This document shows, one piece after another, positions 1 through 64,000 of a stretch of DNA of 64,000 bases. Position numbers and translations under genes: made by a program. How positions within the stretch are numbered: position 1 is the first letter of the stretch; every line of letters starts with the position of its first letter. The notes beneath the pieces were generated by a model. It searched no databases. It worked only from the letters and a program-made list of their open reading frames with translations, and had not been told where the DNA came from. Source of the DNA: Rhizobium sp. NLR16a (GTDB taxonomy: Bacteria; Pseudomonadota; Alphaproteobacteria; Rhizobiales; Rhizobiaceae); assembly GCF_017948245.1 (NCBI RefSeq), contig NZ_CP072868.1, positions 186,001 through 250,000 of the forward strand. The letters run 5' to 3'.

Positions 1-225
1 CGACAATGTTGCGGAACTCAACAGGATCGCCCCTCCCGAGGCGAGCATCCAGCTGTTCGGCGATATCGCGCTGGGAACGGGGAGGACATTGCCGACCCCT
101 ATGATGGCGGTCCGGAAGGTTTCGAGCTGCTCTATACCAAGCTCTTGACCGGCTGCAGCAGCCTGCTCGAAACGCTGGTCCCCGAACGTACTTCGTGCAG
201 CGGGAACACTTCCTCGGTGAGATAG
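1..225 (+). pseudogene. 3' end of low-molecular-weight protein tyrosine phosphatase-like gene, apparent frameshift
   Basis: The window opens inside a coding region. Codons from base 2 read DNVAELNRIAPPEAS...LFGDIAL and codons from base 82 read EDIADPYDGGPEGFELLY. Together these match the C-terminal part of LMW tyrosine phosphatases, whose hallmark is the DPYxGG general-acid loop. The two parts lie in different frames: one base appears to be missing near 79-82, where a Gly codon would be expected. In the shifted frame the protein ends at 225. Without a shift it would end at 148. Either way the gene converges on, and overlaps, the 3' end of the next gene. This may be a real frameshift or a sequence error; the 5' part lies outside the window. 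Confidence 0.6.
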
Positions 226-725
226 GGCCCGCCGCCGACCGATTCGCGCGATGAAAGCAGCACGAAACGCGGCGCCGTGAAGGTCGCGGTGTGGAAGTTG
301 CCACGCCCACTCAGATATTGCACGACATCGTCGAGCCGCGAGGATTTCAGCCGGGCCAGCGTCACGTGCGGCGTGAATTTGCGCGGATCCGGCGGCAGGC
401 CGATGCGCTGGCAGATCCGTTCGATCTCAGCCTGCAGGGCGTACATCTCAGGCGACTGAGAAACGCCCGCCCAGACCGAATGCGGCTTCTTCGAGCCGAA
501 GGACCCGATGCCTTCGAGCCGGAACTGAAATTCCGGCCGATCGATCCGGTCGAGGCGTTCAACGATTTCATCGGCCGTTCGGCCGTCGACATCACCGATG
601 AAGCGCAGCGTGATGTGGTAATTTTCCACATCGATCCATCGTGCTCCGGGGAGGCCACCGCGCAGCAATGAAAGGCTCATTGCCGCATTGCGCGGAATTT
701 CGAGGGCGGTAAACAGTCTCGGCAT
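132..725 (-). CDS. thpR: RNA 2',3'-cyclic phosphodiesterase (2'-5' RNA ligase family)
   Basis: This is a 197-residue protein of the 2H phosphoesterase family. It has the two diagnostic HxTx motifs: HITL at residues 37-40 and HVTL at 120-123, which form the catalytic pocket. Bacterial ThpR/LigT proteins open 2',3'-cyclic phosphates on RNA to 2'-phosphates and can join tRNA halves in vitro. The start giving MPRLFTALEIP is chosen because family members begin this way; an upstream Met at 770 would add 15 unconserved residues. It stands alone on the minus strand. The window also contains an RtcB/Rsr RNA-repair locus about 53 kb away, but there is no evidence that they are linked. Confidence 0.85.
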   Translation of the reverse strand: MPRLFTALEIPRNAAMSLSLLRGGLPGARWIDVENYHITLRFIGDVDGRTADEIVERLDRIDRPEFQFRLEGIGSFGSKKPHSVWAGVSQSPEMYALQAEIERICQRIGLPPDPRKFTPHVTLARLKSSRLDDVVQYLSGRGNFHTATFTAPRFVLLSSRESVGGGPYLTEEVFPLHEVRSGTSVSSRLLQPVKSLV

Positions 726-793
726 AACGAGCACTCCCCGAATCTTTTGCAGGTGCTTACACGGAATCACGCAATCAATGGCCGTGCAAGCCC

Positions 794-1438
794 CTAATTC
801 TTCACAGAAGAAATCGTATCGATGAAATTTGTGACATCAGCTTCCATTTTCTCGACCATGACGTCGACACCTCTCGCGTTTGGATGCATGCCGTCATCGA
901 GCTTCAGCCCCGCATCGAGCGCAACCCCGTCGAGGAAGAAGGCATAAAGTGGAACTCCATATTTGTCGGAAAGTTTCCGATAAATCGGATTGAAGCGCGC
1001 CGCATAATCCGCTCCCATGTTCGGCGGCGCCATCATGCCGACAAGCAGCACCGCTATGCCGCGCGCCTTGAGCCGGGCAATCATCTGATCGAGGTTTTTC
1101 TCGCTCTCTTCCGGCGGAATACCGCGCAGCGCATCATTGGCGCCGAGCTCGAGGATAACGCCATCGGTGCCGTCGGGGACCGACCAGTCGACCCGGGCAA
1201 GCCCACCTGTCGTGGTATCGCCCGAAACCCCGGCATTGGCAATGGAAACGTCGAGCCCCTTGGCCTTCAAAGCCGCCTGCAGCTTTTCCGGAAAGCCCTT
1301 GCCGGGCGGCAGCTGATAACCCGCCATCAGGCTGTCCCCGAATCCGACGAGATTGATCGTCCGCGCATTGACTCCAACGGCAAAGATCAGCGACACCGCG
1401 ATGACGGTGAATTGAAGCGCGGCAACTTTAAATCTCAT
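794..1438 (-). CDS. secreted GDSL-type esterase/lysophospholipase (TesA/arylesterase family)
   Basis: The protein has 214 residues. An N-terminal hydrophobic signal peptide (about residues 1-25) is followed by the SGNH hydrolase blocks: GFGDSL with nucleophile Ser36, Gly in VSGDTT near 73, GAND with Asn101, and DGMHP with the catalytic Asp182/His185 pair. It is a periplasmic ester or thioester hydrolase of the TesA type. It is divergent from an ABC transporter resembling YbbA-YbbP, the same arrangement as tesA/ybbAP in E. coli, which supports the family call. Its natural substrate cannot be read from the sequence. Confidence 0.88.
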   Translation of the reverse strand: MRFKVAALQFTVIAVSLIFAVGVNARTINLVGFGDSLMAGYQLPPGKGFPEKLQAALKAKGLDVSIANAGVSGDTTTGGLARVDWSVPDGTDGVILELGANDALRGIPPEESEKNLDQMIARLKARGIAVLLVGMMAPPNMGADYAARFNPIYRKLSDKYGVPLYAFFLDGVALDAGLKLDDGMHPNARGVDVMVEKMEADVTNFIDTISSVKN

Positions 1439-1510
1439 TCTGGCTTCCCTAGATTGGCGAGGTGCCGTGATGCGGCCATTGCGTTAGAGATTAATATAGG
1501 TCGATTTCTG

Positions 1511-2218
1511 TTGGCAAAAACCATCATCGAGTTGAAGGGCGCCGATCTCACCCTTGGCAGTGCGGCCGCCTCCGTCCATGTTCTGAAGGGCATCGATCTC
1601 GATATCGCTGCCGGCGAATCCGTTGGCATCGTCGGACCTTCCGGTTCCGGCAAATCCACCCTGCTGATGGTGCTTGCCGGACTGGAAAAGCTCGACAGCG
1701 GCGAAATCAATATCAACGACACGCCGCTCCATGCCCTGAGTGAGGATGAGGTCGCCGATTTCCGCGGCCGCAACATCGGCATCGTCTTCCAGTCCTTCCA
1801 CCTGATCGCCAACATGACGGCGCTGGAAAACGTCGCGGTGCCGCTGGAGCTCGCCAATATCAGCAACGCCTTCGAAATCGCCCATCGCGAACTGAGTTCG
1901 GTCGGCCTCGGCGAACGGCTGAACCACTATCCCGGCCAGCTTTCCGGCGGCGAGCAGCAGCGCGTGGCGATTGCCAGAGCGCTCGCTCCCTCGCCCGCCT
2001 TGCTGATCGCCGACGAGCCCACAGGCAATCTCGATACCGAAACGGGCCGACAGATCGCCGACCTTCTCTTCGCCAAACAGGCCGAACGCGGCATGACCCT
2101 GCTTCTCGTCACCCACGACGTCTCGCTTGCAAACCGCTGCTCGCGCCAGATCCGCGTCCGTTCCGGCAGGATCGAGGGCGACAGCGCCGCCCGCCGCAGC
2201 GAGGCGGCAATCGCATGA
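1511..2218 (+). CDS. ABC transporter ATP-binding protein (YbbA/LolD type)
   Basis: This ATPase subunit has about 235 residues. It shows Walker A GPSGSGKST (42-50), signature LSGGEQQR (144-151) and Walker B LLIADEP (164-170), in the LolD/MacB-like family that works with FtsX-type permeases. I use a TTG start at 1511 (MAKTIIELKGADL): no ATG lies near the conserved N terminus, and the longer open frame runs back into the divergent esterase gene. Its stop overlaps the start of the following permease by four bases (ATGA), so the two are translationally coupled and probably form one transporter. Confidence 0.85.
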   Translation: MAKTIIELKGADLTLGSAAASVHVLKGIDLDIAAGESVGIVGPSGSGKSTLLMVLAGLEKLDSGEININDTPLHALSEDEVADFRGRNIGIVFQSFHLIANMTALENVAVPLELANISNAFEIAHRELSSVGLGERLNHYPGQLSGGEQQRVAIARALAPSPALLIADEPTGNLDTETGRQIADLLFAKQAERGMTLLLVTHDVSLANRCSRQIRVRSGRIEGDSAARRSEAAIA

Positions 2219-4758
2219 GCACGGTCACGCCACGCGTCGCGCTCGCTTTTCGCCTGGCGCTCCGCGAGCTGCGCGGTGGCATTCGTGGCTTCTACATCTT
2301 CCTGGCGTGCATCGCGCTCGGCACCGGTGCGATCGCCGCCGTCAATTCCGTTTCGCAGTCGATCACTGACACGATCGCCTCGCAAGGGCAGGAGCTGCTG
2401 GCGGGCGACGTCCGCTTCGAGCTCAACAATCGCCAGGCGACATCTCAGGAAATGAGCTTCCTTCAGGGCCTGGGAACCATTTCGGTTTCAACCGGCCTTC
2501 GCTCGATGGCCCGCAAGCCCGACGGTTCCGACCAGGCGCTGGTCGAGGTCAAGGCCGTCGACGACGCCTATCCGCTCTACGGCAGGTTCGTCGCCGAACC
2601 GGACTATCCGCTTGCAGCCCTGCTCTCCAGCCAAGGGGGCACCTATGGCGCGGTCGCCGCCCCGCTGCTTCTCGATCGGCTAGGCCTTGCGGTCGGCGAC
2701 GAATTGCTGCTCGGCAATGTCAAGCTCAGCATTACCGGCACGGTGAAGACCGAGCCCGACGCGCTGTCGGAAGGCTTCGGTTTTGCGCCGCGTCTGCTCG
2801 TCAGCCGCCAGGCGCTCGAAGCGTCGGGGCTGATCCAGACCGGAAGTCTGGTCGAACACGCCTATAAGATCCGGTTGGAAGATAAGGGCGCCATGTCGGG
2901 CATCCAGGCCCGCGCCTCCAAGGAGTTTCCCTCCGCCGGCTGGGCGATCCGTACCAGTGATCGCGCAGCACCCTCCCTCACCGAAAATATCACCCGTTTC
3001 TCGCAATTCCTGACGCTGGTCGGCCTCACCGCGCTGATCGTCGGCGGCGTCGGCGTCGCCAATGCCGTGCGTGCTTTCCTCGATTCCAAGCGCACCACCA
3101 TCGCCACCTTCAAATGCCTCGGCGCTCCAGCCGCCGTCGTCGTTCTGATCTATCTCTTTCAGATCGCCATCATCGCCCTTGGCGGCATCTTGGCCGGCCT
3201 CGTCATCGGCGCCCTGTCGCCGATCTTTGCGGCACAGTTCCTGGCGCAATTCCTGCCGGTCTCAACCGCGCCGACCCTCTATCCCGGCGCCCTGCTGCTC
3301 GCGACGCTGTTCGGCATCCTGACGACGCTCGCCTTCGCCATTCTGCCGCTTGGTCATGCCCGCGAAGTGCCGGCAACGGCGCTCTTCCGAGAGCAGGGCT
3401 TCGAAGCCCGCCGGCTGCCGTCCTGGCCTTATATCCTGCTTGCCGCCGTCTTCATGGCGGCCCTTGCCAGCCTTGCCATCCTCACCGCCTATGATCGTTT
3501 TATCGCCGTCGTCTTCGTCGGCGCAATCATCTTCGCCTTCGTCGTCCTGCGCCTCGTCGCCGCCTTGATCGCCTGGCTCGCGCGCCGCAGCCCGCGCGTT
3601 CACTCGCCGGCGCTCAGGCTCGCGATTGGCAACATCCACCGCCCCGGAGCGCTGACGCCCTCGGTCGTCCTCTCGCTCGGCCTCGGCCTGGCATTGCTGG
3701 TGACCCTGACCTTGATCGACGGCAACCTGCGCCAGCAGCTGACCGGCCGCATGAACGAGGGGGCACCCAACTTCTTCTTCGTCGATATCCAGAGTGCCGA
3801 GGTCGATGCCTTCCGCAATCTCGTCCAGGCGCAAGCGCCAAGGGGCAAGCTGATGGAGGTGCCGATGCTGCGCGGCCGGATCGTCGCCTTCAATGGTGAG
3901 GATGTCACCAAGATGAATGTGCCGGCCGCCGGCCGCTGGGTGCTGAACGGCGATCGCGGCATCACCTACGCCGACACGCTGCCCGAAAATGCCGCGCTCG
4001 CCGAAGGCAGCTGGTGGGACAAGGATTACAGCGGCGAGCCGCTCGTCTCCTTCTCCTCGGAAGAAGCGCATGAACTCGGCCTCAAGATCGGCGATACCGT
4101 CACCGTCAACGTGCTCGGCCGCAACATCACTGCAAAGATCGCCAATCTGCGCCGTGTCGAGTGGGAATCGCTGTCGATCAATTTCGTCATGGTCTTCTCG
4201 CCGAACACGTTCCGCGGCGCCCCGCATGCCTGGCTGGCGACGCTAACCGATCCCTCCTCAACACCGGCCGAAGATGCTGCCATCCTGAAATCCGTCACCC
4301 ACACCTATCCGACGATCACCAGCGTGCGCGTCAAGGATGCGATCGATATCGTCAACCAGCTCGTCGCCCAGCTTTCGACAGCGATCCGCGCCGCCGCATC
4401 GGTGGCGCTCGTCGCCTCTATTCTTGTCCTTGCCGGGGCGCTCGCCGCCGGCAACAGGGCGCGCACTCACGACGCGGTGGTGCTGAAGACGCTCGGCGCC
4501 ACGCGCGCTATGCTGATTCGCGCCTTCAGCTACGAATATCTGATCCTCGGGCTGGCCACCGCGATCTTCGCACTCTTTGCCGGCGGTATCGCCGCCTGGT
4601 TCATCGTCGCCCGCATCATGCGACTGCCGTCTGCCTTCCTGCCCGATGTGGCGGGACTGACGCTCGTCACCGCGCTCGTGCTCACCGTCGGCATCGGCCT
4701 CATCGGCACCTGGCGCATCCTCGGGCAGAAGGCCGCACCGGTGCTGCGTGAGCTTTAG
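2215..4758 (+). CDS. FtsX-like ABC transporter permease (YbbP family)
   Basis: This large permease has 847 residues. It begins with one membrane helix near residues 20-40, followed by a periplasmic domain. Two FtsX/MacB-type transmembrane blocks follow, at about 260-460 and 720-840, with a second large extracytoplasmic domain between them. This double-FtsX layout is that of YbbP-type permeases, which are thought to act on envelope lipids or lipoproteins together with the ATPase encoded just upstream. The transported substrate is unknown. Confidence 0.85.
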   Translation: MSTVTPRVALAFRLALRELRGGIRGFYIFLACIALGTGAIAAVNSVSQSITDTIASQGQELLAGDVRFELNNRQATSQEMSFLQGLGTISVSTGLRSMARKPDGSDQALVEVKAVDDAYPLYGRFVAEPDYPLAALLSSQGGTYGAVAAPLLLDRLGLAVGDELLLGNVKLSITGTVKTEPDALSEGFGFAPRLLVSRQALEASGLIQTGSLVEHAYKIRLEDKGAMSGIQARASKEFPSAGWAIRTSDRAAPSLTENITRFSQFLTLVGLTALIVGGVGVANAVRAFLDSKRTTIATFKCLGAPAAVVVLIYLFQIAIIALGGILAGLVIGALSPIFAAQFLAQFLPVSTAPTLYPGALLLATLFGILTTLAFAILPLGHAREVPATALFREQGFEARRLPSWPYILLAAVFMAALASLAILTAYDRFIAVVFVGAIIFAFVVLRLVAALIAWLARRSPRVHSPALRLAIGNIHRPGALTPSVVLSLGLGLALLVTLTLIDGNLRQQLTGRMNEGAPNFFFVDIQSAEVDAFRNLVQAQAPRGKLMEVPMLRGRIVAFNGEDVTKMNVPAAGRWVLNGDRGITYADTLPENAALAEGSWWDKDYSGEPLVSFSSEEAHELGLKIGDTVTVNVLGRNITAKIANLRRVEWESLSINFVMVFSPNTFRGAPHAWLATLTDPSSTPAEDAAILKSVTHTYPTITSVRVKDAIDIVNQLVAQLSTAIRAAASVALVASILVLAGALAAGNRARTHDAVVLKTLGATRAMLIRAFSYEYLILGLATAIFALFAGGIAAWFIVARIMRLPSAFLPDVAGLTLVTALVLTVGIGLIGTWRILGQKAAPVLREL

Positions 4759-4829
4759 ACGGATAGCACGGTCGACACGACTTCACGTTACGGCGATTTA
4801 ACCGGCCGCGCCTTTGCAAGCCCCTTGTT

Positions 4830-4939
4830 TGCAAAGGGCGAAAGCCTCATATTGTCTGCAGGCATGCTGGAGCTCCGCAGCGGCGCCCGGGTCGAAAACC
4901 CCGACACCGTATCTCCTTCGGAGCTTGTAAGAGGAAACT
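4830..4939 (+). ncRNA. candidate ybhL leader RNA (cis-regulatory 5' leader)
   Basis: The stretch before the Bax-inhibitor (YbhL-like) gene is rich in short hairpins. Examples are GTCG/CGAC around 4891-4906 and CTCC-TTCG-GAG at about 4913-4923, just before the ribosome site AGAGGAA. A structured ybhL leader motif is known from Rhizobiales upstream of this very gene family. I assign it by position and hairpin content, not by a covariance search. The boundaries are approximate. Confidence 0.45.
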
Positions 4940-5668
4940 ATGGCTGATCTTCGTAACTATCAAAGCCGCGTCCAGACCGGCGAGATGATTGATCAAGGCC
5001 TGCGCGCATATATGCTCAAGGTCTACAATCTGATGGCGCTGGGCCTGGCGATCACCGGCGTGGCAGCATATCTCGGATTCAACTTCGCGGTCCAGGACGG
5101 CCAGCTCACCCAGTTTGGCGCGCTTCTGTTCCAGTCGCCGTTGCGCTGGGTCGTGATCCTTGCCCCCCTTGCGGTCGTCTTCTTCCTGAGCTTCCGCATT
5201 CATCAGATGAGCGTGTCCGCCGCCCAGACCACCTTCTGGATCTACGCCGCCTTGGTAGGGCTGTCGCTCTCGTCGGTCTTCCTGGTCTATACAGGCCAGA
5301 GCGTCGTTCAGACCTTCTTCGTCACCGCCGCCTCCTTCGGCGCGCTGTCTCTTTACGGCTATACGGCGAAGCGTGACCTGTCGGCGATGGGTTCGTTCCT
5401 GATCATGGGTCTCTTCGGCCTGATCATCGCCTCGCTCGTCAACATCTTCCTGGCTTCATCCGCGCTGCAGTTCGCGATCTCGGTGATCGGCGTGCTGATC
5501 TTCGCAGGTCTCACCGCCTACGACACGCAGCGGATCAAGGAACTCTACTATGAAGCGGATGACGTCGCTGTCGCCGGTCGCAAGGCGATCATGGGCGCAC
5601 TGACGCTATACCTCGACTTCCTCAACCTGTTCATGTTCCTGCTGCAGTTCATGGGTAACCGCAGATAA
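4940..5668 (+). CDS. Bax inhibitor-1/YccA family membrane protein (YbhL-like)
   Basis: This 242-residue integral membrane protein has a short cytoplasmic N terminus and seven predicted helices from about residue 30 to the end. The C-terminal part contains the family motif region TAYDTQRIKELYYE near 190-205, with the Asp-rich pore segment typical of BI-1/TMBIM proteins. Members are proposed pH-gated cation or calcium leak channels; their role in bacteria is unclear. A good ribosome site (AGAGGAAACT) precedes the ATG. The gene is monocistronic, with a strong terminator directly after it. Confidence 0.88.
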   Translation: MADLRNYQSRVQTGEMIDQGLRAYMLKVYNLMALGLAITGVAAYLGFNFAVQDGQLTQFGALLFQSPLRWVVILAPLAVVFFLSFRIHQMSVSAAQTTFWIYAALVGLSLSSVFLVYTGQSVVQTFFVTAASFGALSLYGYTAKRDLSAMGSFLIMGLFGLIIASLVNIFLASSALQFAISVIGVLIFAGLTAYDTQRIKELYYEADDVAVAGRKAIMGALTLYLDFLNLFMFLLQFMGNRR

Positions 5669-5687
5669 CAGGCGCATTGATAGATCG

Positions 5688-5713
5688 AAAAGGCGGCTTC
5701 GGCCGCCTTTTTT
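5688..5713 (+). terminator. Rho-independent terminator of the Bax-inhibitor gene
   Basis: A 10-bp stem AAAAGGCGGC/GCCGCCTTTT is closed by a TTCG tetraloop and its 3' arm continues into a run of T. It sits 20 bases after the stop codon. Confidence 0.9.
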
Positions 5714-5777
5714 GTTGCACCGGTTTCTCAGGGGTGGTTTTAGAGGAGCCTGCTCCTTCCGACGGACCTGCCGCCCG

Positions 5778-6335
5778 ATGTCCTTCCTCCTGCGCGACGC
5801 CTCCCAAACCGACATCACCGCCATTACGGAGATCTATCGCGACTCGGTCCTCAATGGCGTTGCAAGCTACGAGATTGCGCCGCCCTCCGAGGCCGAAATG
5901 GCCCAGCGGTTTTCCGCGATCGTCAGCCAGCAATATCCCTATATCGCCGCAACCGATGCTGACGGGAAACTCCTGGGCTACGCTTATGCGTCGGCCTTCC
6001 GCACCCGCCCTGCCTATCGCTGGATGGTGGAGGATTCGATCTACCTGGCACCCGAAGCCCGCGGCCGCGGCATCGGCAAGGCACTGATCGCCGAGCTGAT
6101 CGACCGCTGCACCGGGCTTGGCTTTCGTCAGATGGTAGCCGTCATCGGCGGCGCGAGCCCGGCCTCGATCGCGCTTCATCTGAAGGCAGGTTTTGTGGAG
6201 GTCGGACTGATGAAGGGTACCGGCTACAAGCACGGCCGCTGGCTGGACACGATGCTCATGCAGCGCAGCCTCGGCGAGGGCATGAGGACCGATCCGGATC
6301 CCTCCATTTATCCCGGTACGCTGTTTGCGGGCTGA
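5778..6335 (+). CDS. GNAT family N-acetyltransferase (phosphinothricin/methionine sulfoximine acetyltransferase type)
   Basis: The protein has 185 residues. The acetyl-CoA loop EARGRGIGKALI lies at about 96-107 and is followed by ASPASIALHLKAGF, with the substrate-side GYKHGRWLD near 155. This pattern is typical of the Pat/Bar/MnaT subfamily, which acetylates phosphinothricin or methionine sulfone/sulfoximine. The ATG at 5778 gives MSFLLRDAS, the usual N terminus; longer in-frame starts run back into the preceding terminator. The substrate assignment within the subfamily is inferred. Confidence 0.82.
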   Translation: MSFLLRDASQTDITAITEIYRDSVLNGVASYEIAPPSEAEMAQRFSAIVSQQYPYIAATDADGKLLGYAYASAFRTRPAYRWMVEDSIYLAPEARGRGIGKALIAELIDRCTGLGFRQMVAVIGGASPASIALHLKAGFVEVGLMKGTGYKHGRWLDTMLMQRSLGEGMRTDPDPSIYPGTLFAG

Positions 6336-6341
6336 TGAGAA

Positions 6342-6743
6342 TTATTTATCGACAAGCTTCAAGGCCTTGTCGAACACCTTGAGGACCTGATTCAGCTCGT
6401 GCCCGCGCTTCAGGATCATGCCGTTGACGTTGATGACAGAATAGGCGCCCTGCTTGGCGGCAAGCTTCGGGTTCTTTTCGATCCGGAAGAGCGGCATCTC
6501 GCCGGAGCGCTTGAAGACGGAAAAGACTGCTCTGTCCTTCAGATGGTCGATGGCATAATCGCGCCATTCCCCCTCGCCGACCATGCGGCCGTAGATCCAG
6601 AGGATCGCGTCCAGCTCGCGCCGGTGGAAGGTCACCGGAAGCGGGTCCTTGCTTTGCTTGTACTCCCTGAGATCGACGACGACCGAGGAACTATTGTCGA
6701 CGGAGCGGCTTTCGCCGTGTCGCAAATCCGGCTGATCTGTCAT
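6342..6743 (-). CDS. DUF2794 family protein
   Basis: This soluble protein of about 133 residues has a conserved core containing VTFHRRELDAILWIYGRMV and EWRDYAIDHLKDRAVFSVF. It matches the DUF2794 family found across alphaproteobacteria; the function is unknown. I chose the start at 6743 (MTDQPDLRHGES) because GGAG lies upstream and the longer version adds an unconserved leader. It converges on the acetyltransferase gene with a gap of six bases. Confidence 0.82.
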   Translation of the reverse strand: MTDQPDLRHGESRSVDNSSSVVVDLREYKQSKDPLPVTFHRRELDAILWIYGRMVGEGEWRDYAIDHLKDRAVFSVFKRSGEMPLFRIEKNPKLAAKQGAYSVINVNGMILKRGHELNQVLKVFDKALKLVDK

Positions 6744-7056
6744 CAGGTCTCCAAGGCCTCCGCTTGTGACAGGAGAGTGACAGTTTGCCCGAGCCGCCGC
6801 AAATTGCAAGAGCGCGGCCCCTCACATTCGGCCTACCGCAGCGCCGCACGTCCAGGCACCTTTCGCTGGGGACGAAGCAGTGCTTTCTCCCCAGCGCCGC
6901 ATTTCAGTCAAAACAGCGCCTCATTTGCAGGGGATTTATGCATCCCGGTTTGGCGCCAGCGCGCCAAAGGGCCCGGCGGAGCGTATCGACCTTAACCCCA
7001 GCCCCGAATACGCTCGGCCGGGCCGCCCGGCATTTCACCCGTAATCGGATGAAATA
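6744..7056. other. intergenic region, no gene supported
   Basis: These 313 bases separate the start of the DUF2794 gene from the stop of the DUF1223 gene. The part next to 6743 must hold the DUF2794 promoter and ribosome site. The rest is GC-rich with short open frames lacking ribosome sites or recognisable motifs. I see no clear terminator for the DUF1223 gene and no repeat element. Confidence 0.5.
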
Positions 7057-7797
7057 TCAGATATTTTTTCCCGCCATCACCACGGTCGCCCCGAGAATCG
7101 CTGCTGGATCGCCGTCGGCCGTTGCCGACTGCAGCAGAATCGCGCAGCCCTCGAGCTGCGGCCGCTGCAGGACGCTCGCCGGCAGCGTCAGACTGGTCGC
7201 CTTGCCGTCCCACATGCCTACGGTTTCGACATTGGTGACGCTGTGCAGATAGGAGATCTTCTTGCCGCTGTTTTCGCCTTTTTCGACGTCGATCGTCTTT
7301 TCCTTGTCGAAATAGACCATCACGACATTGGCCTTTCCCTGCCCTGCGCCGATTTTGATCTCCAGCTCGTCGCCGCGCATTGCCGCGCTGACGGGGATGG
7401 TCAGCCCGTTGCCTTCGCTGCTGTAGGTGTCGATCTTGCTGTTGATGCCGGTGAGATCGGCGCCGGCCAAATGGCCACGGCCATTGACGATCGCCTGCGG
7501 CGTATAGACGTTGCTGCGACCCATCGTCCTGGCATAGCCGTACTGCCGCTCGGTATTTTCCTTCGAGCTCAGCGTATCGGCCCAGCCGAGATAATTCCAG
7601 TAGTCGATGTGATAGGCGAGCGCGATGACATCGCCCTGATTCACCAGCTTGCGAAAGGCGGCATCAGCGGGAGGACAGGAGGAGCAGCCCTGCGACGTGA
7701 AAAGCTCGACGACGCCTTTGGGCTTGCCGTCTTCGGCCTGCAGCGAGCCTGCAAGAGCAACGCCGACGATCAGCGGAATCAAGAAACGGGGGGACAT
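7057..7797 (-). CDS. DUF1223 family secreted thioredoxin-fold protein
   Basis: The 246-residue protein has a signal peptide (cleavage near residue 21) and the motif VVELFTSQGCSSCPPAD with Cys38 and Cys41. The region AYHIDYWNYLGWAD then matches DUF1223. The CxxC sits where a thioredoxin-like active site would be, so a periplasmic redox role is plausible but not established. The gene is monocistronic, and the element-rich region behind acnA lies upstream. Confidence 0.82.
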   Translation of the reverse strand: MSPRFLIPLIVGVALAGSLQAEDGKPKGVVELFTSQGCSSCPPADAAFRKLVNQGDVIALAYHIDYWNYLGWADTLSSKENTERQYGYARTMGRSNVYTPQAIVNGRGHLAGADLTGINSKIDTYSSEGNGLTIPVSAAMRGDELEIKIGAGQGKANVVMVYFDKEKTIDVEKGENSGKKISYLHSVTNVETVGMWDGKATSLTLPASVLQRPQLEGCAILLQSATADGDPAAILGATVVMAGKNI

Positions 7798-7973
7798 TCA
7801 CCTGCACCTCTTTTTCAGCGCCGGCGGCGTTTGGAACCGAAGGCTCTGAGATATGAACGTACGAATAATCCTTCCGGGTCCAAACGAAAAATCACGAACG
7901 GGTGAGACCGTAGCTCGGCCGGAACGCAGCTGAAACAAATCATCGTGAGCCTCCGGCAAAGACTCTTGCAGCA

Positions 7974-8006
7974 AAGAAAAGCCGCCGGAAACGCTCTCCG
8001 GCGGCC
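7974..8006 (-). terminator. Rho-independent terminator downstream of acnA
   Basis: Read on the minus strand, a 9-bp stem GCCGCCGGA/TCCGGCGGC with a 7-base loop is followed by TTTTCTTT. It lies about 135 bases after the acnA stop, with the repeat elements in between. Confidence 0.8.
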
Positions 8007-8035
8007 ATTATCAATCCACTCTCCTAGACCCGGGT

Positions 8036-8061
8036 GATTTTAGGCCGACCGGCCTAAAATC
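8036..8061. repeat. palindrome, 11-bp arms, 4-base loop
   Basis: The arms GATTTTAGGCC and GGCCTAAAATC are perfect reverse complements around GACC. It stands next to the 8089-8137 repeat, as the blocks of rhizobial intergenic mosaic elements often do. Confidence 0.75.
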
Positions 8062-8088
8062 TGAATCCGGATCTACATCAAAGAAGAA

Positions 8089-8137
8089 GAGCATGATGTC
8101 GTCCGAAAACCGCTCACACTTTTCGGCATCATGCCCT
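8089..8137. repeat. rhizobial intergenic mosaic (RIME-like) palindromic repeat
   Basis: The sequence from GAGCATGATGTCGTCCG through CTTTTCGGCATCATGCC forms an imperfect hairpin with GCATGATG/CATCATGC arms and inner CCGAAAA/TTTTCGG. I recognise this as a very common intergenic repeat of Rhizobium genomes. Confidence 0.75.
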
Positions 8138-8142
8138 GAAAA

Positions 8143-10833
<2,691 letters not shown>

Positions 10834-11094
10834 GAGAAACCCCGTTCTGATAGCCAACACAGTCGTGCGAACGCCTATGCACTTAATGCACATCAGGATG
10901 CGGGTACGGCCATTTCCGCTGTCCGCACGTGGAGCAGATGCTCCAAGTTCGGCGCAAGGATGAAATTCACGCCGACCGCTGGCGTGGTTGCCGGTCTTAT
11001 AGATAATTTCCTAAAAACTTGCCATACCCGAGCACTGCCAAAACCAGACATTTTTTGAGCCTTCCGAAAGCCGCAACGAAGAAAGAGCAGACGC

Positions 11095-11739
11095 ATGCAA
11101 CTCACCGCCGAAAATCTGGCTGCAAGGCGCGGTGAGGATCTCATTTTCGTAAACATTTCCTTTCACTTGACGGCCGGAGAAGCCCTCGTTCTGACCGGCA
11201 AAAATGGATCGGGAAAATCCACTTTGCTGCGCGTTGCCGCCGGTCTTCTTAAGCCCGAAAAGGGAACTGTCATCTTCCGCGATAAAGAGAGCCCGCAAGG
11301 CCGCCATCCGGGCGAGGTCAGCCATTACCTCGGCCATCGAAATGCGATGAAGAATGAACTTACGGTTGCGGAGAATTTGGAATTCTGGCAGTCCTTCCTC
11401 AGCAGCCCGGGCGCCGCCGGCCTCCCTGTCGATGACGCCGCCGAAGCCGTCGGCCTCTTAGGGATCACCCACCTTCCCTTCGGCTATCTCTCCGCCGGCC
11501 AGCAACGCCGCTTCGCCTTCGCCAAGCTGCTCGTCGCCCACCGCCCCATCTGGATCCTCGACGAGCCCACCGCGGCCCTCGACGCCAGCGCCGACCGGCT
11601 GTTTGCCGGATTGATCGAAGCGCATCTGGCAAAAGGCGGCATCGTGCTGGCGGCAACTCATCAGCCACTGGGGCTCCAGAATGTGCAGGAATTGAAGATG
11701 ACGGGCTTTGCCGGCGTGGATCAGGGAGTGTGGGGATGA
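11095..11739 (+). CDS. ccmA: cytochrome c maturation ABC transporter ATPase CcmA
   Basis: The 214-residue ATPase has Walker A GKNGSGKST (35-43), signature LSAGQQRR (132-139) and Walker B IWILDEP just after. With CcmB and CcmC it releases holo-CcmE during delivery of heme to periplasmic c-type cytochromes. It is the first gene of a tightly packed ccmABCDG run, and its stop overlaps the ccmB start (ATGA). Confidence 0.93.
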   Translation: MQLTAENLAARRGEDLIFVNISFHLTAGEALVLTGKNGSGKSTLLRVAAGLLKPEKGTVIFRDKESPQGRHPGEVSHYLGHRNAMKNELTVAENLEFWQSFLSSPGAAGLPVDDAAEAVGLLGITHLPFGYLSAGQQRRFAFAKLLVAHRPIWILDEPTAALDASADRLFAGLIEAHLAKGGIVLAATHQPLGLQNVQELKMTGFAGVDQGVWG

Positions 11740-12395
11740 CCACCCTCTTTCTCCGCGACCTGAAACTTTCCATCCGCGCCGGCGGCGGCGCGCTGATCGG
11801 CGTGCTGTTCTTCCTGACCATCGTCGCCGTCATCCCCTTCGGCGTCGGACCCGATCTCAAGCTGCTCTCGCGCATCGGCCCCGCCATTGTCTGGATCGGC
11901 GCGCTGCTTGCCGCCCTTCTCGGCCTCGACCGGCTGTTCCAGGCCGAGCGCGACGATGGGTCGCTCGACCTGATGCTGATGCAGGAAACGCCACTTGTGC
12001 TCACCGTGCTCCTCAAATGCTTCGCCCACTGGACCGCGACCAGCCTGCCGCTGGTCATCGCTTCGCCGCTGCTCGGCCTGTTCATGAACATGGACGAGAC
12101 GGCGATCGGCGCCACCATGCTGACGCTCTTCGTCGGATCGCCGGCGATCACCTTCATTGGCGCCGTCGGGGCTGCCGTCGCCGTTGCCCTGCCCCGCGGC
12201 GGTCTGCTGGTCTCGATCCTCGTATTGCCTTTGACGATCCCCGTGCTGATCTTCGGTGTCAGCGCCACCTATGCCGCGGTCGAGGATCCTGCGCCATTCC
12301 TGCCGCCCTTCCTCATATTGATCGCACTGACGCTGTTCTTTGCGGTCATCGGCCCCGCCGCCGCCGCCTTGGCGCTGCGAAACACGTCGGATTGA
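11736..12395 (+). CDS. ccmB: cytochrome c maturation permease CcmB
   Basis: The 219-residue membrane protein has six predicted helices and the CcmB segments FLRDLKLSIRAGG at the N terminus, QAERDDGSLDLML near 70 and SPLLGLFMNMD near 110. It is the permease-like partner of CcmA. The start at 11736 overlaps the ccmA stop by four bases; an in-frame ATG six bases earlier is possible. Confidence 0.92.
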   Translation: MTTLFLRDLKLSIRAGGGALIGVLFFLTIVAVIPFGVGPDLKLLSRIGPAIVWIGALLAALLGLDRLFQAERDDGSLDLMLMQETPLVLTVLLKCFAHWTATSLPLVIASPLLGLFMNMDETAIGATMLTLFVGSPAITFIGAVGAAVAVALPRGGLLVSILVLPLTIPVLIFGVSATYAAVEDPAPFLPPFLILIALTLFFAVIGPAAAALALRNTSD

Positions 12396-12442
12396 ATGCC
12401 TTTCGATTGCGGGAAAAGCCGGATCAAGGTAAGGAAGCGCTC

Positions 12443-13204
12443 ATGAGCCAAACCAGCCTTGCCATCAGCAAAATCAGCGATCTCGCCAACCCGACGCGGT
12501 TTCTGGCGCTGGCCGCGCGCATCATTCCCTGGATGGCCAGCATTACCGTTCTCTGTTTTGCGGTCGGTCTTTATCTGAGCTTCGCGACCGAAGGCGATTA
12601 CCAGCAGGGCGAGACGGTGCGCATCATGTATATCCATGTGCCCGCCGCGTGGCTGTCGATGATGTGCTATACGATCATGAGCTTCTCGGCGATCGGCACG
12701 CTGGTGTGGCGCCACCCGCTCGCTGATGTTTCCGCCAAGGCCGCAGCCCCGCTCGGCGCCGCCTTTACGCTGCTGGCGCTCATCACCGGCTCGCTCTGGG
12801 GCAAGCCGATGTGGGGCACCTGGTGGGTCTGGGATGCCAGACTGACCTCTGTCTTCATCCTCTTTCTGATGTATCTCGGCCTCATTGCGCTGAGCCGCGC
12901 CATCGACGATCCCTCGAGGGCCGCACGCGTCTCCGCCGTGCTGATCCTCGTGGGCTTCGTCAACATCCCGATCATCAAGTTTTCCGTCGACTGGTGGAAC
13001 ACGCTGCATCAGCCGGCAAGCGTGATACGCCTCGATGGCCCGGCGATCGATCCGGAATTCCTGCGCCCGCTCTTCGTCATGGCGACCGCCTTCACGCTGC
13101 TCTTCTTCACCCTGCACCTCATGGCCATGAGAAACGAGATCTGGCGCCGCCGCGTCGCCGCCCAGCGCCGTCTTGCCGCCCGCATGGCCAGCCGGGAGGA
13201 ATAG
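12443..13204 (+). CDS. ccmC: heme exporter/heme-handling protein CcmC
   Basis: The 253-residue polytopic protein carries the tryptophan-rich heme-binding motif WGTWWVWDARLT (124-135). Conserved periplasmic histidines flank it, at MYIHVPAAW near 65 and NTLHQPAS near 193. CcmC loads heme onto CcmE. The start at 12443 has AAGGAAGCGC upstream and matches the family; the longer open frame reads through ccmB in another register. Confidence 0.93.
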   Translation: MSQTSLAISKISDLANPTRFLALAARIIPWMASITVLCFAVGLYLSFATEGDYQQGETVRIMYIHVPAAWLSMMCYTIMSFSAIGTLVWRHPLADVSAKAAAPLGAAFTLLALITGSLWGKPMWGTWWVWDARLTSVFILFLMYLGLIALSRAIDDPSRAARVSAVLILVGFVNIPIIKFSVDWWNTLHQPASVIRLDGPAIDPEFLRPLFVMATAFTLLFFTLHLMAMRNEIWRRRVAAQRRLAARMASREE

Positions 13205-13207
13205 GTC

Positions 13208-13375
13208 GTGACGCACGCCTTCTATGTCTATGCATCCTATGGCATCGCCGCATTGGTGACACTCGCCGTCATCCTGTGGACCTGGGCCGACGGCCGGGCG
13301 CGCCGACGGGAACTGGCAGCGCTCGAAGCCGCCGGCATCCGCCGCCGCTCGGCGCGGCCAAAGGACGGCGAATGA
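13208..13375 (+). CDS. ccmD: heme exporter protein CcmD
   Basis: A 55-residue single-pass membrane protein starts with GTG at 13208. It has the conserved order [14 protein letters not shown] (membrane helix), a Trp-rich edge, then a basic Arg-rich tail. CcmD is the small subunit that stabilises CcmC-CcmE. The gene fits exactly between ccmC (gap of three bases) and ccmG, whose ATG overlaps the TGA. Confidence 0.88.
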
Positions 13376-13980
13376 ACGACGCACAGGAAAAAACGACCGG
13401 CAAGCCCCGAGGACTTGGCCGCTACGCCCTGGCGCTTCTGCCGCTGATCGTGTTCGCCGGCATTGCGGCGACGGCCGCGAAGATGCTCTATGACCAGGAT
13501 TTCCACGGCAAAAACATCGCCGAAATCCCGTCCGCCCTAATCGGCACCAAGGCGCCGTCGCTGAACCTTCCGCCACTCGACGGCACCAACCTGCCGGCGC
13601 TGACCGACGCCGCGATCAACGGCAAGCTGACGCTTGTCAACGTCTTCGCCTCCTGGTGCATCCCCTGCCGCAACGAACACCCTATTCTCAAGGAACTCGC
13701 CAAAGACGGCCGGCTGAACATCGTCGCCATCAATTACAAGGACAAGAACGAGAACGCCCTGCGCTTTCTTGGCGAACTCGGCAATCCCTATCAAGCGATC
13801 GGCGTCGATCCAAACGGCAAGGCGGCGATCGACTGGGGCGTCTACGGCATCCCGGAAAGTTACCTCGTCAGCGCCGACGGTACCATCCTCTACAAGCGCG
13901 TCGGCCCCTTCGACGACATCAGCCTGAAGGAAGGCCTGTATCCGGCGATGGAAAAGGCGCTGGGCAAGCCGGCTTCGTAA
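13372..13980 (+). CDS. ccmG: thiol:disulfide interchange protein CcmG/DsbE (CycY)
   Basis: The 202-residue protein has a membrane anchor at about residues 18-36 and a periplasmic thioredoxin domain with WCIPC at 95-99 and the cis-proline region GIPESYLV. It reduces the CXXCH cysteines of apocytochrome c before heme ligation. The start overlaps the ccmD stop by four bases. It is the last gene of the ccm run; ccmE, F, H and I are not in this window. Confidence 0.92.
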
Positions 13981-14143
13981 GTTTCTCCCTACGAACATAC
14001 GATTAGCTGTCGATTACGCCCGCCGAGGGCGATGCCTCCAGCCCCGCGCCTTCAGTGATCATTGATCCGGCTCCACGGACCGGCCGCACGCCATTCACCG
14101 GCGATCAATCTTTTCGCGATGGTTCATATCAAAACCTCTGCTT

Positions 14144-14173
14144 AGACATCAGAATGTTGATTTCAGACATCAA
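14144..14173. promoter_or_regulatory. candidate operator: paired AGACATCA repeats upstream of the HTH gene
   Basis: AGACATCA occurs at 14144-14151 and 14165-14172, 21 bases apart, that is two helical turns on the same face. The second copy is also part of the inverted repeat TTGAT-N7-ATCAA (14157-14173). Placed about 60-90 bases before a small HTH regulator gene, this could be its autoregulatory operator. The assignment is inferred from position and symmetry only. Confidence 0.35.
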
Positions 14174-14230
14174 TAGGCACATCATGGACCTCAACTGTCA
14201 GAGTGTGCGCAAGATAAGCGATGTTTAATC

Positions 14231-14545
14231 GTGATCACTGCAGCTCAGATGCGGGCCGCCAGGGCCATTCTCGGTATCGACCAGCGGCAGTTGGCCGAAC
14301 TGACGGGAGTTTCGGTTCCGACGATCCAGAGAATGGAGGCGAGTGCCGATGTGGTGCGCGGGAATGTCGACACCCTGATGCGTCTGCTGGCGGCGCTGGA
14401 CAGTGCAGGTGTCGAGGTGATCAACGAGGGAGCCGTTAGCACGGATGGCGGGCGCGGGGTCAGGCTTAAAGCGAAGACCAAGCCCTCAGAGAGCGCAACC
14501 ACGGAACGGTTGGCGTCCTTGTCCACAGCGAGGACGAACTCGTGA
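14231..14545 (+). CDS. small XRE-family HTH transcriptional regulator
   Basis: The 104-residue protein has an XRE-type helix-turn-helix at about 5-60: MRAARAILGIDQRQLAELTGV is followed by VPTIQRMEAS, the recognition helix. The rest is a short tail. It starts with GTG at 14231. Its stop overlaps the GTG start of the hyfB-like gene by four bases, so regulator and membrane complex are almost certainly cotranscribed and coupled. It probably controls this operon, but that is inference. Confidence 0.78.
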   Translation: MITAAQMRAARAILGIDQRQLAELTGVSVPTIQRMEASADVVRGNVDTLMRLLAALDSAGVEVINEGAVSTDGGRGVRLKAKTKPSESATTERLASLSTARTNS

Positions 14546-16563
14546 CATCGGTTTCAGTCCTATTGTTATGCGCGGCGGCATTGCTTGGGACGGCGGTTTT
14601 GGCGGTACTGCTCACTCATTCGAGCCGGTCGACGCCAGTTGTCTACGGTGTGAGCCTGGCTTTCTCCGCCATCGCCTTTGTCACTGCCCTCGCATATCTT
14701 GTCGGAGGGCATCCTTCCGCCGAAGCATCGTTGCTTGCCCTTCCTATCGGCCTTCCGTGGCTGGGAAGCCATTTCCGGCTCGATGCGCTCGCTGCCTTCT
14801 TCATAATCGTCGTCAATCTCGGCAGTGCCCTTTCGGCTCTCTACGCCCTCGGTTACGGCCGTCACGAACATGCGCCGCATCGCGTGCTGCCGTTCTTTCC
14901 CGCCTTCCTCTCCGGCATGAACCTGGTGATCCTGGCAGACGATGCCTTCACCTTCCTCATCTCCTGGGAGTTCATGTCGCTTGCTTCCTGGGCGCTGGTG
15001 ATGGCCCACCATCGCGATGCCGATAACCGGAAGGCCGGCTACGTCTACATCGTCATGGCGAGCGCCGGCTCGCTTGCCCTGTTGCTCGCATTCGGCCTGC
15101 TTGCAGGATCTGCCGGCGATTATAGCTTCGCAGCCATGCGGTTATCGGCGCACAGTCCGTTTGTGGCCGGCCTCGCGCTTGTCCTGCTGCTGCTCGGCGC
15201 CGGTTCCAAGGCTGGTCTCGTGCCGCTGCATGTCTGGTTGCCGCTGGCGCATCCAGCAGCCCCAAGCCATGTTTCCGCCTTGATGAGCGGCGTCATGACC
15301 AAGGTCGCGGTCTATGGTTTCATCCGGGTGGTCTTCGATCTGCTCGGCATGCCGACCTGGTGGTCGGGTATCGTCGTGCTGATCATCGGCAGCGGGAGCG
15401 CCGTGCTCGGCATCCTGCAGGCGCTGATGGAGAGCGATCTCAAACGATTGCTCGCCTACAGCACCATCGAAAATATCGGGGTGATCTTCGTCAGCCTCGG
15501 GCTGGCGCTTGCCTTCAAGGCGAACGGTATGGGGCTGGCGGCAGCATTAGCGCTGACTGCCGCGCTATTTCATGTCCTCAACCATTCATTCTTCAAGAGC
15601 TTGCTCTTCTTCGGCGCCGGCGCGGTGCTGACGGCGACCGGTGAGCGGAGCATGGACAAGCTCGGCGGCCTTATCCATCGCATGCCGGTCACGAGCGTCG
15701 TTTTCCTCGTCGGCTGCGTCGCGATCTCGGCCCTGCCGCCATTCAATGGCTTTGTTTCCGAGTGGCTGTCGTTCCAGGCTATGCTGCAGAGCCCGGTTCT
15801 GCCGCAATGGGGCTTGAAGATTCTGGTGCCGGCGGTGGGCGGCATGCTGGCTTTATCGGCTGCCCTGGCGGCTGCCTGTTTCGTCAAGACATTCGGCGTG
15901 ACCTTTCTCGGTCGTCCTCGCACCATTGTGGCCGAGAAGGCGGTGGAGGTCGATCGCTTCTCGCTCGCGGCGATGTGCGTGCTGGCCGCGCTGTGTCTTC
16001 TGGCGGGGATCCTGCCGGGGATCGTCATCGATGCGCTCGCGCCCGTAACGCTGTCGCTGATCGGGGAACAGGTGCCGATGCAGACGGATATTCCATGGCT
16101 GTCGATTGTGCCGATCGCCGAGAGCCGCAGTACCTATAATGGTCTTCTGGTATTCCTGTTCACCCTCTTCTCAGCGTCGTCGACGGCCTATCTCATCCAC
16201 CGTTTCGCCTCGCGGGCGCTGCGCCGGGCGCCCGCCTGGGATTGCGGCTTTCCCGAAATCAACCCGGCGACGCAATACACGGCAGGCAGCTTTGCCCAGC
16301 CGGTTCGGCGCGTTTTCGGGACGGTGGTTTTCCGCGCCCGCGAAAGGGTGGACATGCCGCCGCCGGGGGATCTTCGGCCGGCGCGTTTTGCCGTCGAGGC
16401 GCATGACCTGATTTGGGAAGGGCTCTACCTGCCGATCGTCGGCGCCGTCGGGTTTGCCGCCGAAAAGCTCAACCATCTGCAATTCCTGACGATCCGGCGC
16501 TATCTGAGCCTGGTCTTCCTCGCGCTCGTCTTCCTGCTTCTGGTGCTGGCGCTATGGTCATGA
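14542..16563 (+). CDS. hyfB: hydrogenase-4 component B-like proton-translocating subunit (HyfB/NuoL type)
   Basis: This 673-residue membrane protein of the antiporter-like NuoL/M/N family has about 15 helices. The conserved proton-channel region includes WEFMSLASWALV with its Glu, GAGSKAGLVPLHVWLPLAHP with its Lys/His, and HHSF-like NHSFFKSLLFFGAG. The length and the C-terminal extension resemble HyfB/HycC. It is the first structural gene of a hyfBCEFGI-like operon that is complex I-related. It starts with GTG, overlapping the HTH gene. Confidence 0.85.
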   Translation: MTSVSVLLLCAAALLGTAVLAVLLTHSSRSTPVVYGVSLAFSAIAFVTALAYLVGGHPSAEASLLALPIGLPWLGSHFRLDALAAFFIIVVNLGSALSALYALGYGRHEHAPHRVLPFFPAFLSGMNLVILADDAFTFLISWEFMSLASWALVMAHHRDADNRKAGYVYIVMASAGSLALLLAFGLLAGSAGDYSFAAMRLSAHSPFVAGLALVLLLLGAGSKAGLVPLHVWLPLAHPAAPSHVSALMSGVMTKVAVYGFIRVVFDLLGMPTWWSGIVVLIIGSGSAVLGILQALMESDLKRLLAYSTIENIGVIFVSLGLALAFKANGMGLAAALALTAALFHVLNHSFFKSLLFFGAGAVLTATGERSMDKLGGLIHRMPVTSVVFLVGCVAISALPPFNGFVSEWLSFQAMLQSPVLPQWGLKILVPAVGGMLALSAALAAACFVKTFGVTFLGRPRTIVAEKAVEVDRFSLAAMCVLAALCLLAGILPGIVIDALAPVTLSLIGEQVPMQTDIPWLSIVPIAESRSTYNGLLVFLFTLFSASSTAYLIHRFASRALRRAPAWDCGFPEINPATQYTAGSFAQPVRRVFGTVVFRARERVDMPPPGDLRPARFAVEAHDLIWEGLYLPIVGAVGFAAEKLNHLQFLTIRRYLSLVFLALVFLLLVLALWS

Positions 16564-17510
16564 TCTCCGCTCTCCTCGTCCAGGCCGTTCAGATGGCGCT
16601 CGTCGTGCTGATCGCGCCGCTGCTGACCGGTTTTATCCGTCTGATCAAGGCGCGGTTGCTGCGCCGGCGGGGGCCCTCCATGATCCAGCCCTACCGCGAC
16701 ATTCTGCGGCTCGTGCGCAAGGAAGTGGTGCTGGCCGAGAATGCGTCATGGCTGTTCCGGATAACGCCCTACCTCATCTTCGCCGCGACCTGGGTCGCGG
16801 CTGCAGTCATCCCGACTTTCGCCACTGGCCTCATCTTTAGCTGGACGGCCGATCTGATCGCCATCATCGCACTGCTTGGCAGCGCGCGTTTCTTTCTGGC
16901 GCTCGCCGGCATGGACGTCGGCACCAGCTTCGGCGGCATCGGATCGAGCCGCGAAGTGATGATCGCAACGCTGGCAGAACCGTCGATGCTGCTCATCATC
17001 TTCACGCTCGCCCTGATCGCCGGCTCGACCCAGCTTTCGAGCATCGCCGCCTTCATGACGTCACCGCAGGTGGGGCTGCGGGTTTCGCTGGCGATCGCCT
17101 TGATCGCGCTCGTCATGATCGCAATCGCCGAAAACGCGCGTATTCCCGTTGATAATCCCGCTACCCATCTGGAACTGACCATGGTGCATGAGGCCATGGT
17201 GCTCGAATATTCCGGACGGCACCTCGCAATTATCGAATTGGCGGCCTTCCTGAAGCTCGAACTCTACATCTCGTTGATCGCCTGCATGTTCGTTCCGTGG
17301 AAACTCGCCGAATTGGGAGAAGGCCCTTCTGCCTATCTGGCTGGCATCCTTGCCTATCTTGCCAAGCTCGCAGTCGGCGGTGCTCTCCTCGCCCTGTTCG
17401 AAACGGCAACCGCCAAGATGCGGGTTTTCCGGGTGCCGGAATTTCTTGGCGCCGCGCTGATGCTCGGCCTGCTCGCGACTCTGTTGCGCTTCGTTTCAAG
17501 GAGCCTTTGA
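16560..17510 (+). CDS. hyfC: hydrogenase-4 component C-like membrane subunit (HyfC/NuoH type)
   Basis: The 316-residue subunit belongs to the NuoH/HycD family and anchors the hydrophilic arm. It shows RRRGPSMIQPYRDILRLVRKE near 28-50 and the quinone-site-like loop AENARIPVDNPATHLELTMVHEAM, which is highly conserved in the family. I chose the ATG at 16560, overlapping the hyfB stop by four bases like its neighbours. An ATG at 16554 would add two residues. Confidence 0.85.
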   Translation: MISALLVQAVQMALVVLIAPLLTGFIRLIKARLLRRRGPSMIQPYRDILRLVRKEVVLAENASWLFRITPYLIFAATWVAAAVIPTFATGLIFSWTADLIAIIALLGSARFFLALAGMDVGTSFGGIGSSREVMIATLAEPSMLLIIFTLALIAGSTQLSSIAAFMTSPQVGLRVSLAIALIALVMIAIAENARIPVDNPATHLELTMVHEAMVLEYSGRHLAIIELAAFLKLELYISLIACMFVPWKLAELGEGPSAYLAGILAYLAKLAVGGALLALFETATAKMRVFRVPEFLGAALMLGLLATLLRFVSRSL

Positions 17511-18175
17511 TGAACGGTGCGGTCTTCGACATCGCCCATATGCTCGCCGGCGGCCTGGTCTTGGTCAGCATGATGATGCTCTATCAGGACCGTCTCTACG
17601 CATTGCTCAACGTCTTCGCGCTGCATTCGCTGATATTGACGCTGTCGGTCGCTTGGCAGGCCTTCGTCCAGGATGCTCCGCATCTCTATGTCACGGCGGC
17701 GATCGCTCTCGTCTTCAAGGCAATCGTTATCCCCGTCGTACTCCATCGCATGATCCGCCAACTCGGCATCCACCGCGAGATCGAGGCCGTTGTCGGCATC
17801 GGCTCCACCATGCTCGCTGGCATCGCTCTCGTCGCTTTGGCGACGGTTATAATGCTGCGGGTGACGCCGGAGGCGGATCCTTTGGCGCGCGAGGACCTCG
17901 CCTTCGCATTATCCGTCCTGCTGCTGGGATTGCTGATCATGGTCACCCGCCGCAACGCGGTCAGTCAGGTCGTGGGCTTCATGTCGCTCGAAAATGGGCT
18001 GGTGCTCGCCGCGACCGGCGCCAAGGGCATGCCGCTCGTCGTCGAGATCAGCGTCGCCTTCTCGATCCTGATCGCCTTCATCGTCATCGGCGTTTTTCTG
18101 TTTCGCATCCGCGAACGCTTTGACACGGTCGATGTCCGCGCGCTGGATGACTTCAAAGGGAGACGGCGGAAATGA
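17510..18175 (+). CDS. hyfE: hydrogenase-4 component E-like membrane subunit (HyfE)
   Basis: The 221-residue, highly hydrophobic protein has about six helices and the HyfE signature region MVTRRNAVSQVVGFMSLENGL. That region resembles NuoK with an N-terminal extension. It starts one base before the end of hyfC and ends within the hyfF start. It is an expected part of the membrane arm. Confidence 0.85.
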   Translation: MNGAVFDIAHMLAGGLVLVSMMMLYQDRLYALLNVFALHSLILTLSVAWQAFVQDAPHLYVTAAIALVFKAIVIPVVLHRMIRQLGIHREIEAVVGIGSTMLAGIALVALATVIMLRVTPEADPLAREDLAFALSVLLLGLLIMVTRRNAVSQVVGFMSLENGLVLAATGAKGMPLVVEISVAFSILIAFIVIGVFLFRIRERFDTVDVRALDDFKGRRRK

Positions 18176-19635
18176 ATGCGTTCTCCTCCGTCGTGGCCTT
18201 CGATGCCGTGACAGCCGTCCTTGTGATACCGCTCGTTGCGGCTGCCCTCCTGGCGCTTTTGCCCGGTTATCGGATGACCGCACGGCTGAACGTATTTGCA
18301 AGCCTGCTGACCTTGCTCGCCGCGCTTTCCTTGTTCCCGGCCGAACGGCCGGCTCCGGGGCAATATCTGCTCGTCGACGATCTCAATATCGTCTTCATCG
18401 TCCTCAACAGCTTCGTGGGCTTTACCACCAGCATCTTCAGTGCCAGCTACATTGCGCATGAACTGGATATCGGCCGGCTGACGCCTGCAAACCTTCGTTT
18501 CTACCATGCCATGTATCAGATCATGATGTTCGGCATGAATCTGGCATTCGTGTCCAACAATATCGGCCTGATGTGGGTCGCCGTCGAGCTTGCAACGCTC
18601 ACCACCGTGCTGATGGTCGGCATCTACCGTACCCACGAAGCACTGGAAGCTGCCTGGAAATATTTCATTCTGGGAAGCGTCGGCATCGCGTTTGCGCTTT
18701 TCGGCACCATTCTCATCTACCTGGCGGCGCAGCCGGTGGTCGGCGAAGGCTATGACGCCATGGTCTGGACCATTCTGATCGAGCACGCCTCGGCCTTCGA
18801 TCCGGCGCTTCTCAACGTCGCTTTCGTATTTCTGCTGCTTGGATATGGCACCAAGATCGGTCTCGCGCCATTGCATGCCTGGCTGCCGGATGCCCATGCC
18901 GAGGGCCCGACGCCGATCTCGGCGGTCCTGTCCGGCTTGCTCCTGAATGTCGCGCTCTATGCGGTCTTGCGCTTCAAGATGCTGTTGTCGGCCAATCCCG
19001 AAGCTCTTGCGCCTGGACCGCTGATGATGACGATGGGGCTCGCCTCGCTGATTTTCGCGGCATTCATGCTCTACCGCCGCCGCGACATCAAACGCCTGTT
19101 CGCCTATTCTTCGATCGAGCACATGGGCCTCATCGTCTTTGCTTTCGGCCTCGGCGGAGCATTCGCCAATTTCGCCGGACTATTGCATATGGTCATGCAT
19201 TCGCTGACGAAATCGGCGATCTTCTTCGCCGTCGGCCATATCGCTCAGGTCAAGGGAACGCAAAGGCTCTCCGCCATCCGCGGCCTCAGCGAAACGCATC
19301 CGGGGCTGGGCTGGGGCTTGCTGACCGGCGTTGTCGCCATCGCCGGCGTGCCGCCGGCGGGGATATTCATGAGCGAGTTCCTGATCGTCAGTTCAGCTTT
19401 CGCAAAGCAACCGCTGCTCGCCATTCCGCTCGTCTTCGGATTGCTGGTCGCTTTCGGTGCACTGCTGCTGCGGCTCACGGGAGCGGTGTTCGGACAGCCC
19501 CGCGGCAGCACGGCGCCCGCCGAGGCATCCTATGTGCCGATGTATGCTCATCTCATGCTGGTGCTTGTCGCCGGCGTCTATCTGCCGTCAGAGCTGGTTG
19601 CCTGGTTCCAGCATATCGCCAACCTTCTTCGATGA
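18172..19635 (+). CDS. hyfF: hydrogenase-4 component F-like proton-translocating subunit (HyfF/NuoN type)
   Basis: This 487-residue antiporter-like subunit has the channel residues in MWVAVELATLTTVLMVG (Glu) and GYGTKIGLAPLHAWLPDAHAEGPTPISA (Lys/His). It also has KRLFAYSSIEHMGLIVFAFG and HSLTKSAIFFAVGH. HyfB and HyfF together give the complex two proton-pump-like modules. Start and stop overlap the neighbours by four bases. Confidence 0.85.
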   Translation: MNAFSSVVAFDAVTAVLVIPLVAAALLALLPGYRMTARLNVFASLLTLLAALSLFPAERPAPGQYLLVDDLNIVFIVLNSFVGFTTSIFSASYIAHELDIGRLTPANLRFYHAMYQIMMFGMNLAFVSNNIGLMWVAVELATLTTVLMVGIYRTHEALEAAWKYFILGSVGIAFALFGTILIYLAAQPVVGEGYDAMVWTILIEHASAFDPALLNVAFVFLLLGYGTKIGLAPLHAWLPDAHAEGPTPISAVLSGLLLNVALYAVLRFKMLLSANPEALAPGPLMMTMGLASLIFAAFMLYRRRDIKRLFAYSSIEHMGLIVFAFGLGGAFANFAGLLHMVMHSLTKSAIFFAVGHIAQVKGTQRLSAIRGLSETHPGLGWGLLTGVVAIAGVPPAGIFMSEFLIVSSAFAKQPLLAIPLVFGLLVAFGALLLRLTGAVFGQPRGSTAPAEASYVPMYAHLMLVLVAGVYLPSELVAWFQHIANLLR

Positions 19636-21164
19636 TGCGAGGGGAGATGTCGACGCTCAGTGATGTCCTCGAGAAAGGTCGTTCCGTACCGCACCACGCT
19701 CCGTGGCAACGCGCCATCGTCGATGCGGTCACATGGACATCGGCCATATCGGCGCTATCCGAAGGGCGCCTGATCCTGCTCGGTCTATGGGGCGAGGCGA
19801 GTGCCGTTCATATGGCCTTACTCGACGAACCGACCCGCGCAATCGGGGTTCTCAGTCTGGAAGAGCTGGAGGAGGGCGGCTATCCTTCCGTCGCGCAATT
19901 GCATCCGCCGGCCTTGCGGCTGGAGCGGGCGCTCCGCGATCTCACGGGGCTTGACCCACGGGATTTGCCGGATAGCCGGCCGTGGCTCGATCACGGCTGC
20001 TGGGATCTGCGCCATCCCCTCGGAGAACGCGGGATCGCGTTGCCGGAAGCCGGTCCTTATGCCTTTTTGCCCGCCGAAGGTGACAGTCTGCACCAGATCG
20101 CGGTTGGCCCGGTGCACGCCGGCATCATCGAGCCGGGACATTTCCGCTTTGCAGCCAATGGCGAGACGGTCGTCCGCCTTGAGGAGCGACTCGGTTACGT
20201 CCACAAGGGGATAGAGGCGCTGATGGAGGGCGCGGATCCGATTCGCGGATCCCAGCTCGCCGGGAGAGTGTCCGGCGACAGCACCGTCGCATACGCCTAT
20301 GCCTTTTCGTGTGCCGTCGAGGCCGCATTGGGGATCGTTGTTCCGCCGCGGGCGATCTGGTTGCGCGCTCTGATGGCGGAATTGGAACGGCTCGCCAACC
20401 ACTTTGGCGACATCGGCGCCATCTGCAACGACGCCGCGTTTCCTCTGATGCTGGCTCATTGCGGCGTGCTGCGCGAGCGTGTGTTGCGGGCAGCCGATGC
20501 CGCCTTCGGTCACCGCCTGATGCGCGACCGTATCGCCCCCGGCGGCGTCACCCGCGATCTGAACGGCGGCGGAGCGGCCGGCTTGCGAAGCCTCCTTCTC
20601 GAAATCCGCCATCGGTTTCCGGCCCTGGTCGAGCTCTACGACAACACCGCCTCGTTGCAGGACCGGACGGTCGGCACAGGTAGGCTGCGCGCCGAATTGG
20701 CGCGCGCGTACGGGGCCGGCGGCTACGTCGGGCGCGCATCCGGGCGCGGTTTCGATGCCCGGCACGTCTTGCTCTACCCGCCCTATGATCATTTGGTCTT
20801 CGGCGTTCCGGTGCTTAATGACGGCGACGTTAACGCCCGCGTCTGGATCCGTATTCGGGAGGTCGACGAGAGCCTGTTGCTCATCGAGCAGATTCTCGAT
20901 CGTCTCCCGATCGGATCTATCCTCAACGCGATCCCTTCCGTCGGTGAACGTCGGGAAGGCATGGCGCTTGTCGAGGGTTTTCGTGGTGACGTCCTGGTCT
21001 GGCTTCGGCTTGCACCGGAGGGTGTCGTCGAACGCTGCCATCTGCGCGATCCATCTTGGTTTCAGTGGCCGCTGATCGAGGCAGCGATCGAAGGCAATAT
21101 CGTTGCCGATTTCCCGCTCTGCAACAAGTCGTTCAATTGTTCCTATTCTGGTCATGATCTTTGA
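19632..21164 (+). CDS. hyfG: hydrogenase large-subunit-like protein lacking Ni-Fe ligands (HyfG/NuoCD type)
   Basis: The 510-residue fusion has a NuoC-like N-terminal domain (about 25-130) and a NuoD/hydrogenase large-subunit-like domain (about 155-510). The first CxxC motif expected of [NiFe] enzymes (as in RICGxC) reads RVSGDST at 212-218. The C-terminal DPCxxC motif is replaced by NKSFNCSYSGHDL, leaving one Cys. It therefore cannot bind Ni-Fe in the usual way. It fits the energy-converting hydrogenase-related complexes, whose substrate is unknown. The start overlaps hyfF; an ATG at 19647 is an alternative. Confidence 0.82.
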   Translation: MMRGEMSTLSDVLEKGRSVPHHAPWQRAIVDAVTWTSAISALSEGRLILLGLWGEASAVHMALLDEPTRAIGVLSLEELEEGGYPSVAQLHPPALRLERALRDLTGLDPRDLPDSRPWLDHGCWDLRHPLGERGIALPEAGPYAFLPAEGDSLHQIAVGPVHAGIIEPGHFRFAANGETVVRLEERLGYVHKGIEALMEGADPIRGSQLAGRVSGDSTVAYAYAFSCAVEAALGIVVPPRAIWLRALMAELERLANHFGDIGAICNDAAFPLMLAHCGVLRERVLRAADAAFGHRLMRDRIAPGGVTRDLNGGGAAGLRSLLLEIRHRFPALVELYDNTASLQDRTVGTGRLRAELARAYGAGGYVGRASGRGFDARHVLLYPPYDHLVFGVPVLNDGDVNARVWIRIREVDESLLLIEQILDRLPIGSILNAIPSVGERREGMALVEGFRGDVLVWLRLAPEGVVERCHLRDPSWFQWPLIEAAIEGNIVADFPLCNKSFNCSYSGHDL

Positions 21165-21176
21165 AGGCAGGGTCGC

Positions 21177-21710
21177 ATGCGAAAACTCCTTTTCGAAAAC
21201 CTGATCCGCCTGCCGCTGACAGAACCGGCGCCATCCCCCTCCGATGCGGCCATGGAAGAGCTCATCGCCGCTATCGACAAAACCGCGCGCCGGCGCCTTG
21301 GGCGCAGCCTATCAATCCGCGCAGTCGATGCCGGTTCCTGTAACGGCTGCGAGTTGGAGATGCATGCGCTGAGCAATGCCTTCTACGATATCGAGCGTTT
21401 CGGCATGCGTTTCGTTGCCTCGCCGCGCCATGCCGACGTGCTGCTCGTAACCGGCCCCGTAACCAAGAACATGCGCGAAGCACTAGAACGGACAAACAAC
21501 GCCACACCGGCTCCAAAGTGGGTGGTTGCGCTCGGTGGTTGCGCCCGCGACGGTGGCTGTTTTGCGGGCAGTTATGCGGTTGTCGGCGGAGTTTCCAAGG
21601 TCATACCCGTCGACCTTCATATTCCAGGTTGCCCGCCGTCGCCGACGGACATCCTCCGAGGTCTTCTTTCTTTACTTGAATACGTCGATACAGGAGGCTG
21701 CGCTTCGTGA
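21177..21710 (+). CDS. hyfI: NuoB/hydrogenase small-subunit-like [4Fe-4S] protein (HyfI type)
   Basis: The 177-residue protein has the full set of cluster cysteines: CNGCE (55 and 58), GGCARDGGC (122 and 128) and PGCPP (152). This matches the 20-kDa subunit of complex I and HyfI. It would hold the terminal iron-sulfur cluster next to the HyfG-like subunit. A ferredoxin-type subunit (HyfH/NuoI) is not encoded here, so the route by which electrons enter is unclear. Confidence 0.85.
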   Translation: MRKLLFENLIRLPLTEPAPSPSDAAMEELIAAIDKTARRRLGRSLSIRAVDAGSCNGCELEMHALSNAFYDIERFGMRFVASPRHADVLLVTGPVTKNMREALERTNNATPAPKWVVALGGCARDGGCFAGSYAVVGGVSKVIPVDLHIPGCPPSPTDILRGLLSLLEYVDTGGCAS

Positions 21711-21722
21711 CGGCGAGGTTCA

Positions 21723-22766
21723 ATGGTTCGACTTCTCCAGGCTGGACTTGTTGCAATTGGGATGCTGATCACGGCGGCACTCGGCCTTCTCGCTGCCGTC
21801 CGGCGCAGGGCCTTTTCACCGGAGCCGCCACGGCGACGGTTACAATCTCGAAAGCCGGACATCCATCAAATGGATCCGTCCACACGCCTTGCCATTGACC
21901 TGGTCGAGAAGGTTTTCATCCGGGATTTCGGATGGTCTTTCCGCAGGCAGACGGATTCGAACATCGGTATCGACGCTCGCGCTGAAATCCTCGAAAACGG
22001 TTGGCCAACGGGCCGGCTTCTGCCGCTGCAGATCCGACCGATGTCCTGCGCGGAGAGAACCGAAGGCCATTACATCTATCGCGGTGAAAAACACCATCTG
22101 GACTGTTGGGCGAGGCATTCGCTACCCGTTTGCGTCATCATCGTTGACACCGAAACCGGACTGATATTGTGGCAGCGAATGGAGAAGCAGCTATGGGAGG
22201 AAGTGAGGATGGAATGGTCGATTGCCATCCCGGCAACCAACTTGCTCGACGCCACTGCCAGGCTCTGTTTCGAGGAGGCGATACCGACCGATCCGGAATT
22301 CCTGATGCGCTCGGCCTTTGCGCTCGATCTCGTTTTGATGGAGCAAATACAAGACCAGACAACGTTTTTCGTATGGGACGAGTGGGGCGATACAACTGCG
22401 ATCTTTGGCAATCTCCGCATCTACATCGGTGAAGGCCAGGAGGCAGAGCCGGATGTGCAGATCGATTATCGTCTCCGAGCTCACAACCTCCACGACGTCA
22501 TGGTCAGGCTTTTCCCCTGGGCGATCTATTCGTATGCCGAACCTATTTCGGAATATTCCGGTGAGGTTGCCGTTCATATTCTGGAAGTCGAACTGCGGCC
22601 CGAAGCGCGTGCCTATCTGGAGGCCGAGAATTTCCTGGTTGCAGGCTATCCCGAGGATGAGGCGCCATCGGCCCCGGAACCTCAGGACTTCATCACGGAA
22701 GAAGAGGAAAGTGAGTTTTGGCGCAGCCGGGGAACACCTCACGATCCTCGCGATTGGCAGGATTAG
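21723..22766 (+). CDS. DUF4365 domain protein with N-terminal membrane helix
   Basis: The 347-residue protein has a predicted membrane helix at about residues 6-26, a basic linker, then a DUF4365 domain at about 52-200, a PD-(D/E)XK nuclease-like fold. The motif GIDARAE gives Asp84 and Glu88. The place of the usual Gln-x-Lys reads Gln103-Ile-Arg105, so the catalytic Lys is replaced by Arg. The acidic C-terminal half is unrecognised. The ATG at 21723 has GAGG upstream. A start at 21870 (MDPSTRLAID) would give a soluble protein but has no ribosome site. It lies 12 bases after hyfI; its job is unknown. Confidence 0.65.
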   Translation: MVRLLQAGLVAIGMLITAALGLLAAVRRRAFSPEPPRRRLQSRKPDIHQMDPSTRLAIDLVEKVFIRDFGWSFRRQTDSNIGIDARAEILENGWPTGRLLPLQIRPMSCAERTEGHYIYRGEKHHLDCWARHSLPVCVIIVDTETGLILWQRMEKQLWEEVRMEWSIAIPATNLLDATARLCFEEAIPTDPEFLMRSAFALDLVLMEQIQDQTTFFVWDEWGDTTAIFGNLRIYIGEGQEAEPDVQIDYRLRAHNLHDVMVRLFPWAIYSYAEPISEYSGEVAVHILEVELRPEARAYLEAENFLVAGYPEDEAPSAPEPQDFITEEEESEFWRSRGTPHDPRDWQD

Positions 22767-22804
22767 GAGCAGCGGGAAAGATTGGGGAGGGGATTTTATT
22801 GCCC

Positions 22805-23392
22805 CTAAACCCCACCCTGCCAGATCTTGATCGCCTCAACCGGCCAGATCAGCATCAGCACATTCAGCGTCAGATTATCCCGGATCATATACCCGGTGGA
22901 AATCTCGAAGAAGATGGCGACGGCCACGGTCAACGCTATCGGCGCCCGCCAGGCGAAGAAGAAGCCGACGCACATGAAGACGGTGTCCATCGCCGAATTC
23001 AGGATGCTGTCGCCGTAATAATCGAGCGCGATCGTCGCGGTGCGGTAGCGGTCGATGATGAGAGGGGAGTTTTCCAGCAGTTCCCAGCCGGACTCGATGA
23101 CGAGCGCCAGGAGCAGACGCGCCATCAGCGGCTTACGGCGCAGGAGCAGATAGCTCAGTCCGTAAAACAGGAAGCCGTGGATAATGTGCGACGGCGTGTA
23201 CCAATCCGACAGATGCTGCGAGTTGCCGCTGGTATTGACCCCGCCCTCCCACAGCTTGACATAGCCGCAGGCGCAGATCGGCACGCGCCCCATCAGATGC
23301 TCGGCGACGACTTGGGCGACCAGGACCGCAAGGCACGCGACGAACCATAAGGTCTGATGCCTGATCCGGTATTCGACGTCTGCAGCGCTCAC
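22805..23392 (-). CDS. DUF2585 family membrane protein (UPF0314)
   Basis: The 195-residue protein has about five helices and the family motifs [33 protein letters not shown] and [14 protein letters not shown]. It is conserved in rhizobia and relatives; the function is unknown. Its start overlaps the yciB stop by four bases, so it is the last gene of the minus-strand run dapF-mtaB-ftsY-yciB. Confidence 0.88.
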
Positions 23393-24033
23393 TTTTCACC
23401 GTCCGTTTCGGGATTGAGGCTATGTTTCAGCACCAGCGGCATCTGCGCCAGCGTGAAGATGATGGTGATCGGCATCGTGCCCCAGACCTTGAACGCGACC
23501 CAGGTATCGTCGGAAAAGTTGCGCCAGACGACTTCGTTCAGCACGGCGAGGAACAGAAAGAAGATGCCCCAACGGATCGTGAGTTTGCGCCAGCCTTCGG
23601 CATCGAGCTGGAAGGCGGCGTTGAAGACATAGCCGAGCAGCGACCGGCCAAAGGCGAGCCCGCCGAGCAGCGCCACCCCGAAGAGCGTGTTGACGATGGT
23701 CGGCTTCATCTTGATGAAGGTCTCGTTCTGCAGCCAGATCGACAGCGAGCCGAAGATGACGACGACGATGCCGGAGACGAAGGGCATGATCGGTAGATGG
23801 CCGAGCACGATCTTCGAAACTACAAGCGAAATCACCGTCGCCGCCATGAAGAGCCCGGTCGCGACGAACAGCGGCCCGCCCAGTTCGGAAAGGGCGGGAA
23901 ATTTTTCGACCAGCCATTGGCCACGCAGATTGGCGAAGAAGAAGATCATCAGCGGCCCGAGTTCCAACGCCAGTTTCAGTATCGGATGATGGCGGTCGGC
24001 CGCGGACGGGGTGATATTGCTTTCGGTGGTCAT
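23389..24033 (-). CDS. yciB: inner membrane septation/intracellular septation protein A (YciB/IspZ)
   Basis: The 214-residue membrane protein has five to six helices and the YciB core, including [25 protein letters not shown] and [20 protein letters not shown]. YciB proteins affect envelope and septum integrity in enterobacteria. The gene follows ftsY by 78 bases in the same direction. Confidence 0.88.
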
Positions 24034-24111
24034 GCGTTCTTCGAACCTGCTATTGCTGAAAACCTGTTTCCCGACCGTCCCTTGCAGGCTTTCGGCGGCA
24101 TATCTGTGGCA

Positions 24112-25689
24112 TCATTGCCCGAGCCCGGCAATGGCATGGGCAAAATCCTCGGCCTCGAACGGCTCCAGGTCTTCCACGCCCTCGCCGACACCGATGAAAT
24201 AGACCGGCAGCTTGTGCTTGGCGGAGATCGCAACGAGAATGCCGCCCCGTGCCGTGCCGTCGAGCTTGGTCATGATCAGCCCGTTGACGCCGGCGACATT
24301 GCGGAAGATCTCGACCTGGCTCAGCGCATTCTGCCCCGTCGTGGCGTCGAGCGTCTGCAGTACGGTGTGCGGCGCATCGGGATCGAGCTTGCCGAGCACG
24401 CGCACGATCTTTTCGAGCTCGGCCATCAGCTCGGCCTTGTTCTGCAGCCGGCCGGCGGTATCGACGATCAGCACGTCGCATTTTTTCGCCTTCGCCTGTT
24501 CGAAGGCATCATAGGCAAGACCGGCGGCATCGGAGCCGAGCTTGGTGCCGATGAATTCGGAATTGGTTCGCTCAGCCCAGATCTTCAGCTGCTCGATCGC
24601 CGCCGCGCGGAATGTATCGCCGGCGGCCAGCATCACCTTCAGCCCGGCGCCCGAAAGCTTCGCCGCAAGCTTGCCGATCGTCGTCGTCTTGCCGGTACCG
24701 TTGACGCCGACGACGAGGATGACATGCGGCTTGTGCGAGAGATCGAGCTGCAGCGGCTTGGCGACCGGCGTCAAAACCTTGGCGATTTCGGACGCCATAA
24801 TCCGGCTGACATCCTCGCCGGTCACATCCTTGCCATAGCGCTCGGAAGCCAGCGTATCGGTAACGCGCAACGCCGTTTCGACGCCGAGATCGGCCTGGAT
24901 CAGCAGATCTTCGAGATCCTGCAGCGTCTCGTCGTCGAGCTTGCGCTTGGTGAAGAGCGCTGTGATCTGGCCGGTGAGCTGCGAGGAGGTGCGCGCAAGC
25001 CCGTTCCGCAGACGCTGGAACCAGCTGAGCTTCGGCTGCGGGGCAATGGGCTCCGGTGCAATGATCGCAGGGCCGGTGGTGAAGCCTTTGGGGAGGACGG
25101 GAGATTCAGCCTTCGGCCATTCCGTAATCGTCTCGGAAGGCTCGGCGGATGTGATCCCCCCCTCTGCCCTGCCGGGCATCTCCCCCACAGGGGGGGAGAT
25201 CGGCTGAACGGCGATCTCTTGCTCCACATCGAGTTCAGGCTCTTCTGGAAGCAGGTCTGCGCCATCCGCTGTCTCTTCCGCGGAAACCGACACCTCCGGC
25301 TCCGAACGATCTCGCCCATTGTGGGGGAGATGTCCCGCAAGGACAGAGGGGGGTGTTTCCACCACGTCCACAGCCATCGGCTGGGCTTCCGTCTCCGCTT
25401 CCGCCTCGGCTTCCAGCAGCGACAGCGGAACAACGCCGATATCGCTCAGCTGGTCCGGAGCCGGCAGGATCGCGGGCTCAGCATCGTCACGCTCTTCCTC
25501 GGCGCCCTCGCCGACATCCGCAGCCGGCCCGCCGGCCGTATCCATCTCCTCGGGAAGAACAGGATCTTCCGCAATCGGCAGGTCCTCGTCGCGCGAGCGT
25601 GGCTCGAGCTCCCTTTCCACGGTCTCAGGCAGGGGTTCCTCAGCCGGCTTGCCGAAGGTGAAGACCTTTTTGATGAAACTGAGCGCCAT
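24112..25689 (-). CDS. ftsY: signal recognition particle receptor FtsY
   Basis: The 525-residue SRP receptor GTPase docks Ffh-ribosome complexes to the membrane. An acidic, variable A domain occupies about residues 1-210. The N domain four-helix bundle follows (about 215-300), then the G domain with GVNGTGKTT, DTFRAAA, DTAGR and TKLDGTARGG. The A domain carries two in-frame palindromic repeat insertions (25151-25203 and 25307-25355), encoding SPPVGEMPGRAEGG and PSVLAGHLPHNG. The cognate ffh is about 3 kb away on the other strand. Confidence 0.95.
   Translation of the reverse strand: MALSFIKKVFTFGKPAEEPLPETVERELEPRSRDEDLPIAEDPVLPEEMDTAGGPAADVGEGAEEERDDAEPAILPAPDQLSDIGVVPLSLLEAEAEAETEAQPMAVDVVETPPSVLAGHLPHNGRDRSEPEVSVSAEETADGADLLPEEPELDVEQEIAVQPISPPVGEMPGRAEGGITSAEPSETITEWPKAESPVLPKGFTTGPAIIAPEPIAPQPKLSWFQRLRNGLARTSSQLTGQITALFTKRKLDDETLQDLEDLLIQADLGVETALRVTDTLASERYGKDVTGEDVSRIMASEIAKVLTPVAKPLQLDLSHKPHVILVVGVNGTGKTTTIGKLAAKLSGAGLKVMLAAGDTFRAAAIEQLKIWAERTNSEFIGTKLGSDAAGLAYDAFEQAKAKKCDVLIVDTAGRLQNKAELMAELEKIVRVLGKLDPDAPHTVLQTLDATTGQNALSQVEIFRNVAGVNGLIMTKLDGTARGGILVAISAKHKLPVYFIGVGEGVEDLEPFEAEDFAHAIAGLGQ
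25151..25203. repeat. palindromic repeat inside ftsY, copy 1
   Basis: The segment contains CCCCCCCTCTGCCCTGCC, then GGGCATCTCCCCC and GGGGGGAGATCGG, which can form a CTCCCCC/GGGGGAG hairpin. The same unit in inverted orientation lies at 25307-25355. It encodes the motif SPPVGEMPGRAEGG in FtsY. I recognise it as a repeat widely scattered in rhizobial genomes. Confidence 0.7.
25307..25355. repeat. palindromic repeat inside ftsY, copy 2 (inverted)
   Basis: The segment CGATCTCGCCCATTGTG, GGGGGAGATGTCCCGCAA, GGACAGAGGGGGG is approximately the reverse complement of copy 1. In the FtsY frame it encodes PSVLAGHLPHNGRDRSE. Both copies preserve the reading frame. Confidence 0.7.
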
Positions 25690-25705
25690 GGGAATTCCGT
25701 GAAAG

Positions 25706-26977
25706 TCAGGCCGCTGCGGCCGTCAATTGCATGTCGAGATGCTTGCCATTGTGGCCGGTGATCGTCGCCGGCACAAGTTCGCCGGGACGAAGGCCGGCGG
25801 CTGCGACCAGCGTGAAGTTTTCCGTATGGGCCAGGCCGTTGTTTTCAACAAGCAGCCACTGCCGGGTTCCGACCATGCCATCGAGATGGGATTGATGCAG
25901 CCTCTGTCCAGTGGCGCGCAGCCTTGCCGCGCGATCCTTGACCAGCGACCGGTCGAGCTGCGGCATGCGGGCGGCCGGCGTGCCGGGACGCGGGCTGTAG
26001 GGGAAAACGTGCAGGTGCGCGATGCCAGCCTCTTCGGCGAGCCGCACTGTATTGGCGAACATCTCTTCCGTTTCCGTGGGGAAACCGGCGATCATATCGG
26101 CGCCGAAGCTCATTTCAGGGCGAAGGCGGCGCGCTTCCTCGATGAAACGCAGCGCATCGGCGCGCGAGTGCCGGCGCTTCATCCGCTTCAGGATCATGTC
26201 GTCGCCATGCTGCAGCGATAGATGCAGATGCGGCATGAAACGCGGCTCGTCGGCAATGAGGTCCATCAGATGGGCGTCGGCCTCGATGCTGTCGATCGAG
26301 GAAAGCCGCAGACGACGGATTTCAGGGAGCTGTTTCAGCAGCGTCTTCGCCAGAAGGCCGAGCGTCGGCGCGCCGGGCAGATCGGCGCCATAGCTGGTGG
26401 CGTCGACGCCGGTCAGCACGATCTCGCGATAACCGCTGTCGGCGAGTTTGCGCGCCTGATCGACGACCGCACCCATCGGCACGGAGCGGGAATTGCCGCG
26501 GCCATAGGGGATGATGCAGAAGGTGCAGCGATGGTCGCAGCCGTTCTGCACCTGAATGAAGGCGCGCACGTGGCCGTCGATGTGCCTTACCATCTGCGGC
26601 GCCGTCGCCTTGACGCTCATGATATCGTTGACGCGGAGCTTCTCTTCGGCCGAAACGCCGAAATCCGGCAGGCTGCGATAAGAGGCGCTCGTCAGCTTCT
26701 CCTCGTTGCCGAGCACCGCATCGACCTCCCCCATGGCAGCGAAGGTTTGTTTTTCCGTCTGCGCGGCGCAGCCGGTGACGATGATGCGGGCATGCGGATT
26801 GTCGCGCCGCGCCCGGCGGATCGCCTGGCGGGCCTGGCGCACGGCCTCGCCGGTTACGGCGCAGGTGTTGACCAGGATGGCGTTGTTGAGCCCGGCCTTC
26901 TGGGCCTGCGCCTTCATCACTTCGGATTCATATGTGTTGAGGCGGCAGCCGAAGGTAATGACCTCGATGCCGCTCAC
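25706..26977 (-). CDS. mtaB: tRNA (N6-threonylcarbamoyladenosine-37) methylthiotransferase MtaB
   Basis: The 423-residue radical-SAM enzyme makes ms2t6A37 in tRNAs that read ANN codons. The N-terminal UPF0004 domain holds three cluster cysteines (FGCRLN, NTCAV, TGCAAQ). The radical-SAM motif CDHRCTFC comes next, and a TRAM-like domain is at the end. I use the GTG at 26977 ([11 protein letters not shown]), which overlaps the dapF stop by four bases; the longer frame runs into dapF. Confidence 0.9.
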
Positions 26978-27879
26978 TGCGCCTCGACCTCTCGGGTGCC
27001 GTCGCGCGACCAGAGGCCGGTCGAAGGATCGACCCGGCCCGACCATTCCCATTCCGCCGGTCCCGTCATGATGACGTGATCGTCACGCTCGCGCCATTCG
27101 ATGGAAAGTGTCGCCGGCGGCTTGGCGCTTGCCACGTTGATCGTGACCTTGCGGCCGGTGCGGCCGGTGCGCGCCGCGCTGACGGCGGCCGAACAGGCGG
27201 CCGAACCGCAGGCAAGCGTCAGTCCCGCACCGCGCTCCCATGTGCGCGTCGTCACCGATGTCGGCGAGGTCACCTGCGCCAGCGTGATGTTGGCGCGCTC
27301 GGGAAACATCGGATGGTTTTCGAGTAACGGCCCGAAGCGGGCGAGATCATAGGACATCACGTCCCTGTCCACCCAGAAGATCGCGTGCGGATTGCCCATC
27401 GACATTGCCGAGGGCGAATGCAGCACCGGATTGTCGATCGGGCCGATTTGCAGTTCGATGCGGCTGGTGTCGCGGAATTCTTCCGCCAGCGGAATCCTGT
27501 TCCAATCGAAGACCGGCCGGCCCATATCGACGGAGATCGTCCCGTCCTCGTGCTCGACGGCATTGAGAATGCCGGCGACCGTCTGGAAGGTGAAGGCCTT
27601 CTTTCCGGTCTCGGCGGCAAGCGCCTGCACGACGCAGCGTGTGCCGTTGCCGCAGGCCTGCGCCTTCGAGCCGTCGGAATTCAGGATATCGATGAAGGCA
27701 TCGGTGCCGTCGGCCTTCGGATCATGGATCGCCATGATCTGGTCGAACTCGGTCTCAGGATCGGCATTGAGCGCGACCGCCGCCGCAGGCGTCACCTTGT
27801 CCGTCCGTCCGCGCATGTCGACGACCAGGATCTTGTTGCCAAGCCCATTCATCCTCGCGAATTCGACCGTTGCGTTCAT
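26974..27879 (-). CDS. dapF: diaminopimelate epimerase
   Basis: The 301-residue enzyme interconverts LL- and meso-diaminopimelate for lysine and peptidoglycan synthesis. The two active-site cysteines are in QACGNGTRC (Cys76) and [11 protein letters not shown]. The start [15 protein letters not shown] at 27879 matches the family N terminus. It is the first gene of a minus-strand group with mtaB, ftsY and yciB. Confidence 0.94.
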
Positions 27880-27991
27880 GGTATCATTCCGTCCGTCTTT
27901 CCGCTGTATATGGCGGAAACGCGAGGGAATTACCAGTGGGTGAGTGCCATGCAGGCCTTGCAGCCGACCGAGGTCTCGGGCCGTCCGGCTT

Positions 27992-28195
27992 CTACCGCTG
28001 TCCGCCGTCGGGCTCGAACGACGCCGCATGCGCCTCGACGATAGCGGCGGTGATGACCTTTCTCAGCTCATAGACCAGCGAGCGGGACCGTTTGCGGTCC
28101 AGATCCTGTGCCGCTTTTGCAAGACTAAGGCCTTCGTTGAGAACAATATGATGGGCCCGTGCCAGCGCCCAACTTTCAATATCAGCATTGATCAT
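27992..28195 (-). CDS. small hypothetical protein
   Basis: The 67-residue protein beginning [15 protein letters not shown] is predicted to be mostly helical, with a basic stretch [22 protein letters not shown] lies eight bases before the ATG at 28195. I do not recognise a family. It lies between dapF and the ffh leader on the minus strand. The reading frame has ordinary codon use for the region, so it is probably real. Confidence 0.5.
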
Positions 28196-28400
28196 TCGAT
28201 ATCTCCGCCGGATCATCCGGCATCAAGGATATTCACGAATCATTTTACAGGACGCACTTAAGTGGAAAATAGAATCACAAGCAGAATATTTTGCAACTCG
28301 CCTAAATAGCGAATTTGAACTGTGAGCGGGAATTTAACCGCTTGCCCCATGTGGCGCCGCTTCCGAAAAGCCGCCATGCGGCCATCTGCCCGCATTCGCC

Positions 28401-28429
28401 TTGACTTTCCCGCCGCTTTCCTGTTTATC
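28401..28429 (+). promoter_or_regulatory. predicted sigma-70-type promoter of ffh
   Basis: TTGACT (28401-28406), a 17-base spacer and TTTATC (28424-28429) fit the housekeeping consensus well. The transcript would start near 28436 and have a leader of about 180 bases before ffh. Confidence 0.55.
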
Positions 28430-28497
28430 GCGCCCAATCCGCGACGAGCCACATGACTCCGAGCCGCCGACCGGGACTTCGAGATCCCGGAGGTCAA

Positions 28498-28534
28498 CAC
28501 CCGACAGCGCGATGCGCCCTCGGGTGCTTTTTGG
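28498..28534 (+). promoter_or_regulatory. terminator-like hairpin in the ffh leader
   Basis: CACCCGA pairs with TCGGGTG (7 bp), and an inner GCGC-GAT-GCGC hairpin extends it. A run of five T follows. It lies between the predicted promoter and the ffh ribosome site, so it could attenuate ffh or end a short RNA of about 100 bases. An upstream hairpin CGGGA/TCCCG lies at about 28471-28490. Confidence 0.6.
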
Positions 28535-28616
28535 CTTTGCGTCTTGTTTTCGTCAAGGAAAAGCACGACGTTTCCGGGCATATCGAACCCGCCCGAAACG
28601 TATCAAGGAAGAGCCG

Positions 28617-30203
28617 ATGTTTGAAAACCTCCAGGACCGTCTTGGATCCATTCTGAATGGACTGACAGGCCGTGGCGCGCTTTCGGAAGCCGATGTTTCC
28701 GCAGCGCTGCGCGAGGTTCGCCGTGCGCTGCTGGAAGCCGACGTCGCGCTCGACGTCGTGCGCTCCTTCACCGACCGCGTGCGTGAAAAGGCCGTCGGCG
28801 CCGAGATCCTGAAGTCGATCAAACCCGGCCAGATGGTCGTCAAGATCGTCCATGACGAACTGATCGAGATGCTGGGTGGCGAAGGTGTGGGCATCGATCT
28901 GCATGCGCCGGCCCCCGTCGTGGTCATGATGGTCGGCCTGCAGGGCTCGGGCAAAACGACGACGACCGCCAAGATCGCCAATCGTCTGTCGACGCGCGAC
29001 AAGAAAAAGGTGCTGATGGCATCGCTCGACACGCGCCGTCCCGCCGCGCAAGAGCAGCTTCGCCAGCTCGGCGCCCAGGCCAATATCGACACGTTGCCGA
29101 TCATCGCAGGCCAGTCGCCGACCGATATCGCCGCCCGCGCCGTGCAGGCGGCCAAGCTCGGTGGCCACGACGTCGTCATCCTCGATACCGCCGGCCGCAC
29201 CCATATCGACGAGCCCTTGATGGTCGAAATGGCCGACATCAAGAAAAAGTCGAACCCGCATGAAATCCTGCTGGTCGCCGATAGCCTCACCGGTCAGGAC
29301 GCCGTCAATCTCGCCCGCAACTTCGACGAACGCGTCGGCATCACCGGCCTCGTGCTGACCCGCATGGACGGCGACGGCCGTGGCGGTGCTGCCCTTTCGA
29401 TGCGCGCCGTCACCGGCAAGCCGATCAAGCTGATCGGCGTCGGCGAGAAGATGAGCGAGCTCGAGGAGTTCCATCCCCGCCGCATCGCCGACCGCATCCT
29501 CGGCATGGGCGACATCGTTTCGCTCGTCGAGCGCGCGGCCGAAAACATCGACGCCGAGAAGGCGGCCGCCATGGCCGCCAAGATGGCCAAGGGCAAGTTC
29601 GACCTCGACGATCTCGCCGATCAGCTGCGCCAGATGCAGAAGATGGGCGGCATGGGCGGCATCATGGGCATGATGCCCGGCATGGCCGGCATGAAGGACA
29701 AGATGGCCGCCGCCGGCCTCGACGATAAGCTTTTCGGCCGCCAGATCGCCATCATCCAATCGATGACCAAGGCCGAGCGCGCCAATCCCGACCTGCTCAA
29801 GCATTCGCGCAAGAAGCGCATCGCCGCCGGTTCCGGCACCGATGCCGCCGCCATCAACAAGCTTCTGAAGATGCACCGCCAGATGGCTGATATGATGAAG
29901 ATGATGGGCGGCAAGGGCAAAGGCGGCCTGATGAAGCAGATGATGGGCGGCCTTGCCGGCAAGATGGGGCTTGGCGGCGGCCTGGGTGGCATGGGGGGCG
30001 GCATGCCCGATCTCTCGAATATCGATCCTCGCCAGCTCGAAGCCCTGCAGAAGCAGGCGGAAGCGGCGGGGCTTGGAAAGCCGGGTGGGGGTATGCCCGG
30101 TCTCGGCGGCCTGCCGGGTGGTTTGCCGGGCCTCGGCGGCGCCAAGCTGCCGGGTCTTGGCGGTGGTTTCCCGGGATTGCCCGGCTTGCCGAAGAAGAAG
30201 TGA
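28617..30203 (+). CDS. ffh: signal recognition particle protein Ffh
   Basis: The 528-residue SRP54 GTPase has the N domain at about 1-90 and the G domain with GLQGSGKTT (107-115), DTRRPAA, DTAGR and TRMDGDGRGG. The M domain (about 330-440) is methionine-rich and binds signal sequences and SRP RNA. It ends with an unusual Gly/Met/Pro/Leu repeat tail of about 80 residues that is typical of rhizobia. The ATG at 28617 has AAGGAAG upstream. It heads a run with chorismate mutase, rpsP, rimM, trmD and rplS. Confidence 0.95.
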   Translation: MFENLQDRLGSILNGLTGRGALSEADVSAALREVRRALLEADVALDVVRSFTDRVREKAVGAEILKSIKPGQMVVKIVHDELIEMLGGEGVGIDLHAPAPVVVMMVGLQGSGKTTTTAKIANRLSTRDKKKVLMASLDTRRPAAQEQLRQLGAQANIDTLPIIAGQSPTDIAARAVQAAKLGGHDVVILDTAGRTHIDEPLMVEMADIKKKSNPHEILLVADSLTGQDAVNLARNFDERVGITGLVLTRMDGDGRGGAALSMRAVTGKPIKLIGVGEKMSELEEFHPRRIADRILGMGDIVSLVERAAENIDAEKAAAMAAKMAKGKFDLDDLADQLRQMQKMGGMGGIMGMMPGMAGMKDKMAAAGLDDKLFGRQIAIIQSMTKAERANPDLLKHSRKKRIAAGSGTDAAAINKLLKMHRQMADMMKMMGGKGKGGLMKQMMGGLAGKMGLGGGLGGMGGGMPDLSNIDPRQLEALQKQAEAAGLGKPGGGMPGLGGLPGGLPGLGGAKLPGLGGGFPGLPGLPKKK

Positions 30204-30219
30204 AAGGATCGTTTGCCCC

Positions 30220-30540
30220 ATGATTGATCCAGACGTCAAAGCCCAGCTCGCGAGCTATCGTCAGTCGATCGACAATATCGATGCCGCTCTCGTGCACATG
30301 CTGGCCGAACGCTTCCGCTGCACCAAAGAGGTCGGCGTGCTGAAGGCCAAATACAATCTGCCGCCGGCCGATCCGGCGCGCGAGGAATACCAGATCGAAC
30401 GCCTTCGCCAGCTGGCGAAGGCCGCCAATCTGGATCCGGATTTCGCCGAGAAGTTCCTGAACTTCGTCATCAAGGAAGTCATCCGGCATCATGAGCAGAT
30501 CGCTGCGGATCACGCTGAACAGAGCGCCGCAGCCCGATAA
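30220..30540 (+). CDS. chorismate mutase (AroQ class, stand-alone)
   Basis: The 106-residue all-helical protein has the AroQ pattern: YRQSIDNIDAALVHMLAERFRCTKEVGVLKA gives the helix-1 Arg and Lys residues, and EEYQIERLRQLA follows. It converts chorismate to prephenate for Phe/Tyr synthesis. It sits 16 bases after ffh and before rpsP, the usual alphaproteobacterial order. Confidence 0.88.
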   Translation: MIDPDVKAQLASYRQSIDNIDAALVHMLAERFRCTKEVGVLKAKYNLPPADPAREEYQIERLRQLAKAANLDPDFAEKFLNFVIKEVIRHHEQIAADHAEQSAAAR

Positions 30541-30588
30541 CCCTGCCGCCCTACGAAGCGGTCAAGAACAGCCTAAGGAGTAAAGAAC

Positions 30589-30960
30589 ATGGCCCTGAAA
30601 ATTCGTCTCGCCCGCGGTGGCTCCAAGAAGCGTCCCTATTACCACGTCGTGCTCGCCGATGCGCGCAGCCCGCGTGACGGCCGCTTCCTCGAAAACCTCG
30701 GCTCCTGGAACCCGATGCTTGCCAAGGACGATGAGAAGCGCGTTCAGCTGAACGCCGAGCGCATCAAGCACTGGCTCGACAACGGTGCCCAGCCGACCGA
30801 CCGCGTTCTGCGCTTCCTCGACGAAGCCGGCGTTGCCAAGCGTGAAGCCAAGAACAACCCCGTCAAGGCGAAGCCGGGCAAGCGCGCCCAGGAACGTGCC
30901 GCCGAAAAGGCTCAGAAGGCCGCCGACGCCGCCGCTGCTGCCGCCGACGCTGCGGAATAA
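30589..30960 (+). CDS. rpsP: 30S ribosomal protein S16
   Basis: The 123-residue protein has the S16 core [39 protein letters not shown] (about 3-45), followed by an Ala/Lys-rich C-terminal tail that is common in rhizobia. AAGGAG lies upstream of the ATG. Confidence 0.96.
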
Positions 30961-30980
30961 TCGCAACCTTCCTTTCTTAG

Positions 30981-31016
30981 ACGGGCGGCATGGCGACATG
31001 CCGCCCGTTTTCGTTT
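30981..31016 (+). terminator. Rho-independent terminator between rpsP and rimM
   Basis: A perfect 12-bp stem ACGGGCGGCATG/CATGCCGCCCGT with a GCGA loop is followed by TTTCGTTT. It would separate rpsP from rimM-trmD or reduce read-through. Confidence 0.85.
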
Positions 31017-31075
31017 CCAATCGCCCGCACTTCGTTTATGAGAAACCTGTCTTTCGGCTTCACATGAAGGAACCC

Positions 31076-31642
31076 ATGACAAAGCTTGAAAACCCGGTTT
31101 TGATGGCGACGATCGGTGGCGCGCAGGGCCTCAGGGGCGAGGTGCGCGCCAAGGCCTATACGGCCGATCCGACCGCGCTCGGCGATTACGGCCTTCTGCA
31201 CAGCATGGACGGACGCAGCTTCGAAATCCTCGAGATCCGCGAGATGAAGAACGTCGTCGTCGTCCGCTTCCGTGGCATCAACGACCGCAACGCCGCCGAA
31301 GCGCTGAACGGACTTGAACTCTATATCGAGCGAGACAACCTGCCGGACGAGGAGCTCGAGGACGACGAATTTTACTATGCCGATCTCGAAGGGCTCGAAG
31401 CGCTTGATGACAAGGGCGTCAGCTACGGAACGGTCTCCGGCGTCTTCGATTTCGGCGCCGGCGATCTCCTGGAGCTCAAGGGCCCGGGCAAGCGCCCGGT
31501 TCTCATTCCCTTCTCGGAAGCCTCCGTACTGGAAATCGATCTCGAAGCCGGTACGCTGCTGATCGACCCGCTGGCGGCGGGACTGGTCGACGAACCCGAG
31601 CTTTCGCAGTTCACCGCCGGCAAGCCGAAAAAGAAGAAATAA
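31076..31642 (+). CDS. rimM: 16S rRNA processing protein RimM
   Basis: The 188-residue maturation factor of the 30S head has an N-terminal RimM domain with [19 protein letters not shown] and a C-terminal PRC-barrel with [15 protein letters not shown] and [11 protein letters not shown]. The ATG at 31076 has AAGGA five bases upstream; an ATG at 31064 is less likely. The stop shares one base with the trmD start. Confidence 0.92.
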
Positions 31643-32343
31643 TGGCTTTCCGGGCACGCGTACTGACACTTTATCCGGAAATGTTTCCGGGACATCTTGG
31701 CTTCTCGCTTGCCGGCAAGGCGATGGAGCGGGGGCAATGGTCGCTGGATCTGGTGCAGATCCGCGATTTCGCCACCGACAGACACCGCACCGTCGACGAC
31801 ACCCCGGCCGGCGGCGGCGCCGGCATGGTGCTGAAGGCTGACGTTCTCGCCCGCGCGATCGACAGTGCCGGTGAAAATGATCCCCGGCCGCGCCTGCTGA
31901 TGAGCCCGCGCGGCCGGCCGCTGACGCAGCAGCGCGTGCGTGAGCTTGCGACGGGTGACGGCGTCATCATCGTCTGCGGTCGCTTCGAGGGCGTCGACCA
32001 ACGGGTGATCGAGGCGCGCGGACTGGAAGAGGTCTCGATCGGCGATTACGTGCTGTCGGGCGGCGAGCCGGCGGCGCTGATCCTGCTTGATGCGATCATC
32101 CGCATCCTGCCCGGCGTCATGGGCAACGATCTTTCCGGCTTGCACGAAAGCTTCGAGGGCGGGCTGCTGGAACATCCCCATTATACCCGGCCACAAGAGT
32201 GGGAAGGCCGGGAAATTCCCTCCGTCTTGACCTCCGGCAACCACGGTGCCATCGAGAAGTGGCGCCACCAGGAAGCGGTGCGGCTGACGCGGGAACGGCG
32301 GCCGGACCTGCTCGATCGCGCTAAAACCGAGAAAAACGGCTGA
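31642..32343 (+). CDS. trmD: tRNA (guanine-N1-)-methyltransferase
   Basis: The 233-residue SPOUT methyltransferase makes m1G37, which prevents frameshifting. The trefoil-knot SAM motifs [13 protein letters not shown] and [19 protein letters not shown] are present, as is [16 protein letters not shown] near the N terminus. It overlaps rimM by one base. Confidence 0.95.
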
Positions 32344-32553
32344 TTTCGCCGTCCTTTTCACAAAAATGTCGTGTGAGGGATGACAAGCCCCGGCCTTTCG
32401 TGTAATGGCGCACGCGGAAATGGGGTTAGCCCCGTCTGCCAGCAAACAAAGAATGGCGAATCCGCTCCCGTCCGCAAGGGCAAACTCCGGAGGCATCGAC
32501 CGAAGGACAGTGTGAGCGCTCTGGCTGTTTCAGAAGAACCAAAGGTTGAGACG

Positions 32554-33096
32554 ATGAACATCATCCAGCAGCTCGAGGCCGAACAGGCCGCCAAGATCGA
32601 AGCCAAGCGCACCCTCCCCGAATTCTCCCCGGGCGACACCGTCCGCGTCAACGTCAAGGTCACGGAAGGCAACCGTACCCGCGTCCAGGCCTATGAAGGC
32701 GTTTGCATCGCCCGCTCCGGCGGCGGCCTGCAGGAAAACTTCACGGTTCGCAAGATCTCCTACGGCGAAGGCGTCGAGCGCGTATTCCCGGTCTACTCGC
32801 CGATGATCGAAAGCGTCGACGTCGTTCGCCGCGGTAAGGTCCGTCGCGCCAAGCTCTATTACCTCCGCGACCGTCGCGGCAAGTCGGCTCGTATCGTTGA
32901 AGACACCGGCGTTCGCGCCCGCAAGCTCAACGACGCCGAGCGCGCTGCTGTCGCCGAGGAAAAAGCCCGTATCGAAGCCGAGAAGGTTGCAGCCGCCCAG
33001 GCACTCGCCGCCGAAAAGGCAGCAGCAGAAGCTGCGGAAGCCAAGGCCGCTGCCGAAGCAGCTGCTGCGGCCGAAGCCGAGAAGGCCGCAGAATAA
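32554..33096 (+). CDS. rplS: 50S ribosomal protein L19
   Basis: The 180-residue protein has the L19 core [31 protein letters not shown] and [20 protein letters not shown] up to about residue 120. A charged Ala/Glu/Lys-rich tail follows, longer than in E. coli but usual in rhizobia. The 210 bases before it contain a small GGGG-TTAG-CCCC hairpin (about 32419-32430), which may be part of its leader. Confidence 0.95.
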
Positions 33097-33121
33097 GATC
33101 TGCGCAAAATTCTGTTTCTGG

Positions 33122-33155
33122 AAAGGCGGTCTTCGGATCGCCTTTTCTATTTTTT
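33122..33155 (+). terminator. Rho-independent terminator after rplS
   Basis: A 10-bp stem AAAGGCGGTC/GATCGCCTTT with one G-T pair and a TTCG tetraloop is followed by TCTATTTTTT. It ends the ribosomal/tRNA-modification operon. Confidence 0.88.
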
Positions 33156-33233
33156 GCGCTTGCGCATGACCGGCGGCCTTGCCTTCGGCAGGTCATCCGT
33201 GACAATTTTGCTGTTCAATTTTGGAGCCGTTCT

Positions 33234-34031
33234 ATGCTGTTTCGTCGCACCGTTCTCGCAAGCTTCGCCGCCCTTGTGCTTGCACCTATAGCCGCATCGG
33301 CCGCCGAGCTGCCGGATCTCGGCGGCAAGAGCGTCATCGTCGTCACCGAGAATGCCTATCCGCCGCTGCAGTTCGTCGATCCGAAATCCGGCAAGGCGAT
33401 CGGCTGGGAATATGATGCGATGAACGAGATCGCCAAGCGGCTGAACTTCAAGGTCGAATATCAGAACACCAGCTGGGACGCGATGATCCAGGCGGTTTCC
33501 GACGGCCAGTACAACATCGGCATGACCGGCATCACCATCAAGGACGACCGTAAGCAGAAGGTCGACTTCTCCGATCCCTATATGCGCTCGCAGCAATTCA
33601 TGCTGGTACGCGGTGATGAGAAGCGCTTCGCCGACGCCAAGTCCTTCGGTGAATTCAAGGACGGCCTGATCGGCGCTCAGCCCGGCACCTCGCCTTTCTA
33701 CACCGCCGTCTATGAGATCCTCGACGGCAACGAACAGAACCCGCGCATCAAGCTATTCGAAACCTTCGGTGCAACCGTGCAGGCCCTGAAGACCGGCGAC
33801 GTCGATCTCGTCCTCACCGACAGCGTCGCCGCCAAGGGTTATGTCGATTCCTCGAACGGCGCCCTGAAGGTGGTTGGCGAACCGCTCGGCACCGAGGATT
33901 TCGGCTTCATCTTCCCGAAGGGCTCTGATCTCGTCGCCCCTGTCAATGCCGCCATCGCAGCGCTGAAAGCTGACGGCACCTTCGAGGCGCTGAACAAGAA
34001 GTGGTTCCTCGACTACAAAATGGGCGAATAA
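33234..34031 (+). CDS. amino acid ABC transporter substrate-binding protein (family 3)
   Basis: The 265-residue periplasmic protein has a signal peptide (about 1-23, AASA-AEL) and the family-3 motif GWEYDAMNEIAKRLNFKVEYQNTSWDAMI near 55-85. Two lobes follow. Ligands of this family are polar or basic amino acids; the exact one is not readable. A permease gene follows after 11 bases. Confidence 0.88.
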   Translation: MLFRRTVLASFAALVLAPIAASAAELPDLGGKSVIVVTENAYPPLQFVDPKSGKAIGWEYDAMNEIAKRLNFKVEYQNTSWDAMIQAVSDGQYNIGMTGITIKDDRKQKVDFSDPYMRSQQFMLVRGDEKRFADAKSFGEFKDGLIGAQPGTSPFYTAVYEILDGNEQNPRIKLFETFGATVQALKTGDVDLVLTDSVAAKGYVDSSNGALKVVGEPLGTEDFGFIFPKGSDLVAPVNAAIAALKADGTFEALNKKWFLDYKMGE

Positions 34032-34042
34032 TCCCCCGAGCA

Positions 34043-34861
34043 ATGGCGCCACAACCATACCCGCGACAGGAGAAGGAAGACCGCCCTTGGTGGCTGGCCC
34101 TCCTTATCCTGATCGGCATCGTCCTCGCAGTCGTCATCGTCACCAACGATATTTATGCGCAGGTCTTCCAGACCGTGGTCAATGGCGCAGGCATTACCGT
34201 GTTCGTGACACTGGTCGCCTTCATGCTGGCGACAGTGCTTGGTCTCGGTATCTCGCTGCTTGGCCTGTCCGACAGCATCGTGCTGCGTCAGGTCGCCCGT
34301 TTCTACATCGAGATCATCCGCGGCATCCCGATCCTGGTGCTGCTCTTCTACATCGCCTTCGTCGGCGCACCCGGTTTCGTCGCGGCCTATAACTTCATGA
34401 CCACACCCCTGGTGAAATCAGGCGTTACGGAACCGATTCTGGTGCGCGACCTGTCGCTGATGTGGCGCGCCATCATTGCGTTGATGATCGGCTATTCCTC
34501 CTTCATTGCCGAGATCTTCCGCGCCGGTTTCCAGTCCGTCGATATCGGTCAGATCGAGGCGGCTAAGTCGCTCGGCCTGTCGCGCTACCGCCGATTCCGG
34601 CTCGTTGTGTTCCCGCAGGCGATCCGGGTCATCCTCCCGCCGCTCTCCAACGATTTCGTCTCGATGGTGAAGGATTCGTCCCTCGTTTCGGTGCTCGGCG
34701 TGGCCGACATCACGCAGATGGGCAAGGTCTACGCCTCCGGCTCCTTCCGCTTCTTCGAGACCTACTCGATCGTCACCTATATCTACCTGATCCTGACGAT
34801 CGGCCTGTCGCTTTTCCTGCGGCGGGTCGAGAAGAAGATGAAGCAGATGCCGCGGCGCTAG
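34043..34861 (+). CDS. amino acid ABC transporter permease (HisM/GlnP family)
   Basis: The 272-residue membrane protein has the binding-protein-dependent permease domain. The ATPase-docking EAA loop is at about 190: EAAKSLGLSRYRRFRLVVFPQAIR. No ATP-binding gene follows, so the transporter must borrow an ATPase encoded elsewhere. Confidence 0.88.
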   Translation: MAPQPYPRQEKEDRPWWLALLILIGIVLAVVIVTNDIYAQVFQTVVNGAGITVFVTLVAFMLATVLGLGISLLGLSDSIVLRQVARFYIEIIRGIPILVLLFYIAFVGAPGFVAAYNFMTTPLVKSGVTEPILVRDLSLMWRAIIALMIGYSSFIAEIFRAGFQSVDIGQIEAAKSLGLSRYRRFRLVVFPQAIRVILPPLSNDFVSMVKDSSLVSVLGVADITQMGKVYASGSFRFFETYSIVTYIYLILTIGLSLFLRRVEKKMKQMPRR

Positions 34862-34911
34862 AGCACTTTGCCTCCATGCGGACGCGCCAAGGATGCGCTT
34901 CACGATTCGAA

Positions 34912-34940
34912 TTGCCGTTTCGATCAAAAATCGCTATATC
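34912..34940 (+). promoter_or_regulatory. predicted promoter upstream of leuC
   Basis: TTGCCG (34912-34917), 17 bases, TATATC (34935-34940). Transcription would begin near 34947, almost at the ATG of a 38-codon frame (34949-35065, MESKFSCIGAHIF...). That frame ends just before a terminator-like hairpin. Confidence 0.4.
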
Positions 34941-35077
34941 CAGCGCCATGGAATCCAAGTTCAGTTGCATTGGCGCGCATATTTTCGTGCTGCAGGATCA
35001 TTATCGCCTGCCGGCGCGATTCTTCGCATGCGTCTCCGGTGCGCTCAACAGCCGACTTCGTTGATCGAATGACGGCC

Positions 35078-35100
35078 AGCGGAGCCTGATCCGCTTTTTC
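35078..35100 (+). promoter_or_regulatory. terminator-like hairpin in the leuC leader
   Basis: AGCGGA/TCCGCT with a 6-base loop is followed by TTTTCC. It lies 37 bases before the leuC start and after the predicted promoter, a position suited to attenuation. The stem is short, so the assignment is tentative. Confidence 0.4.
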
Positions 35101-35136
35101 CGATTTTCCAAAGCTTCCAAAAACGGACTTACCGCC

Positions 35137-36546
35137 ATGAGCGCACCGCGTACCCTCTACGACAAGATCTGGGACGACCACCTGGTCGACGAGCAGGCAG
35201 ACGGCACCTGTCTTCTCTACATCGACCGCCATCTGGTCCATGAAGTCACCTCGCCGCAGGCTTTCGAAGGCCTGCGCATGTCCGGCCGCAAGGTTCGCGC
35301 CCCGGAAAAGACGCTCGCCGTTGTCGACCACAACGTTCCCACCTCGGCCGACCGCCATCTCGGCATCAAGAACGAGGAAAGCCGCATCCAGGTCGAGCAG
35401 CTCGCCAAGAACGCCGCCGAGTTCGACGTCGAATATTATTCCGAGAACGATAAGCGCCAGGGCATCGTCCACATCATCGGGCCGGAACAGGGCTTCACCC
35501 TGCCGGGCATGACGATCGTCTGCGGCGACAGCCACACCTCCACCCATGGCGCCTTCGGCTCGCTCGCCCACGGCATCGGCACGTCCGAGGTCGAGCACGT
35601 TCTCGCCACCCAGACGCTGATCCAGAAGAAGGCCAAGAACATGCTGGTGCAGGTCGACGGCCAGCTGCCGGCAGGCGTCACCGCCAAGGATATCGTTCTG
35701 GCCATCATCGGCGAGATCGGCACCGCTGGCGGCACCGGCTACGTCATCGAATATGCCGGCGAAGCGATCCGTTCGCTGTCGATGGAAGGCCGCATGACGA
35801 TCTGCAACATGTCGATCGAAGGCGGCGCCCGCGCCGGCCTCATTGCCCCTGACGAAATCACCTTCGAATATATCAAGGGCAAGCCGCGCGCGCCGAAGGG
35901 CGAAGCGCTGGAACAGGCGATCGCCTATTGGAAGACGCTGAAATCAGACGAAGGCGCTCATTTCGACCGAATCGTCAAGCTGAACGCCGCCGAACTGCCG
36001 CCGATCGTCTCCTGGGGTTCTTCTCCTGAGGATGTCGTCTCCGTCCAGGGCATCGTGCCGAACCCGGATGAAATCCAGGACGAAACCAAGCGTGCCTCCA
36101 AGTGGCGTGCGCTTGACTATATGGGCCTGAAGCCGGGCACGAAGATGACCGACATCGCTGTCGATCGCGTCTTCATCGGCTCGTGCACCAACGGCCGCAT
36201 CGAAGACCTGCGCGCCGCTGCCAAGGTCGTCGAGGGCAAGACCGTCGCCTCGACCGTCAACGCGATGATCGTTCCGGGCTCCGGCCTCGTCAAGGAACAG
36301 GCGGAAGCCGAAGGCCTCGACAAGATCTTCAAGGCCGCCGGCTTTGACTGGCGCGAGCCGGGCTGCTCCATGTGCCTTGCCATGAACGACGACCGGCTGA
36401 AGCCGGGCGAGCGTTGCGCCTCGACGTCGAACCGCAATTTCGAAGGCCGTCAGGGCTTCAAGGGCCGCACGCATCTCGTCTCGCCGGCCATGGCAGCCGC
36501 CGCCGCGATCGCCGGGCACTTCGTCGATATCCGCGAATGGAACTGA
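35137..36546 (+). CDS. leuC: 3-isopropylmalate dehydratase large subunit
   Basis: The 469-residue aconitase-family enzyme works with LeuD to isomerise 2-isopropylmalate to 3-isopropylmalate in leucine synthesis. Cluster cysteines are visible in GSCTNGR and [11 protein letters not shown]. The substrate-loop [13 protein letters not shown] is also present. leuD is not adjacent, which is usual in rhizobia. Confidence 0.95.
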
Positions 36547-36569
36547 CCCGCCGGGCGGAATGAAAGATA

Positions 36570-36610
36570 AAGCCGCCCGGTGCGTCTCAGCGCATCGGGC
36601 GGCTTCTTAT
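36570..36610 (+). terminator. Rho-independent terminator after leuC
   Basis: A 15-bp stem with outer arms AAGCCGCCCG/CGGGCGGCTT and inner GTGCG/CGCAT is followed by CTTATAT. It lies 24 bases after the stop. Confidence 0.82.
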
Positions 36611-36653
36611 ATGGCGCTGTCGGCAGCCGATCGACGGTATTCAGCAACGGCGA

Positions 36654-37484
36654 TCAGAAAGCCGCTGTCATCGGATCCGGCCCCATGCGGGCGCCGGCGC
36701 TGTCGAGTTTGGCGATCGCCGCCATGTCGTCGGCATCGAGCTTGAAATCGAACACCTGGAAGTTTTCTTCGATGCGCGACGGCGTCACCGATTTCGGGAT
36801 GACGACGAGACCGGTATCGATATGCCAGCGGATGATGACCTGGGCCGGCGTCTTCCCATGCTTGTTGGCGATCTCGCCGATGACCTTGTTCGAGATGAAT
36901 TTGCCTTGGCCGAGCGGGCTCCAGGATTCGGTGGCGATATTCAGTTTCTTGTGAGCCTCCTGCGCCGCCTTCTGCTGGAAGTCGGGGTGCAGCTCGATCT
37001 GATTGATGACCGGAACGACGCCGGTCTCGCCGATGATGCGCTCGAGATGTTCGGGATAGAAATTCGACACGCCGATCGAGCGGGCGCGGCCCTCTTCGCG
37101 GATGCGCACGAATGCCTTCCAGGTCTCGGTGTAGAGGCCGCGATGCGGCGACGGCCAGTGAATGAGATAGAGGTCGACATAGTCGGAGCCAAGTTTCTTG
37201 AGACTGCCGTCGAAGGCCCGCAACGCATTGTCGTAGCCCTGGTCGGTATTCCTGAGCTTGGTGGTGACGAAGATATCCTTGCGGTCGAGGCCCGACGAGC
37301 GGATACCTTCGCCCACACCCTCTTCATTATCGTAACCCGAAGCCGTATCGATATGCCGATAGCCTGCGGCAATGGCAGTGCGTACCGTCGGCGCGGCAAT
37401 CTCCTGCGGCGTCTGCCACACGCCGAGACCGACCTGGGGAATGGAATGTCCGTCATGGAAAGTGATGATGGGTTGAGCGGTCAC
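36654..37484 (-). CDS. aldo/keto reductase (2,5-diketogluconate reductase type)
   Basis: The 276-residue NADPH-dependent reductase has the AKR tetrad context: DTASGYDNEEGVG (Asp, Tyr), TTKL (Lys) and DLYLIHWP (His). The coenzyme-binding IPKSVTPSRIEENFQVFDF lies near the C terminus. The start is GTG at 37484 (VTAQPIITFHDG) with GGAG upstream. Physiological substrate unknown. Confidence 0.88.
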   Translation of the reverse strand: MTAQPIITFHDGHSIPQVGLGVWQTPQEIAAPTVRTAIAAGYRHIDTASGYDNEEGVGEGIRSSGLDRKDIFVTTKLRNTDQGYDNALRAFDGSLKKLGSDYVDLYLIHWPSPHRGLYTETWKAFVRIREEGRARSIGVSNFYPEHLERIIGETGVVPVINQIELHPDFQQKAAQEAHKKLNIATESWSPLGQGKFISNKVIGEIANKHGKTPAQVIIRWHIDTGLVVIPKSVTPSRIEENFQVFDFKLDADDMAAIAKLDSAGARMGPDPMTAAF

Positions 37485-37615
37485 AATATATCTCCGCGAG
37501 TTTGAAGAATTGGACGAGGCATGGATTGCGCCCGCACCTGCGGACGTCCCGGAACGCATTTCAGCCGGAGCGTCCGGTCACCGGAACCATATAGGTGGCG
37601 GCAGCTTGAAGACAA

Positions 37616-38137
37616 TCAGAGGACCCGGACAATCGTTCCCTTTCGAAGGTGGGGCAGAAGGCGGCGCATGTCACGCAGGCTTACGGCCACGCAGCCGGCC
37701 GTCGGCTCGTAGCCCGGCCTGATGAGATGGAAGAAGATCGCCGAACCGCGATGGCGCGCCCGCGAGGAAATGTTCCAGTCCATGACAAGGCAGATATCGT
37801 AGAGACCGTCGCTGCGCCGCATCTCCTCATGACTTGCCCCGAATGGCGCCCGCACGAGGCGGTTGTAGTTGGCGTTGCCGGGCTGGTCGCACCAGAGCAT
37901 GTCTGCGCGGATGCGGCGAATGGGAAGCGAGGTGATGAGTTGACCGTTTTGTTCACCGCGCCGGAAACCGGAAATCAGCCGCATCGCCGCGATTGGCGTG
38001 GCGCCGTCGCCCTCGCGTTTCAGGATGGTACGGCCCGATCGGCCGATTGCGGCAGGGACGGTGATTGCGCCGAACCGAACGATGGCGCGGCTCTTCTTCC
38101 CTGGAGCGGGCCGCACCATGACCGTTGATGGCCGCAT
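37616..38137 (-). CDS. L,D-transpeptidase catalytic domain (YkuD) protein
   Basis: The 173-residue protein shows the YkuD pattern: AIFFHLIRP with His, then PTAGCVAVSLRDMRRLL with the nucleophilic Cys near 151. Such enzymes make 3-3 peptidoglycan cross-links or attach proteins to the wall. The start at 38137 (MRPSTVMVRPAPGKK) has AAGGCGGAG upstream. No clear signal peptide is seen, so export is uncertain; single-domain rhizobial homologues often look like this. Confidence 0.78.
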   Translation of the reverse strand: MRPSTVMVRPAPGKKSRAIVRFGAITVPAAIGRSGRTILKREGDGATPIAAMRLISGFRRGEQNGQLITSLPIRRIRADMLWCDQPGNANYNRLVRAPFGASHEEMRRSDGLYDICLVMDWNISSRARHRGSAIFFHLIRPGYEPTAGCVAVSLRDMRRLLPHLRKGTIVRVL

Positions 38138-38305
38138 GCCCCGGCTCCGCCTTGCTTTTTCCATTTTTCTCGCATGTCTTGCATTGCCTGGTGCCTTGAT
38201 TGAAATCATATGAAAAGCTGCGCGGCAACAGCCCCGCCGGCCGATCCTTGCCAAAGCTGCAATTTGGCGTAGGACTAGGGGACTTAACTTTGAGGATGCA
38301 ACGGC

Positions 38306-38989
38306 ATGACCGCACGCACCATTCTTCTGGTGGATGACGACGAGGACCTTCGTCAGACCTTGACGGAGCAATTGTCGCTTTATGAGGAATTCACGGTTCT
38401 GCAGGAAGCCAGCGCCGGCAAAGGTGTTGCGACCGCCCGTTCGACGCCGGTCGACCTCTTGATCATGGATGTCGGCCTGCCCGACATGGACGGCCGCGAA
38501 GCGGTGAAGCTCTTGCGCAAGGGCGGCTTCAAGGCGCCGATCATCATGCTGACCGGCCACGATACCGATTCGGACACGATCCTCGGCCTCGAAGCCGGCG
38601 CCAACGACTACGTCACCAAGCCCTTCCGCTTCGCTGTGCTGCTCGCGCGCATCCGTGTACAATTGCGCCAGCACGAGCAGAGCGAGGACGCGACCTTCAC
38701 CGTCGGCCCCTATCTCTTCAAGCCGAGTCAGAAACTGCTTACCACCGACAACGGACAGAAGATCCGCCTGACGGAAAAGGAAGCGGCGATCATCCGCTAT
38801 CTCTACCGTGCCGAGCAGAAGGTCGTCACCCGCGACGTGCTTCTTGAAGAGGTCTGGGGCTATAACTCAGGTGTAACGACGCACACGCTGGAAACCCACG
38901 TCTACCGGCTGCGCCAGAAGATCGAGCGCGATCCCTCCAACGCCGAAATTCTGGTGACGGAAAACGGCGGCTACAAGATCATACCCTAG
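38306..38989 (+). CDS. OmpR-family response regulator (CenR-like)
   Basis: The 227-residue two-domain regulator has a receiver at about 5-118 with the acidic pair VDDDED, phospho-acceptor Asp near 54 (LIMDVGLPDMDG) and Lys in VTKPFR. A winged-helix DNA-binding domain at about 130-227 contains LTEKEAAIIRYLY and GVTTHTLETHVYRLRQKIE. It strongly resembles the envelope regulator CenR/OtpR of Caulobacter and Brucella, but I cannot confirm orthology. No histidine kinase gene is adjacent. Its stop codon lies inside a repeat element. Confidence 0.85.
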   Translation: MTARTILLVDDDEDLRQTLTEQLSLYEEFTVLQEASAGKGVATARSTPVDLLIMDVGLPDMDGREAVKLLRKGGFKAPIIMLTGHDTDSDTILGLEAGANDYVTKPFRFAVLLARIRVQLRQHEQSEDATFTVGPYLFKPSQKLLTTDNGQKIRLTEKEAAIIRYLYRAEQKVVTRDVLLEEVWGYNSGVTTHTLETHVYRLRQKIERDPSNAEILVTENGGYKIIP

Positions 38990-39110
38990 AGCATTCCGTT
39001 TCCCCAAATCACGGAGATGCTCTATCTCTTTGTTTTCACGCAATTCCCGGCAAGAGCGTTTCACGCTTTGCTTGGCAAATCCGCCAGGCACTTTTGCCGG
39101 AGTTGCTCTA
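38987..39110. repeat. rhizobial intergenic mosaic element (RIME-like)
   Basis: Two hairpin blocks lie in tandem. TAGAGCATTCCGT pairs with ACGGAGATGCTCTA; after a CTCTTTGTTTTCACGCAATTCC spacer type block, a second half ends in GGAGTTGCTCTA. This is the common rhizobial repeat that begins and ends with the TAGAGCA/TGCTCTA motif. The first three bases are the stop codon of the response regulator gene. Confidence 0.75.
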
Positions 39111-39125
39111 AGGCGAAAAGCCGGC

Positions 39126-39581
39126 ATGGCGCTGACCGACGACATTCATCTGCTTTCCCAGCTTCCGCTGTTCAAGGACATGAGCGAGGACCAGCTGCGG
39201 CTGATCGCCTTCGGCGCCGACCGGCGCATGATCGCCGCCGGCCAGATGCTGTTCCGCCAGGGCTCGCCGGCCGAAAGCGCTTATGTCGTCTTGAGCGGCA
39301 GCCTCGAACTCAGCACGATGAGCAGCGACGGCATGCAGCGGGCGGAGGCGGTCGCCGGGCAGGGAACACTGATTTCCGAACTGGCGCTGGTCACCCTGGT
39401 GGAGCGCAAGTTCACTGCAATCGCACGCGAGGACACGAGCATCATCCGCATCACTCGCGCCCTCTTCCATCGACTGCTCGAGGAATATCCCGATGCGGCC
39501 CGTCTGATCGAAAACCGCATCCGCGACAACCTCGCCGAACTTGCAGCCAAGGCGGCAAGCCAGTTCCATCGATTCAGCTGA
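39126..39581 (+). CDS. cyclic nucleotide-binding domain protein
   Basis: The 151-residue protein is a single CNMP-binding domain (about 15-125): LFKDMSEDQLRLIAFGADRRMIAAGQMLFRQGSPAESAYVVLSGSLEL, with the phosphate-binding-cassette position near GTLISELALV. There is no DNA-binding helix-turn-helix, so it is not a full Crp-type regulator. The ATG at 39126 follows the repeat element. Ligand and role unknown. Confidence 0.8.
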   Translation: MALTDDIHLLSQLPLFKDMSEDQLRLIAFGADRRMIAAGQMLFRQGSPAESAYVVLSGSLELSTMSSDGMQRAEAVAGQGTLISELALVTLVERKFTAIAREDTSIIRITRALFHRLLEEYPDAARLIENRIRDNLAELAAKAASQFHRFS

Positions 39582-39587
39582 ACCTTG

Positions 39588-40391
39588 TCAGAAGTCGAAA
39601 TGCGCTGTCACCGGCACATGGTCCGACGGCCGATCCCAGCCGCGCGCCTCCTTCAGGATCTCGATCCGCTGGAGATGCGGCCCGAGATCCGATGACGACC
39701 AGATATGGTCGAGCCGGCGGCCGCGATCGGCCGCCTCCCAGTCCTTGGCGCGGTAGCTCCACCAGGTATAAAGCTTCTCGCTTGCCGGCACGTGCTGGCG
39801 CATGAGATCGAGCCAAGCGCCGCGCTTCATCACCTCGAGCAGCCCGTCGGTTTCGACGGGCGTATGGCTGACGATTTTCAGCAGTTGCTTGTGCGACCAG
39901 ACATCGTGCTCCAGCGGAGCGATGTTGAGGTCACCGACCAGGATGGCGGAGGTGTTAGCCTCGCCATTCGCTTTCAAGAGCTTCATCTCCTCGATGAAAT
40001 CGAGCTTGTGGCCGAATTTCGGATTGATCATGCGATCGGGCTCGTCGCCGCCGGCCGGGACGTAAAAATTGTGCAGCCGGACACGGCGGTTGCCGCGCTC
40101 GAACACCGCCGATATGTGGCGGGCATCGCCGACGCCGCAATAATCCTGCCGGTGATCCTCCGTCAGCGGAATGCGCGAGGCGATTGCGACCCCGTGATAC
40201 CCCTTCTGGCCGTGCATGATGATGTGATCGTAGCCCATCGCCCGCAAAGGTGCTGCCGGGAAGAGCTCGTTCGGCACCTTGGTCTCCTGCAGGCAGAGAA
40301 TGTCAGGCCTCTGTTTGAGCACGAGCTGCTCCACGATCGGCATGCGCAGACGTACCGAATTGATGTTCCAGGTGGTGATCGCAAAGCCCAT
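39588..40391 (-). CDS. xthA: exodeoxyribonuclease III
   Basis: The 267-residue DNA repair enzyme is an AP endonuclease/3' exonuclease. It has the EEP motifs TWNINSVRLR, LCLQETKV (catalytic Glu), GDLNIAPLEHDVW and the C-terminal RGWDRPSDHVPV (Asp-His). It is convergent with the preceding gene, six bases apart. Confidence 0.92.
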   Translation of the reverse strand: MGFAITTWNINSVRLRMPIVEQLVLKQRPDILCLQETKVPNELFPAAPLRAMGYDHIIMHGQKGYHGVAIASRIPLTEDHRQDYCGVGDARHISAVFERGNRRVRLHNFYVPAGGDEPDRMINPKFGHKLDFIEEMKLLKANGEANTSAILVGDLNIAPLEHDVWSHKQLLKIVSHTPVETDGLLEVMKRGAWLDLMRQHVPASEKLYTWWSYRAKDWEAADRGRRLDHIWSSSDLGPHLQRIEILKEARGWDRPSDHVPVTAHFDF

Positions 40392-40542
40392 GCCCCATGC
40401 CCTCTCGCGTCAACTTCGCATGCCAGTCGAACCACAGAACTGTGGCTCGACGCGACGCACTTTCATGAAAGGGCTTTAAAACAAAGGCGGGCAGGAAGAA
40501 ACCGGCAGCGTGCAAAAGCCCCAGTCGATCAACCGAAAACCC

Positions 40543-41211
40543 TCAGTCTCGAGAAGCTGCCGTGCCCGGAATGCTCTCATAGGGCACCCGGAAGACCCGG
40601 TCGTCGAACTGCACACCCGTCTTGACGTTGAAGATCATCACCGACGTATCCTTGCCCTGGTTGTCGGTGATCGTCCACTGGCGCAGATCATAGGTCTTCG
40701 GATCGAACATCATGGTGATCGTCGAGTTTCCGAACACGGTATTGTTGCCGAGCGCGATCGTCGTCAGGTCCGACTCCTCCTTCACACCCTTCACCATGCC
40801 GGCCGAAAGGTCGATATGTTGCGCCAGGAGCAGGCTGAGCGGAGTCTTCGAGAGCGGATAGAGATCCCAGGTCTTGAGCTTAGTATTGCCGATGGCGACG
40901 TTCTTGCCGTCGGCGATCACCCGCATTGGCGACGGATCGTCATAGTTGAAGCGCAGCTTGCCGGGACGCTGGATGAAGAACTTGCCGCCGGTCTGCTCGC
41001 CGCGCGGACCGAACTGGACGAATTCGCCCTGCATCGTCGTGACGCCGGAGAAATGATCGGCGATTGCCTGCGCGGTGCCGGAAGCGGGCGCTGCCGCTTG
41101 TGCGATGGCGCTGAGAGGGACGGCGCTCGCCACAGCAGCGACGGCGAAAGCGCCGAGAAGATCGCGGCGCGTCATCGCCAAGCCGGAGAGGAAGGAATCG
41201 GAGTTACGCAT
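40543..41211 (-). CDS. lolA: outer-membrane lipoprotein carrier protein LolA family
   Basis: The 222-residue periplasmic protein has a twin-arginine-like N terminus (MTRRDLLGAFAVAAVASA) and the LolA fold with MQGEFVQFGPRGEQTGGKFFIQRPGKLRFNY. It carries lipoproteins across the periplasm. AAGGAG precedes the ATG at 41211. It follows ftsK after 139 bases in the same direction, as in many bacteria. Confidence 0.87.
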   Translation of the reverse strand: MRNSDSFLSGLAMTRRDLLGAFAVAAVASAVPLSAIAQAAAPASGTAQAIADHFSGVTTMQGEFVQFGPRGEQTGGKFFIQRPGKLRFNYDDPSPMRVIADGKNVAIGNTKLKTWDLYPLSKTPLSLLLAQHIDLSAGMVKGVKEESDLTTIALGNNTVFGNSTITMMFDPKTYDLRQWTITDNQGKDTSVMIFNVKTGVQFDDRVFRVPYESIPGTAASRD

Positions 41212-41350
41212 CTAAATCTCCTTAATGCGATCTGCATGCCGCCGAAAGGCGGCGTCTTCAAGGCGTTGCGATCGGCGCGCGAAAAGCAGCGACATCGATG
41301 CCACCGCGTTTCCGCCAAAAGGGCCTCATCAGAAATATATGGCGCTTGTC

Positions 41351-44020
41351 TCAGCGGTCGAGGATGTCGCCCTCGGTCGGAACGAGGATTTCTCGTTTGC
41401 CGGCGTGGTTGGCCGGCCCGATGATGCCTTCCTTCTCCATGCGCTCGATCAGCGACGCAGCGCGGTTGTAGCCGATACCAAGCCGGCGTTGAACGTAAGA
41501 AGTCGAAGCCTTGCCGTCGCGCAGCACGATGGCGACGGCCTGATCGTAGGGATCTTCCGAATCCGAAAGGTTCGACGTGCCGGCCGGACCGCCGCCGCCG
41601 TAATCGCCGTCCTCTTCGTCATCGGCGGTGATCGCATCGAGATATTGCGGCGAGCCCTGCGTCTTCAGGTAGGAGACGATCTCTTCCACCTCGACATCCG
41701 AAACGAACGGGCCGTGGACGCGCTGGATGCGCCCTCCGCCCGCCATATAGAGCATGTCGCCCATGCCGAGCAGCTGTTCGGCACCCTGTTCGCCAAGAAT
41801 TGTGCGGCTGTCGATCTTCGAGGTGACCTGGAATGAGATGCGGGTCGGAAAGTTCGCCTTGATCGTGCCGGTAATGACGTCGACCGATGGACGCTGGGTC
41901 GCCATGATCACGTGGATGCCGGCCGCACGCGCCATCTGCGCCAGGCGCTGGACCGCCCCTTCGATGTCCTTGCCGGCGACCATCATCAGATCGGCCATCT
42001 CGTCGATGATGACCACGATATAGGGCATCGGCTTGAGGTCGAATTCCTCGGTCTCGTACATGGCCTCGCCGGTATTGCGGTCGAAGCCGGTCTGCACCGT
42101 GCGGGAGATAACCTCGCCCTTCGACAGCGCCTGTTCGACGCGCGTGTTGAAGCCGTCGATGTTGCGCACGCCGATCTTCGACATCTTCTTGTAGCGTTCT
42201 TCCATCTCGCGCACGGTCCATTTGAGCGCGACGACGGCCTTCTTCGGATCGGTGACAACAGGCGAAAGCAGATGCGGAATGCCGTCATAGACGGAGAGTT
42301 CGAGCATCTTCGGGTCGATCATGATCAGCCGGCACTGTTCCGGCGTCATGCGGTAGAGCAGCGACAGGATCATCGTGTTGATAGCGACCGATTTGCCCGA
42401 ACCGGTGGTGCCGGCGACGAGCAGATGCGGCATCTTGGCGAGGTCGGCGATGACGGCTTCTCCGCCGATCGTCTTGCCGAGCGCCATGGCGAGCTTGGCC
42501 TTGCTGCCGTCGAAATCGCGGGAGGCGATCAATTCGCGGAGATAGACGGTCTCGCGCGTCTGGTTCGGCAATTCGATACCGATCGCATTGCGGCCCGGCA
42601 CGACGGCGACGCGGGCGGCAATGGCGCTCATCGAGCGGGCGATGTCGTCGGCGAGGCCGATGACGCGCGACGATTTGATGCCGGGCGCCGGCTCCAGTTC
42701 GTACAGCGTGACGACCGGGCCTGGGCGGACGTGAATGATCTCGCCCTTGACGCCGAAATCCTCCAGCACACCCTCGAGCATGCGGGCATTCTGCTCCAGC
42801 GCATCGGCCGACAGTGTCGAATCGCGCACCACGTTCCTGGGCTCGGCGAGCAAATGCATCGAGGGAAGCTGGAAACCCTCGGGACGAATGAACGAACCCT
42901 GCGCTTCCCGTTCGACCCGGGCACCGGGCTTCGGACGCGTGATCGCCGGGACGACGCGTGGTTCCGGCTTGGCGGCGGCTTTTGCCGGCGCGCGGATCGT
43001 CCAGTCGTCATCATCGTCGTCGGGCAGAATGTCGGCCGGACGCGGCGGCATGTCGGTATCGAAGGGCGGATCGTCGTCCTCATCCTCGTCGTCGATGGAA
43101 AGCGACGGCGCGGCGACGACGCGGCGGGGCGAAGCCGAGCGCGGCTCCATCGATGGCTCCAGGCGCTCGCTGCGGACGGCCGGCGCTTTGGGGCGGACCG
43201 GTTCGTTCAGTGTGCCGAATTCATCGTCGTTGAAATCATAAGGCGACTCGAAATCGCCCTGGCGCCGCTGGCGCGGTCCTATGCCGAAGAGCCGGCGCAG
43301 TCGGCCCTGGCTCATGAACCATGCATGCGTCATGGCGCCGCTGAACGCAACCCAGCGCGATTCGTCCTCTTCCTCGTCCTCGTCTCCGACCACCCGCGCC
43401 TTGCTTGTTGTCTCGACGTAATCGTCCTCGGTTTCGTCATCGGCGCTGCGGCCGACGAGGCCTGATGCGAAGAGCATCATCCAGGCCGTCGGTACAGCAA
43501 AAATGCAGCCGACGACCATGGCGAAGGTGCCGGTTGGATAAGCGCCGACGAAGAGTGCGGGAAAGCGCAGGATCATATCGCCGATGACGCCGCCGATGCC
43601 GTTCGGGATCGGCCAGGTGAGCGGCGGCGGAAAACAGCCGATGACGGCGGACGAAAGCACCGAGCCGGCAAGCCAGGCGCCGATGCGGACGGGAATGCGG
43701 TCGAAGCGACGACCGGAGATCATCGTCAGCGCCCAGGCAACGATCGGCAGCATCGCCACGACACTGGCAAGCCCCAGAAACTGCATGACGATATCGGCAA
43801 AGGCGGCACCGCTGTAGCCGAGAACATTCGTCGGCAGGTTGGCGGTGGCGTAGGAATAGCTCGGATCGGCGACATTCCATGTCGCCAGCGCCGCAACTGA
43901 GAAAGCCAGCAGCAGAAAGATCGCAAAGCCGATGAGTGCCTGGATCTGCCGCAGCATGAATGCCGAGAAGGAGAACCGATCCGGACGGCCATCCATTGCC
44001 GGCGACGTGCTTCTTGCCAT
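41351..44020 (-). CDS. ftsK: DNA translocase FtsK
   Basis: The 889-residue protein has four N-terminal membrane helices (about 25-190) and an acidic Pro-rich linker (about 190-400). The RecA-like motor has [12 protein letters not shown] (Walker A), [12 protein letters not shown] (Walker B) and [12 protein letters not shown]. The C-terminal winged-helix gamma domain that reads KOPS sites (about 825-889) includes [24 protein letters not shown]. It moves chromosome termini to dif during division. Confidence 0.95.
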
Positions 44021-44151
44021 GTGTCTAACCCGTCCAATGCCTGAGGGCAGGCGAATCGCCGAAGCCTCGCCATGCCAAATGCGTCCGCTCTACCTAACCA
44101 GAGCGGGGTTAAAGTGATGTTAACCATGCAAGTACCGGCACGCATTCCGGC

Positions 44152-44188
44152 CGATAAAAAAAAGCCCGAACCTTTGAAGGTCCGGGCC
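44152..44188 (-). terminator. Rho-independent terminator of amtB
   Basis: On the minus strand GCCCGGACCTT/AAGGTTCGGGC is followed by a run of eight or more T. Confidence 0.85.
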
Positions 44189-44201
44189 AAATGCGGTCTA
44201 C

Positions 44202-44232
44202 GAGCTTTTCCGGGTCTAACCCGGAAAAGCTC
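44202..44232. repeat. perfect palindrome downstream of amtB
   Basis: Arms of 14 bases, GAGCTTTTCCGGGT and ACCCGGAAAAGCTC, flank CTA. It lies between the amtB stop and the terminator. A second short palindrome-rich stretch with two GGGCGCCC-type blocks follows at about 44257-44281. Confidence 0.7.
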
Positions 44233-44290
44233 GAGGTAGGCCGCGACGGGCCGTGTGGGGCGCCCTCATGCGGGGCGCCCGAAGCCGATG

Positions 44291-45715
44291 TTACGAGTGA
44301 TAGGCGGCTTCGCCGTGGGTCGAGAGGTCGAGACCTTCGCGCTCGGCTTCGACGGAGACCCGCAGGCCGATGACGACGTCGACGATCTTGTAGAGGATCG
44401 CCGAACCGATGCCCGACCACAGAAGCGTGGTGAGAACACCCTTCGCCTGGTTCAGGACCTGGGTTGCCGTGCCGGCATAGGTGGCGGCGAAATCAGCCGT
44501 CGAATAGTCGACGATGCCTGCACCGCCCAGCGCCGGATTGACGAGGATGCCGGTGCCGAGAGCGCCGATGATGCCGCCGACGCAATGGACGCCGAAGACG
44601 TCGAGGCTGTCGTCATAGTTGAACTTGTTCTTCACGACGTCGACGAAGAAGTAGCAGATCGGCGAGACGACGAGACCGAGAACGATCGAGCCCATCGGGC
44701 CGGCAAAACCTGCCGCCGGCGTGATGGCGACGAGACCGGCGACGGCACCCGAAGCGCCGCCGAGCATCGAGGCCTTGCCGCGGGCGAGGCTTTCGACGAT
44801 GCACCAGGACACGGCGGCGGCGGCCGTCGCGACGAAGGTGTTGATCATGGCAAGCGATGCGTAGCCATTGGCTTCGAGGTTGGAGCCGGCGTTGAAGCCG
44901 AACCAGCCGACCCAGAGCAGCGAGGCACCGACCATGGTCAGCGTCATCGAATGCGGGGCCATGATTTCCTTCTTATAGCCGGTGCGCTTGCCGAGCATGA
45001 TGGCGCCGACAAGGCCGGCGATACCGGCATTGATGTGAACGACCGTACCGCCGGCGAAGTCGATTGCGCCGTAAGAGAAGATCAGGCCGGCCGGTGCGCT
45101 GTAGGAGCTCGGGCCGCCCCAGAACCAGACCATGTGCGCCATCGGGAAGTAGATGAAGGTGACCCAAAGCACGACGAAGAGCATGACCGCCGAGAACTTG
45201 ACGCGTTCGGCGAAGGCGCCGACGATCAGACCGGGCGTGATGCAGGCGAAGGTCATCTGGAAGACGATGAAGGTGTATTCGGGAATGGCGACGCCCTTCG
45301 AGAAGGTTTCGGCGAGCGACGAGGTGTTGACGCCGGCGAGGAAGGCCTTGGAGAAGCCGCCGATGAAGCTGTTCAGCGAACCGCCGTCGGTGAAGGCGAG
45401 CGAATAGCCGTAGGTCACCCAGATCAGCGACACGACAGCCGTGATCATGAAGACCTGCATCAGCACGGAGAGCATGTTTTTGGCGCGCACGAGACCGCCG
45501 TAGAAAAGCGCAAGGCCGGGGATGGTCATCAGAAGGACGAGCGCCGAGGAGACGAGCATCCAGGTATTGTCACCCTTGTCCATGGTGAAGGCAGGAGCAG
45601 CGGCGGCAGCGGCTGGCGCGGCAGTCTCCTGCGCAAAAGCGACGGCCGGCGCAAGAAGCGCGGCCGATGCTGCGCCGACCCGCGCAAAGGTGGAAGAAAA
45701 CTTCGAGATTGACAT
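44291..45715 (-). CDS. amtB: ammonium transporter AmtB
   Basis: The 474-residue channel has a cleavable signal peptide (about 1-28, AVAFA-QE) and 11 membrane helices. Amt signatures are FYGGLVRAKN, DFAGGTVVHINAGIAGL (pore His) and DVFGVHCVGGIIGALGTG (second pore His). It imports ammonium under nitrogen limitation and is blocked by GlnK. AAGGAG precedes the ATG at 45715. It is the second gene of glnK-amtB, 25 bases after glnK. Confidence 0.95.
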   Translation of the reverse strand: MSISKFSSTFARVGAASAALLAPAVAFAQETAAPAAAAAAPAFTMDKGDNTWMLVSSALVLLMTIPGLALFYGGLVRAKNMLSVLMQVFMITAVVSLIWVTYGYSLAFTDGGSLNSFIGGFSKAFLAGVNTSSLAETFSKGVAIPEYTFIVFQMTFACITPGLIVGAFAERVKFSAVMLFVVLWVTFIYFPMAHMVWFWGGPSSYSAPAGLIFSYGAIDFAGGTVVHINAGIAGLVGAIMLGKRTGYKKEIMAPHSMTLTMVGASLLWVGWFGFNAGSNLEANGYASLAMINTFVATAAAAVSWCIVESLARGKASMLGGASGAVAGLVAITPAAGFAGPMGSIVLGLVVSPICYFFVDVVKNKFNYDDSLDVFGVHCVGGIIGALGTGILVNPALGGAGIVDYSTADFAATYAGTATQVLNQAKGVLTTLLWSGIGSAILYKIVDVVIGLRVSVEAEREGLDLSTHGEAAYHS

Positions 45716-45740
45716 TGGAAAAGGCTCCTTGATCTGCCGT

Positions 45741-46097
<357 letters not shown>

Positions 46098-46163
46098 TTA
46101 TCCTCGGCGCGGAGCCGACTCTCCTTGCCGCTGACGTTCCTGAACAGCGACCGGCGATATACA

Positions 46164-46179
46164 TTCAAAGGACGTGCCA
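46164..46179 (-). promoter_or_regulatory. sigma-54 (-24/-12) promoter of glnK-amtB
   Basis: Read on the minus strand: TGGCACG-TCCT-TTGAA, matching the RpoN consensus TGGCACG-N4-TTGC(A/T) except one base. The predicted leader before glnK is about 75 bases. Confidence 0.82.
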
Positions 46180-46261
46180 GATTCGAAGCCGAAGTTAACT
46201 TATTGAAAAATAAATGTTATAATTGGCAATACCAATAAACAGGCAATTGATCGAGCAATAA

Positions 46262-46278
46262 GCGCACAAATAATGCGC
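46262..46278. promoter_or_regulatory. candidate NtrC-type enhancer for glnK-amtB
   Basis: The dyad GCGCA-N7-TGCGC has the 17-base geometry of NtrC sites (TGCAC-N7-GTGCA) and lies about 90 bases upstream of the sigma-54 promoter. The half-sites differ from consensus, so this is tentative. Confidence 0.4.
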
Positions 46279-46301
46279 AAATTTGCAAATATGCCCGTTA
46301 T

Positions 46302-47186
46302 TTATTCATTTGCCTTTTTCCGAATCAATCCTTCTTGCGCGACGGATGCGATCAACACACCTGTTCGCGTGAACAGGCTGCCGCGAGTCAATCCCCTGGC
46401 GCCCGAAGCCGAGGGGCTGTCCTGCGTATAAAGCAGCCAGTCGTCGAGCTTGCACGGCCGGTGGAACCACATGGAGTGATCGAGACTTGCGACCTGCAGG
46501 CTCTGATCGAAGATAGACGTTCCGTGCGCATAAAGCGACGTATCGAGCAGTGTCATGTCAGAGAGATAGGCCAGCACCGCAGCCTGATAGAGCCGGTCAT
46601 CGGGAATCGGACCGGTGGCGCGCACCCAGACATCCTGCCGGGGGTCGAGTTTCCTGTCGGAAAAATAATGGGTCAGCGAGACGGGGCGGATCTCGATCGG
46701 CCGCTCGCGCTCCCAGTATTTCCGGATCGCTTCCGGCGCATGCGCAAGAAATTGCTCCTTGATCTGCTGTTCGCCGAGCACCTCTTCGGGCATTGCCACG
46801 TCGGGCATGGCGACCTGATGGTCGAAGCCCGCTTCCTCCAACTGGAAAGAAGCCGACAGCGCGAAGATCGCTTTGCCGTGCTGGATCGCGACGACCCGCC
46901 GGGTATTGAAGCTCGATCCGTCGCGGATGCGTTCCACCTGGTAGATGATCGGCACCGAGGGATCGCCGGGGCGCATGAAGTAAGCGTGCAGCGAATGGAC
47001 GAAGCGCTCGGACCCGATGGTACGCTGTGCCGCCATCAGCGCCTGGCCGATCACTTGGCCGCCGAAGACCCGCTGCCAGCCGACCTGCGGACTGCGGCCG
47101 CGGAAGATATCGACCTCGATCGGCTCGAGATCGAGCGTCGCAAGCAGCCTCTCCATCGCCGAGGGCTCGGTCGTCTCGCGCGTCAT
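46302..47186 (-). CDS. tesB: acyl-CoA thioesterase II
   Basis: The 294-residue double-hotdog thioesterase has the N-terminal repeat with QRVFGGQVIGQALMAAQRT and the C-terminal repeat with YLSDMTLLDTSLYAHG and ASLDHSMWFHRPCKLDDWLLY, which contains the catalytic Asp of TesB. It hydrolyses acyl-CoAs. GGGAGG precedes the ATG at 47186; the longer open frame extends into the divergent gene. Confidence 0.92.
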   Translation of the reverse strand: MTRETTEPSAMERLLATLDLEPIEVDIFRGRSPQVGWQRVFGGQVIGQALMAAQRTIGSERFVHSLHAYFMRPGDPSVPIIYQVERIRDGSSFNTRRVVAIQHGKAIFALSASFQLEEAGFDHQVAMPDVAMPEEVLGEQQIKEQFLAHAPEAIRKYWERERPIEIRPVSLTHYFSDRKLDPRQDVWVRATGPIPDDRLYQAAVLAYLSDMTLLDTSLYAHGTSIFDQSLQVASLDHSMWFHRPCKLDDWLLYTQDSPSASGARGLTRGSLFTRTGVLIASVAQEGLIRKKANE

Positions 47187-47270
47187 TTTGTATGCCTCCC
47201 GGCGGTAGGAAGTGAAGTTGCGATGATCTATATAGATCACATCTGAGGCACAAGGTACGGGAGCGGCGCG

Positions 47271-48485
47271 ATGCTGGATATGCTGGTTGTGGGCGCGGGG
47301 TATGTCGGCCTTTCCGCGGCGGTCGCGGTCAAGCAGGCAGCGCCCCATCTGAACGTCACGGTCGTGGAGGCCGCCCCAGAGCATGTCTGGAAAAACGATA
47401 CGCGCGCCTCAGCCATCATCGCGGCGGCCTCAAAGATGCTCGACGTCTTCGGCATCTGGAACGAGATAGAGCCGGAAGCGCAGCCGATCACCAAGATGAT
47501 CGTCACCGATTCCAGGACCTCCGATCCGGTCCGTCCCGTATTCCTGACGTTCGACGGCGAAGTGGAGGAAGGCCGGCCCTTCGCACACATGATCCCGAAC
47601 GTTGCCATGGTGGCAGCACTGCGCGGCCTCTGCGAGCGGCTCGGCATCGACATCCGCCACGGGCTTGGGGCGACCGAATTCAAAACCCACGACAGCCATG
47701 CCGACGTCACGCTTTCGGACGGCAGCACGCTGGAATCCCGGCTGGTGGTTGCCTGCGACGGCGTGCGCTCGAGGCTGCGCGATCTCGCCGGCATCAGGAC
47801 CGTCACCTGGGACTACGGCCAGTCCGGCATTGTCGCGACCGTCGAACATGAGCGGCCGCATGACGGCTGTGCCGAGGAGCATTTTTTGCCGGCCGGCCCC
47901 TTCGCCATCCTGCCCCTCAGGAACAACCGCTCCTCGCTCGTCTGGACGGAACGCACGCATGATGCCGACAGGCTGGTTGCCGCCGACGATCTGATCTTCG
48001 AGGAGGAACTGGAACGCCGCTTCGGCCACAAACTCGGGGCGCTGAAGGTCATCGGCGACAAACGCGCCTTTCCGCTCGGCCTGACGCTTGCCCGCTCCTT
48101 CGTTGCTCCGCGTCTGGCGCTGGCCGGTGACGCCGCGCATGGCATCCATCCGATCTCAGGGCAAGGGCTCAATCTCGGCTTCAAGGACGTGGCAGCGCTC
48201 GCCGAAACGATTGTCGAGGCCGACCGCCTCGGTCTCGATATCGGCTCGATCAACATCCTCGAGCGTTACCAGACCTGGCGGCGCTTCGACACCTTCCGTA
48301 TGGGAGTGACGACCGACGTGCTGAACCGGCTCTTCTCCAACGACGCAATGCCGATCCGTATCGCCCGCGACGTTGGTCTCGGCATCGTCGACCGGCTGCC
48401 GCGTCTCAAATCCTTCTTCATCAGCCAGGCGGCCGGAACAGCGGCAAAGGATAATCCGCGGCTGCTGGCCGGTCAGACGATTTAG
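47271..48485 (+). CDS. FAD-dependent ubiquinone biosynthesis hydroxylase (UbiH/UbiF/Coq6 family)
   Basis: The 404-residue flavoprotein monooxygenase has an N-terminal Rossmann motif VVGAGYVGLSAAVA, the middle DG motif VVACDGVRSRLRDLAG, and the FAD ribityl motif LALAGDAAHGIHPISGQGLNLGFKD near 285-310. The last resembles the UbiH/COQ6 signature. It hydroxylates the ring of ubiquinone precursors. Which ring position cannot be said from the sequence. Divergent from tesB. Confidence 0.86.
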   Translation: MLDMLVVGAGYVGLSAAVAVKQAAPHLNVTVVEAAPEHVWKNDTRASAIIAAASKMLDVFGIWNEIEPEAQPITKMIVTDSRTSDPVRPVFLTFDGEVEEGRPFAHMIPNVAMVAALRGLCERLGIDIRHGLGATEFKTHDSHADVTLSDGSTLESRLVVACDGVRSRLRDLAGIRTVTWDYGQSGIVATVEHERPHDGCAEEHFLPAGPFAILPLRNNRSSLVWTERTHDADRLVAADDLIFEEELERRFGHKLGALKVIGDKRAFPLGLTLARSFVAPRLALAGDAAHGIHPISGQGLNLGFKDVAALAETIVEADRLGLDIGSINILERYQTWRRFDTFRMGVTTDVLNRLFSNDAMPIRIARDVGLGIVDRLPRLKSFFISQAAGTAAKDNPRLLAGQTI

Positions 48486-48500
48486 CCGAATTCGGAGAGG

Positions 48501-48689
48501 CTATTCGTCGAGGCGGCGGGCCTCGGACACCAGCATGATCGGAATGCCGTCACGGATCGGATAGGCAAGCTGCGCCTTTTCCGAGACAAGCTCATTATGT
48601 TCGCGATCATAGGAAAGCCGGCCCTTGGAGAGCGGACAGACCAGGAGTTCCAGCAGTTTCGGATCGACGCGGCTCAGTTTTTCGTCCAT
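48501..48689 (-). CDS. Trm112 family protein (UPF0434)
   Basis: The 62-residue protein [27 protein letters not shown]... has the Trm112 core with [16 protein letters not shown]. In eukaryotes and archaea Trm112 activates methyltransferases; the bacterial role is less clear. Only one of the usual zinc cysteines (CPL) is kept. Confidence 0.87.
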
Positions 48690-48698
48690 GGCCTCAGT

Positions 48699-49370
48699 CT
48701 ACTGCAGAACCGTATCGGAGTCACCGAAGACCCGCGCCAGCACGATTTCGGTAATGGCGATCAGCGTCTCGGCCCGTGTCTTCAGGTCCGGCGCCTCCAG
48801 GAGCGCCTGCTTTTCAGCCGGCCCGAACGGCGACATCATGGCAAGTGAATTGACGAGCGTCAGGTTGCTGGCCCGCTCGACGCTCTCCCAGTCGGCCTCC
48901 AGCTTATTGGCATCGAGATATGCCTTGAAGGCGGTCAGCAGCGCCGTACGGTCGACCGCCTCCTCCTCGTTTTCAGCCGAGAGATCGGCAATGAAGGGCG
49001 CGATGCGGAAGGTGCGGAAGGGATCGCTGGTCACCTTCTCCTCCAGGAGCCGGAAGCGGCAGACGCCGGTCAGCGACACGATATAGCGCCCGTCGCCGGT
49101 CTCGGCAAATGAGGTGATGCGACCGAGGCAGCCGACGGCGGCAAGATTGTGCTCGCCGCCCTTGTCCTCATGTTCGCCGAGTGCCGGCTGGACCATGCCG
49201 ATCAGCCGGTTTCCGGCAAGTGCTGCATCCAGCATCGCCAGATAACGCGGCTCGAAGATGTTGAGGGGAAGCTGCCCGGCGGGCAGGAGGAGGGCCCCGG
49301 TCAGGGGGAAGACGGCGATCGCATCAGGCAGATCGCCCGGCTTCAGGTATCTGGCATTACCGACTTGCAT
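48699..49370 (-). CDS. LON peptidase substrate-binding (N-terminal) domain protein
   Basis: The 223-residue protein consists of a Lon N-domain only: IAVFPLTGALLLPAGQLPLNIFEPRYLAMLDAAL near the start and a helical C-terminal part. It has no AAA+ or protease domain. I use the ATG at 49370 (MQVGNARYLKPG) with GGGACGG upstream; 49385 would add five residues. It lies between the Trm112 and thioredoxin genes on the same strand. Confidence 0.86.
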   Translation of the reverse strand: MQVGNARYLKPGDLPDAIAVFPLTGALLLPAGQLPLNIFEPRYLAMLDAALAGNRLIGMVQPALGEHEDKGGEHNLAAVGCLGRITSFAETGDGRYIVSLTGVCRFRLLEEKVTSDPFRTFRIAPFIADLSAENEEEAVDRTALLTAFKAYLDANKLEADWESVERASNLTLVNSLAMMSPFGPAEKQALLEAPDLKTRAETLIAITEIVLARVFGDSDTVLQ

Positions 49371-49459
49371 GAAACCGTCCCGCATTCTGGTAGACGGGCG
49401 TGCCCGTCCTGACGAGAATGTGGTGCCCCCGCCCGAAAACGCAAGGGCGGATATTCATC

Positions 49460-50434
49460 TTAAGAGAACAGCATTGCCGAAAGCTTGCGCCGGGCGGCAA
49501 CCGTCGCCGGATCCTTGAAACCCCAGACCTCGAAGAACTGCAGCAGTTGACGGCGGGCGCCGTCATCGTCGAAGGCGCGATCCTTGCGCATGATGAGAAG
49601 CAGATGTTCGGCGGCTTCCTCGCGCCGGCCTTCGACATTGCGGATCTTGGCGAGCTTCAGCCGCGCCTCGTGATGATCGGGATTGATGGCCAGTTCATGC
49701 TCGAGTGCCACGGGATCGCCGAGCTTGCGCGCCTCCTCGATCTGATCGAGCTTCTTCAGCACCGCCTGGATGCCGGCGTCCTTCGCCAGCTCTTCCGGCA
49801 GATCAGTCAGCGTTTCGCGCGCCCGCTGATGCTGGTTTGCGGCGATCATGCATTCGGCCATCCCGGCAAGCGCCTTGGCATTCTCGGGATCGGCCTGGAT
49901 GACCGCGCCGTAAAGCTGCGCCGCCTCGTTGATGTTGCCGGCAGTGAGCAGCTCCGCCGCCTCCGTCAGCACGGCTTCGATCTCGGCCGCCTCATCAGCA
50001 CCGGCAGGCCCGGCGATACGGTCGATGAACTGAGTGATCTGACTTTCCGGCACCGCGCCCATGAAGCCATCGGCCGGACGGCCGTTGACGAAGGCGATGA
50101 CGGCCGGAATCGACTGGATGCCGAGCTGGCCGGCAATCGAGGGATGGTCGTCGATATTCATCTTGACCAGACGAACGCGGCCCTTGGCCTCATTGACCAC
50201 CTTCTCCAGGACTGGCGTCAGCTGCTTGCACGGACCGCACCAGGGCGCCCAGAAATCGACCAGCACCGGCTGTTTGCGTGACGCCTCGATGACGTCCTTG
50301 CCGAAATTCGCAGTCGTCGTGTCGGTGATGTAGCTGCCGGCCGCAGCCGCCGCTTCCGGCTGAGCGCCGAAGCTTGCCGTTGCCGACATCTGATTTCCGA
50401 AGGAACCGTTATAGGGGTTGTTGCTGCCGCTCAT
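49460..50434 (-). CDS. thioredoxin-TPR co-chaperone (YbbN/CnoX family)
   Basis: The 324-residue protein has a thioredoxin domain at about 40-145 with active site WCGPC at 65-69. A TPR-like helical region follows (about 165-324) with NINEAAQLYGAVIQADPENAKALAGMAEC. E. coli CnoX/YbbN of the same layout passes clients to GroEL; unlike CnoX, this one keeps both active-site cysteines. Start MSGSNNPYNG at 50434, with GGGAG upstream. Confidence 0.87.
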   Translation of the reverse strand: MSGSNNPYNGSFGNQMSATASFGAQPEAAAAAGSYITDTTTANFGKDVIEASRKQPVLVDFWAPWCGPCKQLTPVLEKVVNEAKGRVRLVKMNIDDHPSIAGQLGIQSIPAVIAFVNGRPADGFMGAVPESQITQFIDRIAGPAGADEAAEIEAVLTEAAELLTAGNINEAAQLYGAVIQADPENAKALAGMAECMIAANQHQRARETLTDLPEELAKDAGIQAVLKKLDQIEEARKLGDPVALEHELAINPDHHEARLKLAKIRNVEGRREEAAEHLLLIMRKDRAFDDDGARRQLLQFFEVWGFKDPATVAARRKLSAMLFS

Positions 50435-50490
50435 AGGTATCTCCCGCCGCGCCGATCCTGCCGGCATCATTGTAGCGCTAAAATCGTATG

Positions 50491-51000
50491 TCAGGACGTC
50501 ACTTTCAAGACAAGCGGCTTATGTCCGGTCGCTTCCATGAAACGAACGAGGTCACCGCTCGCAATCGATGTCGTCGCATCGTTGGAGAGCGGATGGCAGT
50601 TGACGATCTCCTCTTCCATCAGATCGGCATCGAGCACGAAGGTGACGTTTCCTGCGGTATCGTTGATCGCGCCGAAGGCGGTGACCGCGCCCGGAATGAC
50701 TCCCAGATACTCCATGAGCTTCTCCGCCCTGCCGAAGGAGACCCTGCCGGACCCGCCGATGATGGTGTGAACCTGCTTGAGGTCGACCTCGGCATTCTCC
50801 TCCACCGTCAGCAGAAAATACCGGTCCTTCTTGTCCCTGATGAACAGATTCTTGGTGTGGCCGCCGGGGATTTCATCGCGCAGCGCAACCGATTCGGCCA
50901 CGGTAAAGACCGGCGCATGATCGACCGTCTTGTAAGCGATCCCTAGTCCGTCGAGGAAGGCGAACAATTCTTCTCTTGTCTTGGGGGTATTTTCGGACAT
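50491..51000 (-). CDS. prolyl-tRNA editing / Ala-tRNA(Pro) deacylase (YbaK/ProX family)
   Basis: The 169-residue protein has the YbaK fold: YKTVDHAPVFTVAES, then GGHTKNLFIRDKKDRYFLLTVEENAEVDLK with the conserved Lys and GSGRVSFGRAEKLMEYLGV. It removes mischarged alanine from tRNA-Pro. A DNA-unrelated stand-alone form, as in other alphaproteobacteria. Confidence 0.88.
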   Translation of the reverse strand: MSENTPKTREELFAFLDGLGIAYKTVDHAPVFTVAESVALRDEIPGGHTKNLFIRDKKDRYFLLTVEENAEVDLKQVHTIIGGSGRVSFGRAEKLMEYLGVIPGAVTAFGAINDTAGNVTFVLDADLMEEEIVNCHPLSNDATTSIASGDLVRFMEATGHKPLVLKVTS

Positions 51001-51257
51001 CGGGCGATCCGTCGAATGAGGATAAGGAAAGTCGAGGCGTCCTGATTAAGTCCGTCCACAATGTTTGGCAATCTTCGCAACCGACGCTCTGCCCCCAGTT
51101 TTGCGGCCTTTCCCCGCCGCCTGGCCGGGCGCCAAAATTTTTCTTCGACTCTGCGTCATTTCCCTGTTGCATTTGAAAATCCGTTAGGCCATATAGCGCC
51201 CGTCGCCACGAGGCGGCGCCCACGGTCCAACGACTACCCCGGACCGATGCGGGTTGA

Positions 51258-51332
51258 GCGGGTGTAGCTCAGGGGTAGAGCACAACCTTGCCAAGGTTGG
51301 GGTCGAGGGTTCGAATCCCTTCGCCCGCTCCA
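51258..51332 (+). tRNA. tRNA-Gly (anticodon GCC)
   Basis: A full cloverleaf can be drawn: acceptor GCGGGTG/CGCCCGC, D arm GCTC/GAGC, anticodon arm CAACC-TTGCCAA-GGTTG with anticodon GCC, and T arm GAGGG-TTCGAAT-CCCTT. The discriminator is T and CCA is encoded. No integrase or attachment repeat is seen next to it. Confidence 0.97.
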
Positions 51333-51385
51333 GTTTCTCCGAAATAGCAGTGCTTATGGTTTTCCGGGCGTCAGCATAGCCGGCG

Positions 51386-51946
51386 TCATCGGCTCAGTAC
51401 CTTCTTCACCCAGGTATCGACCTCATCGCCACTGCTCACGTCCGCCTGCACCAGCCCGTTGATCATGAAGGTCGGCGAGACGTGGACGCCGTTTTGCCGG
51501 GCATATCTGCACTGCCATTTGATCTCCCGGTCGAGATCCGGGATTGCGAAGGCGTCCTTCAGCTCCACGCCGCTATAGCCCTCCAGACGCTCGATGATCT
51601 GATTTGGCGTGACGTCCATGTTCGGGCCGCCGGCGTGATGATCGAATTCGAATTCCTCCCGATGCGCGGCGACGGCGGCCATGACCTTCTTCGCCGTCTC
51701 CTTGCCGCCTTCCAGGGTCGAGGCTGCGATAATGCAGCGGACGATCACGCCGGAATACATATGCCAAGGCTGCGACTGTAGGCGAATTTTCACCGTGATC
51801 CTGTTTTTGCCCGCCTGAGCGAGAAGGGTGTCCAGCTTATTGAATGCCCTGGCGGAATAAGGGTCCGTCGGTTCGAGGAAGGCTTCGAAGATGCGTGGGC
51901 CGTTGCCCCAACTCAGGGGATCTGCGTGCCACGAAGCATCGGTCAT
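51386..51946 (-). CDS. DsbA/thioredoxin-fold protein without CxxC
   Basis: The 186-residue protein resembles the DsbA-like thioredoxin family: FEAFLEPTDPYSARAFNKL takes the place of the first strand and active-site helix, and VSPTFMINGLVQ gives the cis-proline. The usual CPYC is replaced by PTDPYS, so no disulfide chemistry at that site is expected. There is no signal peptide. The start at 51946 (MTDASWHADPLSWGN) is preferred. Confidence 0.75.
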   Translation of the reverse strand: MTDASWHADPLSWGNGPRIFEAFLEPTDPYSARAFNKLDTLLAQAGKNRITVKIRLQSQPWHMYSGVIVRCIIAASTLEGGKETAKKVMAAVAAHREEFEFDHHAGGPNMDVTPNQIIERLEGYSGVELKDAFAIPDLDREIKWQCRYARQNGVHVSPTFMINGLVQADVSSGDEVDTWVKKVLSR

Positions 51947-51982
51947 GACGATGTCCTTTCCGTTCGTGAATCGGGTATGCAA

Positions 51983-53419
51983 CTAACGGATCAAGCTCCA
52001 GAAACCATGCTTTTTTCCATGTTGACGCTTCAATTCGGCGACGTAGGTGTCATGAGGTCGGGCGCTGCCGAAATCGTCGATATGAGGCGCGAGCGACGCG
52101 CATTCCGCCAGATGGCGCGCGGCATGCCTGTAGCGGCTGGATCGGCCTTCATCGAGGGCGAAGCCGATCATCGACCGTAGCACCACGGTTGCTGCGAGCG
52201 GGAATTTCTCCTGCAGCATCTCGGCCGCTGGTGTCATCAGCTCGTAGAGGTCGCCGTTCAATTCGGCCTGGCGCCCGGATATCAGTTTTGCTGCCTCGGC
52301 AGGTGCGGGCCAGGTGAGAAAAAAGGCAAGGGCTCGATGAACGTCCGGAAAGCGGTGTGCAAAGGCGAATGCCTTGTCCTCGGCCTCGATATCGTCGAAG
52401 TCGGCGAGCCTTCGCAGGAAAGCGCGAAGGTGCTCGCCATTCAGCGACTGCTCGAAGCATTGCCATTGGTAGGACCGCGCTTCCTCCCCCCGCCCCAGGA
52501 CGTCGAGGGCTTTGACGCGGGCGTGCTGCCATTCAAAAGGCAGTTCGAACCGCTCCCTGTGATCGGTGGCGTCCAAAATCTCCAATGCTTCCCCCGCACG
52601 TCCAGCTAAAAGCAAACGGTCGGCAATCTCGGCTGCGACCATCGGCGCCCTTAATGTCTCTTCCGGCTGCTGGGCGATGAAGGCATCGACATCATTCTGT
52701 GCATCGGCAATTTCCTGCAGAGCGATGCGTGCCCTCCGTTGCCGATGATTGGTGTAGATCTCGTCCTTGTAAATCGGCCCCTTGCCGCCCCAGCCGAAAA
52801 TCTCCCGGTCTGCGTCGGCAGGCTTCTCCTCCGGTTCGTTCGACCATCGCACCAGGAGGCTCTTCAAACGTTCAAGGCCGTCCTTGCCCAGCGCCGGAAC
52901 CATCTCGGCGATCAGCGGATCATACTGGCCGTAGTCGTTATCCTGCAGCGCAGTAAAGATCCTGTCGGCAAGGACATCGATACCGATACAAGCGGAGCTG
53001 GCGATGACGCCGGCATCGGCGCATGCCTGATGGAACGTCTCGATGAACGCGCTGTCGCCGCTGTTGGACCGCGCGAATATCGTGTCGGCGACAGCAAGGA
53101 ATTGCCAGATAAGATCGAACGCTTCCTTCGGATCGTCGGCAGCGACGACAGTGACGATCGCGGACCGCTGCGTTTCGAGGTCGGCGTTAACAGCCTTCAC
53201 CTTATGCCATTCGATGACGGTGCGGGCTCGCGCAATGCTGGCGAGACGTTTCCGCACCTCACGGGCCACTTCCGCACCACCATGATTGCCGGCAAGCTCC
53301 ATTCGAAGCCGCCGTTTGTGGGCGGCGCTGCCGGTGCTGATTTCGATCAGCAGTTCGGCGAGACGCTGCGCACCGAGGGCCTCCAGATTCTTTGCGTTGA
53401 GTGTCGTCTTTGCTGCCAT
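51983..53419 (-). CDS. DUF6880-like hypothetical protein
   Basis: The 478-residue, mostly helical protein has a basic N-terminal region (KNLEALGAQRLAELLIEIS, HKRRLRMELAG). TPR-like helices follow, with ADRLLLAGRAGEALEILD and WQHARVKALDVLGRGEEARSYQWQCFEQSL. I associate it with DUF6880; the function is unknown. It lies just downstream of rtcR in the same direction (46 bases), so it could be cotranscribed with it. Confidence 0.6.
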   Translation of the reverse strand: MAAKTTLNAKNLEALGAQRLAELLIEISTGSAAHKRRLRMELAGNHGGAEVAREVRKRLASIARARTVIEWHKVKAVNADLETQRSAIVTVVAADDPKEAFDLIWQFLAVADTIFARSNSGDSAFIETFHQACADAGVIASSACIGIDVLADRIFTALQDNDYGQYDPLIAEMVPALGKDGLERLKSLLVRWSNEPEEKPADADREIFGWGGKGPIYKDEIYTNHRQRRARIALQEIADAQNDVDAFIAQQPEETLRAPMVAAEIADRLLLAGRAGEALEILDATDHRERFELPFEWQHARVKALDVLGRGEEARSYQWQCFEQSLNGEHLRAFLRRLADFDDIEAEDKAFAFAHRFPDVHRALAFFLTWPAPAEAAKLISGRQAELNGDLYELMTPAAEMLQEKFPLAATVVLRSMIGFALDEGRSSRYRHAARHLAECASLAPHIDDFGSARPHDTYVAELKRQHGKKHGFWSLIR

Positions 53420-53464
53420 GGATCAACTCTATCGTTTCAGCCCGACAGTATCTCAGCGTTCACA

Positions 53465-55114
53465 TCAGTCCAAGGCGCCGGGCGGGGAGGCGCTGGGGTA
53501 ATCCCGATGCGGTTTCCGTACATCTTCGAATTTCAGTTCAAAGCGCGCCAGATATTTGGCAAGGCGATCGGCGTCGTTGCTGCTCTTCTTTTCCAGGCGC
53601 GAATTTGCAAACAGCGCCCGGCCCGCGGCGCTGGCACTGGCATGCTCCCGGCAGGTGCGAAGGACGGCGGCGAGTTGAACGGCGTCGAAACGATCGAGGC
53701 GGGCAGTGGCGTCTTCGCCGAGCAGATCGATCAGGATGTCGTCGGAGGATTGGCGTCCCGATGAGCCGCGCCAGGCGGCCTTCAGGCGTCGGATCTCGTC
53801 GTCGGCGACCTCCACCGTGATTCGGCCTTGAGGCGCGAGCGTTGCCATGCGCGTGACGGAAGCGGACAAGTCGCGGAAATTCGCGCTCCAGAGGGCCTCC
53901 GCGCCGGTAGCAAACGTGAGATAGCGGCTTCGCGCTTCCTTGTTGAAGGTGACGTTCTGCCCTTCACGCTCAAGGAAACGCCGAAGTTCGAAATCAAGAT
54001 TGGGCTCGATATCCTCCCTGCGCTCGCGCAAGGCCGGCAGCTGGAAAGTCCATAGATTGAGCCGGGCAAAGAGATCCTCGCGGAATCGGCCGCGACGGAC
54101 GGCGTCGCCGAGATCGCGATTGGTGCCCGCCAGAAGCTGGAAGTCGGCGGAAACTTCGCGGTCCGCACCGACTGGCAGAAAGCGCTTTTCCTCAATCGCC
54201 CGCAAGCACATGGCCTGTTCATCGAGGCCCAGTTCACCGATCTCGTCGAGAAAGAGCACGCCCTTGTCCGCCGACTTCAGGAGGCCAGGCCGTTCGCCTG
54301 CGGCGCCGGTGAAGGCGCCTTTGACATGGCCGAAAAGCGCCGACATGGCGTGATCGCCGCGGAGCGTTGCGCAGTTAACCTCGACGAAGGGACCGCTGAC
54401 TTTTCGCTCGGCCTTCTTGAGTTCGTAGATCCGCTTGGCAAGCTGGGATTTTCCTGCGCCGGTCGGGCCGGTCAGCAGGACCGGGGCAGTAGAGCGAATG
54501 ACAGCGCGCTCGATCTCGTCGATCATGCGATTGAAGGCGGGATTTCGCGTCGAAATGCCGGATTTCAGAAACGAGGCGGCGTCGGCCTGTTCGGATGCGA
54601 AGCGCTTGGCGATTTCGTCATAGCGCGAGAGATCAAGATCGATGATGCGATGGGTTCCCGCGAAATCCTGTCCCGGCTCGCGCTCGCGCGGCGGAGAAAG
54701 CTGCAGCAACCTGCCGGGAATGATGCGCGCTTCGGTCAGGAGGAACCAGCAGATCTGGGCGACATGGGTGCCGGTGGTGATGTTGACGAGATAGTCTTCG
54801 GCCTCGGGATCGAAACTGTAGTCCCGGGCAAAATCCCTGAGGCTCGTATAGACTTCAGAAAAGTCCCAGGGGTCGCGCAGATTGATGATGCGCTGGCGAA
54901 CCTCCGTCGCGGGCGAAATCGTCTCGATATCCCTGATTACGGTCTTGGCCAGCCAGTCGGAATGATTGTCGTGAATCAGTTCCAGCCGATCGATGAAAAG
55001 ACCGGCCTGTTGGCAAAGGCCGACGTTCGGCCGCCAGCGCGTCCATCGGTCTTCACGCCGGCCCACGTCGAGGGTCGTTCCAAGAATGCTGATGGCGACC
55101 CGGCGCTTCATCAT
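53465..55114 (-). CDS. rtcR: RtcR, CARF-domain sigma-54 activator of RNA repair
   Basis: The 549-residue regulator has an N-terminal CARF-like sensor (about 1-180, with YLVNITTGTHVAQICWFLL). The sigma-54 AAA+ domain has Walker A GPTGAGKS (216-223), the sigma-54-contacting GAFTGA loop (266-271) and Walker B GVLFLDEIGEL (285-295). A C-terminal helical DNA-binding part ends the protein. It activates rsr/rtcB transcription in response to RNA damage signals in enterobacteria. It is divergent from rsr, which has a -24/-12 promoter. Confidence 0.93.
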   Translation of the reverse strand: MMKRRVAISILGTTLDVGRREDRWTRWRPNVGLCQQAGLFIDRLELIHDNHSDWLAKTVIRDIETISPATEVRQRIINLRDPWDFSEVYTSLRDFARDYSFDPEAEDYLVNITTGTHVAQICWFLLTEARIIPGRLLQLSPPREREPGQDFAGTHRIIDLDLSRYDEIAKRFASEQADAASFLKSGISTRNPAFNRMIDEIERAVIRSTAPVLLTGPTGAGKSQLAKRIYELKKAERKVSGPFVEVNCATLRGDHAMSALFGHVKGAFTGAAGERPGLLKSADKGVLFLDEIGELGLDEQAMCLRAIEEKRFLPVGADREVSADFQLLAGTNRDLGDAVRRGRFREDLFARLNLWTFQLPALRERREDIEPNLDFELRRFLEREGQNVTFNKEARSRYLTFATGAEALWSANFRDLSASVTRMATLAPQGRITVEVADDEIRRLKAAWRGSSGRQSSDDILIDLLGEDATARLDRFDAVQLAAVLRTCREHASASAAGRALFANSRLEKKSSNDADRLAKYLARFELKFEDVRKPHRDYPSASPPGALD

Positions 55115-55185
55115 TTATCCAAAATTATAAAGCTATAGATTATCAGATAGACTATTCCGCTTTCTCGAACTTGGCAATTTGCAGG

Positions 55186-55200
55186 GCAGAAATTCTCTGC
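55186..55200. promoter_or_regulatory. candidate upstream activator site in the rtcR-rsr interval
   Basis: The inverted repeat GCAGA-AATTC-TCTGC lies about 70 bases before the -24 element of rsr, in the range used by sigma-54 activators. It is a candidate RtcR site by position only. Confidence 0.3.
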
Positions 55201-55269
55201 TAATTTTTACTATTAAAAATCAAAGCTTTATGAGCGCATTCGCGGGGGCTTGTCGCGGATTTTAGAAAT

Positions 55270-55286
55270 TGGCACGCCACTTGAAT
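55270..55286 (+). promoter_or_regulatory. sigma-54 (-24/-12) promoter of the rsr-Y RNA-rtcB operon
   Basis: TGGCACG-CCAC-TTGAAT matches the RpoN consensus closely, preceded by T at the usual place. Transcription would start near 55298, about 25 bases before the rsr ATG. Confidence 0.88.
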
Positions 55287-55321
55287 TGTATTCGGCAGAA
55301 CCGAATCAAAGAGGTGCTGCC

Positions 55322-56875
55322 ATGGTGAACAAGGCAATTTTCAAACCCTATTTCGGAAAGCTGCTCGCCGGCACGACGACGACCAACCACGAAGGCGCAG
55401 CAGCCTATGCCCTGTCGCCGCGCGAAGCCCTGGCGCAATATGCCGTTACCGGAACGTTCAGCGACACTTTCTATGCAGATGCAGGAGAGCAGCTCGATGC
55501 CGTGAGGCAGCTTGCGGCGGAGGTCGAGCCAGAATTCCTGGCAAAGCTTGCGATCCATGCGGCGGAGAAAGGCCATATGAAGGACATGCCGGTCATGCTG
55601 CTGGCTATGCTTTCGGGCCTCGAAAGCGATGCCTTTGCGCGGGCTTTTCCGCGTGTCGTGAAGAGCGGCAAGATGCTGCGCGGCTTCGTGCAGGTCATGC
55701 GGTCGGGTGTGACGGGCCGGAAATCGCTCGGGACGCGGCCGAAGAAGATGGTGCAGGCCTGGTTCGACCGGGTAACTACGGAACAGTTCCTGCATGCGAT
55801 GGTCGGCAATGATCCGTCGCTGCCTGATGTGATCCGGATGGTACATCCAAAGCCGCGAGACGCGGAGCGTCAGGCGCTCTACGCATGGGCAGTCGGCAAG
55901 CCGTATGATGTCGCAGCATTGCCGGCTGAGGTAAAAGCGTTCGAAGCGTTCAAGCGGGATAGCAGCTTGCCGCTGCCGCCCGTGCCGTTCCAGATGCTGA
56001 CCTCGCTGGGTCTCAGCAAGGAGCAGTGGTCGGAAATCGCCTTGAAGGGCTCGTGGCAGATGGTGCGCCAGAACCTCAACACCTTTGCCCGAAACGGGGT
56101 GTTCGAGGTGGATAGCATGGCCGAACGGCTTGCTGCGCGGATCGCCGATCCGGAAGCGGTGCGGAAGGCGCGCGTCTTCCCCTACCAGTTGATGGTCGCG
56201 TGGCATATGGCGAACCAGTCGGTTCCGGCTGTCGTTGCGGATGCTCTGCAGGATGCGATGGAGGTGGCAATCTCCAGCGTGCCGACGATCGGCGGCAATG
56301 TCGTGGTCTGCCCGGATGTCTCCGGCTCCATGTCTTCCCCCGTCACCGGTTACCGGAAGGGCGCGACATCAGCCGTCCGCTGCATCGATGTCGCAGCACT
56401 CGTGGCTGCGTCGTTCCTGCGCCGCAACCGGCAGACGCGTATCATCCCCTTCGAACAGGACGTCGTGAACGTCCAGCTGAACGGGCGCGACAGCGTGATG
56501 ACCAACGCGGCGAAGCTCGCGGCGGTGGGCGGCGGCGGAACGAACTGTTCTGCACCGCTGCGGCTGCTCGCAAAGGAGAAGGCGGCGGTGGACCTCGTGC
56601 TCTTCGTCTCGGACAACCAGTCCTGGATGGATGCGCGGGGGCACGGCCAGGCGACAGGGATGATGGTCGAATGGGCGCGGCTCAAGAGGCTGAACCCGGC
56701 TGCAAAGCTGGTCTGCCTCGACATCCAGCCTTACGTCCAGACGCCGGCCAAGGCAGAGGACGTGCTGAACATCGGCGGCTTCTCGGATGGCGTCTACGGA
56801 GCCATCACCAGTTTCGCAGCCGGCAAGTCCGGTTCGGGCGATTGGGTTCGCAGGATCGAGGCGACTGATCTTTGA
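55322..56875 (+). CDS. rsr: Rsr, bacterial Ro60 (TROVE domain) RNA-binding protein
   Basis: The 517-residue orthologue of the Ro autoantigen has a TROVE HEAT-like ring (about 15-310), with AQYAVTGTFSDTFYADAGEQLDAV and SGRKS-type TGRKSLGTRPKKMVQAWF. A von Willebrand A domain with the MIDAS motif DVSGSMS (332-338) follows. Ro binds the ends of misfolded RNAs in its cavity and Y RNAs on its outer surface. Start at 55322 (MVNKAIFKPYFGKLLAG). It is followed directly by four Y RNA-like units and rtcB. Confidence 0.93.
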   Translation: MVNKAIFKPYFGKLLAGTTTTNHEGAAAYALSPREALAQYAVTGTFSDTFYADAGEQLDAVRQLAAEVEPEFLAKLAIHAAEKGHMKDMPVMLLAMLSGLESDAFARAFPRVVKSGKMLRGFVQVMRSGVTGRKSLGTRPKKMVQAWFDRVTTEQFLHAMVGNDPSLPDVIRMVHPKPRDAERQALYAWAVGKPYDVAALPAEVKAFEAFKRDSSLPLPPVPFQMLTSLGLSKEQWSEIALKGSWQMVRQNLNTFARNGVFEVDSMAERLAARIADPEAVRKARVFPYQLMVAWHMANQSVPAVVADALQDAMEVAISSVPTIGGNVVVCPDVSGSMSSPVTGYRKGATSAVRCIDVAALVAASFLRRNRQTRIIPFEQDVVNVQLNGRDSVMTNAAKLAAVGGGGTNCSAPLRLLAKEKAAVDLVLFVSDNQSWMDARGHGQATGMMVEWARLKRLNPAAKLVCLDIQPYVQTPAKAEDVLNIGGFSDGVYGAITSFAAGKSGSGDWVRRIEATDL

Positions 56876-56883
56876 AATTGCTT

Positions 56884-56905
56884 CGCGCCGCCAGTGAACG
56901 GCGCG
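56884..56905 (+). other. hairpin between rsr stop and first Y RNA
   Basis: CGCGCCG pairs perfectly with CGGCGCG (7 bp, loop CCAGTGAA). It has no T run, so it is not an ordinary terminator. It may protect the rsr mRNA 3' end or mark a processing point before the Y RNAs. Confidence 0.55.
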
Positions 56906-56910
56906 AGGCA

Positions 56911-57046
56911 CCGTGATGAATGCCGGATGGAACTACAGACTGTCACTCTCCAGGTCGCGGGTTCGAATCCCGTCGGGTCCCCCAAAAAACAAGGACTCGT
57001 AGCTCAGCGGATAGAGCGGGTGTTCCACCATATCTCGTCGTCGCGG
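56911..57046 (+). ncRNA. Y RNA-like RNA 1 with permuted tRNA-like domain (YrlA type)
   Basis: The 5' strand holds GATGA-ATGCC-GGATGGAAC and the 3' strand GTTCC-A-CC-ATATC-TCGTC, giving a Y stem with a 5x5 internal loop. Inside it lie, in order: a hairpin GACTG/CAGGTC (56938-56956), a T arm GCGGG-TTCGAAT-CCCGT (56957-56973), then acceptor strand CGGGTCC (56974-56980), a loop CCCAAAAAACAA, and acceptor strand GGACTCG (56993-56999), which pairs at all seven positions. Next come TA and a D arm GCTC-AGCGGATA-GAGC (57002-57017). This is a circularly permuted tRNA elbow closed at the acceptor end. YrlA RNAs beside rsr genes are known to mimic tRNA this way. Confidence 0.8.
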
Positions 57047-57070
57047 ACCAATGGAATGACGTACAAAACA

Positions 57071-57194
57071 TATGGCGAATGCCGGGGAAACTACATCGGT
57101 AACCCGAAAGGGCGCGGGTTCAAGGCCCGCCTTGCCGCCCGAATCCGAGAGGGAGGAGGATGCGCAAGATGTTTCCTCAAGACTTGTCGCCATG
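57071..57194 (+). ncRNA. Y RNA-like RNA 2 (T arm only)
   Basis: The outer stem is TATGGCGA (57071-57078) with TCGCCATG (57187-57194), 8 pairs. An internal loop ATGCC follows on the 5' side, then the inner stem GGAAAC (57086-57091) with GTTTCC (57171-57176). The domain contains a T arm GCGGG-TTCAAGG-CCCGC (57114-57130). An acceptor-like stem CTTG(C)CGC/GCGCAAG (57131-57138 with 57162-57168) closes a 23-base loop. There is no D arm. The inner stem differs from unit 1 on both strands, keeping pairing. Confidence 0.68.
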
Positions 57195-57201
57195 ACCGAA
57201 A

Positions 57202-57336
57202 TTGCAGCGGCGAATGCCGGACGGAACTACAGCCTCCGTGTTGAGGTGGCCCGACCGGTTCGACTCCGGTCCTTGGCGGCGCTCTCTGGCACGGGCGGGG
57301 CCACGCAGGTTTCGTCCACCTTTGTCGCCGCTGCAA
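57202..57336 (+). ncRNA. Y RNA-like RNA 3 (T arm only)
   Basis: The outer stem is a perfect 12-bp helix, TTGCAGCGGCGA (57202-57213) with TCGCCGCTGCAA (57325-57336). The internal loop ATGCC follows, then the inner 9-bp stem GGACGGAAC (57219-57227) with GTTTCGTCC (57309-57317). Inside are a small hairpin CCTC-CGTGTT-GAGG (57233-57246), a T arm ACCGG-TTCGACT-CCGGT (57254-57270) and a weak acceptor-like stem CTTGGC/GCCACG (one mismatch). There is no D arm. The stems are the best supported of the four. Confidence 0.7.
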
Positions 57337-57342
57337 AAATAT

Positions 57343-57408
57343 CCGGTGAATGCCGGCACGACGACAGGAAAGAAGGTCTCCGGGAAATCGTCGCCCAGGC
57401 GAGACCCG
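57343..57408 (+). ncRNA. Y RNA-like RNA 4, minimal stem-loop without tRNA-like domain
   Basis: It contains the conserved GGTGAATGCCGG and an inner stem GG(CA)CGACGA (57355-57364) with TCGTCGCC (57388-57395), around a 23-base loop without a T arm. An outer stem is only weakly supported (GGT/ACC). It could be a small YrlB-like RNA, a decayed copy, or part of the rtcB leader: the rtcB ATG is 42 bases further. Confidence 0.45.
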
Positions 57409-57449
57409 AAACGCAACGAAGAAGAAGGACTGCAGACGCAGAAGAGAAG

Positions 57450-58874
57450 ATGACCGAGATCATGAGCGGACAGGATCTGATCGACGCAGGCATGAGCCAG
57501 GGCAAGTGGTTTCGCCCGGCTCTCGACGCGGCCAACAGGATTTTGAGCCAAGGCGGTTCGGCCGCAGAGGCCCTCGAAGCGGCAAAAGCCTTTCAACCGG
57601 CGCCGACGCTCGCCTTGAGGGCGGATAACGATATCGAGATCTATTCCAATATCCGCGCCGATAACCCCTTCGAGCAGGACAATGTCGAGAAGGTCAACGC
57701 GACGATGCGGGCGCTTGCACGCACGCCGGTCATCCGGGCTGCGGCAATCATGCCGGATGCTTGCCCGGCCGGGCCGATCGGCACCATTCCGGTTGGCGGC
57801 GTCGTGGCATCGGAGGCGATCCATCCGGGCATGCACTCGGCTGACATCTGCTGCTCCATGGCGATCTCGATCTTCCCGGACGTCGATCCGAAATCGCTTC
57901 TCGATGCGGTGCATGCAGTGACGCATTTCGGTCCCGGGGGCCGCCCGCGCGGTGCGCAGATCAAGCCTTCCGAAGCGACGCTATCTGCCTTCCAGCAGAA
58001 CCCGTTTCTGCGCGACGGAGCGCTGAGCGTCGGCATCGAACATTTCGGCACGCAGGGCGACGGCAACCACTTCGCCTATGTCGGAACGATGAGATCGACC
58101 GGCGAGACCGCACTCGTCACCCATCATGGGTCGCGTGCGCCGGGTGCCCGGCTCTACGACAAGGGCATGAAGGCCGCGAACCGCTTCCGCGAGCAGATCT
58201 CGCCGGAAACCCTGCGGGACAATGCATGGATTCCCGCCGACACCGAAGAGGGCGACCTCTACTGGTCGGCTCTGCAGACCATCCGGCAGTGGACGAGGGA
58301 AAACCACTATATCGTCCATGACATGGCGGCAGAGGCACTCTCGGCGAAGGCGGCCGATCGTTTCTGGAACGAGCACAATTTCGTTTTCCGGAAATCGGAC
58401 GGCCTCTTCTATCACGGCAAGGGAGCGACGCCGGCCTTCGACAAATGGGCCGAGGATGCGACCGATCTGACGATCATTCCGCTCAACATGGCGGAACCGA
58501 TCCTGATCGTCCGCGGCTCCAACGCCGCCCATGGCCTCGGATTCTCGCCGCATGGCGCCGGCCGTAATTTTTCGCGCAGCGCCCATATGCGGCGCCTGGC
58601 GGAAGAATATGGCGCCGATGCCCGCGGCCTGAGCCCGAACAATCTGGCGGAGATCCTGGAAAAGGAGACCGCGGGCCTGGACGTTCGCTTCTTCTCGGGC
58701 TTTGCCGACGCCTCGGAACTGCCGAGTGCCTACAAGTCCGCCGCCAACGTGCGTGCCCAGATCGAGCATTACGGTCTGGCCGAGGTGGTCGACGAGGTCA
58801 TTCCGTATGGAAGCATCATGGCCGGCGACTGGCAGAAGGATGCACCCTGGCGTCGCAAACGGGAACGTCGCTGA
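57450..58874 (+). CDS. rtcB: RNA-splicing ligase RtcB
   Basis: The 474-residue GTP-dependent ligase joins 2',3'-cyclic phosphate (or 3'-phosphate) to 5'-OH RNA ends. Metal and guanylate residues are seen in HSADICCSM (Asp132, Cys134/135), HFGTQGDGNHF (His near 198 and 207), HHGSR (near 225) and SPHGAGRNFSR. The usual MPDVH motif reads MPDACPAGP at 101-109, so this is a divergent member. Start at 57450 (MTEIMSGQDLID); 57462 is possible. No rtcA cyclase gene is present nearby. Confidence 0.9.
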   Translation: MTEIMSGQDLIDAGMSQGKWFRPALDAANRILSQGGSAAEALEAAKAFQPAPTLALRADNDIEIYSNIRADNPFEQDNVEKVNATMRALARTPVIRAAAIMPDACPAGPIGTIPVGGVVASEAIHPGMHSADICCSMAISIFPDVDPKSLLDAVHAVTHFGPGGRPRGAQIKPSEATLSAFQQNPFLRDGALSVGIEHFGTQGDGNHFAYVGTMRSTGETALVTHHGSRAPGARLYDKGMKAANRFREQISPETLRDNAWIPADTEEGDLYWSALQTIRQWTRENHYIVHDMAAEALSAKAADRFWNEHNFVFRKSDGLFYHGKGATPAFDKWAEDATDLTIIPLNMAEPILIVRGSNAAHGLGFSPHGAGRNFSRSAHMRRLAEEYGADARGLSPNNLAEILEKETAGLDVRFFSGFADASELPSAYKSAANVRAQIEHYGLAEVVDEVIPYGSIMAGDWQKDAPWRRKRERR

Positions 58875-58887
58875 TTGCCTCCGACAA

Positions 58888-58924
58888 TGCTGCGGCCTTT
58901 GCCGTATCGGCAAGGGCCGCAGCA
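58888..58924 (+). terminator. long hairpin after rtcB
   Basis: TGCTGCGGCC/GGCCGCAGCA (10 bp) continues, after one mismatch, into TTGCCG-TAT-CGGCAA (6 bp). No T run follows, so it may stabilise the 3' end or end transcription with Rho. Confidence 0.55.
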
Positions 58925-59095
58925 ATATGTGGGGGCGATTCCGTCGTCGATTCATATTACTTTATCAGGACCTAAGTATTGGCATTTCCTCGTATTATCT
59001 AAAAAATAACGCTGCGTCGTAACGACTCCTAAAGCCGGGTTTGGCACCTTGTCGACTATCGTTATTTGCTTCCAATTTTTCGGCCGGGGTTTGTT

Positions 59096-59350
59096 ATGAG
59101 TCACAATAGGGACGTCTGGGTCAGCCAGCGCGCTTATTCGCTGTGGGAATCGGAAGGCAGGCCGGATGGGCGTGGGGAAAGCCACTGGGCGCAAGCGCTC
59201 AAGGAATTCGAGCAACTGGAATTGACGAAGGCATCGCCCGATGGGAACGATCTCATCGAGAAGCTGAAGGCGGCCGGGCGGCTGATGCGGGTCTGTGATG
59301 GGGCGGTCGCCGCGGTCGAGAACGACCTGCAGCTGAAAGCGGCGCGTTAA
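59096..59350 (+). CDS. DUF2934 family protein
   Basis: The 84-residue protein begins MSHNRDVWVSQRAYSLWESEGRPDGRGESHWAQALKEFEQ, the DUF2934 signature (RAYxLWExxGRPxGRxxxHW). Function unknown; such small proteins are abundant in rhizobia. The start at 59096 is the first ATG with a purine-rich upstream (CGGCCGGGG). Confidence 0.82.
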   Translation: MSHNRDVWVSQRAYSLWESEGRPDGRGESHWAQALKEFEQLELTKASPDGNDLIEKLKAAGRLMRVCDGAVAAVENDLQLKAAR

Positions 59351-59413
59351 AATCTTTTCCTGTCAAATTGAAGCACTCACCCCGCCCGAGTGCAGCGATG
59401 TGTCGTCCTGATA

Positions 59414-60058
59414 CTATTGGCGGGCAGCCCAGCCGAGGCCGCGCCGCAGGATGAGCGGCATATAGGGATGGTCGAACTCGGCGGCGACATGGCCGAGAGC
59501 GGAATAGAAGATGCGGCCGGCGCCGAAATGGCGTTTGAAGACGACGGGCATCACCACATTGCGCGCCGCCGGATCGTAGGCGCCGGTGAAAGTGGTGGTC
59601 GCAAGGATTTCGACCGTCGGATCATAATGCAGATAATATTGCTCCGAACGGTAGTCGAAATCAGGAATGCCCTCCATGACAGGATCGTCCTGGCGGGTGA
59701 CGGCGACACGGAAATCGATGATGTTGCCGGGATGGGCGACCCAGGTGACGCCGGAGACGTAGCGGAAAGGCGCGCTTTCCTTGAAGGAGGTGGCGAGCGA
59801 GCCGTGATGGCCGGCGAGTCCGAGACCTCCACGTACGGCCTCGACCAGGGCGCTAGCATGGGGCTTTTCCAGCGTTCCGCCGGTGATGATGGGCACCAGC
59901 AGATCCGCCTTGGCCAGGGTCGGAGACCCGAATATCCCGAGATCGCCGGTCACCTCCACGGCAAAATCGTCCTCGCGCAGGAGATCGGCGACAATATGGG
60001 CGCATTGTTCCGGCTCGTGGCCCGGCCAGCCGCCCCAGACGACCAATGCCTTCCTCAT
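59414..60058 (-). CDS. ThuA-like trehalose utilisation family protein
   Basis: The 214-residue protein has a class-I glutamine amidotransferase-like ThuA fold: LVVWGGWPGHEPEQCAHIV at the start, GGLGLAGHHGSLATSF in the middle, MPVVFKRHFGAGRIFYSALGHVAAEFDHP at the end. In rhizobial ThuAB systems ThuA takes part in catabolism of trehalose and related disaccharides via 3-keto sugars. No thuB or transporter genes lie here, so the substrate is open. Confidence 0.84.
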   Translation of the reverse strand: MRKALVVWGGWPGHEPEQCAHIVADLLREDDFAVEVTGDLGIFGSPTLAKADLLVPIITGGTLEKPHASALVEAVRGGLGLAGHHGSLATSFKESAPFRYVSGVTWVAHPGNIIDFRVAVTRQDDPVMEGIPDFDYRSEQYYLHYDPTVEILATTTFTGAYDPAARNVVMPVVFKRHFGAGRIFYSALGHVAAEFDHPYMPLILRRGLGWAARQ

Positions 60059-60303
60059 TCCCGTTCTCCCTGGCTGATTGCTGCGGATCGGTGATCATCG
60101 CCCGATGATACAAGCCGCTTAAATCGGGCGGTCGTGCAAATCACGCGAATAATTGATCGACTTCGCCGTTTCGGCCAAATCGCAAACCGCCGGTTTCGGC
60201 ATTTGACGTATTGTCAGCTCCTGCTAATCGCAGTTCCTTCTTTTTATTGACGTCTATCTCGTCTAGGTTTCTTCCATCTCTCACTGATCATTAAGGGTGG
60301 TGC

Positions 60304-61287
60304 ATGGCAGGTGAAACGGTTCTTGTGGTCGGCGGCGCCGGTTATATCGGCTCGCATACGTGCCTCGACCTGGCGAACAAGGGCTATAGGCCTGTCGTCT
60401 TCGATAATTTTTCAAACGGCCATCGCGAGTTCGTCAAATGGGGGCCGGCGGAAGAGGGCGACATTCGCGATCGTGCCCGGCTGGACGAGGTGATGGCCAA
60501 GCACAAGCCGGCGGCCATCCTCCACTTCGCCGCGCTGATCGAGGTCGGGGAATCGGTCAAGGATCCTGTTTCCTTCTATGAAAACAACGTCATTGGCACT
60601 TTGACGCTGCTTTCGGCGGCGCAGGCGGCCGGCATCAATGCCTTCGTCTTCTCCTCCACCTGCGCCACCTATGGACTGCCGCAGAGCGTGCCGCTCGACG
60701 AGACGCACCGGCAGGTGCCGATCAATCCCTATGGTCGAACCAAATATATCGTCGAACAGGCGCTTGCCGATTACGACCAGTACAAGGGCCTGCGCTCAGT
60801 GGTGCTTCGTTATTTCAATGCGGCCGGTGCTGATTTCGAAGGTCGGATCGGCGAATGGCACCAGCCGGAAACCCATGCGATTCCCTTGGCGATCGACGCC
60901 GCACTCGGTCGTCGCCAGGGTTTCAAGGTGTTCGGCAGCGACTACGAGACGCGCGATGGCACCTGCGTGCGCGACTACATCCATGTGCTGGATCTTGCCG
61001 ATGCGCATGTGCGCGCCGTCGAATATCTGCTGAAAGGCGGCGATTCCGTCTCACTCAACCTCGGCACCGGCACGGGCACGACGGTCAGGGAATTGCTGGG
61101 CGCGATCGAGGACGTGTCGAACCGGCCCTTCCCGGTCGAATATATCGGCCGGCGCGAAGGGGATTCGCATACGCTGGTCGCCAACAACGACAAGGCGCGC
61201 GACGTGCTCGGCTGGGTGCCGCAGTATGATCTGTCCGAGATCATCCGTTCCGCCTGGAATTGGCATGCAAAATCCAACCAGCATTGA
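60304..61287 (+). CDS. galE: UDP-glucose 4-epimerase
   Basis: The 327-residue SDR enzyme has the NAD motif GGAGYIG (10-16), catalytic Ser/Thr in FSSTCATYG (near 117-119) and YxxxK as YGRTK (143-147). It supplies UDP-galactose for exopolysaccharide and lipopolysaccharide; in rhizobia the same enzyme is called ExoB. Its last codons overlap the next gene by 23 bases. Confidence 0.92.
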   Translation: MAGETVLVVGGAGYIGSHTCLDLANKGYRPVVFDNFSNGHREFVKWGPAEEGDIRDRARLDEVMAKHKPAAILHFAALIEVGESVKDPVSFYENNVIGTLTLLSAAQAAGINAFVFSSTCATYGLPQSVPLDETHRQVPINPYGRTKYIVEQALADYDQYKGLRSVVLRYFNAAGADFEGRIGEWHQPETHAIPLAIDAALGRRQGFKVFGSDYETRDGTCVRDYIHVLDLADAHVRAVEYLLKGGDSVSLNLGTGTGTTVRELLGAIEDVSNRPFPVEYIGRREGDSHTLVANNDKARDVLGWVPQYDLSEIIRSAWNWHAKSNQH

Positions 61288-62827
61288 GCCAAAAAGCCTT
61301 GAGAAGCTCCGCCGGCCCAATGTTCTGCTGATCACCGCGGACCAATGGCGTGGCGACTGCCTGTCGGCGGTCGGTCATGCTTGTGTGAAAACACCTCACA
61401 TCGATGCACTGGCGCGCGAAGGCACGCTCTTCCGGCAGCATTATGCCGGGGCAGCCCCCTGCTCGCCGGCCCGGGCCACGGTCTATACCGGCCTTTATCA
61501 GATGAACCATCGGGTCTGCCGCAATGGTTCGCCGCTCGACGCTCGCTTCGACAATCTGGCGCTGGCGGCCCGGCGGGCGGGATACGACCCGACGCTGTTC
61601 GGTTATACCGACACGGCGCCCGATCCACGCGGCATGGATACGGCTGACCCGCATCTGACCACCTATGAAGGCGTGTTGCCGGGTTTTACCGCTCGCCAAC
61701 TCCTGCCCGAACATGAGCGGCAATGGCTCTCATGGCTCAGGTCCCGTGGCCATTTGAATGCCGTCAGCCGCGACATCCATATCCCCGTCGGTGCTGATGC
61801 CGGCGAAATTTCCGATGCGGCGCCAGCCTATTCCAGCGATGAGACCCAGACCGCCTTCCTGGCCGACGAGTTCATTCGCTGGATGGGCGAACAGGACCGG
61901 CCGTGGTTTGCGCATGTCTCTTTCCTGCGCCCGCACCCGCCATTTTCCGTGCCGGCGCCGTTCAACCGGATGTACAAGCCGGATGACGGACCGGCCTTTG
62001 CGCGGGCGGAAAATCGCGAAGCAGAACAGCGGGCTCATCCCTATCTCGCCTATGCCATGCAGCTCTCCGACAAGGGCAGCTTCATTCACGGGGCGCAGGG
62101 GCCGCTCAGCGCCTGGAGCGGCGAGGACTTGGCGGCGATCCGGGCGATTTATTACGGGATGATCTCAGAGGTCGATGCGCAGCTCGGCAGGGTCTGGCAA
62201 GCGCTGAAGGATGCAGGCGCCTGGGACGATACACTGATCATCTTCACCTCGGACCATGCGGAGATGGCGGGAGATCATTGGACGCTCGGCAAGGGCGGCT
62301 TCTTCGATGGCAGCTATCATATCCCGCTGATAATCCGCGATCCCGCAAACGTTGCGGCCGGCAGGATCGTTGACGATTTCACCGGCGCTGCGGATATTTT
62401 TCCCACGCTTTGCGAAAGGCTCGGCATCGAGGCAAAGAACGGGCTCGACGGCCGGTCGCTGATGCCGTTCATCATGGGCGGGCGCTCGGAAGGCTGGCGC
62501 GATGCGATATTCTGGGAATTCGATTTCCGCGACATTGCCAAAGGTGAGGCAGAACGGCATTTCGGGCTGAGGCCGAACCAATGCAATCTCGCCGTGATCC
62601 GCGACGATCGGTTCAAATATGTGCATTTTGCCGCACTGCCGCCGCTGCTCTTCAATCTCAGCGATGATCCGATGGAACTCGACGACGTCGCGGCGGATCC
62701 GGCCTATGCGGCGATCCGGCTTCAATATGCCGAGAAGTTGCTCTCGCTGAGAGCGCGGCATCTCGACCAGACGCTTGCCTATACCGAGCTGACGGAAAAG
62801 GGGCCGGTGACGCATCGACCCCGGTAG
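61265..62827 (+). CDS. sulfatase-family hydrolase (phosphonate monoester hydrolase/arylsulfatase type)
   Basis: The 520-residue member of the alkaline phosphatase superfamily has the formylglycine motif CSPAR (66-70). Metal ligands are in LLITADQWRGD, near the N terminus, and FTSDHAEMAGDHWTLGKGGFFDGSYHIPLI. The segments GLYQMNHRVCRNGSPLD and GYTDTAPDPRG resemble rhizobial phosphonate monoester hydrolase. It overlaps the galE end, so both are likely cotranscribed. The substrate (sulfate, phosphodiester or phosphonate ester) is not resolved. The stop lies in a repeat. Confidence 0.85.
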   Translation: MQNPTSIEPKSLEKLRRPNVLLITADQWRGDCLSAVGHACVKTPHIDALAREGTLFRQHYAGAAPCSPARATVYTGLYQMNHRVCRNGSPLDARFDNLALAARRAGYDPTLFGYTDTAPDPRGMDTADPHLTTYEGVLPGFTARQLLPEHERQWLSWLRSRGHLNAVSRDIHIPVGADAGEISDAAPAYSSDETQTAFLADEFIRWMGEQDRPWFAHVSFLRPHPPFSVPAPFNRMYKPDDGPAFARAENREAEQRAHPYLAYAMQLSDKGSFIHGAQGPLSAWSGEDLAAIRAIYYGMISEVDAQLGRVWQALKDAGAWDDTLIIFTSDHAEMAGDHWTLGKGGFFDGSYHIPLIIRDPANVAAGRIVDDFTGAADIFPTLCERLGIEAKNGLDGRSLMPFIMGGRSEGWRDAIFWEFDFRDIAKGEAERHFGLRPNQCNLAVIRDDRFKYVHFAALPPLLFNLSDDPMELDDVAADPAYAAIRLQYAEKLLSLRARHLDQTLAYTELTEKGPVTHRPR

Positions 62828-62922
62828 GGCATTTCCGTCTTCTTCGAATGACCGCAACGCCCGCTTATTTTTACGCAATCCCAGCAAGATCCGCTGTGCG
62901 CCTTTGCTGGAATTTGCCTTGA
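62825..62922. repeat. degenerate rhizobial intergenic mosaic element
   Basis: TAGGGCATTTCCGTC, then TTTTTACGCAATCCC and GCTGGAATTTGCC, follow the same block order as the element at 38987-39110 but with changed ends. It begins with the stop codon of the sulfatase gene. Confidence 0.55.
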
Positions 62923-62923
62923 A

Positions 62924-63421
62924 TCAACCGAGATAGTCGCGCTTGCCGATCGGTGCGCCCTGGTTGCGCAGGATGGCGTGGGCGGTGGCGACGTGAAAGT
63001 AGAAGTTCGGCAGGGCGAAGGTGGTGATATATTCGTCACCCGGCAGCACGATGCCGCTCTTGCCCGGCAGCGTGATCTGGCGGCTTTCCGCGCCCTCCAG
63101 CGCTTGCGCCGAAAAGGTGGCGAGATAGGTCTCGGTCTTTGCCAGGCGCTCGCGCAACTGCTCGATCGTCGTCTCGTTATCTTCGAACTTCGGCGCTTCG
63201 GTTGCGGTCAGGCGAGCGAGCGTGAACTTGGCGCTGTCGCTGGCCCGCTGATATTGGCCGGCGAGCGACAGCATGTCGGGCGCAAGCCGAGCGGAGACGA
63301 GTATGGCGGGATCGATATTCTTTTCCTTCGCATAGGCTTCAGCCTTGTCGAGATAGGTCTTCAGGCTGGCGAGGCCGCGCCGGAACATCGGAACGGTAAG
63401 GCGATAGATCGAAATGGACAT
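62924..63421 (-). CDS. DUF1993 family protein
   Basis: The 165-residue helical protein has MSISIYRLTVPMFRRGLASLKTYLDKAEAYA at the start and LPNFYFHVATAHAILRNQGAPIGKRDYLG at the end. This is the DUF1993 pattern, related to the DinB four-helix fold. Function unknown. The start at 63421 is chosen for the conserved N terminus. Confidence 0.86.
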   Translation of the reverse strand: MSISIYRLTVPMFRRGLASLKTYLDKAEAYAKEKNIDPAILVSARLAPDMLSLAGQYQRASDSAKFTLARLTATEAPKFEDNETTIEQLRERLAKTETYLATFSAQALEGAESRQITLPGKSGIVLPGDEYITTFALPNFYFHVATAHAILRNQGAPIGKRDYLG

Positions 63422-63786
63422 CAGTCCTGTCTCCAAAATCTTCAATGGGCGGCCGCGGCGGATGTCGAAGGGCCTGCAGCTGTGAGCCTGTCTTCGACTT
63501 CCCATAGATGGAGGCTGCCCACTTCGTGCGCAATGCCGCCGAACGCGTGTGCCGCGCAATTCCCATGCATTGCCCCATCAATATCCCGAGTGCCGCTAAA
63601 GAGAGGCTTGACGTGGTTCCCAGAAAATGGAATGAATATTCCGCATAACAAATTTTACGGTTTGTTTGTTCCGTTTTCGGAACGCCGCGGGAGAGGCGGC
63701 GCAGCAAATTGCGGCTTCAGGGCAGATGCCCGGAGCTCCGGCGTGAGGAGGGTGTAGCCGGGCACCGCTTTGTGGAGGAAGTAAAA
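63422..63786. other. intergenic region before the sugar-binding protein gene
   Basis: These 365 bases contain no supported gene. They hold two small palindromes that could be operators: GGAAT-GAAT-ATTCC (about 63629-63642) and GTTCCG-TTTT-CGGAAC (63668-63683). A possible -35 TTGACG lies near 63608. The 3' part is the leader of the ABC transporter gene with ribosome site GGAGG at 63774-63778. Confidence 0.5.
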
Positions 63787-64000
63787 ATGAAAAAGTTTAT
63801 CCTGGGCACTGCGATGGCGCTCGTCATGTCGACGGCCGCCCACGCGGAGACGGTTGGCGTGTCGATGGCGAAGTTCGACGACAACTTCCTGACCGTTCTG
63901 CGCAACGGTATGACCGATTATGCCAAAACGCTTGATGGCGTCACGCTGCAGGTCGAAGACGCGCAGAACGACGTTTCCAAGCAGCAGAGCCAGATCCAGA
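63787..64000 (+). CDS. sugar ABC transporter substrate-binding protein (RbsB-like), 5' part
   Basis: The gene runs off the window. The visible 71 residues begin with a signal peptide MKKFILGTAMALVMSTAAHA. The periplasmic-binding-protein type-1 start follows: ETVGVSMAKFDDNFLTVLRNGMTDYAKTL and QVEDAQNDVSKQQSQIQ. This pattern fits ribose/galactose/inositol-type binding proteins; the substrate cannot be told from this part. GGAGG lies eight bases before the ATG. Confidence 0.85.
   Translation, partial: MKKFILGTAMALVMSTAAHAETVGVSMAKFDDNFLTVLRNGMTDYAKTLDGVTLQVEDAQNDVSKQQSQIQ

Follow-up and report, generated by a model that had tools for sequence, protein, structure and literature searches.

The window, i.e., the whole stretch of 64,000 nucleotides of DNA analysed here, is carried by a 489-kb contig (C4) of a 6.58-Mb genome; the genes of a Ro60 ortholog (rsr) and of an RNA ligase (rtcB) flank a series of Y RNA-like units in it. 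The features are listed below, with bit scores from the Rfam YrlA model and from R1, a covariance model built from 33 type D units, all of other loci and none from the window.

53465..55114, − strand: rtcR, sigma-54-dependent activator with an RtcR sensor domain (NCBIfam NF038308, 815.8 bits for a cut-off of 650; Pfam RtcR, 265 bits)
55270..55286, + strand: predicted sigma-54 type −24/−12 promoter, TGGCAC-N5-TTGAAT, 5' of rsr (pattern match)
55322..56875, + strand: rsr, Ro60 ortholog, TROVE and vWA (Pfam PF25045, 59 bits; PF05731, 28.3 bits)
56879..56910, + strand: 12-bp hairpin between the rsr stop and the first unit, without a T tract
56910..57047, + strand: Y unit 1, type A (Rfam YrlA 56.1 bits; R1 42.5 bits)
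57069..57196, + strand: Y unit 2, type B (Rfam YrlA 42.4 bits; R1 49.7 bits)
57204..57334, + strand: Y unit 3, type C (Rfam YrlA 24.0 bits; R1 28.5 bits)
57340..57412, + strand: remnant joining the 5' half of one type D unit to the 3' end of one type E unit (three-way alignment of the window and two relatives; R1 19.3 bits, E 0.0022 in the window)
57450..58874, + strand: rtcB, RNA ligase (Pfam PF01139, 103 bits)

With rtcR divergent from the rsr-rtcB operon and followed by the sigma-54 site, rsr, the units and rtcB, the gene order is that of known RtcR-controlled RNA repair operons. The window Rsr matches the Rsr of D. radiodurans (2NVO, E 5.4e-20) as well as PDB entries 9l5y and 9kop, named TROVE domain-containing protein (E 1.4e-16); it scores 81 bits with the NCBIfam Rsr model, under the cut-off of 900 of that model. 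The sigma-54 pattern has 2 matches in the window for 0.09 expected, and with a somewhat looser pattern 44 of 58 distinct related loci have a site 5' of rsr. The genome has a PNPase gene, and no match to RtcA (PF01137) was found in the whole genome at E ≤ 0.001, a search in which E. coli and four archaeal controls were positive. The rsr gene is present in 29 of 148 genomes of the genus, the window's genome included, and similar loci are carried by rhizobial plasmids (of 50 plasmid records that match, 44 span 80% of the query or more).

Several other observations were made around the array. The 12-bp hairpin that follows rsr abuts unit 1 and is perhaps an mRNA end or a processing signal. At the other end, the segment 5' of rtcB (57424-57449) reads GAAGGACTGC-AGAC-GCAG, forms a small hairpin and looks nearly unchanged in most Rhizobiaceae gaps compared. 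A gene annotated as DNA transposition lies inside the rsr-rtcB gap of Rhizobium sp. Pop5 (L090, 4226-5413). Elsewhere in the window, Rfam matches above gathering to the ybhL leader and the ffh sRNA are found at 4859-4928 and 28483-28534.

The preliminary description had proposed four tandem Y RNA-like units, each with a GAATGCCGG motif followed by a GGAAC-like strand, with exact partner strands in three of them. The motif is indeed present at 56918, 57077, 57212 and 57348; one more copy lies at 27567, which makes 5 in the window for 1.6 expected, a number reached in 0 of 100 shuffles. All the partner strands named are there, two of them exact (TTGCAGCGGCGA/TCGCCGCTGCAA and GGAAAC/GTTTCC) and two with one G-U each (TATGGCGA/TCGCCATG and GGACGGAAC/GTTTCGTCC); they come from units 2 and 3 only, and unit 1 pairs as well in its predicted fold (CCGTGATGA with TCGTCGCGG). 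Units 1 to 3, encoded next to rsr and on the same strand, each hold the Rsr handle, that is, a lower stem, a GAAUGC bulge and an inner helix. Counting outer plus inner pairs, their handles score 15, 16 and 22, to be compared with a control in which the 5' strands were kept and the remainder of the gap was letter-shuffled: a score of at least 15 was reached in 55/4200 cases and a score of at least 22 in 0/4200.

Only in the head of unit 1 were D, T and acceptor arms recognised together: it joins a T arm, an acceptor-like arm and a D arm, with N-CCA after the acceptor strand, and can be described as a tRNA permuted at the anticodon arm. The heads of the other two units are partial; unit 2 has a short hairpin, a T arm and a further hairpin, with no D arm recognised, and unit 3 a T arm plus a D-arm-like hairpin inside a helix, with no acceptor arm recognised.

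A covariance model and an Rfam search had been suggested as a check, and both find the array. R1 recovers the three units and the remnant in the 64-kb window (next match, E 0.034) and, over the whole genome at E ≤ 1, these four plus one tRNA-Arg(CCT) gene. The Rfam YrlA model matches 56913-57047, 57072-57196 and 57207-57334, with E values of 8e-12, 8e-8 and 0.016 in a 1-kb search. As all three matches score below gathering (69 bits), the window units are called here YrlA-like and not YrlA; a default Rfam scan shows nothing at the array. Candidate units elsewhere in the genome were rejected: each search gave one extra weak match, and these fall on tRNA genes (a tandem tRNA-Asp pair and tRNA-Arg(CCT)). 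Single-sequence folding was strong for unit 3 (z −4.66) and moderate for unit 2 (z −2.11); unit 1 (−0.64) and the fourth motif (−0.60) were not significant versus shuffles, and what argues for unit 1 is its Rfam and R1 matches together with the covariation seen in relatives.

The fourth copy did not keep the status of a unit. It has no GGAAC strand after the motif, the pairing script found no partner for it, and its alignment to R1, at the score listed above, displays many mispairs and at most a shortened stem in place of the Rsr handle. At this place, R. aethiopicum has two more units. In the alignment with the relative L034, the window sequence stops within the type D unit and picks up again close to where the type E unit ends, leaving 73 nt; the rsr-rtcB gaps measure 760 nt in L034 and 577 nt in the window, a difference of 183. 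Judging from these alignments, the fourth motif is a deletion scar, with about 183 nt missing in the window from two units that relatives still hold, and the preliminary count of four stands for three intact units and a remnant in the rsr-rtcB operon. In a second relative, L014, the same region is missing with other break points. An Rsr tree of 58 rows places the window together with L013 and L014 (99/82) and L006 outside this group (100/99). L034, a twin of L006, has five R1 matches, and L066, a twin of L013, has five units by eye; a stricter pairing script called four units in each of L006 and L013. Two separate losses, one in the window and one in L014, are thus likely; they are not proven, because the support for pairing L013 with L014 (92/69) is under the tree's own mark.

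We then turn to covariation across relatives. Units entered the alignments only with a handle found by script, and types were named by their T-loop and D-arm letters; selection, therefore, accounts in part for the pairing percentages of the handle and for the lack of variation in the D stem of type D. Near-identical units were thinned from 41 to 25 for type A, from 46 to 27 for type C (26 used) and from 36 to 34 for type D (33 used). The Uliginosibacterium unit was left out of the type D set, as was, earlier, one L072 type D call; B1 was thinned from 30 to 29, and 16 sequences of one subtype were chosen by hand. Structures were obtained with RNAalifold on the same alignments as those tested, which somewhat favours them, and one predicted 4-pair helix of type A was left out.

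For type A (window unit 1; 25 sequences), 99.0% of the cells are paired and 12 of 33 pairs have two-sided changes, with 32 two-sided cells versus 7.2 after shuffling. The corresponding figures are 96.9%, 10 of 26 pairs and 21 versus 5.4 cells for type B (window unit 2; 16 sequences); 98.4%, 9 of 37 pairs and 31 versus 8.2 cells for type C (window unit 3; 26 sequences); and 97.7%, 18 of 36 pairs and 63 versus 12.2 cells for type D, which is found in relatives only (33 sequences). The two-sided cell counts were reached in 0/500 shuffles for each type; slid partners pair in 34-57% of the cells versus 97-99% for the true ones. One of five measures is weaker for type C (further pair types, 10/500 shuffles). 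Pairing played no part in the selection of the T-arm, acceptor-arm and anticodon-side helices. Among them, 7/8 acceptor-arm pairs, 3/5 T-arm pairs and 2/3 pairs of the hairpin in the anticodon place vary in type D, while 4/7 acceptor pairs of type A and 2/8 T-arm pairs of type B vary in pairs. That pairing is kept while bases change, as first described in the window, is supported for types A to C, in the window and in related loci.

Is the expansion peculiar to this operon? It is not. R1 was run on 31 sources (27 of 52 loci, three plasmid loci and the window), hand-picked to spread over lineages and not random, and gave 128 matches at E ≤ 0.05, 126 of which lie 3' of rsr on the rsr strand by our own tally. 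There are 2 to 8 matches per source, with three or more in 30/31 and eight in Rhizobium sp. BK376 (L037); part of the matches may be remnants, and the loci that went into R1 give type D matches by construction. On 69 distinct gaps, the pairing script called 3 units in 21, 4 in 19, 5 in 17, 6 in 5, 7 in one and fewer than 3 in 6; motifs scoring at least 14 amounted to 268/420 versus 90/4200 shuffled, the other 152/420 being without a partner at that score. A raw count of GAATGC is unusable as a unit count, as type E units contain an internal GGAATGC. Multi-unit arrays are, thus, usual in this Rsr group.

Among six relatives scanned, four units reach or exceed the Rfam YrlA gathering score, with 92.2, 84.8, 74.8 and 69 bits: one each in L087 and L078 and two in L074. 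Out of 398 genomes of the phylum, 63 have an R1 match at E ≤ 0.001, a figure not taken here as a distribution, many weak matches being possibly tRNA genes. No description of Y RNA arrays in rhizobia was found in the open-licence literature searched, and multi-Y-RNA loci may already be in print.

Copy number also varies among strains of one species, a possibility raised in the preliminary description. Of 16 R. phaseoli plasmid records (15 so named plus CIAT 652, deposited as R. etli and counted here with R. phaseoli), 8 were fetched. Strains Bra5, R620, N161 and N261 have three units in a gap of 543-546 nt; R744, N831 and CIAT 652 have five in 781-782 nt, and four were called in the 778 nt of N841. 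The two extra units of the five-unit strains correspond to the spans of D and E.

One Rsr-type stem is common to the units, and the tRNA-like heads that it bears differ. In the type A head, the handle takes the place of the anticodon arm next to the T arm, the acceptor-like arm and the D arm; this order is the circular permutation reported for bacterial Y RNA (PMC11472068, accessible text). N-CCA follows the 7-nt acceptor strand in 18/25 type A sequences, the window's included. When compared with 27 distinct tRNAs (32 loci read, 45 tRNA matches), the 5' piece of the window's type A is closest to tRNA-Arg species (23/25 letters for the best two) and the 3' piece to Arg-CCG, while Asp and Arg-CCT each match one letter fewer. 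In the window's genome, the Rfam YrlA model also scores 25.1 bits over the point where two tRNA-Asp genes meet in tandem (L003, G000:C1:2319787-2319903). Both the tRNA-Arg likeness and this YrlA match would fit an origin of type A at a junction of tandem tRNA genes.

Type B places its T arm between hairpins, and type C holds its T arm and D-arm-like hairpin within one helix. The handle of type D, no longer present in the window, opens into the D-loop, so that its head is permuted at that loop; its sequence reads, in order, CAGG..TAGAGC, hairpin, AGGTC, T arm, capped acceptor-like arm, GTAGCTCAG. Once put back in tRNA order, type D sequences are called tRNA by ARAGORN in 12/33 cases with their own hairpin and in 30/33 with a grafted anticodon arm, versus 0/33 unrearranged and 0/330 piece-shuffled. 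Beyond Rhizobiaceae, type D was called in Hyphomicrobiaceae (L071, L082), in Pseudogemmobacter (L073) and in a Gemmobacter bin (L078); it was also called, with weaker likeness, in Uliginosibacterium (L074). No T-loop was found in the 11 type E units collected. No description of a D-loop-permuted Y RNA was found in the open-licence literature searched, and this or other permutations may already be in print.

We consider it probable that the window array encodes Y RNAs induced by RtcR and sigma-54 that tether Rsr, within an operon switched on by RNA damage. RtcR would sense damaged tRNA and turn on the sigma-54 promoter 5' of rsr, giving a single transcript with rsr, the Y array and rtcB; the array might conceivably then be cut or trimmed to separate Y RNAs. 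Their common lower stem (an outer helix ending in GA, a bulge AAUGC opposite about 8 nt and an inner helix) would dock on the Rsr ring, and the differing tRNA-like heads would tether partners such as PNPase and gate entry to the ring. Several heads would provide several adaptors for one Rsr; a division of labour between heads is a proposal of ours.

The sequence itself shows the units with their common stem, conserved structures and varying arrays, and the genes around them; induction, Rsr binding and PNPase tethering are carried over from published work on Salmonella and Deinococcus. According to the accessible sections of PMC7790460 and PMC9879122, tRNA fragments activate the Salmonella rsr-yrlBA-rtcBA operon through RtcR and its sigma-54 promoter; according to those of PMC8394870 and PMC4726728, Y RNA ties Rsr to PNPase in Deinococcus. 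As RtcR, a sigma-54 site, Rsr, RtcB and PNPase are all present here, induction by damaged tRNA and binding of Rsr through the handle are likely. Since no RtcA match was found, the induction, the signal or the making of the signal may differ from those of Salmonella. Against our explanation, the window scores lie below Rfam gathering, unit 1 is no better folded than shuffles, and units 2 and 3 are devoid of parts of the tRNA-like domain.

Like YrlA (Rfam RF02553; Salmonella and others), the units adjoin rsr and have a handle with a GAAUGC bulge, and the T, acceptor and D arms of unit 1 follow the permuted order of YrlA, as given in the text available of PMC8394870 and PMC11472068. Unlike the YrlA and YrlB pair, the window has three intact units and a remnant, with the lower scores and partial heads already mentioned, and in the arrays of relatives one head design is permuted at the D-loop and another has no T arm. 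The order of divergent rtcR, rsr, Y RNAs and rtcB and the sigma-54-type site are shared with the Salmonella rsr-yrlBA-rtcBA operon (PMC9879122, accessible text), whereas the window's genome has no rtcA match and its lineage more Y units. The Deinococcus Y RNA and RYPER are approached through the Rsr relative 2NVO and the PNPase gene; here, in contrast, the operon comprises RtcB, RtcR and an array of units. Finally, the heads read as tRNA pieces in rotated order, as in circularly permuted tRNA-like RNAs, with the difference that a single kind of handle bears two rotations, one at the anticodon arm (type A) and one inside the D-loop (type D, relatives only).

The array could, instead, be a structured, tRNA-like untranslated region of the rsr-rtcB mRNA, acting on stability, processing or control of rtcB translation without free Y RNAs. 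The units do lie within one operon, a simple consensus scan of the rsr-rtcB gap found neither a sigma-70-like promoter nor a terminator, rsr is followed by a hairpin of 7 bp or more in 53/60 distinct gaps, and the segment before rtcB looks alike in the 13 gaps compared that reach rtcB closely. However, YrlA is a known free RNA whose handle recurs in every unit, and the number of units goes from 3 to 5 within a species and from 2 to 8 overall; we find this alternative unlikely. We would put no more faith in units acting as decoys, whose tRNA-like heads would compete for anticodon nucleases or tRNA-modifying enzymes, with arrays expanding for dose or variety. Competitive inhibition by YrlA was proposed by the authors of the Salmonella study (PMC7790460, accessible text), and T-loop letters are kept in the heads, along with D-loop letters in types A and D. 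An anticodon-nuclease decoy would, however, be expected to keep the anticodon arm; in types A and D, the handle or a variable hairpin stands in its place, and the part common to all types is the handle.

Slightly more doubtful still is that the units are mostly neutral tandem duplicates drifting in number, with the first, fully tRNA-like unit alone being functional. The same region was lost in the window and in a sister lineage with different break points, and unit number differs between strains, as such drift would have it; yet the structures of types B, C and D are kept through two-sided changes across genera, and a type C unit was called in 47/60 distinct gaps. As for an N-terminal coding extension of RtcB, its frame is open back to 57072 (600 codons, staying open 390 nt 5' of the rtcB start), but it is not kept in relatives (15 to 687 nt open in 59 other distinct gaps, less than 200 nt in 49, distant rtcB starts being estimated only), and we rejected this extension as highly improbable.

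Returning to Y RNAs that tether Rsr, a wider reading is plausible, though somewhat less likely than not: bacterial Rsr might be served by an interchangeable set of adaptors, with one conserved handle and at least five head designs gained and lost as cassettes among strains, and the type A head, in most sequences still with N-CCA between its acceptor strands, would be the fossil of a place where two Arg-like tRNA genes adjoined in tandem. The designs would comprise tRNA mimics rotated at the anticodon arm or at the D-loop, an elbow of T and D arms that lacks the acceptor arm, and a head devoid of a T arm. Arrays that combine a single handle with several heads and that differ within a species would offer a direct test of why Ro60 needs Y RNAs that imitate tRNA, and bacterial Ro60 may have a set of RNA adaptors at its disposal instead of one or two. 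For the origin of tRNA mimics, too, the rotated heads are relevant; the fossil of a tandem tRNA junction, if true, would explain how permuted tRNA mimics arise.
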